From an uncultured Bacteroidales bacterium (GTDB lineage: Bacteria > Bacteroidota > Bacteroidia > Bacteroidales > UBA932): DNA of 64,000 bases. A program made the position numbers and the translations under genes. Position 1 is the first letter of the stretch, and each line of letters begins with the position of its first letter. Below, in pieces: positions 1 through 64,000 of the stretch. The DNA is taken from positions 23,326 to 87,325 of the forward strand of contig CAJOKD010000018.1 in assembly GCA_905235085.1 (NCBI GenBank), read 5' to 3'. The notes under the pieces are model-generated. The model was not told the DNA's origin. It was given only the letters and a program-made list of their open reading frames with translations, and did not search any database.

Positions 1-2
1 CG

Positions 3-1388
3 GAACTGCTGGAACTCTGCGACAGGATGGGCTTCGTGGTGCTCGACGAATTCTCCGACACCTGGTCAATACCGAAGAGGAAGAACGGTTATGCCGTGCT
101 GTTCGAGAACTGGTTCGAAAAGGATATGGCCGCTCTGGTCCGCAGAGACCGCAACCACCCGTCAGTGATAATGTGGAGCATCGGCAACGAGGTCCCGGAA
201 CAGGGTTATCCTGACAAGTACTGGATCGCTTACCGGCTCACCGAAATCTGCCACGAACTGGATCCGACCAGGCTGACAACGGTCGGTTCCGACAATCCGT
301 GGGCCTCGGAGCAGGATTTCCGCAACGCGGTGGATGCCTATGGCTTCAACTATAAGCCGCATCTGTACGCCAAGTTCCACGAAGCCAATCCCGGGAAAGT
401 CTATTACGGCAGCGAGACTGAATCCACCATCAGCTCCAGAGGAGTCTATATGTTCCCGGTCGGGGAAAACGTAGAAGCCGCCGAGCAGGACTTCCAGGTA
501 TGTTCATACGACCTGCACACCGTTCCTTGGGGCCAGATTCCGGAGCAGGAGTGGAAATTCGAGGACGAGAACCCGGCCTGCCTAGGCGAGTTCGTCTGGA
601 CGGGATACGACTACCTCGGAGAGCCTACTCCATACAACAGCGACCTCACGATCCTGAGCAACTTCCACGATCCGAAGTCCCTCGAAAGGGCGAAGAAGGA
701 ACTGGAGGAGAAGGGCAGGATATCATCCCCTTCCAGGAGTTCGTATTTCGGAATAATCGACCTCGCCGGCTTCCCGAAGGACCGTTACTGGCTATACCAG
801 GCACGCTGGACGGAAAAGCCTGTGCTTCACGTACTTCCGCACTGGAACTGGGCCGAACGGAAAGGTGAGGTGACCCCTGTGCACGTGTACACCAACTGCG
901 ACAAGGCGGAGCTTTTCATAAACGGTAAGTCTCAGGGAGTCCGGGAGAGAGCTGAAGGCCAGTACCGTCTCCGCTGGGACGATGTGGTCTATGAGCCGGG
1001 CAAGGTCAAGGTGATAGCGTGGAAGGACGGAAAGAAATATATCGAGAATATCGGGACCACCAAAGCTCCGAAGGAGATTGCGATGGAGGTCGAGGAGGGG
1101 TTCGGTGATGGCGACATATTCTTCGTGGACGTAAGGATAGAAGATAAGAAGGGACAGATGGTCCCTACTGCCTGCAACGAGCTCAGGTTCAAGATAAAGG
1201 GACCGGGAGAGATCCTCGCGGTCGATTCCGGCGACGCAACCTGCCTCACCCCGTTCAAGTCCGACAGGATCGCCGCTTTCAACGGGCTTTCGTCAGTGAT
1301 AATCAAGCCGACCGGCAAAGGCAGGATCGTCCTGACCGCCGAAAGCGACGGCCTCAAGAAAGCCAAAGTCCGCATCAGAAATAAATAA
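3..1388 (+). CDS. Glycoside hydrolase family 2 (beta-galactosidase-like), 5' truncated by window edge
   Basis: Frame open to the window start (ELLELCDRMGFVVLDEFSDTW); GH2 motif RRDRNHPSVIMWSIGNEVPEQG; C-terminal GH2 Ig-like region. Confidence 0.9.
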   Translation, partial: ELLELCDRMGFVVLDEFSDTWSIPKRKNGYAVLFENWFEKDMAALVRRDRNHPSVIMWSIGNEVPEQGYPDKYWIAYRLTEICHELDPTRLTTVGSDNPWASEQDFRNAVDAYGFNYKPHLYAKFHEANPGKVYYGSETESTISSRGVYMFPVGENVEAAEQDFQVCSYDLHTVPWGQIPEQEWKFEDENPACLGEFVWTGYDYLGEPTPYNSDLTILSNFHDPKSLERAKKELEEKGRISSPSRSSYFGIIDLAGFPKDRYWLYQARWTEKPVLHVLPHWNWAERKGEVTPVHVYTNCDKAELFINGKSQGVRERAEGQYRLRWDDVVYEPGKVKVIAWKDGKKYIENIGTTKAPKEIAMEVEEGFGDGDIFFVDVRIEDKKGQMVPTACNELRFKIKGPGEILAVDSGDATCLTPFKSDRIAAFNGLSSVIIKPTGKGRIVLTAESDGLKKAKVRIRNK

Positions 1389-1401
1389 ATAATAAATATA
1401 T

Positions 1402-3804
1402 ATGAGGAGAGTATTATTGACAGTCGTGGCGGCGGTGTGCTGCCTGGGTGCCTTCGGACAGGAGAGCGCAAAGGTGACCAAGGCGAACTATGCCCTGGCG
1501 GAAAGGTTCTCTGCCAAGAAGGTGAACCAGATGGTGTTCTCGACCAGGGTGATGCCGAACTGGTTCCGTGACGGGGACAGGTTCTGGTATGAGTGGAAGA
1601 CTCCGCAAGGGACCAAGTATTACATAGTGGATCCGGCCAAGGGCTCAAAGACCGAGATCTTCGACATGGAGAAGCTGGCGATGCAGGTCACCGAGCAGGT
1701 CCGCTATCCATTTGATGCCCAGCATATTCCTATAAGGAACCTTAAGCTCAAGGAAGACAGGTATTTCCATTTCGACATAGTGTCCGGATTGAACAAAGAC
1801 AAGGACACGACGTATTTCAGGTATGATATCGTGACCAGGCAGCTGGACACCGTCGGAAAGGAGAAGAAGAAATATCCGATGTGGGCCAGTGTTTCCCCTG
1901 ACGGGAAGGTTGGAATATTCGCGAAAGGTTCGAACCTGTGGATAATGGACTCCACCAACCTTCGGAAGGCCGCCGTCAACGAGAAGGACACCACCCTCGT
2001 GGAATATAAGCTGACGACCGACGGCATCCGTCAGTTCGGCTACGGCTACGGCAACTACACCGGCGACACCGAGAAGGACAGCACCAAACGCCACAATCCG
2101 GGTCACATCATCTGGTCCCCGGACTCAAGGCACTTCGCCACCATGAAGTGGGACATGCGCAAGCTGAGCGAGCTCTGGGTAATCAATTCCGTGAAAGGAA
2201 AGCGTCCGGAACTGGAGACCTACAAGTACCAGATGCCGGGCGAAGCCGGTCCCAAGGGATATCTCTTCGTATTCACCCTGGATGGCTTGAAGGCCACTTC
2301 CCAGGAAGTGAGGAGCGAGGCTTTCAAGGACCAGGACGTCAATTTCCTGAACGCCAGGCATGAAGCGAAGGACAATTACCTTGACTACAGGACGAGCAAA
2401 TGGCTGGGCGACAACAGCGGATTCTACCTGGTCAGGCAGAGCCGCGACCTCAAGAGGCTGGACCTTTGCTGGGTGGCGGTCGGCGCCGATTCAACGAAGA
2501 CCATAATCTCTGAGAGGGAAAGGACTTATATAGAATACCGCAATCCTTATCTTGTCAAGGGCGGAAAGCAGCTTGTCTGGTGGTCCGAGCGCAACGGATG
2601 GGCCAACCTGTACCTGTATGACAGCGACGGCAACCTCCAGAGGGCCCTTACAGACGGAGCTTTCCACGTGGAAGACGTGCTGGGAGTCAACGAGAAGGAG
2701 GGATATGTGCTCCTGAGCGCCTGCGGAGTCCTGAAGGGCGAGAATCCTTACCAGATGCATACCTTCCGGGTCCCGCTTGCGGGCGGAAGCCTTTCGCACC
2801 TGGATATGGATGATATGGATGTCCTCTCTACGGCCAGCGACGATGCCAAGTACTTCGTGGCCAATTATTCCAGGGTGGACTGCGGACCGGCCGTCGCGCT
2901 TTACAATGCATCCGGAAAGAAGGTTCTGGACCTCGGAACAGCTGACCTCAGCCTGCTGTTAGAGGCCGGATACAAGTTCCCCGAGAGGTTCAAGGTCAAG
3001 GCCGCCGACGGGGTGACAGACCTGTACGGAGCGATGTACAAGCCTTATGACTTCGATTCCACAAAGGTCTATCCTATCTGCGACTATGTATATCCTGGTC
3101 CTCAGGTGGAGGCCAACAACATCTCCTGGAGCAAGGGTTTCACCAGGACCGACAGGCTCGCCCAGCTCGGTATCATAGTGATCACCGTGGGCAACCGCGG
3201 AGGCCACCCGAACCGCTCCAAGTGGTATCACAACTACGGTTACGGCAACCTGCGTGACTATGGTCTGGAGGACCAGAAATACGCCATCCAGCAGCTCGGG
3301 GCCAGGTATCCGTTCATCGACCTTGAGAGAGTGGGAATCCACGGGCATTCAGGCGGCGGCTTTATGAGCACCGCAGCCATCCTGAAGTATCCTGACTTTT
3401 TCAAGGCGGCGGTGTCCTGCGCCGGCAACCACGACAACAGCATCTACAACCGCTGGTGGAGCGAGCAGCATCACGGAATCCTGGAGAAGGTCGACAAGGG
3501 TGATACTACGTTCGTATATTCAATCTCCACCAACCAGGAGCTTGCGAAGAACCTGAAGGGGCACCTTATGCTCGTCCACGGGGATATCGACAACAATGTG
3601 CATCCTGCCAACACCATACGCGTTGTGAATGCGCTTATCAGGGCCAACAAGCGCTTCGATATGCTTATCCTCCCCGGACAGCGCCACGGCTTCGGGGATA
3701 TGAACGAATACTTCTTCTGGAGAATGGCCGACTACTATTCCGAGTGGCTCATCGGTGACACCGAACGGTCCAGAGTGGATATAGTCCAGCTGAACAACGA
3801 CTGA
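1402..3804 (+). CDS. S9 family peptidase (DPP IV-like prolyl oligopeptidase)
   Basis: Signal peptide; beta-propeller-like N-terminus; catalytic GIHGHSGGGFMS and C-terminal LPGQRHGF. Confidence 0.9.
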   Translation: MRRVLLTVVAAVCCLGAFGQESAKVTKANYALAERFSAKKVNQMVFSTRVMPNWFRDGDRFWYEWKTPQGTKYYIVDPAKGSKTEIFDMEKLAMQVTEQVRYPFDAQHIPIRNLKLKEDRYFHFDIVSGLNKDKDTTYFRYDIVTRQLDTVGKEKKKYPMWASVSPDGKVGIFAKGSNLWIMDSTNLRKAAVNEKDTTLVEYKLTTDGIRQFGYGYGNYTGDTEKDSTKRHNPGHIIWSPDSRHFATMKWDMRKLSELWVINSVKGKRPELETYKYQMPGEAGPKGYLFVFTLDGLKATSQEVRSEAFKDQDVNFLNARHEAKDNYLDYRTSKWLGDNSGFYLVRQSRDLKRLDLCWVAVGADSTKTIISERERTYIEYRNPYLVKGGKQLVWWSERNGWANLYLYDSDGNLQRALTDGAFHVEDVLGVNEKEGYVLLSACGVLKGENPYQMHTFRVPLAGGSLSHLDMDDMDVLSTASDDAKYFVANYSRVDCGPAVALYNASGKKVLDLGTADLSLLLEAGYKFPERFKVKAADGVTDLYGAMYKPYDFDSTKVYPICDYVYPGPQVEANNISWSKGFTRTDRLAQLGIIVITVGNRGGHPNRSKWYHNYGYGNLRDYGLEDQKYAIQQLGARYPFIDLERVGIHGHSGGGFMSTAAILKYPDFFKAAVSCAGNHDNSIYNRWWSEQHHGILEKVDKGDTTFVYSISTNQELAKNLKGHLMLVHGDIDNNVHPANTIRVVNALIRANKRFDMLILPGQRHGFGDMNEYFFWRMADYYSEWLIGDTERSRVDIVQLNND

Positions 3805-3831
3805 CGGCTCGTCATCCACGGCTGTTCACTA

Positions 3832-3963
3832 CGTCATCCCCGGCTTGACCGGGGATCTGTTTCTGTCTCGCGTCATCCCCGGCTTGACCGGGGATCTGTT
3901 TCTGTCTCGCGTCATCCCCGGCTGACCGGGGATCTGGGATGCCCGAACAAGTCGGGCATGACG
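3832..3963. repeat. Composite palindromic repeat cluster, left of GIY-YIG gene
   Basis: Two identical 39-bp tandem units CGTCATCCCCGGCTTGACCGGGGATCTGTTTCTGTCTCG (3832-3870, 3871-3909), then CGTCATCCCCGGCTGACCGGGGATCTGGGATGCCCGAACAAGTCGGGCATGACG (3910-3963). Confidence 0.95.
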
Positions 3964-4010
3964 TATGGGTCGGACATAACAATTTATATTGAATCAACAT
4001 CTAAAGAACT

Positions 4011-4379
4011 ATGGAAAGGAAAGGATACATCTATTTTATGACGAATAAGAATAATAACGTCTTATACGTCGGTGTTACTAACAGTCTTGTCAGAAGAATG
4101 GCCGAACATCATGAAGGAAGAGGCTCATCGTTTACCAAAAAATACAATTGTTATAAGTTGGTATATTTTGAGCGGTTCCAGGATATTGAGCAGGCCATCG
4201 CTCGCGAAAAGCAATTAAAGCATTTCAAACGAGAGTGGAAAAACAATTTGGTACAAGGCGTTAATCCGAATTGGATTAATTTGGCGAAAAGCATAATATC
4301 TGATCCGGAGGGGATGCCCGAACAGGTCGGGCATGACGGACTAGTCGGGCATGACAGCCTAATCGAGCAAGACGATTAA
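4011..4379 (+). CDS. GIY-YIG (URI domain) nuclease family protein
   Basis: GYIYFMTNKNNNVLYVGVTNSLVRRMAEHHEG ... FTKKYNCYKLVYFERFQDIEQAIAREKQLKHFKREWK, typical single-domain GIY-YIG; C-terminus encoded by repeat sequence. Confidence 0.93.
   Translation: MERKGYIYFMTNKNNNVLYVGVTNSLVRRMAEHHEGRGSSFTKKYNCYKLVYFERFQDIEQAIAREKQLKHFKREWKNNLVQGVNPNWINLAKSIISDPEGMPEQVGHDGLVGHDSLIEQDD
4311..4374. repeat. Palindromic repeat and 18-bp tandem units inside the 3' end of the GIY-YIG CDS
   Basis: GGGATGCCCGAACAGGTCGGGCATGACG + GACTAGTCGGGCATGACA + degenerate GCCTAATCGAGCAAGACG, translating as GMPEQVGHD-GLVGHD-SLIEQD. Confidence 0.9.
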
Positions 4380-4400
4380 TACATTGCTATGTGTTCGCTA

Positions 4401-4491
4401 CGTCATCCCCGGCTTGACCGGGGATCTGGGATGCCCGAACAGGTCGGGCATGACGGACTAGTCGGGCATGACGGACTAGTCGGGCATGACG
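4401..4491. repeat. Composite palindromic repeat plus 18-bp tandem units, right of GIY-YIG gene
   Basis: CGTCATCCCCGGCTTGACCGGGGATCTGGGATGCCCGAACAGGTCGGGCATGACG (4401-4455) followed by two exact GACTAGTCGGGCATGACG units (4456-4473, 4474-4491); same orientation as the left copy. Confidence 0.95.
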
Positions 4492-4507
4492 GACACGGAA
4501 CGGCTTC

Positions 4508-5092
4508 CTAGCGCCCGTAGAGCTGGAGTTCGATAACTCTGCGCTTGAGGGCGCTTCCGTATTCATATTCACCGACATCTATCGAATCAAGTAGGTAGAG
4601 GTCGGTGCCCTTGAATATGGTGCCTTCGGCTACTGTCCTGATCTGCAGGATCTTGTCGATGGAATCCTTAGGGACGATCAGATGGCAAGGGATGATGTAG
4701 GCGACCATGTTGCAGGCCACGGCGTGAGCTACTGCGCGTACTCCGCGAGGATTGTCGCAGATCTGGGCAAGCTGGCTGTAGCTCATCAGCTTGATTCCCT
4801 CCTCAGGCAGGATAGGCGTGCCATCCTCCCGGTGGGTCAGATGGTATAGATTCTTCCAGACATTGACCTGGAATGGAGTGCCGGAAATGTAAAGGTCCTC
4901 CCACTTGGTCTTGAGGGACAGGTCGGAGAGTTCCTTCATCGAAATCTTGCTGACAGTGATTTCCGAAGTGGCGGAAACAGGTTGTGATTGCACCATCTCG
5001 GTGATTTTGCCCAGGTGCCGGAAGTCCGCGCAGACCGACGCAATCTTGCCATCGATGCGCGTCACCACCCATTTGTTATCATTCCTTTTCAT
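4508..5092 (-). CDS. Methylated-DNA--protein-cysteine methyltransferase (MGMT/Ada C-terminal-like)
   Basis: GTPFQVNVWKNLYHL, SYSQLAQICDNPRGVRAVAHAVACNMVAYIIPCHLIVP; active-site Cys context PCHL instead of PCHR. Confidence 0.85.
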   Translation of the reverse strand: MKRNDNKWVVTRIDGKIASVCADFRHLGKITEMVQSQPVSATSEITVSKISMKELSDLSLKTKWEDLYISGTPFQVNVWKNLYHLTHREDGTPILPEEGIKLMSYSQLAQICDNPRGVRAVAHAVACNMVAYIIPCHLIVPKDSIDKILQIRTVAEGTIFKGTDLYLLDSIDVGEYEYGSALKRRVIELQLYGR

Positions 5093-5146
5093 TGCCGATT
5101 ATTCTTAACCCGCTTAAAGTTAAGAATTTCCACCCACAACTCCAAA

Positions 5147-6709
5147 TCATTTCCCGAGCCAGGAAAGGAAGAAGTCTTTCAATGGGGAGCCGGAATTGGC
5201 CAGGCGGCCTTTCAGCCTCCATATCCGGTTGTAGATGACACCCTTCTCCTTGCCCATCAGGGTGGATATGGTCGTGCTTGAGAATCCTGATGCCGCGAAA
5301 CTGTACAGCAGGAAGTCTTCTTCCTTCCAGGACGGGAACTCCTCGCGGAGTTTGGCCATCACTCCGTCGCAGCTGTCGTCCAGCATTTCTTCCAGGTTCT
5401 TCTGGACTTTCCGGTCGCTTCTCAGCCCTTCGACAATATTCTTCACTTCGCGAAGTATCTTCGGCTGGAGGTTGTCTGTGCCTTCATACACATAATACTG
5501 CTCGCAAAGGCGTTCGAGGGTGTCGTACCTAAGGCTGTCGGTCCTGCCCGGCTTCCTGGTCCCGGGAGAAGAGGCCAGTTTCCTGCGAAGGTCTTCGGCC
5601 ACCGTCATAAGTTGCTCCTTTTCAGCTATTTCCTCCTCCAGCCTGCGCTTTTGGAGAGCCCTGTAATACAGATAGGCGGCGACCAGTGCGGCTATGACCA
5701 TCAAGGCTGCCAGGGAGAATAGCCAGAGCTTCAGCCTGGCGTTGCGGAGTCCCTGGGCGGTTGCATCTGCCTTCTCCTGGATATACTCCCTCTGGCTGGC
5801 CGCGACGGCCTCCCTCAAGGCCGCTGTCTGGGTGCTGTTGCCATATTCGGTAACCCTCTCAAGGGCCTGGAGAGCCTTGCGGGCGTCGCCCGAGCGGGAC
5901 GCTATCTGATATTCGCGGAAATCCACTTCAGCCACGGCGTCCTCCCCTTCGGCTTCGGCACGGGCTTCCGCGAGCCACTTCAAGGCCTCCGCCTGCCGCC
6001 CTGTCAGGGAATATGAATATGCCAGGACTCCCTTGTCGGAGCTTGAAAGCGGGAGTCCGAGTTCGTTGCCAGCACGTCCGAGAAGGTCGATCGCCAGCGC
6101 CGGGTCAGGAGAATCCTTGCTCACGGCCAGTGCGGCATAGGATTCGAGGCAGCGGGCTTCCAGGAGGGTGTCCTTCAATTCGTGTGAATCGTAAAGCACG
6201 CTCTTGAATATGTCTTCGGCAGCATCGTACCGTGCCAGTCCGGCTTCGGCCTGGCCTATTTCCAGCAGCGACTGGAGCGAATCCTGCTTCTTCCCTGCTG
6301 CCTGGAAGGCTTCCGCAGCGCGTGCAAGGTACATCATCTCATCGGTAGCGTTGCCCGAGGCATTGCAGGTGTGCGCCATATCGCGGCAGATGAGACCTTC
6401 GTGATACTTGTCTCCAACCTGTCCGGCCAGATCGAGAGCCTTGGTGTAGGAAACGATGGCTGCAGAGTAGTTCCCGTCATTGAACTGGGTCCTTCCAAGG
6501 CAGTACAGAGCCCTTGCCTGCTGTCCGGCATCCCCGTGGCGGGAGAACCAGGATACGGTTTTCTCCATATCCCCGACACTCTGGGTATTGAATCCGCCCA
6601 GCCCTTCCTCCACCTGGTCGAGGTAGGCTCCCATCTTGTTTTCAAGTTCGTGGGAGCAGGCCGCCAGGACAAGGACCACCAAAAGCGATATGGTACGGAC
6701 AGTTCGCAT
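5147..6709 (-). CDS. TPR-containing membrane regulator-like lipoprotein with C-terminal HTH-like region
   Basis: Lipoprotein-type N-terminus (MRTVRTISLLVVLVLAACS), TPR repeats, TM segment LWLFSLAALMVIAALVAAYLYY, C-terminal LLYSFAASGFSSTTISTLMGKEKGVIYNRIWRLK. Confidence 0.7.
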   Translation of the reverse strand: MRTVRTISLLVVLVLAACSHELENKMGAYLDQVEEGLGGFNTQSVGDMEKTVSWFSRHGDAGQQARALYCLGRTQFNDGNYSAAIVSYTKALDLAGQVGDKYHEGLICRDMAHTCNASGNATDEMMYLARAAEAFQAAGKKQDSLQSLLEIGQAEAGLARYDAAEDIFKSVLYDSHELKDTLLEARCLESYAALAVSKDSPDPALAIDLLGRAGNELGLPLSSSDKGVLAYSYSLTGRQAEALKWLAEARAEAEGEDAVAEVDFREYQIASRSGDARKALQALERVTEYGNSTQTAALREAVAASQREYIQEKADATAQGLRNARLKLWLFSLAALMVIAALVAAYLYYRALQKRRLEEEIAEKEQLMTVAEDLRRKLASSPGTRKPGRTDSLRYDTLERLCEQYYVYEGTDNLQPKILREVKNIVEGLRSDRKVQKNLEEMLDDSCDGVMAKLREEFPSWKEEDFLLYSFAASGFSSTTISTLMGKEKGVIYNRIWRLKGRLANSGSPLKDFFLSWLGK

Positions 6710-6711
6710 CG

Positions 6712-7731
6712 TCAGTCTTCGTTGTGCCATCCCTGTGCCTTGATCGGGAGTTCAGCTCCACCGGGAGCTACCAGGACTGCACCCACGTCGCTCTGGGCGA
6801 GATGGCCGATTATGTCGAATGTCTGGAAATCCCTGCGGAACTTTTCCGCATCCAGTATCGGGATTATGTAAAGGAGCCTGAAATCGTCGCCTCCGTTCAT
6901 CGCTGCGGACACCGGATCGATGTCCAATTCCTTGCCGAATGCGAAGCTGTTGCCTTCGAAAGGAATCTTGTCGGCATAAACCTTCGCTCCGAGAGCAGTG
7001 TCGCGCACCAGCCTCTTCAAGGCATCGGAAAGACCGTGGGATATGACATATCCGTGAGAAGGGATTATACCGGCGTCTTCAAGCCGGGAGACTGCAGACG
7101 GGGAGACCTCGGGCTTGAGATAGCTCCCGATCATCATCTTGTACTTCTCCAGGTCCGGCTGGGCGGAATCGTCGGCCGTCTTCTCGAATGCTTTCTTTTC
7201 CCGCTCGAGTATCTGCTGGCCGATATAGGCTGCTCCCAGGCTTCCTGAGACGCATATCAGGTCCTTGCTTCTGGCTACCGCCCTCCTTCCGGAGGTGAAC
7301 TTGCATTCCTCTCCTATGGCGGACACGCTGACTGCCAGTCCGTTGGGAGACGGGACCAGGTCGAGGTCAAGGGATTTGTAACCGTGTTCCCTGGTTGCAG
7401 CAAGGACTCCCGACCACAGCTCACGGACGTGGGTAAAATCCAGCTTGGAGGAGAGGGCGAGCCTCACGGACAGCATCCTCGGGTGGGACATGGAGGCATA
7501 CAGTCCGGCAGTCTGGGCGACTACGCATTTGTAGCCCAGATGCTTGAGGGGGAAGTATGTCAGATCGAAGTCCACTCCTTCCAGGAACACCCTGGAAGAT
7601 GTGCGGACTACGCTTCCGGCCTCAGGAGTGAAAGAAGGGGCCTCCACGTGTTCGAATCCGCTGCCTTCGAAGAGCAGGGCAACCGCTTCCGCCTTGCCAT
7701 ATTCGTTGAAAGTTTCTACGGCCATTATCAA
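6712..7731 (-). CDS. thiL: Thiamine-monophosphate kinase / AIR synthase-like
   Basis: VDFDLTYFPLKHLGYKCVVA, MNGGDDFRLLYIIP, overall PurM/ThiL architecture. Confidence 0.8.
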   Translation of the reverse strand: MIMAVETFNEYGKAEAVALLFEGSGFEHVEAPSFTPEAGSVVRTSSRVFLEGVDFDLTYFPLKHLGYKCVVAQTAGLYASMSHPRMLSVRLALSSKLDFTHVRELWSGVLAATREHGYKSLDLDLVPSPNGLAVSVSAIGEECKFTSGRRAVARSKDLICVSGSLGAAYIGQQILEREKKAFEKTADDSAQPDLEKYKMMIGSYLKPEVSPSAVSRLEDAGIIPSHGYVISHGLSDALKRLVRDTALGAKVYADKIPFEGNSFAFGKELDIDPVSAAMNGGDDFRLLYIIPILDAEKFRRDFQTFDIIGHLAQSDVGAVLVAPGGAELPIKAQGWHNED

Positions 7732-7811
7732 CAGTTTTCAAAGTAATCAGGACAAAATTAGCATAAATTGTTAAATTTGTTAAATTTGTAATATTGAAAC
7801 ATAATCAGATT

Positions 7812-8657
7812 ATGAAAAGAATTCTCCTCTCACTGGCAGCGGTCCTGGTGGCGCTTCCAGTTTCCCTTTCCGCTAAGGACAAGACTGCGGAAATCAAAGT
7901 GATTTCGTATAACATAAGGGTCGGCGCGGCCAAGGACGGAACCAACTCCTGGGAATACCGTTACCCTGCCTCCGCAATGATGATTTCGGAACAGAAACCG
8001 GATATCTTCGGCTTGCAGGAAGCACTTGATTTCCAGGTCCATTACCTGGAGGAGTACTGCAAGGGATACAAGAGTGTCGGAGTAGGCCGCGAAGACGGCA
8101 AGCACAAAGGGGAGCATATGTCCATATTCTGGAACAAGAAGACCACCAAGTTGCTCAAATGGGGGACTTTTTGGCTCTCTGAAACTCCGGACAAACCGGG
8201 TAAGGGCTGGGATGCCGACTGCATCCGCACGGCCACCTGGGCATTGATGAAGGACAAGGCTACCGGAAAGAAGTACTTCTATGTCAACACCCACCTGGAC
8301 CACATCGGCTGGGAGGCCAGGAAGAACGGTCTCAAGCTCATCGTGGACAGGATAGACAGCATCAATCCGAAGGGGCTTCCGATGATCATCACGGGAGACT
8401 TCAATATGGAAATCGACCGTCCTGAGTTCGACCTCAAGAAGATAATGAAGAATGCCCGCGAAGTGGCCGTGAAGACAGACCACATCAAGACCTTCAACGG
8501 CTGGGGCAAGGGAGGCACCGAAAACCAGGAGACCATAGACTACATCTGGTTCAAGGGATTCAGCACCTGCACTGAATATGAGACCATAACCAAGAAGTAT
8601 ATGGACAGGGCCTACATATCCGACCATTATCCGATAAAGGCAACTCTCGTATTCTGA
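7812..8657 (+). CDS. Endonuclease/exonuclease/phosphatase family protein, secreted
   Basis: Signal peptide; VISYNIRVG, DIFGLQEAL, YFYVNTHLDHIG, ITGDFNM, ISDHYPIKATL. Confidence 0.9.
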   Translation: MKRILLSLAAVLVALPVSLSAKDKTAEIKVISYNIRVGAAKDGTNSWEYRYPASAMMISEQKPDIFGLQEALDFQVHYLEEYCKGYKSVGVGREDGKHKGEHMSIFWNKKTTKLLKWGTFWLSETPDKPGKGWDADCIRTATWALMKDKATGKKYFYVNTHLDHIGWEARKNGLKLIVDRIDSINPKGLPMIITGDFNMEIDRPEFDLKKIMKNAREVAVKTDHIKTFNGWGKGGTENQETIDYIWFKGFSTCTEYETITKKYMDRAYISDHYPIKATLVF

Positions 8658-9874
8658 TGAAACGTTTAGCCTCAACAGCCTTGTGCCTGTGCCTCCAGGC
8701 CCAGCAGAAGGTCGTTTCTCCGAAGTCCCGTGGCTTGGACCAGGACCATCTCGCCCTCGTCGACGGGGTGATCGGGGATGCTATCTCCGAGGGTACGATC
8801 CCAGGAGCAGTGCTGGCGGTCGTGCGAGGCGACGACATAGTCTGGCTGAAGGCTTACGGCAACAAGAGCGTCAAGCCTGTCACCGAGCCTATGACCACGG
8901 GGACCATATTCGACCTGGCTTCCTGCAGCAAGGTCCTGGGCACCACCCTCGCTTTTATGACGCTGGTCGAGGACGGCAAGGTCAGGCTGGGCGACAGGGT
9001 CAGCCTGTTCATCCCGGATTTCGCTCCGTGGACCGACCCCGAATCCGGAGAAGAGGTCCACATTACGGTCAGGGACCTTCTGACACACTCATCGGGACTG
9101 GCTCCCTACATCGATGTGGAATCCTTCGTCAAGGAGTACGGAGAGAACTGCCCGGAGGCCCTGGAGGGATTCATCGCCACCAAGGTCAGGAGGAACTTCC
9201 GCCCCGGGACCGGCTTTATGTACAGCTGCCTCAATTTCATCACCCTCCAAAGGATCCTGGAAAGGGTTACCGGGCAGAAGCTGTATGAATATGTCCAGGA
9301 GAGAGTATTCGCTCCGCTCGCTCTGAAGCACACCTGCTACTTCCCCTTGGATCCTTCCCTGCCTGGACTGCCGGGCATAGATTATGACTCCCTGCGCGCC
9401 TTGTGTGCACCTACTACGGTCCAGGCCGACGGGCTCCCCCTGGTCGCAAAGGTGCACGATCCGATCGCCAGGAGGATAATGGGCGGCAATTCCGGGAATG
9501 CCGGAATGTTCTCCGACGCCAGGGACATAAGCGCCATATGCTCCGCCATAATGAGGCACGGCGGAGAAATCCTCAGACCGGCGACAGTCCGGATGATGAC
9601 CACTATTCCTGAAGAGAACGACCCCAAAGTGGGACGGGCTCTCGGATGGGACAAGAAAAGCGACCACAGCAGCAATCTCGGAGACTTGTTCGACAAGGAT
9701 TTCACGATCGGACATACCGGATACACAGGTACTTCGGTAGTGATCGACCTCAAGAGCCATACCGCCGTGATCCTGCTGACCAACAGGGTCCATCCCGAGG
9801 ACAAGGGCAGCGTCGGCCGCCTCCGTTCGCAGGTCGCTAACATAGTTGCATCCTCGATCAGATACTATTATTGA
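8657..9874 (+). CDS. Serine hydrolase, class C beta-lactamase/DD-peptidase-like
   Basis: SCSKVLGTT (SxxK), VRDLLTHSSGL, GHTGYTGTS; overlaps the preceding stop (TGATG). Confidence 0.88.
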   Translation: MKRLASTALCLCLQAQQKVVSPKSRGLDQDHLALVDGVIGDAISEGTIPGAVLAVVRGDDIVWLKAYGNKSVKPVTEPMTTGTIFDLASCSKVLGTTLAFMTLVEDGKVRLGDRVSLFIPDFAPWTDPESGEEVHITVRDLLTHSSGLAPYIDVESFVKEYGENCPEALEGFIATKVRRNFRPGTGFMYSCLNFITLQRILERVTGQKLYEYVQERVFAPLALKHTCYFPLDPSLPGLPGIDYDSLRALCAPTTVQADGLPLVAKVHDPIARRIMGGNSGNAGMFSDARDISAICSAIMRHGGEILRPATVRMMTTIPEENDPKVGRALGWDKKSDHSSNLGDLFDKDFTIGHTGYTGTSVVIDLKSHTAVILLTNRVHPEDKGSVGRLRSQVANIVASSIRYYY

Positions 9875-11523
9875 TGAAACGTATGTCCGCAGCCTTCCTG
9901 GTCACGGCAACCCTGCTGGTCGCCGTATCGCTTCCTTCGCCCGGACAGACGAAGGAAGAGTTGCTCGGACTGCTGGACAAGACCATCAGCGAATCGGACA
10001 AGTATGTTTCTGACAAACTGCTGAGGATCAAGACCATCGAGAACACCCTGCACTCCAGGGGCGTCTCTGCGGAAAAGCAGTATGACATCTACGGGGAGCT
10101 GTTCGATGAATACCAGCCTTTCAATTATGTGAAGGCTACCGAAGTCCTGAAGGAGCAGAAAAGCATAGCTCTGTCGCTCGGGGACAAGGCCAAGATCAAC
10201 GACATCCTTCTGAAGGAGGCGATGCTGAATACTGCCGCCGGAGAGTTCCTGGAGGCGATGAACAACCTCTCCCAGATGGACACGACCATATTCTCCACCG
10301 AGCAGAAGATACAATATTGCAACGTACAGCAGCGATTCTGGAACGATTACAACGAATACCAGAAGAGCAACGACAAGTCTATGCTCCGCAAGGTGGGATA
10401 TTACCGGGACAGGCTCCTTTCCCTCGCCCCCCAGGGCAGCAATATCAGTGAATATATCACCGTCCGCAAGTCGATAGACGAGGGCAACTTCGCGCAGGCC
10501 GACTTCATCAACAGGCATTCTCTTTCCAAGATGGATCCATCGAGTCACGAATATGCCAACCAGGCATATTACCAGGCCAGGATCTGCGAAGCGCTGGACA
10601 GGCGCGAAGAGATGGAAAACTGGTTCATACGCTCAGCGATAGCTGATATCAAGTCAGCCACGAAGGATAACGCATCGCTATTCAGCCTGGCCTCGGAACT
10701 GTTCAATGACGGAGACCTGGAGCACGCATTCCACTATACCCAGTACTCTCTCAACGATGCCTTGTCCTTCGATGCGAAGCTGCGTCAATGGCAGATTGCG
10801 GCTATCCTGCCGGCAATCCAGAAAGGCTACACCGAGAACCAGGAAATGCATCACAGAAGGACCAGGGGACTTCTGGTAGCGGTTTCTATCCTGGCTCTCC
10901 TGCTGCTGGGCGGAGTATTCGCGCTGCTGAGCCTGTACCGGCGCCAGATCGAGTCCAACAGGAAGATAGCAAAGATGAACCTCCTCATCCAGGAGAACTC
11001 GACTGCCCTGGAAGAGTTCAATTCCAAGCTGACCCAGATGAACAAGGACTTGACGGAGGCCAACGCAGCCAAGGAGGAATACATCGGCCTGTTCCTCGGT
11101 ATGTGCTCCAAGTACATCGACAAGATGAAAGCCCACCAGAGCAAGATCCGCAAGATGGCGCTCGCAGGAAAGTATGACGAAATCATCAAGGCAGCTTCAT
11201 CGAATGAGGCCGTCGAGGAAGAGCTCAAGGAATTCTACGATATGTTCGACCAGGCTTTCCTGAAGCTCTATCCGAAATTCGTGGAACAGTTCAACGGGCT
11301 CCTCAAGGAAGATTCCAGGATAGAACTCAAGAAGGGGAAACTGCTCAATACTGAACTCAGGATTTTCGCCTTGATACGCCTTGGAATAACCCAGTCTTCG
11401 GACATCGCTTCGATGCTCCGATACTCTTCGAACACGATCTACAACTATCGCGCACAGATCAAGAACTCCTGCCTGGGAGACCGCGATACTTTCGAAGAAA
11501 GAGTGAAGCAAATAGGCAACTAA
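9874..11523 (+). CDS. DUF6377-like TPR membrane regulator, probable PUL regulator
   Basis: Signal/TPR region, TM segment GLLVAVSILALLLLGGVFALLSLY, C-terminal ELRIFALIRLGITQSSDIASMLRYSSNTIYNYRAQIKN HTH; directly upstream of susC. Confidence 0.8.
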   Translation: MKRMSAAFLVTATLLVAVSLPSPGQTKEELLGLLDKTISESDKYVSDKLLRIKTIENTLHSRGVSAEKQYDIYGELFDEYQPFNYVKATEVLKEQKSIALSLGDKAKINDILLKEAMLNTAAGEFLEAMNNLSQMDTTIFSTEQKIQYCNVQQRFWNDYNEYQKSNDKSMLRKVGYYRDRLLSLAPQGSNISEYITVRKSIDEGNFAQADFINRHSLSKMDPSSHEYANQAYYQARICEALDRREEMENWFIRSAIADIKSATKDNASLFSLASELFNDGDLEHAFHYTQYSLNDALSFDAKLRQWQIAAILPAIQKGYTENQEMHHRRTRGLLVAVSILALLLLGGVFALLSLYRRQIESNRKIAKMNLLIQENSTALEEFNSKLTQMNKDLTEANAAKEEYIGLFLGMCSKYIDKMKAHQSKIRKMALAGKYDEIIKAASSNEAVEEELKEFYDMFDQAFLKLYPKFVEQFNGLLKEDSRIELKKGKLLNTELRIFALIRLGITQSSDIASMLRYSSNTIYNYRAQIKNSCLGDRDTFEERVKQIGN

Positions 11524-11533
11524 AATTTTAAAT

Positions 11534-11708
11534 AAGTGGATGGGGTTTTTGGATTGGAATAATTCAAAAACTGGCCTAACCTCCACTTTTAATTTCCAGG
11601 TGGATTATATCTATTCGGCTGATTTATAATAAATTGGCTTTTGTGCTTATGCCCACTTATCCACTTAAAAATAATTAAAACGTTTAATTAGCCCGCATCC
11701 ATCCACTT
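11534..11708. promoter_or_regulatory. Cluster of TCCACTT/AAGTGGA heptamers upstream of the PUL
   Basis: AAGTGGA at 11534, TCCACTT at 11582, 11660 and 11702; near-matches AGGTGGA at 11598 and CCCACTT at 11652. Confidence 0.45.
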
Positions 11709-11796
11709 TTTTAAAACTAAACCATTATGTATCTATTTGTTTATCAATTGATTAATACCTATAGGGCAAAAGTCCTTCCCCTATTTTCCGGGGGCG

Positions 11797-11828
11797 TTCG
11801 TATTATTTGTCTTTGATTGATATATTTG
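11797..11828 (+). promoter_or_regulatory. Candidate Bacteroides-type promoter for susC
   Basis: TATATTTG (TAnnTTTG) at 11821-11828; weak -33 box TTCG at 11797-11800, 20-nt spacing. Confidence 0.35.
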
Positions 11829-11899
11829 CTGCGAAAAACACTTTTCAAGTGGATGATTTTCATAGAACAAATACTAAACTAATTAACTCTTCAAAAAAA

Positions 11900-14800
11900 A
11901 TGAGTAACAACATTCTCAGGCAGTTTGCACTGACAGTCATCTGCCTTCTCGGGATTGGCTCGGCGGTCGCTTGGTCGCAGAACATCCAGGTCAAAGGTGT
12001 CGTGCTCGATGAGAACGGAGCCGGAATGATGGGCGCCGGAATCATCCAGAAGGGCACTGAGGGAAGTACCACCAATGGTACCATCTCCGACTTGGACGGT
12101 AACTTCCAGATTACCGTTCCGCAGGGCTCCATCCTCATCGTCCAAGCATTGGGCTATATCACTCAGGAAGTTCCGGCTTCGGAATTCGTGAGAGTACAGC
12201 TCGAGACCGACAGCGAGATGCTGAACGAAACAGTAGTCGTCGGTTACGGTGTACAGAAGAAGAGCGTCGTCACCGCGGCGATTTCTTCCATTACATCCGA
12301 TGATCTCAAGGCCCAGTCCCAGAGCAGGCTTGACAATATGCTCCAGGGTATGGCTTCCGGTGTCCTCGTGACACAAAGCTCAGGCTCACCTTCCGCAGGT
12401 TCCCAGGTCCGTGTACGTGGTGTCGGAACTATCCACAATTCCGACCCGCTTTATATAGTGGACGGAATGCCGGCGGGCAGCATCGATTACCTCAACCCTA
12501 ACGACATCGAACGCATAGAGGTCCTCAAGGACGCCGCATCAGGCGCTGTCTACGGTGCCCGTGCAGCAAACGGTGTAATCCTCGTCACCACCAAGAAAGG
12601 CAAGGAAGGCAAGGTTCACGTCAACTACGACTTCTCCTATGGTATGCAGAATCCTTGGAGGAAGCCCGCCGTCCTCAACGCTACCGAATATGCCGTGATG
12701 ATGAACGAGGGTATGCTCAACGACGGACAGGCCCCTATCTATGCCGATCCATATTCACTTGGAGAAGGCACAGACTGGGTCGATACCATCTTCGACAAGA
12801 ACTCTCCTATAGTCAAGCACGACGTGAACGTGATGGGCGGCTCCGAAAGGTCCGACTACAGCATCTCCGGCGGCTACCTTTCCAACAAGGGTACCATCGG
12901 AGGACGCTTCGGCCGTTCCTACTACAACAGGTTCACCCTCAGGGAAAATATCGGAGTCACCTTGTTCGACGAGTCTGAAAACAGGAACTGGCTCAACAAG
13001 ATGACCTTCCGCAACCAGGTGTCCTATGCCCACATCAGGTCTCAGGGCATCTCCACCAACTCCGAGTTCGGATCCCCGCTGGGTTCCGCGATGGGAATGT
13101 CTCCTCTCGAGTCCATCTACGCCACGGCAGAGGATGAGCTCAGGTACCAGAGCCTTTATCCGGCCGGTTATCCTTATATCATAAGGAACAAGGACGGTGT
13201 CGCCTACTCGATCGCCGACGCCGGTGTCTATAACGAGCAGGCCAACCCGATCGCAATGCTTGACCGCCCTGCGGGACACACCAGCACCGACAAGATCGTC
13301 GCCGGCCTCATCACGGAGCTCCAGCTCATCGACGGGCTGAAATTCCGTAACAGCGTCACCATGGACCTGGCTTATGTCTACAGCCACAGCTATTCTCCTG
13401 AATACTTCCTTACTTCCAAGGATTTCAAGTACGACACCGTCACGTCTTCGACCACCTACGACAAGAACGGGAACCCGACCGTAACGGACAAGATCAACTA
13501 TGGCTCCAGCGCAAGCCAGAGCATGGACAGGTACTACACATGGCAGGTCGAGAACGTGTTCACCTACGACAAGTCTTTCGGCAAGCACACCATCAATGCT
13601 GTGCTCGGCCAGAGTGCCCTGAGGTACATTTCCGCAAACGTGGGAGCCAGCGCCAACGGCTTGACCTTCCCGTATGACGAGTGGAAGATTTCCGTGAACA
13701 ACACCCTCGGCCAGAGGGAGAACGGCGACCGCAACGGATGGGGAAGCTGGAATTCCATCCCGTACAGCCTTCTCTCATACTTCGGCCGAATCACCTACAA
13801 CTACGACGAGCGCTATATGTTCGAGGCTACCGTCAGGCGTGACGCTTCCAGCCGCTTCGGAAAGAACAACAAGTGGGGAACCTTCCCTTCCTTCTCGCTC
13901 GGATGGAATATCAAGAACGAGGCTTTCGCAAGGGACATCTACTGGCTTTCCACCGCCAAGCTCCGTGCTTCCTGGGGTATCAACGGTAACGACAACATCG
14001 GCGATTTCACCTATGCTGTCTACACCTCGTCCAACAACAACTACGTCTTCGGCGCCGGCGGCAACGGCTCCGAGGCCATCAACCTCGGTGTCAAGCCTTC
14101 CGGGCTTGCCAACCCTAACGTGAAGTGGGAAGAGTCAAGGCAGACCGACATCGGTGTCGACCTTGGATTCTGGGGCAACAAGCTGACCGCCACGGTGGAT
14201 TATTACATCAAGAACACCACCGGCATGCTACTCTCGATGCCTGTACCATCCTATGCCGGTGATTCCGCTCCTACTGGAAACCTCGGAGACATGGTCAACA
14301 AGGGTCTCGAGTTCGATCTCGGTTACAGGAACCACATCGAAGATTTCAACTACGGAATCAAGTTCAACGCGTCCTACAACAAGAACAAGCTGACCTATCT
14401 CGGAGATGACGCCACTTACCTGAGCGGATCCAGCCACAAACTGGGCACCCTCACCCGGGGCGTCGTGGGACTGCCGTTCCCGTACTTCTACGGATGGAAG
14501 ACCGACGGTGTGTTCCAGAACTGGGACGAGGTCAATTCATATGTCAACGCAGACGGAGACCTCCTCCAGCCGAATGCACAGCCTGGTGACTTCAGGTTCG
14601 TGGATACCGACGAGAACGGAGTCATCAACGATGACGACCGTACGATGATCGGCAAGGGTATTCCTGACTGGACCTTCGGCCTCACCATCAATTTCGACTG
14701 GAAGGGCTTCGATTTCAGTATGCTTCTCCAGGGACAGCTCGGTGCACAGGCATACAACGTTTCCCGCCGTACCGACCTCTACTATATCAACCTTCCGAAG

Positions 14801-15157
14801 AACATCCTCTACAGGTGGACGGGAGAAGGTACGACAAACGAATATCCCCGTTTCGCATTCAATTCGGCCAACGAGAACTACAGGGCATCAGACTACTGGG
14901 TGGAAGACGCATCCTTCCTCAGAGCCCGCAACGTCCAGCTTGGCTACACTCTTCCCAACAGCCTCACCAGGATGGCCGGCATCCAGCGCCTGAGACTGTA
15001 CGTCCAGGCAGAGAACCTGTTCACGCTCACAAGGTACACGGGATGCGATCCTGAAGTCACCGGCGGCAACTCCAGTTATGGTACCGAAGTCGGAATCGAC
15101 CGCGGTGTCTACCCGCAGAACAGGACCTTCACTTTCGGTGTCAACGTTAACTTCTAA
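11900..15157 (+). CDS. SusC/RagA-type TonB-linked outer membrane protein
   Basis: Carboxypeptidase-D-like domain (IQVKGVVLDENGAGMMGAGI), plug VRVRGVGTIHNSDPLYIVDGMP, C-terminal FTFGVNVNF. Confidence 0.97.
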   Translation: MSNNILRQFALTVICLLGIGSAVAWSQNIQVKGVVLDENGAGMMGAGIIQKGTEGSTTNGTISDLDGNFQITVPQGSILIVQALGYITQEVPASEFVRVQLETDSEMLNETVVVGYGVQKKSVVTAAISSITSDDLKAQSQSRLDNMLQGMASGVLVTQSSGSPSAGSQVRVRGVGTIHNSDPLYIVDGMPAGSIDYLNPNDIERIEVLKDAASGAVYGARAANGVILVTTKKGKEGKVHVNYDFSYGMQNPWRKPAVLNATEYAVMMNEGMLNDGQAPIYADPYSLGEGTDWVDTIFDKNSPIVKHDVNVMGGSERSDYSISGGYLSNKGTIGGRFGRSYYNRFTLRENIGVTLFDESENRNWLNKMTFRNQVSYAHIRSQGISTNSEFGSPLGSAMGMSPLESIYATAEDELRYQSLYPAGYPYIIRNKDGVAYSIADAGVYNEQANPIAMLDRPAGHTSTDKIVAGLITELQLIDGLKFRNSVTMDLAYVYSHSYSPEYFLTSKDFKYDTVTSSTTYDKNGNPTVTDKINYGSSASQSMDRYYTWQVENVFTYDKSFGKHTINAVLGQSALRYISANVGASANGLTFPYDEWKISVNNTLGQRENGDRNGWGSWNSIPYSLLSYFGRITYNYDERYMFEATVRRDASSRFGKNNKWGTFPSFSLGWNIKNEAFARDIYWLSTAKLRASWGINGNDNIGDFTYAVYTSSNNNYVFGAGGNGSEAINLGVKPSGLANPNVKWEESRQTDIGVDLGFWGNKLTATVDYYIKNTTGMLLSMPVPSYAGDSAPTGNLGDMVNKGLEFDLGYRNHIEDFNYGIKFNASYNKNKLTYLGDDATYLSGSSHKLGTLTRGVVGLPFPYFYGWKTDGVFQNWDEVNSYVNADGDLLQPNAQPGDFRFVDTDENGVINDDDRTMIGKGIPDWTFGLTINFDWKGFDFSMLLQGQLGAQAYNVSRRTDLYYINLPKNILYRWTGEGTTNEYPRFAFNSANENYRASDYWVEDASFLRARNVQLGYTLPNSLTRMAGIQRLRLYVQAENLFTLTRYTGCDPEVTGGNSSYGTEVGIDRGVYPQNRTFTFGVNVNF

Positions 15158-15171
15158 TATTGGACATTGAT

Positions 15172-16674
15172 ATGAAAAAGATACTTTTGGCACTGAGTGC
15201 CCTTTCCATAATGGCTCTTTCTTCCTGCACCGAGGAATTCGTAACTCCGCAGCACAACTCTTCCGAACCGCTGGATGAGTACTTCAACACGGAAGCACGT
15301 ATGTTCCAGAGCCTTGTAGCCGCCTACGACCCGCTCGAGTGGTTCGACTACTTCTATCAGTACGATGCCCTGCATCTCATCTACGACATAATGGGCGACG
15401 ACATCAACGCCGGAGGCTCCAACGAAGGCGACCAGCCTATCATCGTCAAGACCCATTTCTACACCGCCACCTCTACGGATGTCTGCAACCAGATGTGGAC
15501 CATCGCATATTCAGGCATCAACCGCTGCTGCATCGTACTTGAATACGTCGACGGCGTGGAAGGCATGAGCGAGGCCACCAAACAGCTGTACAAGGCCGAG
15601 GCTACTGTCCTGAAGGCATATTACTACAACATCCTCTGGAAGCTTTGGGGCAACGTTCCTTACTATGACAAGAACCTCACTTCCCCATATTTCACCGAAC
15701 AGCTCAGCCACGACGCGGTTTACGAGAAGATCGTGAGCAACCTCGAGGACGTGTTCGCCATGAATGTCCTTCCGATGAAGGCCGACGGCGGATCTGAAGG
15801 CCGTGTCACCTTGGCGATGGCTTATATGCTCTATGCGGAAGCCGTCATGTACCAGAACGATGAATCACGGTTCTCCAAGGCTCTCGCCTACATGAAGGAA
15901 ATCATCTCTTCCGGTCAGTACCGCCTCGTCGACGACTTCGGCGGAATCTGGGAGGAATCCGGAGAATGGAACTCCGAATCCATCTGGGAGATCAACTTCA
16001 TCTCCGAAGGCGCCGTGCGCGACTGGGGCTCTCCTATCGCCACCGGAGGCCAGGTCACTTCCATCCTCACCGGCATCCCAGCCATCAAGAACAGCCCGGA
16101 CTACCAGGAAGGCTGGGGCTTCGGAACCGTCAGGGCTGCGGCGTACAACATGTACGACGACACCGACATCCGCAGGGACGGAGGCATCCTCAACTTCGAA
16201 GAATATGCTGCGGCATCCGGAGCATCCTACACCCCGCGCTGGGAGGACACCGGTTTCTTCCTCAAGAAATACATCGCCCGTGTCGGCGGAAACCACGGTT
16301 ATCTCGCCGATCCGAATTTGAACTACGGCAATAACGAGCGTATCTACCGCTATTCCGAGACCCTCCTCAACGCTGCAGAGCTTGCTGTCCGCCTCGGACA
16401 GGATGGTACTCAGTGGCTCAAGCAGGTCCGCGACAGGGCTAAGAGCAAGGATACCGGAACATCCCTGGATGACATCATCGAAGAACGCCACAAGGAGTTC
16501 GTAGGTGAAGGCAAGCGCTACTGGGACCTCGTCCGCACAGGCAAGGCCGCAACGGTGCTGACCGCTTCCAACCACGAATACCGTACTGTGAGCTGGACGG
16601 AGTCCAAGAAGTACTGGCCGATTCCTCAGTCAGAACTCGACAAGGATCCTAACCTCGTACAGAACAACTATTAA
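15172..16674 (+). CDS. SusD/RagB-type nutrient-binding lipoprotein
   Basis: MKKILLALSALSIMALSSCTEEF; C-terminal ERHKEFVGEGKRYWDLVRTGKA ... YWPIPQSELDKDPNLVQN. Confidence 0.96.
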   Translation: MKKILLALSALSIMALSSCTEEFVTPQHNSSEPLDEYFNTEARMFQSLVAAYDPLEWFDYFYQYDALHLIYDIMGDDINAGGSNEGDQPIIVKTHFYTATSTDVCNQMWTIAYSGINRCCIVLEYVDGVEGMSEATKQLYKAEATVLKAYYYNILWKLWGNVPYYDKNLTSPYFTEQLSHDAVYEKIVSNLEDVFAMNVLPMKADGGSEGRVTLAMAYMLYAEAVMYQNDESRFSKALAYMKEIISSGQYRLVDDFGGIWEESGEWNSESIWEINFISEGAVRDWGSPIATGGQVTSILTGIPAIKNSPDYQEGWGFGTVRAAAYNMYDDTDIRRDGGILNFEEYAAASGASYTPRWEDTGFFLKKYIARVGGNHGYLADPNLNYGNNERIYRYSETLLNAAELAVRLGQDGTQWLKQVRDRAKSKDTGTSLDDIIEERHKEFVGEGKRYWDLVRTGKAATVLTASNHEYRTVSWTESKKYWPIPQSELDKDPNLVQNNY

Positions 16675-16686
16675 TCTGCAGAAGAG

Positions 16687-19140
16687 ATGAAAAAGATCTT
16701 TAAACATATTGCTTTGGTCCTGTCAGCAGCAGCTCTGGCCGCTTGCGCACCGGATTATCCGGAACTCAAGGAAAGCGAGCTGCCTCAGGCCTCCAACTTC
16801 AACGTGACCGTGGATGTCGACCAGTCGACCAACTACGTCACCTTCAACATGAGCAACACGGGACTCGTCCCGGTCTGGATCGTCGGGGCGACCGATCCTA
16901 TTGACAATGCCTCGGGAAGCAAGGTCACCGGCAAGAACTACGCATACACCGGAAACGGTGTCAAGCTTCGCTTCCGTGATGCAGGAAAGCATACGGTAGA
17001 GGTTAAAGCCTACAATGCCAACGGTATTTCCGTAGGATCGCAGGTGGTCGAATTCACCCTCAACGAGACCTACCGCGACCCGTTCGACGCATCTCCTTAC
17101 ATCAAGGCCCTCTCCAACGGTTCATCCCAGACTTGGGAATGGAACTACAAGGAAAACGGCCACTTCGGCTGCGGCCCTGCAGGCGGCGACGGACTTGGAT
17201 GGTGGAGCTGCGGTGCAAATGAAAAAGCCGACTGGAGCCTGTATGACGACAAGATCACCTTCGCCGCTGACGGAACCTTCACCTACGATCCGGGCGACGG
17301 ACAAGTCTATGTCAACAAGGGCTCAGGCGTCAGGCCTGACCTGAACACCAACAACGAGGACTACCTTGTTCCTTGGGAGGTCACCACTTCCACTTATTCT
17401 GTCGAGAATGACTGGAACGATGCAGGAGTCGAGGAAGTCTACCTCGTAACCGGAGCGAACGTCCCCGTATCTTATATCACCGACAAGAGCGAACTTAACG
17501 GAAGCCGCTACCTGATCCTTGAGAACGAGACTTCCCAGATCAAGAAGTGCCTCAAGCTCGCCGTCACCGTCTTTACTACCGACAACCCTGACGGAATCAC
17601 CTGGCACAAGGAATTCGTGAAGGAAGGCAGCAACGACAGCCAGACCGGAGATCCTCTCTACGGCATCACCAGCAAGACCTGGGTTCTCGCAAAGGATGTC
17701 CAGGGACACCTCGGATGCGGTCCTGACCAGAGCAACCCTGCCGGATGGTGGAGCTGCGGTCCTGACGAGAAGAAGGACTGGGGTGTATATGACGATGAAA
17801 TCACCTTCTACGCCGACGGCAAGTTCGTATTCAATCCTGGCGAAGGCGGACAGATCTACGCCAACAAGGATGTGACCGTCATCGGTCCTGGAGTCGCACA
17901 GGCTGAGGATTACCTCATCGACTGGCAGATCCAGGAATCCACCTACAAGGTCAGCGGAGACGTCCTGACCCTGCCGGAGGGCGTCGTGATCGGATATGTC
18001 GCCAACAACGACGCCATCACCAACCCTACCTACGTCATCACCGAGAACACCGACGACAGGCTTGTCCTCGTGGCCAACTTCAACGGAATCTCCTGGCAGT
18101 ACATCTACAAACCGAAGGAAGGCCAGAATCCTCAGGGAGGCGGCACCTGGTACGATGTGGAAGGTGCAACCAACCTCTGGAGAAGCGCTACCATCACTCC
18201 TGAATACTGGTACTCCCCAGCAGACTGGTCGGGCGGGATCTCCGCTGATGCCCAGATAACCGCCAACAACGGCTTCACCGCCACCATCCCTGAAGGAGTG
18301 GGCGGATCTGAATGGCAGGCCCAGAACAAGCTCATATCCAACATCAAGACCGAGGAAGGCAAGAAGTACGACTTCAGCTGCACCATCAAGGCAGACAAGG
18401 ACATGACCATAACCATCAAGCTCACCGGTAATCCTGAAGAGGAAGGCGACATCCACTCGTTCTTCTACAACGGAGGAGTCAGCCTCGATGCAGGTGATGC
18501 CTTCACTTTCCAGCTGGACAACCTGGTCCAGAACACTCCGACCGACAACGTGATGCTCATCTTCGACTTCGGAAGAAGCCCTATCGGATCGACCATCACC
18601 GTCACGGACATACTCTTCCAAGAGCACAAGGAAAAAAGCGGAGGCCAGCCTTCCGGCCTTGATCCGAATTCCGACGCCAACCTGTTCAAGGGTCTCAACG
18701 TCACCGGCGACTTCTGGTATTCTGCAGGAGACTGGTCCGGAGGCTTGGATCCTCAGCTGACAAACCTCGGCGACGGAAAGTGGCAGGTCAAGATCCCTGC
18801 AGGAATCGGTGGAGCCGAATGGCAGGGACAGACCAAGTTCCACTTCCCTGTAGCAGTATCAGCCAGCAAGGTGTATGACTTCGGAATGAAGGTTACCCCG
18901 GATGATGACTGCAACTCCAACATCACTGTCAAACTTGCTTGGGAAGGCAATGACAACGATCACGCTTTCTTCTATGTCAACGACTTCAGCGCCCCGGCCG
19001 ACGAGACTACGGCTTTCGTAAAGGAGAGTGTCTCCCCTGACGTGGACTACGATGCCGTCGTGCTGTTCGTCGACTTGGGAAGGGTTGCTGCCGGAACTAC
19101 CGTCATCCTTTCCGACTTCTGCCTGCAGGAACACAAATGA
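16687..19140 (+). CDS. Surface glycan-binding lipoprotein (SusE/F position) with two pairs of internal repeats
   Basis: Lipoprotein signal (AALAACAPD); repeats GHFGCGP..WWSCG..EKADW / GHLGCGP..WWSCG..EKKDW and WYSPADWSGG..GGSEWQAQ / WYSAGDWSGG..GGAEWQGQ. Confidence 0.75.
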   Translation: MKKIFKHIALVLSAAALAACAPDYPELKESELPQASNFNVTVDVDQSTNYVTFNMSNTGLVPVWIVGATDPIDNASGSKVTGKNYAYTGNGVKLRFRDAGKHTVEVKAYNANGISVGSQVVEFTLNETYRDPFDASPYIKALSNGSSQTWEWNYKENGHFGCGPAGGDGLGWWSCGANEKADWSLYDDKITFAADGTFTYDPGDGQVYVNKGSGVRPDLNTNNEDYLVPWEVTTSTYSVENDWNDAGVEEVYLVTGANVPVSYITDKSELNGSRYLILENETSQIKKCLKLAVTVFTTDNPDGITWHKEFVKEGSNDSQTGDPLYGITSKTWVLAKDVQGHLGCGPDQSNPAGWWSCGPDEKKDWGVYDDEITFYADGKFVFNPGEGGQIYANKDVTVIGPGVAQAEDYLIDWQIQESTYKVSGDVLTLPEGVVIGYVANNDAITNPTYVITENTDDRLVLVANFNGISWQYIYKPKEGQNPQGGGTWYDVEGATNLWRSATITPEYWYSPADWSGGISADAQITANNGFTATIPEGVGGSEWQAQNKLISNIKTEEGKKYDFSCTIKADKDMTITIKLTGNPEEEGDIHSFFYNGGVSLDAGDAFTFQLDNLVQNTPTDNVMLIFDFGRSPIGSTITVTDILFQEHKEKSGGQPSGLDPNSDANLFKGLNVTGDFWYSAGDWSGGLDPQLTNLGDGKWQVKIPAGIGGAEWQGQTKFHFPVAVSASKVYDFGMKVTPDDDCNSNITVKLAWEGNDNDHAFFYVNDFSAPADETTAFVKESVSPDVDYDAVVLFVDLGRVAAGTTVILSDFCLQEHK

Positions 19141-20249
19141 TGAAAAGGACCATAGAATACATAAAGAGTGGGTTGCTGCTGCTTACGGCGGCAGCGATCC
19201 TCTCTTCATCTTCCTGCAGCGGAGAAGATCCTCAGAAGAACCAGGATGACATAACCCTGGACAAGACCGAGATAACCGTGTCTTCCGATGCCACCACTGC
19301 AACGGTGAATGTCAACGCTACCGGAGAATGGGGCGTGGGCTCGAACGCCTTGGATTGGTGCACGGTCTCGCCTAGCGGCGGCCTGAAGGGAAGCTCCGTG
19401 GTCACGGTCACTATCGCGGAGAACTTCACCAGGTCGGAACGCGAGACCACAATTAACTTCCGTTGCGGCACGGCCAGGAAGACAGTGACCGTCAAGCAGG
19501 ACAAGAAGGCCGAAACCATCAATGTCCCTGACGGCTATTCCCTGGTCTGGCAGGACGAGTTCAACGACGCTTCCGTGGACGCCACAAAGTGGCGCTTCGA
19601 GAACTGGGCTCCGGGCTATGTCAACAACGAGCTCCAGCGTTATGTCGCGAACGGGGTGCTGGACGGAGACAAGACAGCATTCTGCGAGGACGGGATACTG
19701 AACATCAGGGCGATGAAGCACAACGGACAGGTAATATCCGCGAGGATGAACACACGCACATCCTGGGAATACGGCTATATGGAAGCCAGCATCAAGCTCC
19801 CGAAGGGAAAGGGCACCTGGCCAGCCTTCTGGATGATGCCTGACGACCAGAGTTCCGGCTGGCCGAAATGCGGAGAAATCGACATTATGGAGGAAGTCGG
19901 AGTAGATCCGAACATCACTTCTTCGTCGATCCATTGCGAAAGCTACAACCACGTCAAGGGCACCCAGAAGACAGCTTCCCGCCGTACCAACGGCGCTGAA
20001 GACGAGTTCCATACATATGCCCTTGAATGGACTCCGAATTACATCAAGACCTACGTGGACGGCGTGCTTCTGCTGAACTTCCCGAACGACGGCAGCGGAA
20101 ACGTATCCACCTGGCCTTTCAACAAGAAATTCTACATCACTCTCAACCTTGCCTGGGGAGGCGACTGGGGCGGATACGCCGGCGTCGACGAAAGCAAGCT
20201 GCCTGCCACCATGCAGGTCGACTACGTGAGAGTGTTCCAGAAGAAATAG
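19137..20249 (+). CDS. BACON domain + glycoside hydrolase family 16 (laminarinase-like)
   Basis: BACON-type N-terminus; GH16 catalytic motif CGEIDIMEEVG; WQDEFNDASVDATKWRFE; TYALEWTPNYIKTYVDG. Confidence 0.93.
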   Translation: MMKRTIEYIKSGLLLLTAAAILSSSSCSGEDPQKNQDDITLDKTEITVSSDATTATVNVNATGEWGVGSNALDWCTVSPSGGLKGSSVVTVTIAENFTRSERETTINFRCGTARKTVTVKQDKKAETINVPDGYSLVWQDEFNDASVDATKWRFENWAPGYVNNELQRYVANGVLDGDKTAFCEDGILNIRAMKHNGQVISARMNTRTSWEYGYMEASIKLPKGKGTWPAFWMMPDDQSSGWPKCGEIDIMEEVGVDPNITSSSIHCESYNHVKGTQKTASRRTNGAEDEFHTYALEWTPNYIKTYVDGVLLLNFPNDGSGNVSTWPFNKKFYITLNLAWGGDWGGYAGVDESKLPATMQVDYVRVFQKK

Positions 20250-21857
20250 ATGAAACGGTTTGCCCGGATAATACTGATGGTAATCCTCGCCGTCTCCCCG
20301 CTCTTGGTTTCCTGCGGGGGGATCGGAGAGGATGATACGCCGGCCGTGTTCAAATCCATCAAGCCGCTGGAACTTTCAGTCGTCCTTCCTGCCGGAGGCA
20401 GCAAAGACATCAGATTCCAGGTGGAAGATCCGGATTACTCTTTCAACTTCAATGTCTACAGCCCTGACTGCAACATCGAAATGAGGTTGCAGGGAGGAGG
20501 CGTCCCGGATAACTACAAGATTACCAGGATAGTAAAAGAAGGAGAAGGGATCTACACTGCCACCATCACCGACCTGGGCACCAACCCTGTCTACAAGGAG
20601 AGCGTCTGCCTGGCCATGAAGCTGGGAGAGAATTCCCTCATCCTGTCCAAGCAGTTCACCGTGATGTCCGAAGCCGCCGACAGCGGCGACCTCATCGTCG
20701 ACACAGGCCTCCCTATCGTCTATGTCAACACCACAGGCGGCAAATCCATAACGTCCAAGACCACGGACATCGAAGCCACGTTCAAGATAAATGGACTTGG
20801 GAAGTTCGAGAGCCTGGACGAAGTGGGCTGCAGGATCCGCGGCCGAGGCAACACCACCTGGACGTGGCCGAAGAAGCCTTACCTGGTGAAACTGGATGAG
20901 AAACAATCCATATTCGGGCTTCCGAAGCACAAGAGATGGGTGCTGCTGGCCAACTTCATGGACCGCACCCTTATGCGCAACGTAATAGCGCATAAGGTTG
21001 CCTCTATGATGTCCAATCTGGACTGGACCCCTCACGGCCAGAGCGTAGAGCTGGTGCTGAACGGGGCTCACCAGGGTACATACCTTCTGATCGAACAGGT
21101 ACGCGCCGATGATGACCGGGTCCCTTGCGAAAACGGATATCTCCTGGAATGCGATTTCCATTTCGACAACCCAGTACAGTGGATAGACTATCACGGAAGA
21201 TGCAACCAGAGAGGGGACGGGATACCTTTCGGCGTGAAATACCCTGACAGCGATGAACTCACCCAGCAGCAGCTGACGTACATCAAGAACCTTGTCAGCA
21301 CGACTGCTACAGTCCTGTACGGAGGCAACTTCACGAACGCCACGAACGGATATTCCAAGTACATCGACGTAGCCTCGTTCATAGACTACTGGATAGTGTT
21401 CGAGGTGATGGGCAACCACGAACTGGGTAATCCGGGGAGCGTGTTCATGCATCTCAACAGGGAAGGAGGAAAACTTATCGCCGGCCCTGTGTGGGACTTC
21501 GACTGGGGCGTCTTGTCGTACAGGACTTCCCCGCAGGCAAAGTACGGCCTGCTCAACGACAAGGCCATCTGGTATGCCAGGCTGTTCGAAGACCCTGCAT
21601 TCAAGGAGGCTGTAAGGAAGAGGTGGAACGAGGTACTGCCGAAACTGGAGACCATCCCGGCCTTCATAGATGAAACGGAAAAGATCCTCCAGGCCTCGGC
21701 CAACCTGAACTTCAAGATGTGGAACCCAGCAGGAGACGCCACCCAAAACGGTGGAAGCATCATCAACGGAGATGAGAATATGAGCTACAACGATGCTGTA
21801 GCGCTCCTGAAAAACAATTACAAGGAAAGACTGGAGGTTATCTCCAAGAGTTTGTAA
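20250..21857 (+). CDS. CotH kinase family lipoprotein
   Basis: Lipoprotein signal PLLVSCGG; RIRGRGNTTWTWPKKPYLVKLD, LLANFMDRTLMRN, GTYLLIEQV, GPVWDFDWG. Confidence 0.9.
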   Translation: MKRFARIILMVILAVSPLLVSCGGIGEDDTPAVFKSIKPLELSVVLPAGGSKDIRFQVEDPDYSFNFNVYSPDCNIEMRLQGGGVPDNYKITRIVKEGEGIYTATITDLGTNPVYKESVCLAMKLGENSLILSKQFTVMSEAADSGDLIVDTGLPIVYVNTTGGKSITSKTTDIEATFKINGLGKFESLDEVGCRIRGRGNTTWTWPKKPYLVKLDEKQSIFGLPKHKRWVLLANFMDRTLMRNVIAHKVASMMSNLDWTPHGQSVELVLNGAHQGTYLLIEQVRADDDRVPCENGYLLECDFHFDNPVQWIDYHGRCNQRGDGIPFGVKYPDSDELTQQQLTYIKNLVSTTATVLYGGNFTNATNGYSKYIDVASFIDYWIVFEVMGNHELGNPGSVFMHLNREGGKLIAGPVWDFDWGVLSYRTSPQAKYGLLNDKAIWYARLFEDPAFKEAVRKRWNEVLPKLETIPAFIDETEKILQASANLNFKMWNPAGDATQNGGSIINGDENMSYNDAVALLKNNYKERLEVISKSL

Positions 21858-21862
21858 GGAAT

Positions 21863-24064
21863 ATGAAAAAGACGATATACTTTCTCGCAGCCGCTGTCCT
21901 GGCCTTGCTTTCAGGCTGCGCCGCAAAAGACGACACGGAAAAGAAGATCGACAGTTTGGTCTCGAAGATGACCCTGCACGAAAAAGTAGGGCAGATGAAC
22001 CAGCTGTCCGGAGGTGAGTGGCTAGCCGAGGCTGTGGAAAAAGGCGAAGTGGGAAGCATCCTCAACTGCACCGATCCTGCCGAATTGAACCGGATACAGA
22101 GGATCGCCGTCGAGAAAAGCCGCCTGGGTATTCCGCTTCTCATCGCAAGGGACGTCATACACGGATTCAAGACCATATTCCCGATTCCTCTGGGGCTAGC
22201 GGCCACATTCGATCCTGAATTGGTCGAGAAAGGCGCCAGGATATCTGCGATAGAGGCTTCTGCAAGCGGCATCAGGTGGACATTCTCCCCTATGCTGGAC
22301 ATCGCCCGCGACCCTCGTTGGGGACGTATCGCAGAAGGTTCCGGCGAGGACCCTTTTCTTGATGCCATTATGGGAGCCGCAATGGTGCGCGGATACCAGG
22401 GAGACGGAGATTCCACTTCCATCGCGGCCTGCATCAAGCATTTTGTTGGCTACGGGGCAGCTGAAGGCGGAAGGGATTATAACACAACGGAAATCACCGA
22501 GCGCTCGCTCAGGAACGTATATTTCCCTGCATTCAAGGCTGGAGTAGATGAAGGAGCGATGACCCTTATGACTTCCTTCAACGCCAATGACGGCATCCCT
22601 TCAACAGGGAACAAGTGGCTGATCAAGGACATCCTGAGGGATGAGTGGGGCTTCGACGGCCTCGTGGTCACCGACTGGAACTCAGCCGGAGAGATGATCG
22701 CTCACGGCTTCGCCAAGGATCTCAAGGAGGCAACCGGAAAAGCCCTGGACGCCGGAGTGGATATGGATATGATGTCCTACGGCTACATATCCTTCATTGA
22801 AGAATTGGTTAAGGAGAAAAAAATCAGCGAGAAACAGATTGACGACGCGGTACGCAGGATCCTGAGGTTGAAGTTCAAGCTCGGTCTGTTCGACAACCCG
22901 TACATCGACGAACAGCGCGCTGGTGAGAAACTGTACGCTCCCGAGCACCTTGAGGCGGCAAAGCAGAGTGCAGTCGAAAGCGCAATACTGCTCAAGAACG
23001 ACGGAGTGCTTCCATTCAAGGGAGTCAATACCCTGCTCGTGACCGGACCTCTTGCCGACGCTCCATACGAGCAGCTCGGAACTTGGGCGTTCGACGGTGA
23101 GGAATCCCACACTGTCACGCCTCTGGAGGCCTTGAAGAAAGAGTTCAACGTCATCTATGAGCCTGGTACCGAATATTCCAGGGACAAGGGCACGGCTCTG
23201 GTCGCAAGGGCCAGGAGCGCTGCGGCAAGGGCTGATGCTGCCGTCGTATTCGTCGGAGAAGAGGCCATCCTTTCCGGAGAGGCCCACAGCTTGTCCGACC
23301 TGAACCTCCAGGGAGCCCAGAGCGAACTGATAGCCGCTGTCAAGCAAAGCGGCAAGAAAGTCGTGGTAGTCGTGATTGCCGGAAGGCCGCTGACCATAGG
23401 GAGGGACCTCGAGAACTGCAACGCTATGCTGTATTCGTTCCATCCGGGCACTATGGGAGGAGAAGCTGTCGCCGACCTGCTTACCGGCAAGGCCGTTCCG
23501 TCCGGAAAGACTCCGGTCACCTTCCTCAAGGATGCGGGGCAGGCACCTTTCTATTACAACCATTTCAACACCGGCCGCCCCAACAACGGCACCGAAACCC
23601 TGCTGGACGATATTTCTCTCAAGGCAGGCCAGACATCGCTCGGATGCACATCATATTACCTGGACAGCGGATACGGTCCTCTGTTCCCGTTCGGCTACGG
23701 CCTCAGCTACACCACGTTCGAATATTCCGGACTCACTCTTGACAAAATGTCCTATTCGAACGGAGACACGATCGAAGCCAGAGTGAACCTCAGCAATACC
23801 GGAGAATACGACGCAGTGGAAGTGGCACAGCTATATGTACGCGACCTCGTCGGATCGGTCGTAAGGCCGGTAAAGGAACTCAAGGGTTTCCAGAGGGTGG
23901 AAATGAAGGCCGGAGAAACGAAAGAGGTCACATTCTCGCTCCCGGTTGCAGACCTGGCTTTCTGGACCTTGAACGATGGATATGCAGTGGAGAAGGGTGA
24001 TTTCCAACTTTGGATAGCAGGAGATTCCGCTTCCGGCGAACCGGTGTCATTCTCCATCGACTGA
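21863..24064 (+). CDS. Glycoside hydrolase family 3 (beta-glucosidase, BglX-like)
   Basis: RIAVEKSRLGIPLLIARDVIHGF, IKHFVGYGAAEGGRDYN, GLVVTDWNSAGEM, C-terminal fibronectin III-like domain. Confidence 0.95.
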   Translation: MKKTIYFLAAAVLALLSGCAAKDDTEKKIDSLVSKMTLHEKVGQMNQLSGGEWLAEAVEKGEVGSILNCTDPAELNRIQRIAVEKSRLGIPLLIARDVIHGFKTIFPIPLGLAATFDPELVEKGARISAIEASASGIRWTFSPMLDIARDPRWGRIAEGSGEDPFLDAIMGAAMVRGYQGDGDSTSIAACIKHFVGYGAAEGGRDYNTTEITERSLRNVYFPAFKAGVDEGAMTLMTSFNANDGIPSTGNKWLIKDILRDEWGFDGLVVTDWNSAGEMIAHGFAKDLKEATGKALDAGVDMDMMSYGYISFIEELVKEKKISEKQIDDAVRRILRLKFKLGLFDNPYIDEQRAGEKLYAPEHLEAAKQSAVESAILLKNDGVLPFKGVNTLLVTGPLADAPYEQLGTWAFDGEESHTVTPLEALKKEFNVIYEPGTEYSRDKGTALVARARSAAARADAAVVFVGEEAILSGEAHSLSDLNLQGAQSELIAAVKQSGKKVVVVVIAGRPLTIGRDLENCNAMLYSFHPGTMGGEAVADLLTGKAVPSGKTPVTFLKDAGQAPFYYNHFNTGRPNNGTETLLDDISLKAGQTSLGCTSYYLDSGYGPLFPFGYGLSYTTFEYSGLTLDKMSYSNGDTIEARVNLSNTGEYDAVEVAQLYVRDLVGSVVRPVKELKGFQRVEMKAGETKEVTFSLPVADLAFWTLNDGYAVEKGDFQLWIAGDSASGEPVSFSID

Positions 24065-24523
24065 CCTGTCCTTGAACCTGTATTCAAGTGCTCCCGCTAT
24101 CCTGACCACTTCCTTGGTCAAGCCTTCGGCGGAGAATCCCCCGTCAATCCTGGTCAGGGTTATCCTGTCCTCGAACATCTTGAACAGGGCGCTGACCTTG
24201 GAGCGGAGGCGGAATGTCATATTCTCGCCTTCTTCGCTTTCAATGACATAACCCTTCGACTCCATAATCTCGACTACCCCGTTCCTGATTTCGGAATATC
24301 CGCCCGGGACGGCGACATCCCTGGAAATGAATCCGAACCTGGGGTAGAACGCAGCCACGGCCGCGAAGAGCACCGCTATGTAAGCAACTGATTTCCATCC
24401 GTCCCGGAACATCAGTTCGGGAGAACTGTCGGCTATTCCAAGCAGGACCAGAGCCACCATTATCAACGCGAAAAGGATTGAAAACCAGAAGAAATACTTG
24501 ACTGCGCGGACGAGATATCTCAT
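24047..24523 (-). CDS. Conserved hypothetical membrane protein
   Basis: Two N-terminal hydrophobic segments; convergent with the GH3 gene, 18-bp overlap. Confidence 0.6.
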   Translation of the reverse strand: MRYLVRAVKYFFWFSILFALIMVALVLLGIADSSPELMFRDGWKSVAYIAVLFAAVAAFYPRFGFISRDVAVPGGYSEIRNGVVEIMESKGYVIESEEGENMTFRLRSKVSALFKMFEDRITLTRIDGGFSAEGLTKEVVRIAGALEYRFKDRSVDGE

Positions 24524-24611
24524 TGTAGTTCGATTTTTGCAACAGAAACAAATATACGTAAAAAGAAATTCTTTTTATATTTTTGTGTGTTAATCATAAA
24601 CTATCAGGATT

Positions 24612-25526
24612 ATGGCAGAAATAGATCCTATCGCGGAGCGCCGCGAACGTGAAGAACAAGAGAGGAAGAACAAGAGCCTCAAGACCGTTATGTGGGCTCT
24701 CGTCGGAGTCGCTGCCGTTATGGCTGGTGCGCTTGCCTATATATGGTCTACCAAGTCCAACCTCGTCAAGGACCTGAATGCCGAGAAGGAGGAACTTACC
24801 CAGCAGATGATAGCCCTCAAGGGGGACTACGACAGCCTTTCTTCCGAATATGATTCGATCAACAGTCAGCTCGATTCCTCCAGGGAGGAAGTCAACCAGT
24901 TGATCGAGAGGATCCAGCAGACAGAAGCCACAAACCGTGCTAAGATCCGCCAGTACGAGAAGGAACTCGGTACTCTGAGGAGCATAATGAAGAATTACAT
25001 CGTCCAGATCGATTCCCTCAACACCTTGAACCACAAGTTGACTGCCGATGCAGCAGCAGCACGCAAGGAAGCTGCAGAAAGCAAGGCTGAAAACGCCGAC
25101 CTCAAGGGTCAGGTCGAGAACCTCAGCGGCAAGGTTGCCACCGGTTCCGTAATCAAGTCCAGGGGCCTGAGCGTAGCAGCTTACAATTCTTCAGACAAGG
25201 TTACGGACCGAAGCAGCCGTGTAGTAAGACTGCTGGCATCCCTGAGTCTCGTGGAGAACGATCTCGCTCCCAAGGGACCGGTCAGGGTCTACCTGAGGGT
25301 AAAGGACCCGGAGGGTATCCTTCTGACCAACAGCAACCAGACTTCCTTCAATTTCAACGGCCAGTCTATGGTGGCCTCAGCTTCCCGCGAGGTCGACTAT
25401 GAAGGCAAGGAAGTGGACCTGAGCATCTATCTGAACGATATCCCTTCCTACCAGGCAGGCATTTACACGGTAGAGGCTTACACCACCAAGGCTTTCCTGG
25501 GCAAGACAGAACTCTTGCTCCGTTAA
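24612..25526 (+). CDS. Membrane-anchored coiled-coil protein of unknown function
   Basis: Single N-terminal TM, long heptad region, C-terminal beta-rich domain. Confidence 0.7.
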   Translation: MAEIDPIAERREREEQERKNKSLKTVMWALVGVAAVMAGALAYIWSTKSNLVKDLNAEKEELTQQMIALKGDYDSLSSEYDSINSQLDSSREEVNQLIERIQQTEATNRAKIRQYEKELGTLRSIMKNYIVQIDSLNTLNHKLTADAAAARKEAAESKAENADLKGQVENLSGKVATGSVIKSRGLSVAAYNSSDKVTDRSSRVVRLLASLSLVENDLAPKGPVRVYLRVKDPEGILLTNSNQTSFNFNGQSMVASASREVDYEGKEVDLSIYLNDIPSYQAGIYTVEAYTTKAFLGKTELLLR

Positions 25527-25529
25527 GTC

Positions 25530-26648
25530 GTGATCTACATCCACGTACCGTTCTGCAGGAGTTTCTGCACTTATTGTGATTTCTATTCGGAGATTGCTCC
25601 GAAGAAAGCGTGCGGGAGCACGGAAGCGTTTGCGGAAGCGGTTCTGAAAGAGGCAGTTACCCGGAAAGAAGAACTGTCATCATCTTCCCCTGTAAATACG
25701 CTCTACATCGGAGGTGGCACGCCGAGCGTGCTGCCTCTTGATGTACTTGGCCGCATCGTAAAAGGAGTATCATTCCTCGCTCCCGGAGGATTCGATGAGT
25801 TCACCGTAGAAGTGAACCCGGAAGACATCGTGGAGAAAGGCGAAGGCTATGTCAAGGGACTGGTGGATATGGGAGTCTCCCGCATCAGTATGGGCATCCA
25901 GTCCTTCGACGACAGAATACTGAAGTGGATGAACCGCAGGCACGATTCAGCAAGGGCTGTCGAAGCATTCGGACTTCTGCGTTCCGGAGGAATACGGAAC
26001 ATCAGCGTGGATCTGATCTTCGGGCTGTCGCAGTTTGATGACGGAACCTGGAGCCGGACAGTCGGAAAGACACTGTCCCTGGAACCGGAACATATCTCCG
26101 CTTATCAGCTTTCCATAGAGGAGGGCAGCGCCCTCGGCGGGATGGTATCCCAGGGAAAGTACACCGAAGCCGGGGAAGAGACTTGCAGGAGACAGTACGA
26201 CCTGCTCTGCTCGATGCTCAAGGACGAAGGTTTCCACCATTACGAAATATCGAATTTCGCCAAACCCGGATTCGAGGCTGTCCACAACAGCGCTTACTGG
26301 CGCAGGGTGCCTTACGTGGGACTCGGTCCCGGAGCACATTCCCTTTCTGCTGGGAATATAAGGTCGTGGAACGGCCAGATTCTGCCCCGGCGCCTGCCGG
26401 ACGGAAGGCTTGAGACTTATCACAGGGAAACGGAAGTTCTCTCTCCGGAGGATATCAGGATAGAGAGGATAATGCTTCCTCTGCGTACCGACAGGGGCAT
26501 CGATGCCGATGAATTATATTCATTGTCAGATATTTCCACGATCAGGGCCTTGCTGGAGGAAGGCGCCCTGGAAGAATACGGGACCCGCATACGCATCCCG
26601 GAAGACCATTACTTCACCTCCGACGAAATCATACGCGAACTCATTTGA
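25530..26648 (+). CDS. hemW: HemW-type radical SAM protein (coproporphyrinogen III oxidase-like); GTG start
   Basis: IYIHVPFCRSFCTYCDFYS; LYIGGGTPSVLP; GLGPGAHSL. Confidence 0.92.
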   Translation: MIYIHVPFCRSFCTYCDFYSEIAPKKACGSTEAFAEAVLKEAVTRKEELSSSSPVNTLYIGGGTPSVLPLDVLGRIVKGVSFLAPGGFDEFTVEVNPEDIVEKGEGYVKGLVDMGVSRISMGIQSFDDRILKWMNRRHDSARAVEAFGLLRSGGIRNISVDLIFGLSQFDDGTWSRTVGKTLSLEPEHISAYQLSIEEGSALGGMVSQGKYTEAGEETCRRQYDLLCSMLKDEGFHHYEISNFAKPGFEAVHNSAYWRRVPYVGLGPGAHSLSAGNIRSWNGQILPRRLPDGRLETYHRETEVLSPEDIRIERIMLPLRTDRGIDADELYSLSDISTIRALLEEGALEEYGTRIRIPEDHYFTSDEIIRELI

Positions 26649-26666
26649 AATCATCAATCACATATT

Positions 26667-27257
26667 ATGGCACAATTTGAACTTGCGGCACTGCCGTACG
26701 CGCCCGAAGCGCTCAATCCCGCTATAAGCGCCGAGACCCTGTCTTTCCACCACGGAAAGCACTTGCAGACTTATGTCAACAACCTCAACAACCTGGTTGA
26801 AGGAACTCCTTTCGCAGGGAAAAGCATCGAGGAAATCGTAACCGAGGCTCCTGAAGGAGGTATTCTCAACAATGCTGGACAGATACTCAACCACAATCTC
26901 TATTTCGCTCAGTTCAAGGGATATTCAGAAGAGAACAGCATTCCGGAAGGGAAGTTCAGGGAGGCTGTCGAAAGGGATTTCGGTTCGGAGGAAGGCTTCA
27001 TCAAGGAATTCTCCGCCAAGGCTGTCGGGCTCTTCGGATCCGGCTGGGCCTGGCTGTCCCTCTCGCCTGAAGGCAAACTGGTCATCACCCAGGAGGGCAA
27101 TGCAGGTAATCCACTCCGTAAAGGACTCAAGCCGCTCCTCACGTTCGATGTATGGGAACACGCCTACTACATCGACTTCCGCAACCGCAGGGCGGACCAT
27201 ATAGCTTCACTTTGGAAGATAATCGACTGGAAGGTAGTGCAGGACAGGATGTCCTGA
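26667..27257 (+). CDS. sodB: Fe/Mn superoxide dismutase
   Basis: LSFHHGKHLQTYVNNLN, GSGWAWLSL, DVWEHAYYIDFRNRR. Confidence 0.96.
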   Translation: MAQFELAALPYAPEALNPAISAETLSFHHGKHLQTYVNNLNNLVEGTPFAGKSIEEIVTEAPEGGILNNAGQILNHNLYFAQFKGYSEENSIPEGKFREAVERDFGSEEGFIKEFSAKAVGLFGSGWAWLSLSPEGKLVITQEGNAGNPLRKGLKPLLTFDVWEHAYYIDFRNRRADHIASLWKIIDWKVVQDRMS

Positions 27258-27261
27258 GGTC

Positions 27262-29130
27262 TCAATCGGTGAGCGTCATCTCGCAGTTGGCACAGTCGAA
27301 GCCGAGGGAGTAGCGCTTGCCGTTGTTCAGAAGATAGAGGCGCTCCGGAGGGGTGCCTTTCTGATGAATCGGGCACATACCCAGTTCATAGCGGATGCAA
27401 TATTTCGTGCGCATCAGTTCCACACCCTTCCGGTGTGTGATTTCGAATGCCCGCTCTATTCCTTCAGCTCCGCTTTCCCGGTAGATACTTTCCGTCACCG
27501 TATTCGCAACGTTGGATTTGTAAGTCACCTGGCCTTCGGTCGCAGGGACTCTGCCTTGTCGAGCCGCAGAATACAGCGGGATAGCCTTCAGGGGCATTCC
27601 GTCAAGGGCGGTTGCACATTCCCTTCTTATTCCGTTGATGGCCGAGACCAGGAGGAAAGGCATTCGCCCGCCCAAGGACTCCGCGTGCAGGGCATCGAGT
27701 GAGAACGAATATGACCCGGTGACCTTGCCGAACTGGGAGATGAAGACTTCCTTCATCCTGGAAGGATTGACTGCGAGCACCCGGCCGGCGTCTCGTTCGA
27801 GGCGGACTACCCGCCCGTCCTGGCTCAATGCAGCGATTTTCATATGGAAGGATCCTTCCCTTGAAGTGATGGATATCTCCACCGAGACCGGAATCAAGCG
27901 TACCGGCAGGTTAGTTTCCAGCTCTTTACCGAATGCGCTGTCGAGGTTACGGTACAAGCGGGCGCCGACATACAGTTCGGGGACGTTCCTGCACGCGATA
28001 CGGATGCCGCGGCATACATCCCCTCGGAATCCTACGATTTCGTTGTGATCCTTCGATATGAAGGAGAATCCGTCGCCGTTGCGAAGGAAAAGAGACGGAT
28101 TCTCGGACTTGATACAGACTTCCATCCGTCCGGCGTCTTCGGCCAGCCTGCCGGGAGCCCTGTTTATAGAGACGACGGTTCCCACATCCTCTCCCATAGA
28201 CTTCGGAGCGTCCATCGAGGACCATCTGCCCCGGCTGCCATCGATGAAAAGCTTGGTGTATGTCCTGTTGAAAGTCTTGTCGAGATCAGGGGTGAAACCT
28301 CCACCGGAGCGCCCGAACGACGTCCTGCGGTAATACCCCGGATACTTTGCCACAAGAATGTCCAGCGCGATCGAATATGCCCGGACCACGTTCCTTACAT
28401 AAGATATGCTCTTCAGCCTGCCTTCTATCTTGAAGGAACATATTCCCTCGTCGGCCAGGTCTTCCAGGCGGCTGCGCAAGTTGTAATCCTTGAGCGACAG
28501 GAGAGCCTTGTCCTTCACCAGGACTTTTCCGCTACCGTCCACGAGGTCGTAGAGAGACCTGCAGGCCTGTATGCATTCTCCCCTGTTGGCACTTCTCCTG
28601 TCAATACGCTCGGACATATAGCACTGCCCGCTGTAGCAGACGCAGAGGGCACCGTGGACGAAGAACTCAAGTTCACAGGCAGTCGCCTTCCGGATTTCCC
28701 TGATCTGTTCCAGGGATAGCTGCCTTTCCAGGACAAGACGGGACGAGCCCAAGGCTTCGTAGAACCGGGCCGCTTCCGGAGTCCTTATGGCACATTGGGT
28801 CGATGCGTGCACTGGAAGGGAAGTCATCTTCCATACTGCCGGATCCTGGGCGATTATAGCGTCCACCCCGGCTTCTTCGGCTTCCTTCAGGAGCTTTCGT
28901 GCCGGCTCCAGTTCATTGTCGTAGAGGATTGTGTTCAATGTGAGGAATATGCGCACACCGAAACGGTGGGCATACTCGCAGAGGCGGCGGATATCCTCTA
29001 TGGAATTGCCCGCTGCCTTCCTGGCCCCGAACTCCGGCCCGGCTATATACACGGCATCGGCACCGCAGTCTATTGCTGCGATGCCGATGTCTGCGTTTCT
29101 TGCCGGAGCAAGAAGTTCAAGGTCTTTCAT
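27262..29130 (-). CDS. Peptidase U32 family protein (RlhA/TrhP-like)
   Basis: ELLAPARNADIGIAAIDCGADAVYIAG, ELEFFVHGALCVCYSGQCYMS, NRGECIQACR. Confidence 0.92.
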   Translation of the reverse strand: MKDLELLAPARNADIGIAAIDCGADAVYIAGPEFGARKAAGNSIEDIRRLCEYAHRFGVRIFLTLNTILYDNELEPARKLLKEAEEAGVDAIIAQDPAVWKMTSLPVHASTQCAIRTPEAARFYEALGSSRLVLERQLSLEQIREIRKATACELEFFVHGALCVCYSGQCYMSERIDRRSANRGECIQACRSLYDLVDGSGKVLVKDKALLSLKDYNLRSRLEDLADEGICSFKIEGRLKSISYVRNVVRAYSIALDILVAKYPGYYRRTSFGRSGGGFTPDLDKTFNRTYTKLFIDGSRGRWSSMDAPKSMGEDVGTVVSINRAPGRLAEDAGRMEVCIKSENPSLFLRNGDGFSFISKDHNEIVGFRGDVCRGIRIACRNVPELYVGARLYRNLDSAFGKELETNLPVRLIPVSVEISITSREGSFHMKIAALSQDGRVVRLERDAGRVLAVNPSRMKEVFISQFGKVTGSYSFSLDALHAESLGGRMPFLLVSAINGIRRECATALDGMPLKAIPLYSAARQGRVPATEGQVTYKSNVANTVTESIYRESGAEGIERAFEITHRKGVELMRTKYCIRYELGMCPIHQKGTPPERLYLLNNGKRYSLGFDCANCEMTLTD

Positions 29131-30065
29131 TATTTGCTGAGGGAAGCAATCATCTGCTTGGCCTGTGCACCGTACTTAGGATCGTTGACGATCTTCTTGT
29201 AGAACTCGAGAGCCTTGGCGTTGTTCTTGGCACCCTGATAGAGAGCTGCTACGGTGTAGGTAATGGCACCGGCGTTGGAAGCTTCCGGCTTGAGCTGGAG
29301 ATACTTCTCGAAGTTGGTGATGGCGGCAGCGTTCTTGCCGAGCTTCTGGGATGCCTGACCGATGATCAGGAAAGCGTTGGCATTCTCCACATAGGAATTG
29401 GCCTGCTCAGCAGCTTTGATAGCGTCGGCATACTTGGCTGCCTTGAGAGCTGCGCTGGCCTTGGAGAGGAACATACTTCCGCACTGAGACTTGGCTGCAT
29501 CAGCCTCGCCGTTTTCAGCTGCCTTGTTGAATGCTTCGAGCGCTTCGTCGATCTTTCCGAGCTTGGAAAGAGCCTGTCCAAGATAGAGAGCGGTCTTACC
29601 ATTGGTAGGATCAGCTGCCAGAGACTTTGCAAGTGCAGGAGCCGCTGCTGCGAAATCCTTGACCTTCAATGCCTCAGCTCCCTTCTGGAGCCACATTGCA
29701 GGAACCAGGGATTTGGCCTTCTCAGCTACTTCTTCGTTGCCATATTCAGTTGCAACCTTGACGACGTCAGCGAGTTTGGTCTCAGCATCCTCGAGGTTAC
29801 CTGCTTCAATCAAATCCTGAGCGATCTGCATACATACACTTGGGATGGCGTTCTTGCAGTTGGTGACGAGATCGTTAGCTTCTTCGCCGATGGTCTGTCC
29901 CATCTCGAGTGCCTTCTGGAAGTAGTCCAAAGCTGCAGTCCAGTTCTTTTCATTGATTGCGTTGGCTCCATTGTTGTAGAGTTCAGTTGCCTGAGCCATG
30001 TCCTGAGCCGAAATGATGCCGGCGGTCAAAACCATTGCCGCAATGGCGAGAATAACTTTTTTCAT
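29130..30065 (-). CDS. Secreted TPR-repeat protein
   Basis: Signal peptide MKKVILAIAAMVLTAGIISAQ, multiple TPR motifs. Confidence 0.85.
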   Translation of the reverse strand: MKKVILAIAAMVLTAGIISAQDMAQATELYNNGANAINEKNWTAALDYFQKALEMGQTIGEEANDLVTNCKNAIPSVCMQIAQDLIEAGNLEDAETKLADVVKVATEYGNEEVAEKAKSLVPAMWLQKGAEALKVKDFAAAAPALAKSLAADPTNGKTALYLGQALSKLGKIDEALEAFNKAAENGEADAAKSQCGSMFLSKASAALKAAKYADAIKAAEQANSYVENANAFLIIGQASQKLGKNAAAITNFEKYLQLKPEASNAGAITYTVAALYQGAKNNAKALEFYKKIVNDPKYGAQAKQMIASLSK

Positions 30066-30110
30066 CGTTTATGGATTTATGTTATTTGTTTCTTATAAGT
30101 GCAACGGGGA

Positions 30111-30143
30111 CAAATGTAATAAAAATTTGTAATTTTGCCCAAA
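30111..30143 (-). promoter_or_regulatory. Bacteroides-type promoter of the TPR gene
   Basis: Minus strand TTTG (30143-30140), 21-nt spacer, TACATTTG (30118-30111), 46 bp before the ATG at 30065. Confidence 0.55.
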
Positions 30144-30156
30144 GGAGGTTAGTCAG

Positions 30157-32691
30157 ATGTGTAGTTTTGTCAAATCATTTTTTTGTTTTGTACTGCTTGG
30201 CTTTTCAATAATGATGCCAGCGCAGAACCTGCCCTCCTTGAAGAAGGATGCCGCGGTTACCGAAGGCAAGCTCCCAAACGGAATCTCATACTATCTGGTG
30301 ACCGATTCCGCTATGAAAGGAGTAGCGGATTTCGCCCTTGTCAGAAAGGGTTCCGCCGACACTCTCGCAGCCCGCAAGGAACTCTCGAACCTGCCGCATT
30401 TCAACAAAACCATCCCCTACAGGTTCCTTTCGAGGAAGGGTATCGGATGCCGTCCGGAGGGATACATTTCATACGAAGGGGACGCCACCATCTTCCGGTT
30501 CGACAACGTTCCGGTTTTCGACCAGGAAGCTTCCGACACCACGATTCTGATGCTTTTCGACCTTATAGCGACACAACCTAAGGAACACGCCATAATAATC
30601 GCGGGAGACATCACCCCGGCGAAGATAATCCAGAAATTCGATGTATTCTCGCTGATGGTCCCGGCCAGGTCGACTTCATATTCGAAACCGGAATACATCT
30701 GGAAACCCTCGCAAGAGACCGGATATTCCTTCATACAGTCCCCAAGACCGGGCGTGAGCGTGAGTTTCCGCTCTCCGAGGACGCCGGACGCCGAGATGAA
30801 CACCATCCAGCCTTTCATATCGGAACTGTTCGCAAGGGAACTCAAGGAGATCGTCAAGGGCAGGCTGGGAGAATCGCTGGTTTCAAGGGATATCCCCACC
30901 TCCCGTATGGAGGTTTTCCACAAGGGCAGCGCCGAGGGCCCTGGAGACGAAGTGTTCGAGGTGACTTTGGAAACACCTGAAGACCAACTGATTCCGGCCA
31001 CAATGGCTATTTCGTCCACCCTTTCTGACCTGGGATCCAACGGGGTAGGTACGGAAGAATACAGGACTGCCAGGGCATCGGTCCTGAGCATCCTGTCCAC
31101 ACCTCAGGACAACGGAGGGCTGGTGCGCCAGTGCATAGCTTCCTATCTGTACGGAGGGGACTTGTCCTCCCGCCAGGATAAAGCCAGGTTCTTCGCCTCC
31201 AGGAATATGTCCGAATCGGCTGAGCGCGAGTTGTTCAACAACTATGCTTCCGCCCTCCTGGGTGACGTCGAGAATGCCTCTGTGGAATGGAGAAACAGCG
31301 GTTCGGACTACGACGACTGGGAATATGAGATGGTGTTCAAGACCACCTGGGACGGAGTGGGTATGCTGGACAAGCCGGTATCCCAGTGGACGGTCAGTAC
31401 TGCCGACACCACAGGATTCTGGGATGAAAAGAACAAATCCAAACTGAAATCCGTAACCACTGAGCCTGTTTCCGGAGGGGAAATGTGGACTTTCGCCAAC
31501 GGTATGAAGGTCATCTACAAGCAGATGAAGAACGGAGGGACTTTCAGCTATTCGATGATGATAAAGGGCGGATATTCCAACGTCAGGGACCTGCCGAAGG
31601 GAGAGGGAGCTTTCTTCTCGGATATGCTTCCTTTGTACGACATAGGCGGCCTCAGCGGGAACGAGTTCCAGAAAGTGCTTAAAGCCAATGGAATAAGGAT
31701 GGAGGACAAGGTCTCCGTAGCGGATATGAGGATCTTCGGGTCGGCTCCTTCAGGAAGATATGCCTTGGTGTTCAAGGCTTTGCTTTCTGTGGCCAACAAC
31801 CGCAAGCTGAACCGGAAAGCCTTCGAGGAATACCGCAGGAGCATGCTGGCGTCCCTGCCGCCGGCCTATCTGGACAGTTTGATGTATCCGGATTATGATT
31901 TTTCCGACATAAAGACTCCTTCAGGTTTGACCGACAGGACCCAGGCAGATGCGGATGCCTATTTCGCGAAGCAGTTCCTCAGGTGCAACGACGGTGTGAT
32001 CGTACTCGTGGGGGAACTGCCCGCCGAAAACGTGCAGAAATACCTCTCCAACATCATAGGAGGATTCAGGGTGAGCAAGACAAATGCCGTCAGGGTGCCT
32101 GTTTCCTACAAGTTCAGGAAAGGGGCCAACGCATATTCGGCGACCGGGGAACCCGTGAGCGTAAGCATTGCGATGGCTTGTGCCGAGCCGTTCACCACCG
32201 AGAATTATATGGCTTTCAAGATAGCTAGCCTGTCCCTGCTGAGGAAACTGAACGGGGAGATGGCTGAACAAGGTTTCAGCGTGGAGATGTCCGACAGGTT
32301 CAAGCTGTTCCCTCAGGAAAGCCTGGAATTGATATTCACTTGCACTCCTGTGCCGGACTGCGGTCTCCCGAGAGGAGTAGCCGGTGGTTCCGGGCATCCG
32401 AAAAGGGCTATGGTGGCCGCCAGGAAGGTCATTGACGATGTGCTTTCCAACCCGGTCTCCGCCGGTGAACTCAATGCGTGCAAGGCATTGCTGTCGAATG
32501 CGTATTCGATCAAGCTCTCCGATCCGGATTCCTACGCAGAGGCCATATTGATCAGATACTCAGGAGGTAAGGATGTCCTTACCGATTACTCGAAACGTAT
32601 CGACAGCGTCACTGCCGACAACGTCAAGCATATTTTCGGCGCACTTGCCGAAGGAATGAGGATTGAATATGTCGTCAAACAACAGCAGTAG
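30157..32691 (+). CDS. M16 peptidase-like protein apparently lacking the HxxEH zinc motif
   Basis: GKLPNGISYYLV; second M16-like half MWTFANGMKVIYKQMKNGGTFSYSMMIKGGYS; no HxxEH found in the translation; AAAGGAGG upstream. Confidence 0.7.
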   Translation: MCSFVKSFFCFVLLGFSIMMPAQNLPSLKKDAAVTEGKLPNGISYYLVTDSAMKGVADFALVRKGSADTLAARKELSNLPHFNKTIPYRFLSRKGIGCRPEGYISYEGDATIFRFDNVPVFDQEASDTTILMLFDLIATQPKEHAIIIAGDITPAKIIQKFDVFSLMVPARSTSYSKPEYIWKPSQETGYSFIQSPRPGVSVSFRSPRTPDAEMNTIQPFISELFARELKEIVKGRLGESLVSRDIPTSRMEVFHKGSAEGPGDEVFEVTLETPEDQLIPATMAISSTLSDLGSNGVGTEEYRTARASVLSILSTPQDNGGLVRQCIASYLYGGDLSSRQDKARFFASRNMSESAERELFNNYASALLGDVENASVEWRNSGSDYDDWEYEMVFKTTWDGVGMLDKPVSQWTVSTADTTGFWDEKNKSKLKSVTTEPVSGGEMWTFANGMKVIYKQMKNGGTFSYSMMIKGGYSNVRDLPKGEGAFFSDMLPLYDIGGLSGNEFQKVLKANGIRMEDKVSVADMRIFGSAPSGRYALVFKALLSVANNRKLNRKAFEEYRRSMLASLPPAYLDSLMYPDYDFSDIKTPSGLTDRTQADADAYFAKQFLRCNDGVIVLVGELPAENVQKYLSNIIGGFRVSKTNAVRVPVSYKFRKGANAYSATGEPVSVSIAMACAEPFTTENYMAFKIASLSLLRKLNGEMAEQGFSVEMSDRFKLFPQESLELIFTCTPVPDCGLPRGVAGGSGHPKRAMVAARKVIDDVLSNPVSAGELNACKALLSNAYSIKLSDPDSYAEAILIRYSGGKDVLTDYSKRIDSVTADNVKHIFGALAEGMRIEYVVKQQQ

Positions 32692-33280
32692 ATTCGGGAC
32701 GATCATACAGATCGGCAATATCCTGGTCTCCGAAGAAGTGGTCACGGAGTATTTTGCCTGTGACTATCAGAAATGCAAGGGTATTTGCTGCATCATCGGT
32801 GACAGCGGCGCTCCGCTTGAAGAAGATGAACTGGACAAACTCGAAGAGGCTTACCCTGAATATTCAAGACTGATGCGGCCGCAAGGTCTCGCACAGGTCG
32901 CAAAGGACGGATACTTTTCCATTGACAGGGACAACGACCTGGTGACTCCTACCGTAGATGGCTCCGGGGAGTGTGCATACACTACTTTCGACGGCGAAGG
33001 GAACTGCTTCTGTGCGGTGGAGAAGTGCTTCTTCGCCGGTACGATCAAGTTCCGCAAGCCAAGGTCGTGCTGGCTGTACCCCATAAGGGTTACAAAACTC
33101 TCTGACGGAGGACTGGCCTTGAACCTGCATCGCTGGCACCTCTGCAAGGACGCCTACGAAAAAGGAAAACGCGAAGGAATCCGGGTATATGGATTCCTTC
33201 GCGAGCCACTTATCGCCATATTCGGCGAAGATTTCTATAAAGCCCTTGAGGCGGCTGCGGAACACATTAATCTTCAGTAG
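32669..33280 (+). CDS. DUF3109 family protein (Cys-rich)
   Basis: FACDYQKCKGICCIIGDSGAPLE, FCAVEKCFFAGTIKFRKPRSCWLYPIR; overlaps the M16-like stop. Confidence 0.88.
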   Translation: MSSNNSSRFGTIIQIGNILVSEEVVTEYFACDYQKCKGICCIIGDSGAPLEEDELDKLEEAYPEYSRLMRPQGLAQVAKDGYFSIDRDNDLVTPTVDGSGECAYTTFDGEGNCFCAVEKCFFAGTIKFRKPRSCWLYPIRVTKLSDGGLALNLHRWHLCKDAYEKGKREGIRVYGFLREPLIAIFGEDFYKALEAAAEHINLQ

Positions 33281-33497
33281 TTTCCTCGGCCTGCTCAATG
33301 AGCTTCAAAGCCGCTTCGTAGTCAGAGGCATTGACCTTGACCTGGACAGGATTGACATAATTCAGGGACAGATATGTAGAATCTGCTCCGAATACCGCCG
33401 CAGGGATCCCGTTTTCCCTGAGCATCCCCACTGTAATCTGGGCGCTCATAGGATCGTTGAATTCGGCGACCGTCTTGAATTCTTCTTCCCTTTTCAT
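33267..33497 (-). CDS. DUF2007-like small protein
   Basis: FKTVAEFNDPMSAQITVGMLRENGIPAAVFG ... VKVNASDYEAALKLIEQ; AAAGGAGG ahead of this ATG. Confidence 0.8.
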   Translation of the reverse strand: MKREEEFKTVAEFNDPMSAQITVGMLRENGIPAAVFGADSTYLSLNYVNPVQVKVNASDYEAALKLIEQAEETTED

Positions 33498-33513
33498 ATT
33501 CTGACCTCCTTTA

Positions 33514-33550
33514 CTTTTCAAAGGTACTGTTTTTTTAATATCTTTGAAAG
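33514..33550. promoter_or_regulatory. Overlapping divergent promoters
   Basis: Plus TTTT(33515-18)-N20-TATCTTTG(33539-46); minus TTTC(33549-46)-N19-TACCTTTG(33526-19). Confidence 0.5.
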
Positions 33551-33559
33551 ATGATTGAC

Positions 33560-34174
33560 ATGAAGCATAAATTATACCGTCTCTTCCTGCTAGCAGTATC
33601 GGCTACGGCGATCTTCGTTTCCTGCGGGGAGAAAACCGTACCCGTGACCGGTCTGGAAATCAATCCGGATTACCTTGACCTGCTCCTTGGAAGCAGTGCG
33701 ACATTGACGGCTACGGTCAAGCCGGCCGACGCCACCGAGCAGACTGTAACCTGGTCCTCCACTGCATCGGGCACCGTCTCTGTGGACAACAATGGCACGG
33801 TATCGGCCCGTCAGGCCGGACAGGCCATGATAAACGCTACCTGCGACGGAAAATCGGCTTCCTGTATCGTCAAAGTCATCGTACCTACCGAGAGCGTGGC
33901 TCTCGACAAGTCGGAAATAACCCTCAATAAGGGAGATTCGGCAATCCTGACGGCAATAGTCAACCCGCCCGATGCAACGGACAAGGATGTCAGCTGGACA
34001 TCTTCCGACCCGGACGTGGTGGCCGTAGATACAAACGGCAGCCTCCAGGCCCTGAGGCAAGGGGAGGCTACCGTCACTGCAACCTGTGCCGGAAAATCTG
34101 CTTCGTGCCGGATCACGGTCAGGGACTCCGCGAGCGGAGGCCACGAAGGCACAGGGCACGAGAACTGGGACTGA
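33560..34174 (+). CDS. Lipoprotein with two bacterial Ig-like (Big_2) domains
   Basis: SPII-like signal (FVSCGEK); two copies of VTGLEINPDYLDLLLGSSATLTATVKPADATEQTVTWSS-type repeats. Confidence 0.85.
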   Translation: MKHKLYRLFLLAVSATAIFVSCGEKTVPVTGLEINPDYLDLLLGSSATLTATVKPADATEQTVTWSSTASGTVSVDNNGTVSARQAGQAMINATCDGKSASCIVKVIVPTESVALDKSEITLNKGDSAILTAIVNPPDATDKDVSWTSSDPDVVAVDTNGSLQALRQGEATVTATCAGKSASCRITVRDSASGGHEGTGHENWD

Positions 34175-34183
34175 TCCTGATTA

Positions 34184-35377
34184 TCAATTGAATACGAACG
34201 TAACCGACACGTCTCCGAACCTGCCGGCGACTCCGCTGTACCTGGTGAAGTAATTCTGGGAGAGCTTCCCTCTCCAGACGATGTCGTCGTTCTTGTTGAG
34301 CGGGAACTCCACATCGAACCCGTATGCCTTGGATTTGATCTTGACCGACCCTTCGGCCTTCCAGGTCGTCCTCTTCCCTCCGTCATCCTCTATCATAAGG
34401 AAGGCACATTCATCCAGCTGTGGCGACCATTCCGAGGCCAGGATCGTGTTGAAGGTAAGGTTTTCGCCGACCTGCTTGCGTTTGACGTTGATCATCATAT
34501 CCGTGATCTGAGGACTGTAAAGCCTGAGATCGGAAACTACGTCGGCGGTGAAGGCCTTGAGGCTTCCGCACTTGATGAAGAACTCGCTCCCGCCCTGGAG
34601 CCAGTTGTCATAGTTGCGGTGAGCCTTGAATGTCTTCAGCCTCAACGTCTTGAAATCTGCGGCAGCCCTTGTGGCATCCTCTCCGGGAACGAGTCCCATC
34701 TTCTCGGCCATCTGCGGAGTGAGATACCCGGAATCTTCGTTGACGTTGACCACCCAAACCGGATGCGTCCTGGCATATTCCTCATCCACAGTCATTTCCG
34801 TTATCGTCCAGGTGCCTTCGGGCAGCCGCTCCCTCTTGAATGCGTTCGCCTCTTCTCCCGATCCGCCTGAACAGTACGTTATCACCGGAAGGGTCACTCC
34901 GTCCCAATCTTCGGAGTATGGCCAGTAAATCTGCAACCCGGAGGCGGACAATGCCTCGAGGAAACTTGAAGACCTGGTCTCAGGAAGGTCACTTGAATAC
35001 AAGGAAACCAAGTCCCTGAGGGGTTGGGAATATTCCTCAGCCCTGGTCCGGAGCCTGTCGTCCCCCACCCCGCTGCCCGGATTAAGGAGAAGGTTGCTGA
35101 AAGGGTATTCCTCGTCGTATCCGTTGTCGGACGAACGGCCGACGGCATTCCTGACTTCCCGGACCTGGGCAAGGGAGACCGGTAGTTGGGAAAGCATCTT
35201 CGCAATGCTTTCCGGAGTGATGGAAAGTGCCTGGAGCTCAGGTACTTGACCTTCGTCACCGCGCTGCGGTACCATCCCATCCTTGTCGAAGTCGCATCCT
35301 ACCAGCGACGGAACCGTGATTGCGAGGGCCAGCGCCGCCAGCGCCAGGCTCCTCCTGCTTGAAATGAAGTTTTTCAT
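34184..35377 (-). CDS. Lipoprotein of unknown function
   Basis: MKNFISSRRSLALAALALAITVPSLVGCDFDKDG lipoprotein signal; long ORF. Confidence 0.65.
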   Translation of the reverse strand: MKNFISSRRSLALAALALAITVPSLVGCDFDKDGMVPQRGDEGQVPELQALSITPESIAKMLSQLPVSLAQVREVRNAVGRSSDNGYDEEYPFSNLLLNPGSGVGDDRLRTRAEEYSQPLRDLVSLYSSDLPETRSSSFLEALSASGLQIYWPYSEDWDGVTLPVITYCSGGSGEEANAFKRERLPEGTWTITEMTVDEEYARTHPVWVVNVNEDSGYLTPQMAEKMGLVPGEDATRAAADFKTLRLKTFKAHRNYDNWLQGGSEFFIKCGSLKAFTADVVSDLRLYSPQITDMMINVKRKQVGENLTFNTILASEWSPQLDECAFLMIEDDGGKRTTWKAEGSVKIKSKAYGFDVEFPLNKNDDIVWRGKLSQNYFTRYSGVAGRFGDVSVTFVFN

Positions 35378-35436
35378 CTTTCGATAAGTTTGTAGTTGTT
35401 TGACAATATCTATGTTCGTTACGGTACAAAGTGACA

Positions 35437-35470
35437 CAAAAAAAGCCGTAGAACAAATTATTCTACGGCT
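35437..35470 (-). terminator. Rho-independent terminator of the prmC operon
   Basis: Perfect inverted repeat AGCCGTAGAA (35444-35453) / TTCTACGGCT (35461-35470), followed on the minus strand by 7 T. Confidence 0.85.
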
Positions 35471-35506
35471 AAGTTTCCCAAAAGCCCTTCAAGGCACGCC
35501 AGGGCA

Positions 35507-36409
35507 TTATTTCGAGTAAAGGATGAATCGGTTTTTATCGTAAAAGTCGCTTACGATCTCCGTTTTCTGGAAACCGGCATCCTTGAATACCTTCTCCGTC
35601 TCCTTGTAAAGGGCCTCGTTGATCTCGGTTATACCCTTGCCTTCAGCGGAAAGGAACCTCATAGACCAGCGCGCGATGGCGCGGTAGAATACAAGAGGGT
35701 CGTCGTCGGATACGAAGAGAGCGGAAGCAGGTTCATAATTCAGGACATTGGTACGGATAAGCGACTTCTCCTTTTCCATAATATAAGGAGGATTGCTCAG
35801 AATCAGGTCGAATTCACCGTGGTTGAACTGTTGCTCTGTATCCAGGATATCAGCGATGACGAACTGAGGGGACAGGGCTCCGGTCTCTTTCATCTTGGAG
35901 ACGAAGTTCTGGCCCATTGCCACCATTATCGCTTTTTCCGAAATATCAGTACCTATCACTTCTGCTCCCGGAATATTCATCGCGACAGTCCAGGCAATGC
36001 AACCGGACCCGGTGCAGAGGTCGAGTATCCTCACGGGACGGGCTGACTTTCCATAAGCTCCGCGCATCCTCTTCATACGGGATCCGATCTTGATGGCCTC
36101 GCGGCACAGAAGCTCGGTCTCCGGACGGGGTATCAGGACATCCGGTCCTACCTTGAAATCAAGCCCGCAGAATTCCGCAGTACCGATTACGTACTGGACG
36201 GGTTCCCCTGCCGCAAGTCTTTCCAGGTCAGCATAGAGCGGCTCGAGGAATTTGTCCTTGATGGTAGTCTCAGGCTCTACTATATGTGTATAACTCTTGG
36301 TACCGATCCTGTATTCGCACAGCATCAGCATAATGTTCCTGGCTTCCGCGGTAGGATACAGCGGTTCCAGTCTCGATATTCCTTCCTTAAGGAAATCTTT
36401 AAGCAGCAT
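35507..36409 (-). CDS. prmC: Peptide chain release factor N5-glutamine methyltransferase
   Basis: RILDLCTGSGCIAWTVA, DLILSNPPYIMEKE. Confidence 0.93.
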   Translation of the reverse strand: MLLKDFLKEGISRLEPLYPTAEARNIMLMLCEYRIGTKSYTHIVEPETTIKDKFLEPLYADLERLAAGEPVQYVIGTAEFCGLDFKVGPDVLIPRPETELLCREAIKIGSRMKRMRGAYGKSARPVRILDLCTGSGCIAWTVAMNIPGAEVIGTDISEKAIMVAMGQNFVSKMKETGALSPQFVIADILDTEQQFNHGEFDLILSNPPYIMEKEKSLIRTNVLNYEPASALFVSDDDPLVFYRAIARWSMRFLSAEGKGITEINEALYKETEKVFKDAGFQKTEIVSDFYDKNRFILYSK

Positions 36410-36442
36410 AGGGTAAGAAAGGTTGAACCGTTAATTGCAATA

Positions 36443-37459
36443 CTATGAATTCTCTATGATGCTGGTAAGGAAATCCGTCATATCCAGACCGGCTGTCCTC
36501 ACCATCTTAGGCACCAGGGATGCACTCGTCATTCCCGGTATGGTGTTGACCTCTATCATATACAGTCCATCCTCGGCAAGGATATAGTCCATCCTGACCA
36601 CTCCGGAGCAACCCAGATGGGAATATATCTTCCTGCTGGTCTCCTGGATATGGTCCCTGACGGCATCCTCTATCGGAGCCGGGCAGATTTCCTGGCTGTG
36701 GCCGTTGTACTTGGCATCGTAGTCGAAATATTCGTTCTCCGTGACAATCTCGATGACAGGGAGGGCCTTGACACCTTCGGAATCAGTATATGCCGCACAG
36801 GTAAGCTCACGGCCGACAAGACCCTGCTCGACGAGCACCATCTGGCCTTCGGAGAATGCGAAGCGGATGGCTTCCGGCAGATCCTCCGGCGCTTTGACCT
36901 TGGTTATGCCGAAACTGGACCCGGCATCGGTAGGTTTCACGAATACTGGGAATTTCAGCTTGGAGGCAATCTTTGCGGAAACGGCTTCCAGGTCCATTCC
37001 CTTGCGTACAAATACGTCCGGAGCAGTTTTCACGAAGTCTACGTCACGAAGGTAGCACTTGCAGGCGAACTTGTCGAAGACCACCGTCGAAACGAAGGCG
37101 CCGCAGGTGCTGAACGGAATGCCGAGCATCTCGAAATAACCTTGCAGCAAACCGTTCTCGCCGGGCGTGCCGTGCTGCATTATGAATGCAAAATCAAAAA
37201 CGATCTTCTCCCCCAGGACCTTGACCGAGAAATCGGTCTTGTCGATCTCCGGCCTGGAACCCTCAGGGAAGGCGATCCTCATCGCATCCCTTTTCTTCAT
37301 CGCCACTAGTTGCCACTTGCCGAAACGAGCGAATATCTCATAGACATCGTACTCAGTCCCATCGATCCTGGAAGCGGTAAACTCTCCGCTACGGCAGGAA
37401 ACCTCCCACTCGGATGAATCGCTTCCGTAAATCACCGCAATCTTGCTGTACTTGCCCAT
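36443..37459 (-). CDS. ddl: D-alanine--D-alanine ligase
   Basis: MQHGTPGENGLLQGYFEMLGIPFSTCG, FVKPTDAGSSFGITKV, MIEVNTIPGMTSASLVPKM. Confidence 0.95.
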   Translation of the reverse strand: MGKYSKIAVIYGSDSSEWEVSCRSGEFTASRIDGTEYDVYEIFARFGKWQLVAMKKRDAMRIAFPEGSRPEIDKTDFSVKVLGEKIVFDFAFIMQHGTPGENGLLQGYFEMLGIPFSTCGAFVSTVVFDKFACKCYLRDVDFVKTAPDVFVRKGMDLEAVSAKIASKLKFPVFVKPTDAGSSFGITKVKAPEDLPEAIRFAFSEGQMVLVEQGLVGRELTCAAYTDSEGVKALPVIEIVTENEYFDYDAKYNGHSQEICPAPIEDAVRDHIQETSRKIYSHLGCSGVVRMDYILAEDGLYMIEVNTIPGMTSASLVPKMVRTAGLDMTDFLTSIIENS

Positions 37460-37468
37460 AACGTAGGT

Positions 37469-39826
37469 TTATTCAAAATAATATTCTTCTATCCTTTCCT
37501 GAGCGACCGAGACGGAAGCTCCGCCGTCGCCGCCTTCTTCACATCCGTCGCTGCCTTCCATACCAGCCGGGGCGACGAACTTGTCGTCCCTTGTCACGCC
37601 GAGGGTTCCATCGGACCATACCTTCTTAAGGAAGAGGGCCCAGGTCGGAAGCGAAGCGTTGGCTCCCTGGCCAAGAGCGGTGGACTGGAAGTGTACCTGA
37701 CGGTCCTCGCCTCCGGTCCAGCAACCTGCGACCAACGTAGGTGTATATCCAATGAACCATCCATCGGAATTGTCGTTGGTGGTACCGGTCTTTCCGGCCA
37801 TCTCACCTGTAAGGTTGTACCGGCTGCGAAGCCTCTGTGCGGTTCCCTCCTGGACTACTCCCTTCATCAGGTTCACCATCAGCCAGGCCGTCGCGTCGCT
37901 AATGGCCTCGGTCTTGCGGTTCGAGAATTCGGACAGGATGTTACCCTGGGAATCTTCGATCCTGGTGACGAACAGAGGCTCGATGAATACGCCCTTCGAC
38001 GGGAAGGTGTTGTAGGCCGCGACCATATCCCAGAGGGAGATGTCGGCAGGACCCACGCAGAGGGACGGCACCGCATCGACGTGGCTCATAATGCCCATAC
38101 GGCGCATCATAGCCACCATCGCATAAGGGCCGAACTGCTTCATCAGGTAGGCTGATATGTTGTTGGAGGAGTTGGTTATGCCCCACTTGAGGCTGACCGT
38201 GGCTCCGATCCATCTTTCACTGTCGGTACTGCGAGGCGTCCAGGTGCCGCTCGGCGTGACGAAAGTCTGCGGGAGGTTGACCACCTGGGTGCAAGGATTC
38301 ATTCCTTCCTGCATCGCAAGCGTATAGAGGAAAGGCTTGATCGTGGATCCGACCTGACGCTTTCCCTGACGGACGTTGTCATACTTGAAGTACCTGTAGT
38401 TCGGACCTCCTACATATGCCTTTACGTGTCCGGTTCCTGGCTCCATCGCCACGAAAGCCGTCCTGAGCAGGGATTTGTAGTAGCGGATCGAATCGTCCGG
38501 AGTCATCGTGGTGTCGATATATCCCTTGCTGTTGTAAGCGAATACACGCATCTTTTCCGGCTCAGAGAAAGTCTTGAGAATCTGCGCATCGGTCAGACCG
38601 TCTTTCTTGAGCATACGCCAGCGGTCGCTCCACTTGCGGGCCTGGTTCATCACCCTGTCGCGGGTAGCCTGGTCCACGTCGTTGGCGAACGGGGCGTTCT
38701 TCTTGTAGCGCAGCTCCCTGTTGAAATCTTTCTGGAGAGCCTTGATCCTTTCTGCGACAGCTTCTTCCGCATACTGCTGCATCTTGTAATTGATGGTGGT
38801 ATATATACGGAGTCCGTCCCTGTCGAGATCGTACTGCGTGCCGTCTGCCTTGCGGTTCTTCTCTATCCAGCCGTACAGTTCGCTGTTCGCCCAGGCAAGG
38901 GAATCCACCGAGAAGTCCTCGCGCATATTGTAGTCCGAACGGTGCGGTTTCTTGGCTGTCATCACCCGGCGGATCATATCCCTGAAATATGGGGCACGGC
39001 CGGCGTTGTGGTCCAGGATCTGGTAGGAAAGCTCGATGGGGATTTCCCGTATGGAATCCCTCTGGTGCTTGTCTATGTATCCGGCCTTTTCCATCTGGCC
39101 TATCACGAAGTTCCTCCTGGCGAGGGACTTGTCCGGGTTCAGCGCAGGATTGTACCTGGTCGGCTTATTGGCCATTCCTATCAGGGTCGCCGCCTCTTCC
39201 ACGGTAAGTTCTGACGGCAGTTTCGCGAAGAATGTCTCGGAAGCAGACCTGATGCCGTAGGCGTTGCTGCCGAAGAATATGGAATTGAGATACATAGTCA
39301 TTATCTCATCCTTGGTATAGTTCTTCTCGAGCTTGACCGCAGTGATCCATTCCTTCAACTTGATCCAGACCATCTTGAGCTGGTAGACCCCGGGAATCTT
39401 GCTGCGCGCCTCCGCCCTCGGATACAGGGTCTTTGCGAGCTGCTGGGTGATCGTACTTCCTCCTCCCTGGCTGGAGTTCCGCATCAGGATGGTCTTGAAC
39501 AGCACCCTGGCGAGGCCTTTGAAGTCTACTCCGGAGTGCCTGTAGAAACGGGCGTCTTCGGTAGCTATGGCAGCGTGGACAACGTTGGGAGACAGCTCTT
39601 CGTACGTCACGAACGTCCTGTTCTCTATATGGAATGTAGTAAGGACCTCTCCCCCTTCCGCGAGAATCTGCGTTGCGAGCTTGCTATCAGGGTTCTCCAA
39701 TTCCTTGAAAGAAGGGATGTCGGCAAAGGCCCAGACAACCAGGAGCATCAATATGAGAAGCAGTACCGGAAACGTTATGATTATCCAGAACCACTTGGTA
39801 ATTTTCTTTTGTGTCTCTTCGGTCAT
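37469..39826 (-). CDS. Penicillin-binding protein 1A-type transglycosylase/transpeptidase
   Basis: TEDARFYRHSGVDFKGLARV, GGSTITQQLAKTLYP, VGSTIKPFLYTLAM, GKTGTTNDNSDGWFIGYTP. Confidence 0.95.
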   Translation of the reverse strand: MTEETQKKITKWFWIIITFPVLLLILMLLVVWAFADIPSFKELENPDSKLATQILAEGGEVLTTFHIENRTFVTYEELSPNVVHAAIATEDARFYRHSGVDFKGLARVLFKTILMRNSSQGGGSTITQQLAKTLYPRAEARSKIPGVYQLKMVWIKLKEWITAVKLEKNYTKDEIMTMYLNSIFFGSNAYGIRSASETFFAKLPSELTVEEAATLIGMANKPTRYNPALNPDKSLARRNFVIGQMEKAGYIDKHQRDSIREIPIELSYQILDHNAGRAPYFRDMIRRVMTAKKPHRSDYNMREDFSVDSLAWANSELYGWIEKNRKADGTQYDLDRDGLRIYTTINYKMQQYAEEAVAERIKALQKDFNRELRYKKNAPFANDVDQATRDRVMNQARKWSDRWRMLKKDGLTDAQILKTFSEPEKMRVFAYNSKGYIDTTMTPDDSIRYYKSLLRTAFVAMEPGTGHVKAYVGGPNYRYFKYDNVRQGKRQVGSTIKPFLYTLAMQEGMNPCTQVVNLPQTFVTPSGTWTPRSTDSERWIGATVSLKWGITNSSNNISAYLMKQFGPYAMVAMMRRMGIMSHVDAVPSLCVGPADISLWDMVAAYNTFPSKGVFIEPLFVTRIEDSQGNILSEFSNRKTEAISDATAWLMVNLMKGVVQEGTAQRLRSRYNLTGEMAGKTGTTNDNSDGWFIGYTPTLVAGCWTGGEDRQVHFQSTALGQGANASLPTWALFLKKVWSDGTLGVTRDDKFVAPAGMEGSDGCEEGGDGGASVSVAQERIEEYYFE

Positions 39827-39932
39827 AATAAAGACAAATTTATAACAAAATTTGGAAAATTGCCTCGTTTGTGGTTTACTTTGCAGTTTGAAAAACGAAA
39901 CTATCTATGAAATACTTACAAAATAATTGATT

Positions 39933-42248
39933 ATGGCAGACAATCTTGTAATAGTCGAGTCTCCGGCAAAAGCCAAGACGATCCAGAAGTACCTTGGCGA
40001 TGATTATGTGGTAAAATCCAGTTTCGGTCACATAAGGGATCTGCAGGACAAGAAGCTCAGCGTGGATGTAGACCAGAATTTTTCTCCGGAATATGTAATC
40101 CCTGCCGACAAGAGGAAAGTAGTGTCGGAGCTGAAGAAGGCGGCCGAGAAGGCCGGTACAGTATGGCTCGCTTCCGATGAAGACCGTGAAGGAGAAGCCA
40201 TTTCCTGGCATCTGTTCGAGACCCTTGGCCTTAAGGCAGACAATACAAAAAGAATAGTATTCCACGAAATCACTAAGGATGCGATCCTGAACGCAGTCAG
40301 GAATCCGAGGTCCATCGATATGAACCTCGTCAACGCACAGCAGGCCAGAAGGGTACTTGACAGGCTCGTAGGCTTCGAACTCTCCCCTGTACTGTGGAGG
40401 AAGATCCAGCCAAGGCTGTCGGCCGGCCGCGTGCAGAGCGTTGCGCTCCGTCTTGTAGTGGAACGCGAAAAGGAGATAATGGAGTTCCTCAACAAGGAAT
40501 TCTACCGGGTGGATGCCATATTCAATCCTGAGGGATTCCCTGCTTCGGTGAAAGTGAAGGCAACGCTCGATACCAAGTTCAAGACCATCGAAGAAGCCCG
40601 TGCTTTCCTCCAGGACAGCATCGGTGCGAAGTTCGAGATATCCAACGTCGAGAAGAAAGAGGCCGTACGGTTCCCTGCAGCCCCGTTCACCACATCCACG
40701 CTTCAGCAGGAAGCGGCAAGGAAACTCCATCTGCCGGTCAGCGTCACTATGAGGACGGCACAGTTGCTCTACGAGAAAGGTCTTATAACCTATATGCGTA
40801 CCGACTCGACGAATCTCTCCAGCCTCGCCATCGGCACCGCCAAGAAATTCATCAACGAGAATTTCGGTGAAGAATATTCGAAGACCCGCCAGTTCAGGAC
40901 CCACAGCAAAGGCGCGCAGGAGGCTCACGAGGCCATCCGCCCGACTTTCATCGAGAATACCTCTATAGAAGGTACCGCGCAGGAGAAGAAGCTGTACAAT
41001 CTGATATGGAAGAGGACCGTCGCCTCCCAGATGGCCGACGCAAAGGTTCTCAACACCACTATGAGGATATCCTCCGACAAGCGCAGCGAGAAATTCAACG
41101 TGCAGGCTACCCAGGTCCTGTTCGACGGCTTCCTCAAACTGTATATGGAGGGAACCGACGACCAGGAGGTGACGGAAGACGAGATCGTACTCCCGGACCT
41201 TCAGGAAGGTACCGCCCTGACTTCCAAGGGTATGACGGCGGAATGCAAGTTCACGGCCGCTCCTCCGAGATATTCGGAAGCCACCCTCGTAAAGAAACTG
41301 GAAGAACTCGGCATAGGCCGTCCTTCCACTTACGCTCCTACGATCGCTACCCTGACTACCGGCCGCGGCTACATAGTCAAGGGTGACAAGGAAGGACAGA
41401 AGGTCTCCGTCAGGGACCTTGAACTCAAGAACGGCACGATTACGGAGAAATCCAGGACTGAGACCATCGGCGCCGAAAGGGGCAAGCTGCTCCCTCAGGA
41501 AATAGGTATGATAGTGTCCGAATTCCTGGAGAAGAATTTCACGGATATAATGGATTACGACTTCACCGCGAACGTGGAGAAGGACTTCGACCAGATCGCC
41601 GACGGCAAGATGGTGTGGAACGACGTGATCGGTGAATTCTACTCTCCATTCCACAAGAAGGTGGACGAAGTGCTCCACGACGGCAACTTCAGCCACGTTT
41701 CCAGGGAACTCGGTACAGACTCCGAAGGCAACAAGCTCGTGGCCAAGTTCGGGAGATTCGGCCCGTTCATCCAGAAGGGAGAAGGAGAAGGCGTACAGTA
41801 TGCCTCCCTCGGCAAGGGGCAGCTCATCGAGAGCATAACCCTGGAGGAAGCCCTCAAGCTCTTCGAGCTCCCGAGGAACATCGGAGAGATCGATGGTACC
41901 GACGTAATCGCAATGAAAGGTCGCTACGGCAGTTACCTGAAATACGGCGACAAGAACATATCGCTTCCGCGCGGGAAAGACCCTCTGAAAGTCACGCTGG
42001 ATGAATGCAAGGCAATCATTGAAGATGCCACCGGCAAAGCAGCCCTCAACGCTGTAGTCGCCGAATACAAGGACAGCGACATCCAGATCGTCAACGGCAG
42101 GTACGGCATCTACATCAAGCACGCCGGGTCGAACTACAAGATTCCGAAGGGTACCGACACCGCATCATTGACAGAGGAGGCGTGCAAACAGATAATTGAC
42201 AATTCAAAACCTACTGAAAAAGGCCGCCGCCGCTTCAAGAAGTCTTGA
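39933..42248 (+). CDS. topA: DNA topoisomerase I
   Basis: LVIVESPAKAKTIQKYLG, ASDEDREGEAISWHL, ITYMRTDSTNLS. Confidence 0.97.
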   Translation: MADNLVIVESPAKAKTIQKYLGDDYVVKSSFGHIRDLQDKKLSVDVDQNFSPEYVIPADKRKVVSELKKAAEKAGTVWLASDEDREGEAISWHLFETLGLKADNTKRIVFHEITKDAILNAVRNPRSIDMNLVNAQQARRVLDRLVGFELSPVLWRKIQPRLSAGRVQSVALRLVVEREKEIMEFLNKEFYRVDAIFNPEGFPASVKVKATLDTKFKTIEEARAFLQDSIGAKFEISNVEKKEAVRFPAAPFTTSTLQQEAARKLHLPVSVTMRTAQLLYEKGLITYMRTDSTNLSSLAIGTAKKFINENFGEEYSKTRQFRTHSKGAQEAHEAIRPTFIENTSIEGTAQEKKLYNLIWKRTVASQMADAKVLNTTMRISSDKRSEKFNVQATQVLFDGFLKLYMEGTDDQEVTEDEIVLPDLQEGTALTSKGMTAECKFTAAPPRYSEATLVKKLEELGIGRPSTYAPTIATLTTGRGYIVKGDKEGQKVSVRDLELKNGTITEKSRTETIGAERGKLLPQEIGMIVSEFLEKNFTDIMDYDFTANVEKDFDQIADGKMVWNDVIGEFYSPFHKKVDEVLHDGNFSHVSRELGTDSEGNKLVAKFGRFGPFIQKGEGEGVQYASLGKGQLIESITLEEALKLFELPRNIGEIDGTDVIAMKGRYGSYLKYGDKNISLPRGKDPLKVTLDECKAIIEDATGKAALNAVVAEYKDSDIQIVNGRYGIYIKHAGSNYKIPKGTDTASLTEEACKQIIDNSKPTEKGRRRFKKS

Positions 42249-42301
42249 TTTTTTATAATTATTTGTTAAATTAGCAGCCATAAATGTTTTAATTTGTAAG
42301 T

Positions 42302-42799
42302 ATGGCTACTTATCACATCGATCAGATCGACCAGAAAATCCTTTCGTTCCTGATCAACAACGCAAGGATGCCTTTCTTGGAGATCGCTCGCGAATGCGGT
42401 GTCTCCGGAGCAGCCATCCATCAGAGAGTGAAGAGGCTGGAATCGAACGGAGTCATCTCCGGATCCCGCCTTATGGTGAAGCCTCAGGCTCTGGGGCTCA
42501 ATGTCTGCGCCTTCATCAGCGTGACTCTGTCGGAAGCTAACAAGTATCCTGAAGTCGTTTCTAACCTAAGAAAAATCGCAGAAATCGTAGAATGCCATTT
42601 CGTAACTGGCAAAGCCGCCCTGCTTGTTAAGGTTTATTGCTTTGACAATGACCACCTTATGGAGATCCTTCTGAACACGATGCAGAAGATTCCTTACATC
42701 CAGTCAACGGAGACTATGATCTCCCTCGACCAGGCTATCGAACGTCAGGTCTGGGTGAAGGACTACAAGCACACGAGCTACCAGGAAACTAAGCGATAG
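42302..42799 (+). CDS. Lrp/AsnC family transcriptional regulator
   Basis: IDQKILSFLINNARMPFLEIARECGVSGAAIHQRVKRLESNGVISG. Confidence 0.93.
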   Translation: MATYHIDQIDQKILSFLINNARMPFLEIARECGVSGAAIHQRVKRLESNGVISGSRLMVKPQALGLNVCAFISVTLSEANKYPEVVSNLRKIAEIVECHFVTGKAALLVKVYCFDNDHLMEILLNTMQKIPYIQSTETMISLDQAIERQVWVKDYKHTSYQETKR

Positions 42800-43511
42800 T
42801 AGAAGATACGATGAGGTCGGCGAGGACTAGATCCTCGGGACACGTGATCTTGAAGTTATATCTCTCTCCGTTGCAGAACGAGAGAGGTATCCCTTTTCTG
42901 CTTGCGACGGAAGCATCGTCGGTGAACGCCGTGTCGAAAGGCTGGGAATACGCCTCTTTGATAACCTCGGAACGGAACATCTGCGGCGTCTGGACGGCAA
43001 AGATCCGGGACCTGTCAACTTCCTCACCTTCAAGGGAAACCAATGATTCCCCATCCGGTCCGGAAACCTTGTCGAGGACCTTCAGGGTATCCACGGAAGG
43101 TACGACCGGAATCAGTGCTTCAAGGTTCCGCTCCTCCATACGGGCGAACATATTCCTGACAAGGTCGCGGGAGACCAGTGGACGCACTCCGTCGTGTATC
43201 GCCACGATGGCCCCATCAGGGACTCTTTCAAGGGCATTCCTTACGGAATGAAAGCGTGTAAACCCTCCCGCCACAAGGGTTTGGGGATAAGTTAATTCGG
43301 CAGAGAGGCAGTATTCCTTCCAAAAAGAAAGGTGATCCTTCGGAAGGACCGTGACTATCTGGATGCCAGGAACAGCTGCGATGAAGGTTTCCATCGTCCG
43401 GCGAAGTACAGGAATACCCCCGAGGGACAGGAACTGCTTGGGAGTCTCAGACCCCATCCTGGTCCCGCTTCCGGCGGCCATAGCGATTAATATTTTATTA
43501 CCTTTCATCAT
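42789..43511 (-). CDS. ispD: 2-C-methyl-D-erythritol 4-phosphate cytidylyltransferase
   Basis: AAGSGTRMGSETPKQFLSLGGIPVLRRTMETF, IHDGVRPLVS, QTPQMF. Confidence 0.95.
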   Translation of the reverse strand: MMKGNKILIAMAAGSGTRMGSETPKQFLSLGGIPVLRRTMETFIAAVPGIQIVTVLPKDHLSFWKEYCLSAELTYPQTLVAGGFTRFHSVRNALERVPDGAIVAIHDGVRPLVSRDLVRNMFARMEERNLEALIPVVPSVDTLKVLDKVSGPDGESLVSLEGEEVDRSRIFAVQTPQMFRSEVIKEAYSQPFDTAFTDDASVASRKGIPLSFCNGERYNFKITCPEDLVLADLIVSSTIA

Positions 43512-43576
43512 TTATTCCTTACAAATATAAGTTTTTTTGTATATTTACAACTTGTATAATAGACAACTCTGAAAAT

Positions 43577-44599
43577 ATGGCAATTTCATTTCTTACTCAG
43601 GAAATAGCAATGGACCTCGGTACCGCCAACACCGTCATTTTCAGGAATGACTCCATCGTGTTGGACGAACCGAGTATAGTGGCAATCGACAACAATACCC
43701 AGAAGTGCATCGCCATCGGCCAGCAAGCCAAGCTGATGCACGAGCATACCAATCCTGGAATCAAGACCATCAGGCCGTTGAGGAACGGTGTCATCGCCGA
43801 TTTCAATGCTGCGGAGATGATGATCAAGGGGTTCATCAAGCAGGTGAACAACAAGAAGAAGACCCTCTTCTCCCCGAGCCTGAAGATCGTCGTCGGTATC
43901 CCTTCCGGTTCGACACAGGTCGAGATCAGGGCCGTCCGCGACTCTTGCGAGCACGCAGGAGGACGTGACGTGTACCTTATCTACGAACCTATGGCTGCAG
44001 CCCTCGGTATCGGTCTCGACGTGGAAGCTCCTAAGGGCAATATGGTCGTCGATATCGGTGGCGGTACCGCTGAAATCGCCGTCATCTCCCTCGGCGGCAT
44101 CGTGGAACAGGAAAGCGTGAATACTGCCGGTGACGTGTTCAACAGCGACATCCAGTACTATATGCGCCAGCAGCACAACATCAAGATCGGTGAGACCACC
44201 GCGGAGAAGATCAAGATCGCCGTAGGTGCCGTCATCCCTGACCTTGACGAGGAACCGGAGCCTTTCGTGGTGAACGGTCCTAACCTTATGACTGCGCATC
44301 CTGTGGAGGCTACCGTAACTTACCAGGAGATAGCCCACTGCCTCGACAAGTCGGTCGCCAAGCTGGAAGCTTCTATCCTCCACGTGCTCGAGCTTACTCC
44401 TCCTGAGCTTTACTCCGACATCGTAGAGAACGGAATATTCCTCTCTGGCGGCGGCGCACTCCTCAGGGGTCTGGCCAAGAGGCTCACCGAGAAGGTAAAC
44501 ATCCAGTTCCACGTTGCAGAAGATCCGCTTAGGGCGGTGGCAAGAGGAACCTGCATCGCTCTCAAGAAGACATCCAACTACTCATTCCTTATGAGATAA
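43577..44599 (+). CDS. mreB: Rod shape-determining protein MreB
   Basis: IAMDLGTANTVIFRNDSIVLDEPSIVA, MVVDIGGGTAEIAVISLGG. Confidence 0.97.
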   Translation: MAISFLTQEIAMDLGTANTVIFRNDSIVLDEPSIVAIDNNTQKCIAIGQQAKLMHEHTNPGIKTIRPLRNGVIADFNAAEMMIKGFIKQVNNKKKTLFSPSLKIVVGIPSGSTQVEIRAVRDSCEHAGGRDVYLIYEPMAAALGIGLDVEAPKGNMVVDIGGGTAEIAVISLGGIVEQESVNTAGDVFNSDIQYYMRQQHNIKIGETTAEKIKIAVGAVIPDLDEEPEPFVVNGPNLMTAHPVEATVTYQEIAHCLDKSVAKLEASILHVLELTPPELYSDIVENGIFLSGGGALLRGLAKRLTEKVNIQFHVAEDPLRAVARGTCIALKKTSNYSFLMR

Positions 44600-45423
44600 T
44601 GCCGAGAGAGAGATCCCTAGCTTCGAGAATCTTCAGTATCGCGATTTTCATTCTGCTGGAGGTCGCCTCTCTCGTTATGCTTTCCAACAACAACCGCTTC
44701 CAGAGACTCTGGATCGCCAGGATCTCCCACGGTGTTATGGCCAAGACCTGGGGTACCTCCCAGTCTATCCGCGGCTATTTCTCGCTGAGGAAGCAGAATG
44801 ACGAGCTGGCCCTTGAGAACAACCGGCTGCAAAGCTTGCTGCGCTCCTATCAGCTAGCCGCTCACGAGTCTGACCCGAGGTTCCGTACCGAAGTGGCAGA
44901 CAATGGTTTCCGTTATATTCCGGCCACCATCATCAAGTCCAGTTCCAACAGTCAGCACAACTATCTCATCCTCGACAAGGGGAGTGACGACGGAGTAGTC
45001 CAGAACTGTGGAATCATCACTCCGGACGGGGTGATAGGAATAGTCGACGCAGTGAGCAAGAACTACAGCTATGCCATCTCCTTTATGAACACGGAAGTGA
45101 ACATAAGCGCCAGGATAGACAGTTCCGGTGCCGTCGGACCTCTCGCCTGGGATGGAATCAGTTCGAGCGGAGCGGTATTGAAGGAGATTCCGCTTCAGTA
45201 CAGGTACAACCCCGGCGACACGGTATATACGAGCGGATATTCGGCCATCTTCCCTCCGGACATCCCTATCGGGATAGCAGGAGATGCGAGGGTCATAAAC
45301 GGGGCGACCAACGAGATCAAGGTCAGGCTGTTCCAGGATCACAGCGCCTTGAAGTACGTTACCATCATCCAGAATACCAGAGCTGCGGAGATCGAGGAAA
45401 TAGAGAACCGCGGGGAACAATGA
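44599..45423 (+). CDS. mreC: Rod shape-determining protein MreC
   Basis: TM plus coiled coil, IITPDGVIGIVDAVSKNYS, position after mreB. Confidence 0.92.
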   Translation: MPRERSLASRIFSIAIFILLEVASLVMLSNNNRFQRLWIARISHGVMAKTWGTSQSIRGYFSLRKQNDELALENNRLQSLLRSYQLAAHESDPRFRTEVADNGFRYIPATIIKSSSNSQHNYLILDKGSDDGVVQNCGIITPDGVIGIVDAVSKNYSYAISFMNTEVNISARIDSSGAVGPLAWDGISSSGAVLKEIPLQYRYNPGDTVYTSGYSAIFPPDIPIGIAGDARVINGATNEIKVRLFQDHSALKYVTIIQNTRAAEIEEIENRGEQ

Positions 45424-45427
45424 TGAA

Positions 45428-45937
45428 ATGAAGAACAGGTTTGTACTCACATACGTATTGCTGGTGATTGCACAGATGCTCCTGTGCAACTATTTCCACT
45501 TTACGCCGTACATAATGCTCTCCATCCTGCCGATCATGGTGTTCTGCATACCGACGAAGGTCGGAACATTCTGGACCCTGGTCATCGCTTTCTTCACCGG
45601 ACTGGCCGTGGATTATTTCGCTGAAGGGATAATCGGCCTCAACGCCGCATCTCTCCTGCCTGTCGCCATACTCAGGCGCCCTCTGATCGAAGCTATATTC
45701 GGTCCCGAACCCTTCGAGCAGGAAGAGAACATCACAGTGCAGAAATACGGGCTTACGAAGGTTTCGCTGGCCATATTCATCATCACGACCATATTCCTCC
45801 TGATCTACAACATAGCGGACTGCGCCGGTACCAGGCCTTTCTCATTCATACTGGCCAAGGTATGTCTTTCCCTGCTGGCCAGCTATATCCTGTCCTTGCT
45901 GGCGATCAACATACTGAGCTATGACGACAAAAGGTAA
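45428..45937 (+). CDS. mreD: Rod shape-determining protein MreD
   Basis: Polytopic membrane protein between mreC and PBP2. Confidence 0.85.
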   Translation: MKNRFVLTYVLLVIAQMLLCNYFHFTPYIMLSILPIMVFCIPTKVGTFWTLVIAFFTGLAVDYFAEGIIGLNAASLLPVAILRRPLIEAIFGPEPFEQEENITVQKYGLTKVSLAIFIITTIFLLIYNIADCAGTRPFSFILAKVCLSLLASYILSLLAINILSYDDKR

Positions 45938-47768
45938 CAACCGGAGCCGAGCCTTGCTGATAGGCCTGGTGGTGGTTGCTGCCATCATCCTCGGCAAGTT
46001 GTTCTATATCCAGATCATAGACAACAAATACAAGATCAACGCATCGAACAACTCGATGGTCTATGACATCATCTACCCGACCAGAGGTATCATCTACGAC
46101 AGGAACGGGAAGATAATCGTCTCGAACAAAGTTACTTACGATATCCTGGTCACACCCAGGGAAGTCCAGCCCTTTGACACCCTTATGCTTGCTTCGGCGC
46201 TTGAAGTGGAGCCTTCCTTCATAAAGGAAAAGATGGATGAATATGCCAAGAACCGGAGGAAGATAGGCTACCAGAGCGTCGTGATGCTCAAGCAAATAAA
46301 GCCGGAGACATATATGAAGTTCGCTGAGCTGCAGTACAACTTCCCGGGATTCAGGGGCCAGGTACGAAGCATCCGCGACTACCCCGTCAACGCCGGCGGC
46401 AACCTTCTGGGATACGTCTCGGAAGTGGACCAGAACTACATCGACAACCATCCGGGAGAATACAGGCCTGGTGACTACGCCGGCAAGACCGGCATCGAAG
46501 CGGCCAGGGAGAAGGACCTCCGCGGAGAGAAGGGTTACCATATCTACCTGCGCAACTCCCGCAACCAGATCGAACAGAGGTACAAGGACGGAGAGATGGA
46601 CAAGGAGGCTGTCCCTGGGCACGACATCGTGACCACCATCGACGCCGACCTGCAGCAATACGGGCAGCAGCTGATGAGGAACAAGGTCGGCAGCCTTGTC
46701 GCCATAGAGCCCAAGACCGGAGAGATTCTGACCCTGGTTTCCAGCCCGGGTGTGGACGTGAGTATGCTTGCGGACATAAGCCAGCACTACAACGAGATCC
46801 TGAAGGATCCCCACAAGCCGATGTTCAACCGTGCAGTCCAGGCTCCGTACCCTCCGGGATCAGTATTCAAGCTGGTGAACGGCCTTATCGGACTCCAGGA
46901 AGGGACCCTCAACACCACCGTGGCCTACCCTTGCAACCACGGCTACCATTTCGGAAACCACAAGCTAGGATGCCACGGACACCGTTCCCCTCTCCGGCTG
47001 GAAGAGGCCATAATGATGTCCTGCAACGGTTATTTCTGCTACGTTCTGAAGAATATCCTGGAGAACAAGAAATACAAGAGCATTGACGATGCCCTGGACA
47101 AATGGAACGACTATGTCCAGAGTTTCGGTTTCGGCCACAAGCTCGGGAGCGATTTCCCGGCCGAGTTGGGAGGAACCCTTCCTACTTCGAAGATGTACAA
47201 CAAGCGCTACGGGAAAGGCGGCTGGAAGTTCACCACCATCATTTCGATCTCCATCGGTCAGGGTGAGGTCGGTGTGACCCCGTTGCAGATAGCTAACCTG
47301 TCGGCCACCGTAGCCAACCGCGGATGGTACAGGATACCGCACATCGTCAAGGCTTCCGAAGGTGTGGAGATAGACCCCAAGTACTATGAGAAGCAGTACA
47401 CGATGGTGGACACCACCAACTTCAAGAAGGTCATCAAGGGCATGTGGAGGGCGGTGAACAACGGAAAAGGCACCGGTTGTACCGCAGCCATCGCGGAAGT
47501 CAAGGGTCTGGACATATGCGGAAAGACCGGAACGGCCCAGAACCCGAGAGGAGCCGACAATTCCGTATTCATCTGCTTCGCTCCTATGGACGATCCGAAG
47601 ATCGCCGTGGCGGCTTATGTAGAGAACGCAGGCTTCGGAGCCACTTGGGCGGCCCCTATCGCCTCGCTGCTGATAGAGAAATACCTCAAGGGGGAGACTT
47701 CCCGTCCTGACTTGGAGGAAAGGGTGATGCGCGGGAACCTTATGTCGAGGGTAAAGGCATACAAGTAA
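45921..47768 (+). CDS. mrdA: Penicillin-binding protein 2
   Basis: PTRGIIYDRNGKIIVSN, PPGSVFKLVNGLIGL, CGKTGTAQNP. Confidence 0.95.
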   Translation: MTTKGNNRSRALLIGLVVVAAIILGKLFYIQIIDNKYKINASNNSMVYDIIYPTRGIIYDRNGKIIVSNKVTYDILVTPREVQPFDTLMLASALEVEPSFIKEKMDEYAKNRRKIGYQSVVMLKQIKPETYMKFAELQYNFPGFRGQVRSIRDYPVNAGGNLLGYVSEVDQNYIDNHPGEYRPGDYAGKTGIEAAREKDLRGEKGYHIYLRNSRNQIEQRYKDGEMDKEAVPGHDIVTTIDADLQQYGQQLMRNKVGSLVAIEPKTGEILTLVSSPGVDVSMLADISQHYNEILKDPHKPMFNRAVQAPYPPGSVFKLVNGLIGLQEGTLNTTVAYPCNHGYHFGNHKLGCHGHRSPLRLEEAIMMSCNGYFCYVLKNILENKKYKSIDDALDKWNDYVQSFGFGHKLGSDFPAELGGTLPTSKMYNKRYGKGGWKFTTIISISIGQGEVGVTPLQIANLSATVANRGWYRIPHIVKASEGVEIDPKYYEKQYTMVDTTNFKKVIKGMWRAVNNGKGTGCTAAIAEVKGLDICGKTGTAQNPRGADNSVFICFAPMDDPKIAVAAYVENAGFGATWAAPIASLLIEKYLKGETSRPDLEERVMRGNLMSRVKAYK

Positions 47769-47773
47769 AGGCA

Positions 47774-49222
47774 ATGAGCGGAAACTTTTCAGACAGAGGT
47801 GTAAAGCAGTCGATTGACTGGAAGTTGGTGATAGCTTACCTGCTTCTTATCATCATCGGCTGGGTGAACATCTATGCTTCCATCCATTCCGACGGTCCTG
47901 CCAGCATCTTCGATTTCAACTACAGGTGCGGAAAGCAGTTCGTATGGATCCTGACCTCCCTCGGTCTGGCAGTATTCATCCTGTTCGCCCTCAACCCGCA
48001 ATTCTGGCAAAGTGCGTCACTGCCGTTGTACCTGGGTGTACTGGGGTTGCTGGTCGCGGTCATATTCCTGGGCGTTGAAGTGAAGGGTTCCAGGTCCTGG
48101 TTCGAGTTCGGCCCGGTCAGGTTCCAGCCTGCAGAGGTGTCGAAGATAACCACTTCCCTCCTGCTGGCAACGGTCCTGAGCCAGACCAACTTCAAGATAA
48201 CCAGGCTCAAGGACCTGCTGCTGGTCGCTCTGGTGATCGGCGTGCCGATGCTGGTAATCCTCGCCGAGAGCGAGACCGGATCGGCCCTCGTCTACATCGG
48301 TTTCATATTCGTAATGTACAGGGAAGGTTTCTCAGGCTGGTGGCTATTCTGCATCGGTATGGCCATCCTCCTGTTCATCCTTACCCTGACCGCATCGCCG
48401 GTCGTCTCACTGCTGGTGCTCATCGGAGTGATAATGGTCTGCGCGGTCATTTCTTCAGGAAGGCTGGAGACCACCACTTGGATCAACCTGGGAATATTCA
48501 TCCTGCTTTGCCTCGTACCTCTGCTGATGGGACTTGCCAAGCCGGATTCTTTCCTCCACAAGATTAAGCCTATGTATGTCCTGACTGGACTGGCGGTGTG
48601 CGCGGCATTCTTCTTCATTTACAGGGGATACAAGAACAGGAACAGGTTCCTGTCGCTCTCCTCGCTGGGACTCCTGGCCGGAATAGCGCTGATCTTCTCG
48701 ACTGATTTCATATTCAACAACGTCCTCCAGGATCACCAGAGGAAGAGAATCGAGGTGCTTCTTGGGATGAAGGACGACCCCGCCGGTGTTGGATACAACG
48801 TCAACCAGTCTATGATCGCGATCGGTTCCGGAGGTCTCTTCGGCAAAGGCTTCCTGAACGGGACACAGACGACCTTCGGTTTCGTGCCGGAGCAGAGCAC
48901 CGACTTCATCTTCTGTACGGTCGGAGAGGAATGGGGATTCCTGGGCTGCTTCATCGTAATCATCTTGTATGTATTCATGATCTGGAGGATCATAGTCGAT
49001 GCCGAAAAAAGCCGGGAGTCGTTCACGCGGATCTACGGATACTGCGTGGCAGCCTGCATATTCATGCACCTGTTCATCAATATCGGGATGACGATAGGGC
49101 TTATGCCGGTTATCGGCATTCCGCTGCCGCTGCTAAGCTACGGAGGATCGTCCCTCTGGGCATTCACGGTGCTGATATTCATATTCGTGGCACTCTACCG
49201 CCAGGAAAAGAAATACTATTAG
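47774..49222 (+). CDS. rodA: Rod shape-determining protein RodA (SEDS)
   Basis: Multi-TM SEDS protein; LAESETGSALVYIGFIF, LMPVIGIPLPLLSYGGSSL. Confidence 0.95.
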   Translation: MSGNFSDRGVKQSIDWKLVIAYLLLIIIGWVNIYASIHSDGPASIFDFNYRCGKQFVWILTSLGLAVFILFALNPQFWQSASLPLYLGVLGLLVAVIFLGVEVKGSRSWFEFGPVRFQPAEVSKITTSLLLATVLSQTNFKITRLKDLLLVALVIGVPMLVILAESETGSALVYIGFIFVMYREGFSGWWLFCIGMAILLFILTLTASPVVSLLVLIGVIMVCAVISSGRLETTTWINLGIFILLCLVPLLMGLAKPDSFLHKIKPMYVLTGLAVCAAFFFIYRGYKNRNRFLSLSSLGLLAGIALIFSTDFIFNNVLQDHQRKRIEVLLGMKDDPAGVGYNVNQSMIAIGSGGLFGKGFLNGTQTTFGFVPEQSTDFIFCTVGEEWGFLGCFIVIILYVFMIWRIIVDAEKSRESFTRIYGYCVAACIFMHLFINIGMTIGLMPVIGIPLPLLSYGGSSLWAFTVLIFIFVALYRQEKKYY

Positions 49223-49225
49223 AAA

Positions 49226-50443
49226 ATGCTTTCCATCTTCGCAATCAGTTCATCTCTGCATCAGGGTACCGATGTGGATTCACCTGACTCATTCATCGAG
49301 GGTCTGGACTTCGAATATTCCTTCAAGGGTTCGGATTTCTCCAGTTACGGGGAAGACTTATCCATCATCTATGTGATGACGGGAGGAACGGAAGGAGTAT
49401 TCCGGGACCTGCTGCCGTGGCTTTTGGAAAAGACCCGCCAGACGGTCCTGTTGCTTGCTTCCGACCACAGCAATTCCCTCGCCGCCTCGGTCGAGATACT
49501 ATCTTACCTGCGGCAGAGAAGGATAAGGGGCGAAATCCTGCACGGGAAGCCTTCGTATATCCGGTCGCGCCTGGAGGCTCTCGGGAAGGTGGAGTCGGCC
49601 CGCAGACAGTTGGAACACACCACCTTCGGAGTGATAGGCGATCCATCCGACTGGCTCATCTCCAGCGAGGTGGACAGGGAGGCACTTTCGGAACGGTTGG
49701 GAATATCCATCCAGTATATCCCGATGGAAGAATTGCTGGAGGAATTTTCATCGTTGAGGGATGAGGTAGCCGAGTCCTGGGATGCAGTGGTAAGGGATCC
49801 GTCTTTGGGCAATCCGACGGGGCTTCCTTCGGCTTTGAAAGAATCCATCCCGGGAGCGTACAGGATATACAAAGCATTGAAGGGCCTGATCTCTGCCTAC
49901 GGGCTCAACGGGTTCACTATCAGGTGTTTCGACCTTCTGACAGCCGTTAAGAATACGGGTTGCCTGGCACTTGCGAAACTGAATTCCGAGGGCTTGACAG
50001 CCGGCTGCGAAGGGGATATTCCAGCAATGATTTCAATGGCGGTCGGGCGTGCAGCATGTGGAGTGAGCGGATTCCAGGCCAATCCTTCAAGCATCGATCC
50101 GGAATCCGGTGAAATCGTGTTCTCCCACTGCACCGTTCCGCTGGATATGGTCTCTGGCCACGAGCTGGACACCCACTTCGAGTCGGGCATCGGGGTCGGC
50201 ATAAGGGGACATATCCCTGAAGGGCCGGTGACGGTTTTCAAGGTCTCAGGAGACCTTTCAAGGCATTTCGTCTGCGAGGGAGAGCTCGTCTCCAACGGCA
50301 ACAGGCCGGATCTCTGCCGCACACAAGTGCTCCTAAAGCTGCCTGCAGAGGCGGCCAGGTACTTCCTCAACGAGCCGATAGGCAACCACCACATCATACT
50401 TCCGGGACACTGTGCCTCGGTACTCGAAGATTTATTGAAATAA
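49226..50443 (+). CDS. L-fucose/L-arabinose isomerase-fold-like protein
   Basis: Two-half organisation; CEGDIPAMISMAVG, HCTVPLDMV, GNHHIILPGH resemble the FucI/AraA C-terminal region. Confidence 0.6.
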   Translation: MLSIFAISSSLHQGTDVDSPDSFIEGLDFEYSFKGSDFSSYGEDLSIIYVMTGGTEGVFRDLLPWLLEKTRQTVLLLASDHSNSLAASVEILSYLRQRRIRGEILHGKPSYIRSRLEALGKVESARRQLEHTTFGVIGDPSDWLISSEVDREALSERLGISIQYIPMEELLEEFSSLRDEVAESWDAVVRDPSLGNPTGLPSALKESIPGAYRIYKALKGLISAYGLNGFTIRCFDLLTAVKNTGCLALAKLNSEGLTAGCEGDIPAMISMAVGRAACGVSGFQANPSSIDPESGEIVFSHCTVPLDMVSGHELDTHFESGIGVGIRGHIPEGPVTVFKVSGDLSRHFVCEGELVSNGNRPDLCRTQVLLKLPAEAARYFLNEPIGNHHIILPGHCASVLEDLLK

Positions 50444-50479
50444 AAGAATATCAAGAAGTTTCCTAATTCTAACCACTTT

Positions 50480-52777
50480 ATGAGAACAATCGTGATAGTT
50501 TCCGCTGCCGCCCTGGTTCTTGCCGCTTGTTCCTGCGGTGAACCCCAGTTAAAAACGGCATCGGTGGACAGGGTCCTCAAAGCTATGACCCTTGAAGAAA
50601 AAGTCCATCTCGTGATCGGCACCGGCATGGCTGGATTCAGCGGTGATAACGCCGCCGTCGGCGCTACCAAGAGCATTGTTCCCGGGGCAGCCGGTACCAC
50701 CTACCCCATCGAACGCCTGGGCATTCCGAGCATAGTGCTGGCCGACGGTCCGGCCGGCCTCCGCATCGACCCTACCCGTGATGGCGATGAAAACACATAT
50801 TACTGCACCCACTTCCCGATCGGCACATTGCTGGCCAGCACCTGGAACCAGGAGCTGGTGGAAAGCGTAGGCCAGGCGATGGGCGAAGAAGTCCACGAAT
50901 ATGGTGCCGATGTCTATCTGGCTCCGGCACTGAATATCCACCGTCATCCCCTTAACGGCCGCAACTTCGAATATTATTCAGAGGACCCCGTCCTGGCCGG
51001 CAAGACAGCAGCTGCATACGTGCGCGGTGTCCAAAAGAACGATGTGGGTACTTCCGTGAAACATTTCGCCTACAACAACCAGGAGACCAACCGTACCGGC
51101 AACAATGCCATGATCAGTCCACGCGCCCAGCGTGAGATCTACCTCAAGGGCTTTGAAATAACCGTAAAGGAAGCAGATCCATGGACCATCATGAGCTCTT
51201 ATAACAAGATCAACGGAACATATACCTCCCAGAGCTACGATTTGCTGACCACCGTCCTTCGCGACGAGTGGGGCTTCAAAGGCCTCGTTATGACCGACTG
51301 GTTCGGAGGTGACAACGGCGCACAGCAGATCGCAGCCGGAAACGATATGCTCCAGCCCGGTACCGACAAGCAGTACGAGCAGATCATGGCCGCCCTCAAG
51401 GACGGCTCCCTGACCGAAGCCCAGTTGGATATTTGCGTAAAACGCGTGCTGGAACTTGTCAAACGCAGCCCGAAGGTGAAGGGATATGCCTACAACAACA
51501 AGCCGGACCTCAAGGCCCACGCCGCTGTCACCCGCCAGAGCGCCCTGGAAGGGATGGTCCTGCTGGAGAATAATGGCGCACTTCCTCTCAAAGATGTCAA
51601 GAACATCGCTGTATTCGGGTGTACCAGCTATGATTTCATCGCCGGTGGTACAGGTTCGGGCAATGTAAACCGTGCCTATACCGTGTCCCTGCTGGACGGC
51701 CTCAAGAACGCTGGCTTCAACGTGGACGAGAGCCAGAAGGAAGCCGTTCTCAAGCACATCGCAGATGAGAACGCCGCATTCAAAGCCAGTCTTGGCGATG
51801 ATTCCTTCGCCGTCTTCTTCCCCGCCCCCCGTCCGGAAGAATTAATTCCTGCGCCTGCCCAGCTGGCGGCCTCGGCCAGGGTGAACGATGTGGCCATAAT
51901 CACGTTCGGACGCAATTCGGGTGAATTCTTCGACCGCAGCGCCGCTGACTTCGAGCTTTCCGCCAAGGAACGCGAGCTTCTGAACAAAGTCACGGCTGCT
52001 TTCCACGCACAAGGCAAGAAGGTAGTCGTGGTCCTGAATATCGGAGGAGTCATCGAGACCGCGTCCTGGAAGAGCATTCCGGATGCTGTCCTGCTGGCAT
52101 GGCAGGCTGGCCAGGAAGGCGGCAATTCTGTCACTGATATCCTTACCGGCGTCGAGAGTCCTTCCGGGAAACTGCCTATGACCTTCCCTGTGAACCTTAT
52201 GGATGCCGCGTCTTCCGCCAACTTCCCGATCGATGCCGATGCAGGAGTGTACTTCCTGGACCGCCGCAAGGACATCGGACAGAAAGACGTGGACCAGACC
52301 GATTATGCCGAAGGCATTTATGTAGGTTACCGCTGGTTCGACAAGCAGGACCTCGCCGTTTCCTATCCGTTCGGTTACGGTCTCAGCTACACCTGTTTCG
52401 AATATAGCCAGCCATCCGTTCAGAACGACGGCAAGACCATCACCGCCAAGGTTACCGTAAAGAATATCGGATCCGCAGCAGGCAAGGAAAGTGTCCAGCT
52501 TTATGCTAGCGCCCCTGCCGGAAAATTGGACAAGCCGGTAAAAGAGCTCAAGGCATATGCCAAAACCGCTTCCTTGAAACCTGGTGAAAGCCAGGAGCTT
52601 ACGCTCTGCTTCCCGACTTCCGGACTTGCGTCGTTCGACGAGGAGGCATCGGCCTGGGTTGTGGACGGAGGAACCTACAGTTTCCTCTTCGGAGCTTCTT
52701 CCCGCGATATCCGCTGCACAGCCACCGCCGAGGTATCCGCCTCTGAAACTCCTGTAAACCGGGTCCTGCTAAAATAA
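50480..52777 (+). CDS. Glycoside hydrolase family 3 (beta-glucosidase)
   Basis: LADGPAGLRIDPTRDGDE, SVKHFAYNNQETNR, GLVMTDWFGGDN. Confidence 0.95.
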   Translation: MRTIVIVSAAALVLAACSCGEPQLKTASVDRVLKAMTLEEKVHLVIGTGMAGFSGDNAAVGATKSIVPGAAGTTYPIERLGIPSIVLADGPAGLRIDPTRDGDENTYYCTHFPIGTLLASTWNQELVESVGQAMGEEVHEYGADVYLAPALNIHRHPLNGRNFEYYSEDPVLAGKTAAAYVRGVQKNDVGTSVKHFAYNNQETNRTGNNAMISPRAQREIYLKGFEITVKEADPWTIMSSYNKINGTYTSQSYDLLTTVLRDEWGFKGLVMTDWFGGDNGAQQIAAGNDMLQPGTDKQYEQIMAALKDGSLTEAQLDICVKRVLELVKRSPKVKGYAYNNKPDLKAHAAVTRQSALEGMVLLENNGALPLKDVKNIAVFGCTSYDFIAGGTGSGNVNRAYTVSLLDGLKNAGFNVDESQKEAVLKHIADENAAFKASLGDDSFAVFFPAPRPEELIPAPAQLAASARVNDVAIITFGRNSGEFFDRSAADFELSAKERELLNKVTAAFHAQGKKVVVVLNIGGVIETASWKSIPDAVLLAWQAGQEGGNSVTDILTGVESPSGKLPMTFPVNLMDAASSANFPIDADAGVYFLDRRKDIGQKDVDQTDYAEGIYVGYRWFDKQDLAVSYPFGYGLSYTCFEYSQPSVQNDGKTITAKVTVKNIGSAAGKESVQLYASAPAGKLDKPVKELKAYAKTASLKPGESQELTLCFPTSGLASFDEEASAWVVDGGTYSFLFGASSRDIRCTATAEVSASETPVNRVLLK

Positions 52778-54391
52778 TCAACGCAGGATTGGACTATACC
52801 ACGCCGGACGGCTTTCTGCGTTGGCGACTGACAGGCCGACGCCGAACATCATGTTGACGTGGGCGACTGTCCCGTCGAATACCCAGTCTTCCCGGTATTC
52901 GTCGCTTGGCTTGTGGTACCAGAGCGAGCGGGGATACTTGTTAGGATGGCTTGGATCCACCAGGTCGGTACCATATTCGATTACCACCGCAGGAACTCCC
53001 CTCTTCACGAAATTGAAATGGTCGCTGCGGAAGAACCACCCGTCGGAATTGTCTTCATTGAATACAACGTAGCGGCCCTGGGCTCCGGCGCATGCGGTGA
53101 TATAACGGTCCAGTTCACACTTCCTTCCGCCAAGAACCACCACATCGCGGGTCAAAGGCTCAGGTGCTATGCAGTCGAAATTGATGCAGGCAGCGGTTTT
53201 CTCCATCGGGAATACCGGATGCCCGCAGTAATATTCAGAACCGAAAAGACCGCTCTCCTCCAGGGTCGGAATCAGGAAGAACATCGACCTGCGGGGACGC
53301 TCGGGCAGTTCTGAATACTTCTTGGCAAGAAGCAGCACTGCAGCCATCCCGGAGCCGTTGTCGGCAGCACCGTTATAGATGGAATCCCCCTTCTCGTCAG
53401 GCGTGGAATAACCGAAATGGTCCCAATGGGCGGTGAAGACCACCGCTTCATCTTGCTTGTCGGTACCGGGAAGCAGTCCGGCCACGTTGCAAGTCTCGTT
53501 GATCTCATATTCTACAACCATGGTCATATCGGACTTCACCTTGAGCGGGAAAGACTTGAAACCAGGCTTCTTGGCGGATGCGACTGCCGCGTCGAAATCC
53601 ATTCCGGCAGCCTTGAACAGCTTCCGGCAGCCGTCTTCGTGAAGCCACCCCTTCATAGCCAGGGTTCCGGCATTGCGGGTAGCTTCGTCATAGAGGGCCA
53701 GGTTGGGTCCGGTATGGTTTGCAGCCACATTCCAGCCATAGCTTGCTGCAGCGGTGTTGTGGAGCACGAGGCATCCGGCAGCCCCAAGGCGCTCCGCCTG
53801 TTCAAACTTGTATGTCCACCGCCCGTAATAGGTCATATTCCGGCCCTGGAACAGGGAGGCATCATAGAACCCCGGGTCGTTGACCATCGCGATGATAACC
53901 TTGCCTTTGACATCCACCCCGTCGAAATCATTCCATCCGAATTCCGGCGCATCTATTCCAAAGCCGCAGAACACGAACTCTGCAGCCTTGAGTTCCACCT
54001 TGTCCGTTGCCCTTGCAGTCCAGACCACAATGTCGTCGGGAGAGACCAGGTCCAGCCTCTTCTTTCCCTTCACGCGGAACTTGCCTCCTTCTGGCTTGCA
54101 GACAGCCGATATTGTCTTGACCTTCTGGAACCAACTGTCGCCGAAACCAGGCTGCAATCCCAGGGCTTCCATCTCGGCAGCAAGATAGTTTATGGTCTTG
54201 GGTTCGTATTCCGTCATCGGAAGACGGCCTCCGAAATCATCTGAGCCAAGCGTACTTACCCATTTGCGCAAAAGGGCCTCGTCATCTGATACGGTGCGCT
54301 GCGGAGCCACCTGGGCGGCGGAAGGAAGCGCACACAAGGAGAGCAGGAGGGAGACAAAAGCTGAAAACAGTATAAGAAGCAAACGTTTATT
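52778..54391 (-). CDS. M28 family metallopeptidase
   Basis: VVFTAHWDHFGYS, GAADNGSGMAAVLLLA, FLIPTLEESGLFGSEYY. Confidence 0.92.
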   Translation of the reverse strand, partial: NKRLLLILFSAFVSLLLSLCALPSAAQVAPQRTVSDDEALLRKWVSTLGSDDFGGRLPMTEYEPKTINYLAAEMEALGLQPGFGDSWFQKVKTISAVCKPEGGKFRVKGKKRLDLVSPDDIVVWTARATDKVELKAAEFVFCGFGIDAPEFGWNDFDGVDVKGKVIIAMVNDPGFYDASLFQGRNMTYYGRWTYKFEQAERLGAAGCLVLHNTAAASYGWNVAANHTGPNLALYDEATRNAGTLAMKGWLHEDGCRKLFKAAGMDFDAAVASAKKPGFKSFPLKVKSDMTMVVEYEINETCNVAGLLPGTDKQDEAVVFTAHWDHFGYSTPDEKGDSIYNGAADNGSGMAAVLLLAKKYSELPERPRRSMFFLIPTLEESGLFGSEYYCGHPVFPMEKTAACINFDCIAPEPLTRDVVVLGGRKCELDRYITACAGAQGRYVVFNEDNSDGWFFRSDHFNFVKRGVPAVVIEYGTDLVDPSHPNKYPRSLWYHKPSDEYREDWVFDGTVAHVNMMFGVGLSVANAESRPAWYSPILR

Positions 54392-54449
54392 CATAATAAG
54401 CAAAAGTAAACAAAGTCTTCGGTAAAACAACTACTATTTTAATTTTTAC

Positions 54450-54457
54450 TACCTTTG
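54450..54457 (+). promoter_or_regulatory. Candidate -7 box for the tRNA-Leu gene
   Basis: TACCTTTG matching TAnnTTTG, 23 bp before the tRNA; no clear -33 box. Confidence 0.4.
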
Positions 54458-54480
54458 TGGCGGTGTATTGATTACACCAC

Positions 54481-54568
54481 GCCTTGGTGGTGGAATGGTA
54501 GACACGAGGGACTTAAAATCCCTTGGCCCGAAACGGCCGTGCGGGTTCGAGTCCCGCCCGGGGCACCA
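54481..54568 (+). tRNA. tRNA-Leu (TAA anticodon), CCA encoded
   Basis: GCCTTGG/CCGGGGC acceptor, GAGGGA-CTTAAAA-TCCCTT anticodon arm, long variable arm, GGTTCGAGTCC T-arm, ACCA end. Confidence 0.95.
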
Positions 54569-54570
54569 GA

Positions 54571-54604
54571 ATACGCTTTCTAGATATCTAGAAGGCGTAT
54601 TTTT
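54571..54604 (+). terminator. Terminator-like palindrome after tRNA-Leu
   Basis: ATACGCTTTCTAGA-TA-TCTAGAAGGCGTAT (one G.T-type mismatch) followed by TTTT. Confidence 0.7.
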
Positions 54605-54610
54605 CGTTAC

Positions 54611-54630
54611 TTGGCAAACATTTGGCAAAC
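54611..54630. repeat. Short direct repeat TTGGCAAAC x2, candidate integrase arm/att-proximal sites
   Basis: TTGGCAAACATTTGGCAAAC just distal to the tRNA-Leu and its terminator. Confidence 0.4.
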
Positions 54631-54682
54631 AGCCTTTATGAAGGAAGGATTATCCCGATATTTACTTTCAACTAAAGATGGA

Positions 54683-55414
54683 TTATAATTCCGGCATCGC
54701 CTGACAGATTTTCCCGTCCAACTTCTTGCCGTTCTTGTGTTTGTTGCGCTTCACGCCGTCGCTTCCCCAAGTGCCCCATTGCTTGAAGAAGAAGGCTTTT
54801 TCTGTCATTTCACATTGGGCTTTGATATTCTTCACCCATTCTTCTCTCATAGGTCGGGCTTGTGTTCCGCTTTCTCCGCCCACTATGATCCAGTCTATGC
54901 CAGTCAGGTCCAGTTGTCCTAGGTCTTCCAACAGCGGCTCACACGACAGAAACCGGATCGGAGCTTTCTTGATGGTGCGCAACGCATCTATCCTTTGCTT
55001 TGAGCTCTTCACCTCCACCGTCACGCCCAACCATACGTTCTGTGGTACCTCCCTGGTCCTGAAGTATTCCTCCATCCGTTCTGCTCGTTTTGTCAGCAAC
55101 TGGTAGCGATGGTTCGGTGTCTCTTTGATAACCTCCATTACCTTGTCAATAAACTCAAACGGTACTTCTTTGTGGAACAAGTCGCTCATTGAGCACACGA
55201 ATATCGTCCGTGGCTTGCGCCATTTCTTGGGTTCCTTCAACGCCTCTTCGTGTAGTGAAACCTGGAATCCGTTCCGGTATTTCTCCGTGCCCATCGCTTT
55301 CAGCCTGCGGCTCATCGTCTCTGCATAGCAGTGCAGACAACCGGCTGAAGTCTTGGTGCAACCCGTCACCGGGTTCCACGTTGCATCGGTCCATTCTATT
55401 TTCGTTGTGCTCAT
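54683..55414 (-). CDS. Phage Gp37/Gp68-like (DUF5131) protein with three-Cys motif
   Basis: IEWTDATWNPVTGCTKTSAGCLHCYAE (C-x6-C-x2-C), IFVCSMSDLFHKEVP, DWIIVGGESG, FFKQWGTWG. Confidence 0.92.
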   Translation of the reverse strand: MSTTKIEWTDATWNPVTGCTKTSAGCLHCYAETMSRRLKAMGTEKYRNGFQVSLHEEALKEPKKWRKPRTIFVCSMSDLFHKEVPFEFIDKVMEVIKETPNHRYQLLTKRAERMEEYFRTREVPQNVWLGVTVEVKSSKQRIDALRTIKKAPIRFLSCEPLLEDLGQLDLTGIDWIIVGGESGTQARPMREEWVKNIKAQCEMTEKAFFFKQWGTWGSDGVKRNKHKNGKKLDGKICQAMPEL

Positions 55415-56523
55415 CTCTTCGTTACTAAACGATATTCTACTATTTCGTTATTTTTATAGATAGCAGCATAATTCACTTTCGGGGCCTTGCTCTCATATGT
55501 TATTAGTTTCTTCCGCCTCATATCTGCAATCTCTTCTTTAGCGTGCGAACCTATGTGGCCCCTGTCAACAGCAAATTCGTATGCCTCTTTGTTGTTCTTT
55601 ATTTCTCCGACAAGTATCTTCTCATGCAAGTCTCTTTTGAAGGCATCCACCTTCTTGATGGGCTGTGGCCCCCACAGTTCCAGTTGGTCTTTCTGCGAAT
55701 CATCATCAATATCAAAGTTGGCAGAACCGTTCAGTCCGTTCAGTCTCCAGGCGATGCTCAGAAACTTGTCTGCTGCCAATATATGCGATGCACCGAATAT
55801 AATGCCATATACTCCGGCGTTCTTTTTGATAGTGAATGGAAACATCCTCACGGGGCTTCCTTTTGGCAGTTTGCTCTTCAGATAGTTCAAAATCTCGTTG
55901 TGAATGTATTTGTAAGGTTTTGTCTTGATGTCCTCCATTGTTGCTTCAGGGACTATTGCCTTAAACTCCGGTGTATTCCCGAATCGGATGAAGAATGATG
56001 ACGACAGGTAGTAGAAAAAATCGGTTTGTGTCTTTCTTACTATACTGCTTAGATACTTGTCTGCTATGAATTTTATGCCGTTCTGGTCCAAATATACCAG
56101 CGAGGGCACTTGCCCTATCAGCGGCTCCAGTTTGTCGTAAAGTACACCGAAGTCCTCGCTGTATGTTGTTATTCTGATATTAGGGCACTTCAATTCCGGA
56201 TTATCATCCAGGAACTGTTTGTATGCCTCCAGAAGTTGTTGACTTTTCTTTTTGTCGTATTCGTTGAAGTAAAGGTAAATGATGGTTCCATTCTTCCGTA
56301 TGTTCGCAATATGCCCTTTTATTTCCGTCAAGATTCTGATGGGACTGCCGGGTACACCTTCCGTATCATATCCTGTGCCGGCAAAGAAGTCGAAAATATT
56401 CACTCTCTTGCTTTTTGTCATTACGAATACAGGAAGCCACTCTCGGCAGTAGCGTTGAAATATTTCCAGCTTCGTTATAGTTCCCTCGTCGAAGGGTTCT
56501 TTATGGATATTCTTTCCTGGCAT
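55411..56523 (-). CDS. tcmP: Three-Cys-motif partner protein
   Basis: HKEPFDEGTITKLEIFQRYCREWLPVF, NIFDFFAGTGYDTEGVPGSPI; ATGA overlap with the DUF5131 gene. Confidence 0.88.
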   Translation of the reverse strand: MPGKNIHKEPFDEGTITKLEIFQRYCREWLPVFVMTKSKRVNIFDFFAGTGYDTEGVPGSPIRILTEIKGHIANIRKNGTIIYLYFNEYDKKKSQQLLEAYKQFLDDNPELKCPNIRITTYSEDFGVLYDKLEPLIGQVPSLVYLDQNGIKFIADKYLSSIVRKTQTDFFYYLSSSFFIRFGNTPEFKAIVPEATMEDIKTKPYKYIHNEILNYLKSKLPKGSPVRMFPFTIKKNAGVYGIIFGASHILAADKFLSIAWRLNGLNGSANFDIDDDSQKDQLELWGPQPIKKVDAFKRDLHEKILVGEIKNNKEAYEFAVDRGHIGSHAKEEIADMRRKKLITYESKAPKVNYAAIYKNNEIVEYRLVTKR

Positions 56524-56645
56524 ATTGTTTTAGTTTTAGTTTTATTCTATCTTTCCTCTCTTAGTACAAAGTTGCAGTCGCCTCAGAGCCTTAAGCCCCG
56601 TATACCGGCGCCCCACGGTAGCTTGTGTGCCTTTCCTTCCCGCAT

Positions 56646-57509
56646 TCAAACGATTCTCTGTGTTTTTAAAGCGCCATCGAACCAAAAGTAATCCAACAAT
56701 TCAAGAATTCTATTCGCCTCTCCTACACCACCACAGCAACCCGTTTCACGGCAAATTGTGATGAGTGAAGCCCTGTTGATTAAAAAATGGATGAAGGAAC
56801 TAACCTTCGGATTCTGATAACGTTCTATAAAAATAGCTTCTGGCCATGCTATTGTGTGGTCAAAGCAGTCAGTAGAGAAGCAATCAAGGTCAATATCTAA
56901 AACAAAAGGCTTTATATCGCCCTCGTCAAAATGTCTATGATGATACTGAATATCATCTAACAAATCATTTCTTTTTTGTTGCCAACCATAGCTTTCATCG
57001 CCAATTACACCCCTATTGCCCAACTCTCCATCTAAATGCCCATTGCTATAAAGATGATGCATAACTTCATCAAGGGATCTATACTGCTCAAATCCCTGAT
57101 CTATATTATTTGCGCTACAATGATGACCAAAACCAATGTAATGCTTTATAAGTCCTAACTCCATGCCTGCTCGCACCCAATCATCATCCATTCCGCCAAG
57201 GCTGAACTCAACAAATTGCCATATCTTTTCGTCATTTCTTTTTACCGAACAACTTTTTCTCAAAGAGTTAGCTCTTTGCCTCACCTCAGAAGATAGACCT
57301 ACAGAATCATCATGATAGTCAAAGGATATAATGCTGGGGACTTCTCCATTAAAGTGACCTTCTTGCATGGCAAAATACAAGACATCAAGAATTGTTCGAT
57401 GATCATCAAACAAAATGATTCTACGGTCTTCCACTTCACGTCTACAGTTCTCAGGATAGTTGTAGACGTTTATATTTGAGCGTTGCGAAAGTCTGTATAG
57501 TTCAGCCAT
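56646..57509 (-). CDS. UPF0489-like protein (predicted arginase/deacetylase-fold metalloenzyme)
   Basis: IISFDYHDDSVGL, IGFGHHCSANN, FVLDIDLDCFSTD, ICRETGCCGG. Confidence 0.7.
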   Translation of the reverse strand: MAELYRLSQRSNINVYNYPENCRREVEDRRIILFDDHRTILDVLYFAMQEGHFNGEVPSIISFDYHDDSVGLSSEVRQRANSLRKSCSVKRNDEKIWQFVEFSLGGMDDDWVRAGMELGLIKHYIGFGHHCSANNIDQGFEQYRSLDEVMHHLYSNGHLDGELGNRGVIGDESYGWQQKRNDLLDDIQYHHRHFDEGDIKPFVLDIDLDCFSTDCFDHTIAWPEAIFIERYQNPKVSSFIHFLINRASLITICRETGCCGGVGEANRILELLDYFWFDGALKTQRIV

Positions 57510-57546
57510 ATAAGAATGTATTTGCTGTAATTGAATCGTTCCCCTA

Positions 57547-59622
57547 TTAATGCTCCAACAAAGGCCTATAGTTGCTCGCATATATCTTAGCGGCATGGCT
57601 TTCTCTTACTTCTTGGCTCTCTCCTTGCAGTCTCTCGTTAATCTGTGGAACCTGCACCTTAAACAACCCCACAAAGTCCACAACGTCTTGTCCATCATCC
57701 GTTCCGTCTATAAACTTATTGAGCACACGCGCTAAAGAATACTCTGGGTTAACGAACAGATTCTTGGCAAACTCATTAAAGCCATCCGTATCAATCCGTT
57801 TCCAACGGTTGAACAGAGTAATCAGTAAGAATTTGCTATACTTAAACTGTTTGTCAAAGCCAAGCTCAACAAAGCGTTTGATCAGTATAGGCAGTGTTTT
57901 TTTCCCATTATATACGCCCGACCCGAATATACTGTCCGACGAAGCCAACAAATTCATGCCGTAATTCATCTCTGCCTTCTCAAATATAAAACTGAAAGTG
58001 TCATCCAATAAGTCTGCATCCCACACATTCACCTGTGCATATTTCTCATCCTGCACAAATAAATACCTATGAATAATCTGGATAGCCACAAACGACGATA
58101 CCACATCCGGATCCACATATACGTGTGGGGGAAGTCCCTGTGCGACCTTACACACCGATAGAGCCTTGGCAGTAATTGAAGCCGCCCAGCATCGTTCTTT
58201 CCCATATTCACATCTTCTGATAGTATACAACGCGGCTCGCTTCACCTCTGACGCCGAGTATTTCTCTAACCAATCATCATATTGTTTGGCAATCTCAACC
58301 TCGTTAAGTTCTAATAATCTTCCTCTGAAAGAATCTAACTCCCGGTCAGGAATCAGTTCACTGGGGACTAACTGAGTAAAATACTTTTGGAAATATACGT
58401 CTGAATTAAGCCGTTTCTTGTCAATATCTAGTTGGCTATCGATAGAACCGTTTTCAAAAAGATAATCGATAGCATCTAAAACAGCCTCCTTTAACTTACC
58501 TTCAATTCCCCGGGTTATATACTCTCTTGCCGCCTCATAGTTCTTGGCTGCTTCTTCATGCCCCTTATCCTCGCTCAATAGAGGAGCCGTATCCACGATA
58601 TGCCTCAAAGCATTCTCTCTCTCATAAATCCGTCCATATGATTCAGCATCAATCATTTTTATCGCTTCCAGCAGGCAAAGATCGAGTATATTCACCTCTC
58701 CTTTCATGCATGGAAGCACAAACGACAGCTGATTACAATACCTTTTCAGTTCCCTGTAAGTACCGATAAATGGCAATATGGATTCAGAAATATCCTCTAT
58801 TTGTTTCTTATCCGTAGCGTCCTGAAGCGTATCTATCAGGAGTTCTTTTATCAACTTCTCCATATCACAATGCGGTATCTGTGGTATTGTGATAGGCACC
58901 TGGACTATCTTGTCTATGAATTTTCGCCCATCTTGCAGCGAACCCTTTCCATGGTATTCTGCAATAGACTTGGCCACCATATCCACATCCATAGCTACCA
59001 GATAGATGCAGTTCTTAAAATCTGCCACCTGCCTTATCAGCCTCATCACGGAATGAAGTTCTTCTTTATCCAACCTGTCCACATCATCTATCATCACAAT
59101 CAGGTGCTTTCCAGATTTAACAATAGCTTCTGACGCTTTTTCCTTCAGTTCCGATAAAGCATCTTTGCTATCTTCTAAAGCTTTCTGTGCCCACTTTATT
59201 CCTTTGGCAAGAGCTGAGCCAAAACCAGGAGCGACTGCATTAACGATAGTTTTTGATGCGAGTATTGCCAATGAACCATACTTCTTAAACGCTTCCCTGA
59301 CCAGACTATCAGCGTCCGCCATGATTGTCTTGAAGAACTCCTGTAGTAAAGCCTCATCATTATTCACAAGCCAGGGATTAAATTCTGCTATAATAATACC
59401 GTCATCCTTTCCTTGTGCAAACAATTTGCTCTTAACAAAGTTCATCAACGAAGTCTTCCCCTCGCCCCATTTTCCATAAATTCCATATACCATACAAGAA
59501 TGGTCTGTTGACACCATTTGGTTAATGGAGCCAACTATCAAGTCCACGACAGGCTCGCGTCCGAACTTGTCTTGGGTTATATCATTTAAAGGCACATCTT
59601 GTATGATGTCTGTCCGCATCAT
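57547..59622 (-). CDS. KAP family P-loop NTPase
   Basis: YGIYGKWGEGKTSLMNFVK (Walker A), AEFNPWLV, LIVMIDDVDRLDKEELHSVMRLIRQVADF (Walker B). Confidence 0.92.
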   Translation of the reverse strand: MMRTDIIQDVPLNDITQDKFGREPVVDLIVGSINQMVSTDHSCMVYGIYGKWGEGKTSLMNFVKSKLFAQGKDDGIIIAEFNPWLVNNDEALLQEFFKTIMADADSLVREAFKKYGSLAILASKTIVNAVAPGFGSALAKGIKWAQKALEDSKDALSELKEKASEAIVKSGKHLIVMIDDVDRLDKEELHSVMRLIRQVADFKNCIYLVAMDVDMVAKSIAEYHGKGSLQDGRKFIDKIVQVPITIPQIPHCDMEKLIKELLIDTLQDATDKKQIEDISESILPFIGTYRELKRYCNQLSFVLPCMKGEVNILDLCLLEAIKMIDAESYGRIYERENALRHIVDTAPLLSEDKGHEEAAKNYEAAREYITRGIEGKLKEAVLDAIDYLFENGSIDSQLDIDKKRLNSDVYFQKYFTQLVPSELIPDRELDSFRGRLLELNEVEIAKQYDDWLEKYSASEVKRAALYTIRRCEYGKERCWAASITAKALSVCKVAQGLPPHVYVDPDVVSSFVAIQIIHRYLFVQDEKYAQVNVWDADLLDDTFSFIFEKAEMNYGMNLLASSDSIFGSGVYNGKKTLPILIKRFVELGFDKQFKYSKFLLITLFNRWKRIDTDGFNEFAKNLFVNPEYSLARVLNKFIDGTDDGQDVVDFVGLFKVQVPQINERLQGESQEVRESHAAKIYASNYRPLLEH

Positions 59623-59663
59623 TCGTACTGATTCTTATGGTTGTTTTCCTAAAACAAGGTCAT

Positions 59664-59924
59664 CTATTGAGTATAAGCATCCACGCGTCCAGATTGCATC
59701 TCCCCGGCATTCATCAGTTCCCGGCTCTGCTTTAGAAAGCGCGCCTCCTGCCTCTCCCCGTCGTAGTATTTCGATGGATTCCTATGGTTCGTCTCTATGA
59801 AGATCCTCACCTCGTTATCTCTTTCCATCCAACACTCTTCATATGTCATACATTCTTCATCTATAAATAATGCCCTAGAAATTGTAGTATTGCCTCTTGT
59901 TGTCGCTGCTGCTCCACCATCCAT
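59664..59924 (-). CDS. Small protein resembling a single helicase-associated (HA) domain
   Basis: CWMERDNEVRIFIETNHRNPSKYYDGERQEARFLKQSRELMNAGEMQSGRVDAY matches the W..R...V..FI..N.R.PS......E.....L...R.LMNAGE pattern of HA repeats. Confidence 0.5.
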   Translation of the reverse strand: MDGGAAATTRGNTTISRALFIDEECMTYEECWMERDNEVRIFIETNHRNPSKYYDGERQEARFLKQSRELMNAGEMQSGRVDAYTQ

Positions 59925-59932
59925 TCATTCAT

Positions 59933-60109
59933 TCATTCATTATACTCCCTCAGTAGCCTCTGGAAATGTTCCGCCTTTTCTTGTCCGTCGATAGCAATAC
60001 ACATTCGCTCCGCTATCTGCGGCGGAAAGCTTTTCCGAATAAATGTCTTCTGCATATCGTTGGAAATCTTATTTCTCACGATATTGCACAAATCTTGAAC
60101 TGTTATCAT
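59933..60109 (-). CDS. Small hypothetical protein, first ORF of the leftward island operon
   Basis: MITVQDLCNIVRNKISNDMQKTFIRKSFPPQIAERMCIAIDG; lies just downstream of a good promoter. Confidence 0.5.
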   Translation of the reverse strand: MITVQDLCNIVRNKISNDMQKTFIRKSFPPQIAERMCIAIDGQEKAEHFQRLLREYNE

Positions 60110-60139
60110 TCCTTTTTCTTTATTATCATTTAACAATTG

Positions 60140-60171
60140 CAAAGATACGGTGATTCTCATATTATGTCAAA
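60140..60171 (-). promoter_or_regulatory. Bacteroides-type promoter of the leftward island operon
   Basis: Minus strand TTTG (60171-60168), 20-nt spacer, TATCTTTG (60147-60140). Confidence 0.65.
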
Positions 60172-60440
60172 ATATGTCACAAGACAATTACTAGCGTCTA
60201 AGTACAAGCAAATCACATGTAACAAAAGATACCATCTCGCAAAAAACTCACTCTTCCTCGGCCACTTTCAAGCATTTTATGTTAAGACGCATTCGCCCTC
60301 CCGAGTACAAACAAAGAATCCGTGTATCATTAGCACAGATTTAGATTGTCAGTAAAGGTCTAATTAGTGCCCGAATAAGAAACGAGTAAGTGAAATAAAA
60401 AGGAACACACTCTCTTTCATAGAAGTCCAGATGAGGTTTT

Positions 60441-60600
60441 TCTGTCCTAGTCTCCTCAACCTTCGCCACTCCTCAGAACTATAGACCCATATCGTCGATG
60501 AGTGCTTTCAGATCACCATGGTATTCCGGTGAGATGAACCGTGCGGCTTTCAGGAAACCCACGCAATGTTTCTTGGCCATTTCGCCTGATGGGTTATCTC
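60441..60600 (-). pseudogene. Decayed 3' end of a DUF6371-like gene (second copy)
   Basis: DNPSGEMAKKHCVGFLKAARFISPEYHGDLKALIDDMGL*F*GVAKVEE aligns with the C-terminus of the 62229-63041 protein (RYISPECHDELEALIKDLDLEFWGVEKIEE), with two in-frame stops. Confidence 0.75.
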
Positions 60601-60609
60601 AACAATTAC

Positions 60610-61356
60610 CTAAAAACCAAAATAATCGTCGATTGCTCTCAAATCCTCCGCTTGCTTAGAACTGCCCTGATATACGTCAGAGTCACCATACTTATATGAT
60701 CTGGTTGAAGAGTTAGACTGTTGTTTCTTTGCATCATCGAAAATATAGTCGTATCCACCGCCAAAAAAAAACAATTCGTAATAGTTATGTGACTTATTCG
60801 CGGAGTAATTGCATACTGTGATATAAGTCTTCTTTTCAGATGTGAAAAATGATTTGTCCAAATGAATATAATAATCCGGATAGTACCAGATGTGTTTGCT
60901 CATCTCAAATTCACTCAGTACATCAACTCTTCTATCATCCAAATAGGAAAGAACGACCTCTGGAGCGGCATTAAAGATACCATTAGCTATGCGTACATAA
61001 ACAGCGCATAATCTATTGTCGTCATCAAATTTATAGATAGTACTGCACGGAACAAATTGATTACCAAGATAGATAGCATTCTCATCAATTTTAGCCGCGT
61101 CAAAATCCTCTCTAGACATTCCCAACCTCACCTTTGGATCACAAAAGAATAATGGATTGTCACATGAGTTATTTATGCGGTCTTTTACTGCGAAGTTAAC
61201 TTTAGTCAAAGAATTGTCGTCTTTATGTGCATAAGCAGTGTCATAGTCTACGACCAGAGGATATGTAGTATTCTCTCTATGAGTAAGTATTGCTTTAACC
61301 ACGAACAATCCCAGAAGAGTTATCGCTAGAGCGATTATTATATTCTTGTGTCTCAT
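60610..61356 (-). CDS. Hypothetical membrane-anchored protein
   Basis: N-terminal TM (NIIIALAITLLGLFVVKAIL) and soluble domain; AT-rich. Confidence 0.6.
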   Translation of the reverse strand: MRHKNIIIALAITLLGLFVVKAILTHRENTTYPLVVDYDTAYAHKDDNSLTKVNFAVKDRINNSCDNPLFFCDPKVRLGMSREDFDAAKIDENAIYLGNQFVPCSTIYKFDDDNRLCAVYVRIANGIFNAAPEVVLSYLDDRRVDVLSEFEMSKHIWYYPDYYIHLDKSFFTSEKKTYITVCNYSANKSHNYYELFFFGGGYDYIFDDAKKQQSNSSTRSYKYGDSDVYQGSSKQAEDLRAIDDYFGF

Positions 61357-61396
61357 AATGAACTCTATTCAATAGTCAAAACAGTGATGTAGAATG

Positions 61397-62071
61397 CTAT
61401 TTATTTCTTTGTACTATAACATTGAAGACATTTGCAATTGTCTGGGCTTTGGCAGTATCGGTTCCAAGCTTTATTTCACGGATAGGACTAGCTAGGTCAT
61501 CAACGTTCAAGAATAGGATGTACTTATGCTTCACGGTAGATGAAGTTTGGGTTGTCGATGGGACCGTGACAGTTTCTTTCTTCGCGGTGGTAGCGCCTGC
61601 AAGAGCGCCTACACCACCAAGAAGAATACCGCCTACGGCTGCGCGACCAAGCATACTTCCAGTATTTGTAGTTGTTGTACTATGCAATGATGTCTCATTC
61701 TTCATGATTGTTTCTGAATCATCATTGAGATTAAACCCAAGAATCTTCTTAAAGGGGATAATCTCACCCTTTAAACAAATCACCGCTGGCTCTTCAAAGA
61801 CGTATAAATAATTAGATATCTTAGTCTTATCTAATCCCAGAACGAAATAATTAGTTGCCTCACCATACTCTGACACCAATTTGCCATATTCGGCCGCATA
61901 TTCGGCCTCAGCTTTTTCCTTTTGGGCTTTTTCCACTGCATCTCTCTCAGCTGCTCTTGCCCGTCTCTCTTCAAGAGCTACTGCTTTCTTTTTCTTATCG
62001 TTTTCGATAAGGTCATAGCCTACAAAACCAACGAGGGCGATAGATACCAAGATTATTAATGCGTTTATCAT
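61397..62071 (-). CDS. Hypothetical protein with N-terminal TM, coiled coil and glycine-rich segment
   Basis: MINALIILVSIALVGFVGYDLI; Ala/Glu-rich helix; MLGRAAVGGILLGGVGALAGATTAKKE. Confidence 0.6.
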   Translation of the reverse strand: MINALIILVSIALVGFVGYDLIENDKKKKAVALEERRARAAERDAVEKAQKEKAEAEYAAEYGKLVSEYGEATNYFVLGLDKTKISNYLYVFEEPAVICLKGEIIPFKKILGFNLNDDSETIMKNETSLHSTTTTNTGSMLGRAAVGGILLGGVGALAGATTAKKETVTVPSTTQTSSTVKHKYILFLNVDDLASPIREIKLGTDTAKAQTIANVFNVIVQRNK

Positions 62072-62228
62072 AATAATGTGGTTACCATTATACGAAAGTG
62101 AAACATAATGATTTGGGACAATAAAGATAGCAAAAAATGTTGATAGTATGACAATGAAGGCATTACAGCTTCCCTCACATCTGTAATGCCTTAGATTATT
62201 ATGCAACTCTGGTTTTCCACTACGGTAA

Positions 62229-63041
62229 CTACTCTATCTCCTTCTCCTCAATCTTTTCCACTCCCCAGAATTCCAGGTCGAGATCCTTGATGAGGGCTTC
62301 TAGCTCGTCGTGGCACTCTGGTGATATATATCGCTTGATTTGCTGGAATGTCGGATTTTGCGTAGCACTGTTCTGCGTTATGCTTTCCAGGATAAGGTCA
62401 GCCAGATCCATGTGGCGGAAGGAGGGATTGTCCCCAGCTATATGTTGCAGATAATCACTTACTTTGATATTGGAATAGACAGACAAGCGTTCGCACCAGA
62501 AGCCGTAAGCATCGACATCGGGATAGGCCACGACTTTCCGTCCGGACAGGACATCCAACTTATTACCCAGACTGGTCTTCCCACCGGTGGCGAGCCAGAC
62601 GTATTCCGGGATGAACCCCGCACAGATAACGGCGGTCTTCTCTGATTCTACGAGTGCGACAGTCCGGTCCGGATACAGCGAGAGCAGATGCTCTCCGAAA
62701 AGGCATTGGGTCAGTTCCCATTCTTCCGGCAGCAGCTCTTTTCTTTTCATGAGCGCATGGATCCAGGTGATGGGACACTTGCTTGAATCATCCTTGATCC
62801 GATGACCTGTGACCGGATCATATTTCATGACCTTTCCGGTGCGGCACCGGCCTTCTTTGTCAATCTGGAAGAAGATCACGTCGCCAGCCTTGGTTAGGCC
62901 AAGCTGGTATTGATCCACGAGACCTTCCACCACCATTGGGTCCAGGACGGTTTCCAGGAAAATGGTGAAAGAACTCTTTTTCGGGTCAAAAGAGAGGGAA
63001 CGGGTAACGTATTCGTAGGGAATGATGTCTGGTGTTTTCAT
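62229..63041 (-). CDS. DUF6371-like toprim/primase-type protein
   Basis: VALVESEKTAVICAGF, WLATGGKTSL, GRKVVAYPDVDAYGFW; common replication/mobilisation-type protein of Bacteroidales elements. Confidence 0.75.
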   Translation of the reverse strand: MKTPDIIPYEYVTRSLSFDPKKSSFTIFLETVLDPMVVEGLVDQYQLGLTKAGDVIFFQIDKEGRCRTGKVMKYDPVTGHRIKDDSSKCPITWIHALMKRKELLPEEWELTQCLFGEHLLSLYPDRTVALVESEKTAVICAGFIPEYVWLATGGKTSLGNKLDVLSGRKVVAYPDVDAYGFWCERLSVYSNIKVSDYLQHIAGDNPSFRHMDLADLILESITQNSATQNPTFQQIKRYISPECHDELEALIKDLDLEFWGVEKIEEKEIE

Positions 63042-63054
63042 TGTGTTTTGGGGG

Positions 63055-64000
63055 TTATTGTCCCGTTGTCCCAGCCGGGACACGTGGGACAGTGGGACAA
63101 GTTGGGACAGTTTCGAGCTCCTTGAACAGGCGGCCGACGGTAGATTTGCTGAGGCCCAGTTCGACGGCGACCTCGCGGATCGTTTTTCCGGCTGCTTTCA
63201 GTTCAGCCACCTGCTGCTTGCGCTCCTCCCTATCATCAGGAGTAAAAACTCTCAAGTGTTCGCTTTCACGGGCATTGCCGACGAAGGAGAACTGAAGGAA
63301 ACCCTCGGTCTTGACGATTTCATAGAGGAGGATGTTATCTCCGCCGTACTGGATCTCACAGGACCGGGCCTTGAGTTGCTTTACATACCTGAGCTTGTTA
63401 TCCCTGCCGGACATACCGATGGCGAAGGCGCTGTCAAAGAAGTTGTACAGGCGCTTGCTCCCGGCTAGGTCATTCTGGGTGATTGGCCTGGAGGGGTCAC
63501 GCTTGGGGGTATGGGCTATTACAAGGATCGACCAATCCTTCTCCTTCTTCAAGTTCATCAGTTTTACCATGAAACTTCCTGCATCGGAGCCCTTCTCGGC
63601 AGCATTGCACAGGTAGCTGAGATTGTCGATGATGATGATCCTACAATGTTGTTGTTCGGCAGCGTTCGCAATATCTGAGAGGATCTTCTCCTCATGGTAT
63701 CCGGCATCGAATTTCTGAGGGTTGATTACTGCGTGATAGAGCATCTCGGGGAATTTGTGCATAATACCGGATTCCTTATCGGTATAGCGCAGCTGGAACT
63801 GCTTTTCGGAGAGTTCACAATCAACATACAGGACCGGTTCGGTAGTGGCGATCTGGTCAGCTATCTGGACGGCGAAGATGGACTTCCCGACGTTGGAATC
63901 AGCAAAGAGGCAGGTGACTTCCCCCTCATACCAGAGGGTCATGAACAGGTTCCTGGGGACGGGGCGTAGCGCTGCATCATGCACGGTCTCGTTCGCGGTT
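63055..64000 (-). CDS. AAA family ATPase (RepA-like), 5' end beyond the window
   Basis: CLFADSNVGKSIFAVQIADQI (Walker A), CRIIIIDNLSYL; C-terminal HTH KTIREVAVELGLSKSTVGRLFKEL; frame open to position 64000. Confidence 0.88.
   Translation of the reverse strand, partial: TANETVHDAALRPVPRNLFMTLWYEGEVTCLFADSNVGKSIFAVQIADQIATTEPVLYVDCELSEKQFQLRYTDKESGIMHKFPEMLYHAVINPQKFDAGYHEEKILSDIANAAEQQHCRIIIIDNLSYLCNAAEKGSDAGSFMVKLMNLKKEKDWSILVIAHTPKRDPSRPITQNDLAGSKRLYNFFDSAFAIGMSGRDNKLRYVKQLKARSCEIQYGGDNILLYEIVKTEGFLQFSFVGNARESEHLRVFTPDDREERKQQVAELKAAGKTIREVAVELGLSKSTVGRLFKELETVPTCPTVPRVPAGTTGQ

Follow-up and report, generated by a model that had tools for sequence, protein, structure and literature searches.

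The closest described counterpart of the locus studied here is presumably the Ssn protein of Neisseria. Ssn belongs to the GIY-YIG superfamily and reportedly cuts single-stranded DNA at specific sites. A 2025 study in Nat Commun reportedly described its NTS repeats and how it affects transformation, along with thousands of homologues that have sequences of their own. If this account holds, the association of such nucleases with repeats is as such already known, and our locus is a further member of the nuclease-repeat pairs.

Two other systems are relevant for comparison. The UPF0213/YhbQ proteins (E. coli YhbQ; PDB 1zg2, 1ywl) are related small GIY-YIG proteins. RAYT/REPIN systems consist of an enzyme gene flanked by short palindromes, with head-to-head palindrome pairs as non-autonomous units; their enzyme is a Y1 HUH transposase and their tag is GTAG.

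The CGTC REP superfamily spans several bacterial phyla, Bacteroidetes being among the listed carriers, and its CGTC-1 repeats are the dRS3 repeats of Neisseria (Di Nocera et al. 2013, PMC3733652). CGTC REPs have a CGTC or TGTC tag, a stem of 8-9 bp that starts with AT, a loop of 4-5 bases, and a short unpaired tail, which is CCA in most members; they form head-to-head dimers. The 2013 survey found no transposase gene flanked by these repeats, and a dedicated enzyme seemed to be absent (PMC3733652).

Here we analyze a GIY-YIG gene surrounded by CGTC-tagged palindromes in a Bacteroidota genome. Below, the window means the whole 64-kb stretch of DNA that was analyzed. We believe, with reasonable though not full confidence, that the locus is a mobile unit of ~0.7 kb placed between convergent host genes. 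It would comprise an Ssn-like GIY-YIG gene and its own cognate CGTC repeats, the enzyme would cut the repeats, and cutting and repair would drive copying of the unit.

Layout of the locus

The GIY-YIG nuclease gene (4011-4379, plus strand, 122 codons) lies between an S9-type peptidase gene on its left (1402-3804, plus strand) and a convergent MGMT-type gene on its right (4508-5092, minus strand). Both host genes are intact and neither is interrupted; thus the gene is not an intein and there is no interrupted host gene. Its single-domain product matches PF01541 (E 1.3e-17), its profile matches are to GIY-YIG and T5orf172 only, and by this criterion it can be assigned to the GIY-YIG superfamily. 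The gene is indeed AT-richer than its surroundings, as first described (37.7% GC vs 52.4% in the window). Its conserved core comprises codons 1-100: in alignments, the region shared with homologues stops near residue 100, and the final 22 codons are translated from repeat sequence. The host genome has only one other GIY-YIG gene, in a 617-codon frame that was also matched by a UvrC family search.

A homologue of the window protein is present in two records of Neisseria gonorrhoeae (tblastn E 2e-14; 36/90 identities); in the record examined, it lies amid 16 dRS3 repeats. The two gonococcal records, NZ_CP119140.1 and NZ_CP119142.1, are of chromosome size (2.17 Mb) and are filed as plasmids. We take this dRS3-linked protein to be Ssn, as the meningococcal form is called. 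The alignment places the window protein in the family of the neisserial one, whose gene is also surrounded by its cognate repeat. Both are single-domain GIY-YIG proteins encoded amid CGTC-tagged palindromes, but the repeat stem is CCCCGG in the window and CCCGC in Neisseria, and the window genome, which belongs to Bacteroidota, has few exact copies of its repeat. The issue also differs: it is the mobility of the unit here and, reportedly, transformation in Neisseria. YhbQ is only 19/76 identical to the window protein, and no repeat was found near E. coli yhbQ. Residues L18, Y19, G21, T23, R29, H33, E66, and K70 are invariant among the window protein, the Neisseria protein, and YhbQ.

The hairpin detector revealed seven CGTC-tagged hairpins (REPs) around the gene, at ~3832-4455. 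Elsewhere in the 64 kb it gave at most one match, imperfect and chance-like; a cluster of this kind is far beyond chance. Hairpins 1 (3832-3857), 2 (3871-3896), 3 (3910-3934, lacking one base), and 6 (4401-4426) are of the CGTCATCCCCGGCTTGACCGGGGATC type and lie on the plus strand. Hairpins 4 (3938-3963), 5 (4313-4338, which overlaps the gene at its 3' end), and 7 (4430-4455) are of the GATGCCCGAACARGTCGGGCATGACG type and lie on the minus strand. Hairpins 3 and 4 are the left and right arms of the left head-to-head dimer (3910-3963); hairpins 6 and 7 are those of the right dimer (4401-4455).

A preliminary description of this DNA had reported a two-hairpin unit on both sides of the gene in the same orientation. 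The direct copies were located, starting from 3823 and 4392; the duplication includes the 9 bases that precede the tag (TGTTCRCTA). The right-hand unit indeed has the near-perfect terminal inverted repeat reported for it. The two-hairpin unit stands as a head-to-head dimer, but on the left it is preceded by two more plus-strand hairpins, so that the left block has three instead of one.

Half-repeats complete the layout. A degenerate one, CGTCATCCACGGCTGTTCACTA, forms the left edge of the inserted block (3810-3831, plus strand), where the S9 and MGMT genes abut in congeners. Two 18-bp half-units occupy 4339-4374 on the minus strand; the first (GACTAGTCGGGCATGACR) is 4339-4356 and the second is degenerate. 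Two tandem GACTAGTCGGGCATGACR half-units follow the right dimer (4456-4491, minus strand). Tandem half-repeat arrays were likewise seen in homologous locus L003 (8010-8110) and upstream in L075 and L072. The half-repeats of L003 and the window are ~18 bp each and consist of the tag and the first arm only, as if copying had restarted at the loop.

The supposition that the repeats form a family agrees with a search of the whole 2.35-Mb genome, where the wider repeat pattern occurs 49 times and its reversed control 0 times. The exact 26-mer has only five copies in the genome, three of them at this locus. Judging by the CGTC tag, the 8-bp stem beginning with AT, the loop of 5, and the head-to-head dimers, the window repeats can be attributed to the CGTC REP superfamily. 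They differ from it in tails, which are CTG on plus arms and CCC (CCC/CCA) on minus arms instead of a uniform CCA; as CCA is given for most members only, this difference does not exclude membership. They are also clustered in the window, and no dedicated enzyme was reported for the superfamily (PMC3733652). The proposed analogy with RAYT/REPIN holds for the layout but not for membership: the protein has no Y1/HUH match among its profile matches, and the tag is CGTC, not GTAG.

Association of the gene with CGTC repeats

Homologues were sampled as the best 80 loci from a collection of 85,000 species genomes; these are best matches rather than a random draw, and some come from related species. 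According to record titles, the best 80 originate from Bacteroidota, Pseudomonadota, Bacillota, Spirochaetota, Fibrobacterota, Cyanobacteriota, candidate phyla, and others. In 64 of these best 80, the relaxed hairpin detector found a repeat within 300 bp of the gene. The same detector was positive for 96/156 adjacent 300-bp flanks (62%) and for 92/3675 distant bins (2.5%) of the same loci (p ~1e-95, odds ratio ~62). This detector was designed after misses were noticed, and therefore we also present a stricter one (6 or more perfect stem pairs following GTC), which was positive for 44/156 adjacent 300-bp flanks (28%) and for ~1% of bins farther out. An initial scan, which required either 7-8 perfect stem pairs or a stem of 9 with no more than one mismatch, was discarded: many homologues seemed repeat-free because it overlooked common interrupted-stem repeats such as TGTCATTCTGAGCGAAGCGAAGAATC.

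Repeats were found at similar places in further samples, namely 23/30 loci in the phylum sample, 15/22 in the genus sample (degenerate copies included), and 74/91 among paralogues (within 300 bp). A de novo count free of any hairpin assumption gave TGTCAT, GTCATC, and their overlaps as the hexamers most enriched near the gene. The nearest upstream repeat is on the plus strand in 18/25 cases and the nearest downstream repeat is on the minus strand in 18/24; thus the tags point outward. The detector found no repeat in 16 of the 80 loci, several of which have CGTC hairpins with other stem bases. In the alphaproteobacterial homologues L230, L233, L105, and L119, the stems of CGTC hairpins begin with AC or GC instead of AT. 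Since such stems exist, the association rates obtained with GTCAT represent minimum values.

The pairing of the gene with the repeats is real and general, extending well beyond this genome. That an ordinary gene lies beside repeats by coincidence has a negligible probability: it is refuted by the enrichment over bins of the same loci and by UvrC gene flanks of the same phylum, where a repeat was found in 0/39. Among phage records there were two weak homologues only. One homologue, on a plasmid of Planktothrix agardhii (L235), is situated between the gene of an MmeI-type restriction enzyme and the DISARM gene drmA.

Gene and repeat variants also correspond to each other. Within genomes, the similarity of repeats grows with protein identity (91 gene copies from multi-copy genomes; rho 0.52, permutation p ~0.003). 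Between genomes, mean repeat similarity climbs from 0.44 to 0.83 with protein identity. Recent duplication of whole units accounts for part of this trend. Between genomes, repeat similarity is already higher at 60-75% protein identity, which suggests that the pairing is maintained for longer.

Congeners with the gene have a median of 17 repeats vs 1 in congeners without it (p 1.4e-4; some genomes are incomplete). At least 10 repeats are present in 30/128 (23%) congeners without a detected gene, incomplete genomes included; G054, G064, G442, and G003 are repeat-rich examples. Thus the repeats can be kept without the gene in cis. Such genomes would agree with a tyrosine (RAYT/IS200-like) or other transposase that moves the repeats in trans, with the GIY-YIG gene as a passenger, which was raised as one possibility for CGTC REPs (PMC3733652). 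Yet that survey reports no CGTC-flanked transposase gene, and the flanked gene is the GIY-YIG one. We therefore consider the action of a transposase very improbable.

Occupied sites, empty sites, and unit boundaries

The two congeners G017 and G033 have an S9 gene 86% identical to that of the window. In both, it abuts the MGMT gene with neither the GIY-YIG gene nor repeats between them, and thus ~0.7 kb has been inserted in the window locus. Empty S9-MGMT junctions, for which the preliminary description suggested a comparison of orthologous sites, do exist. A target-site duplication, ACGGCT on both sides of the locus, was considered but is not claimed, because the congeners are only 86% identical.

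Presence and absence alternate at another orthologous site, in Sphingobium plasmids: it is occupied in four aligned plasmids, has one short gene-less CGTC palindrome in two, and has neither in one. A clean empty site was not identified from the plasmid flanks of Rhizobium, and the empty sites found in Shinella are too diverged to place exact ends.

A block of gene and repeats is common to paralogues of the same genome, and the homology tends to stop at GTC/GAC tags. Clear cases are L222/L223, L207, L195/L199, L190/L192, and L200/L201. In an automatic test, the end of homology was no farther than 2 nt from a tag in each of the paralogous copies for 8/42 ends vs 1.15 expected (p 1.6e-5, with pairs that overlap in part and are not independent where they share a gene copy). 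The other 34/42 ends were not cleanly at tags. From these sequences, the gene-plus-repeat block looks mobile.

Several repeat-gene-repeat copies are clustered on one contig in L225 (G185), L206 (G172), and L220 (G317). In one genome (G258), two gene copies with 93% identity (L203 and L205) are within integron attC-like sequence (TAACAAGCGTTTC ... CGCCGGGTCGTTA), which makes gene cassettes a possible vehicle of the unit.

Direct duplications flank the gene in 48/79 loci. Some exceed 200 bp and many take in non-repeat DNA, which argues for recombination or break repair rather than clean transposition. Flank duplications are compatible with break repair, homing, and transposition alike. In two Winogradskyella loci (L090 and L104), a duplication of ~90 bp on both sides of the gene apparently includes the start of the neighboring gene.

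These duplications, together with the direct copies of one repeat pair to the left and right of the window gene and the single gene-less palindrome at the orthologous site of two Sphingobium plasmids, are what would be expected if the gene were a homing parasite. Such a gene would enter existing repeats by cutting and repair copying, and the repeats would spread independently of it. But the empty sites of G017 and G033 are free of any repeat, one Sphingobium site has neither gene nor palindrome, and cognate pairing within genomes fits joint movement better. We regard homing as unlikely, though worth keeping in mind.

Another explanation is that the enzyme is a regulator. Its targets would be its repeats in single-stranded DNA, either incoming or transient, and by cutting them it would tune DNA uptake or recombination in their vicinity. 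The repeats would spread in some other way, and the gene would remain linked to them as a useful one. This would match the role reported for Ssn and the NTS repeats in Neisseria, the position of the gonococcal homologue amid dRS3 (i.e., CGTC-1) repeats, and the persistence of repeats in congeners without a detected gene. However, regulation leaves unexplained the tag-bounded paralogous blocks at different loci and the presence or absence of the whole block. It also has to face several genomes with 10-20 diverged gene copies in each. Thus it too appears rather improbable.

Proposed mechanism and its meaning

We return to the mobile unit that we favor for the window locus. In its own repeat variant, the enzyme would recognize the GTC tag and the hairpin, probably on single-stranded DNA, and would cut there. 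We infer single-strand site-specific cutting by the window-type enzyme from analogy with what is reported for the Neisseria homologue. After cutting and repair, the tag-to-tag block of gene and repeats may be copied, lost, or rearranged. Bare head-to-head repeat pairs would undergo the same events and would represent non-autonomous derivatives. It is a well-motivated proposal that the cut would drive copying of the unit and that the enzyme itself would move it.

The preliminary description ascribed to the GIY-YIG enzyme the mobilization or maintenance of the repeats. The association, the covariation of protein and repeat, the insertion, and the tag-bounded units agree with this claim; the persistence of repeats in genomes without a detected gene limits it with respect to maintenance in cis, and catalysis of the movement is what the enzyme may provide. 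For the superfamily as a whole we are more hesitant. GIY-YIG nucleases could tentatively be seen as the dedicated mobilizing enzymes of CGTC REPs, with units that move from tag to tag and bare head-to-head pairs as non-autonomous elements; this is quite possible but open to serious doubt.

One enzyme family is now tied across phyla to repeats that were said to lack a dedicated enzyme in the 2013 survey (PMC3733652). The enzyme and the repeat variant match each other, and the units are bounded by repeat tags. The spread of the repeats thereby becomes a concrete assay with one small protein and one short DNA. If GIY-YIG nucleases do mobilize CGTC REPs, they would form the basis of a transposon-like system.
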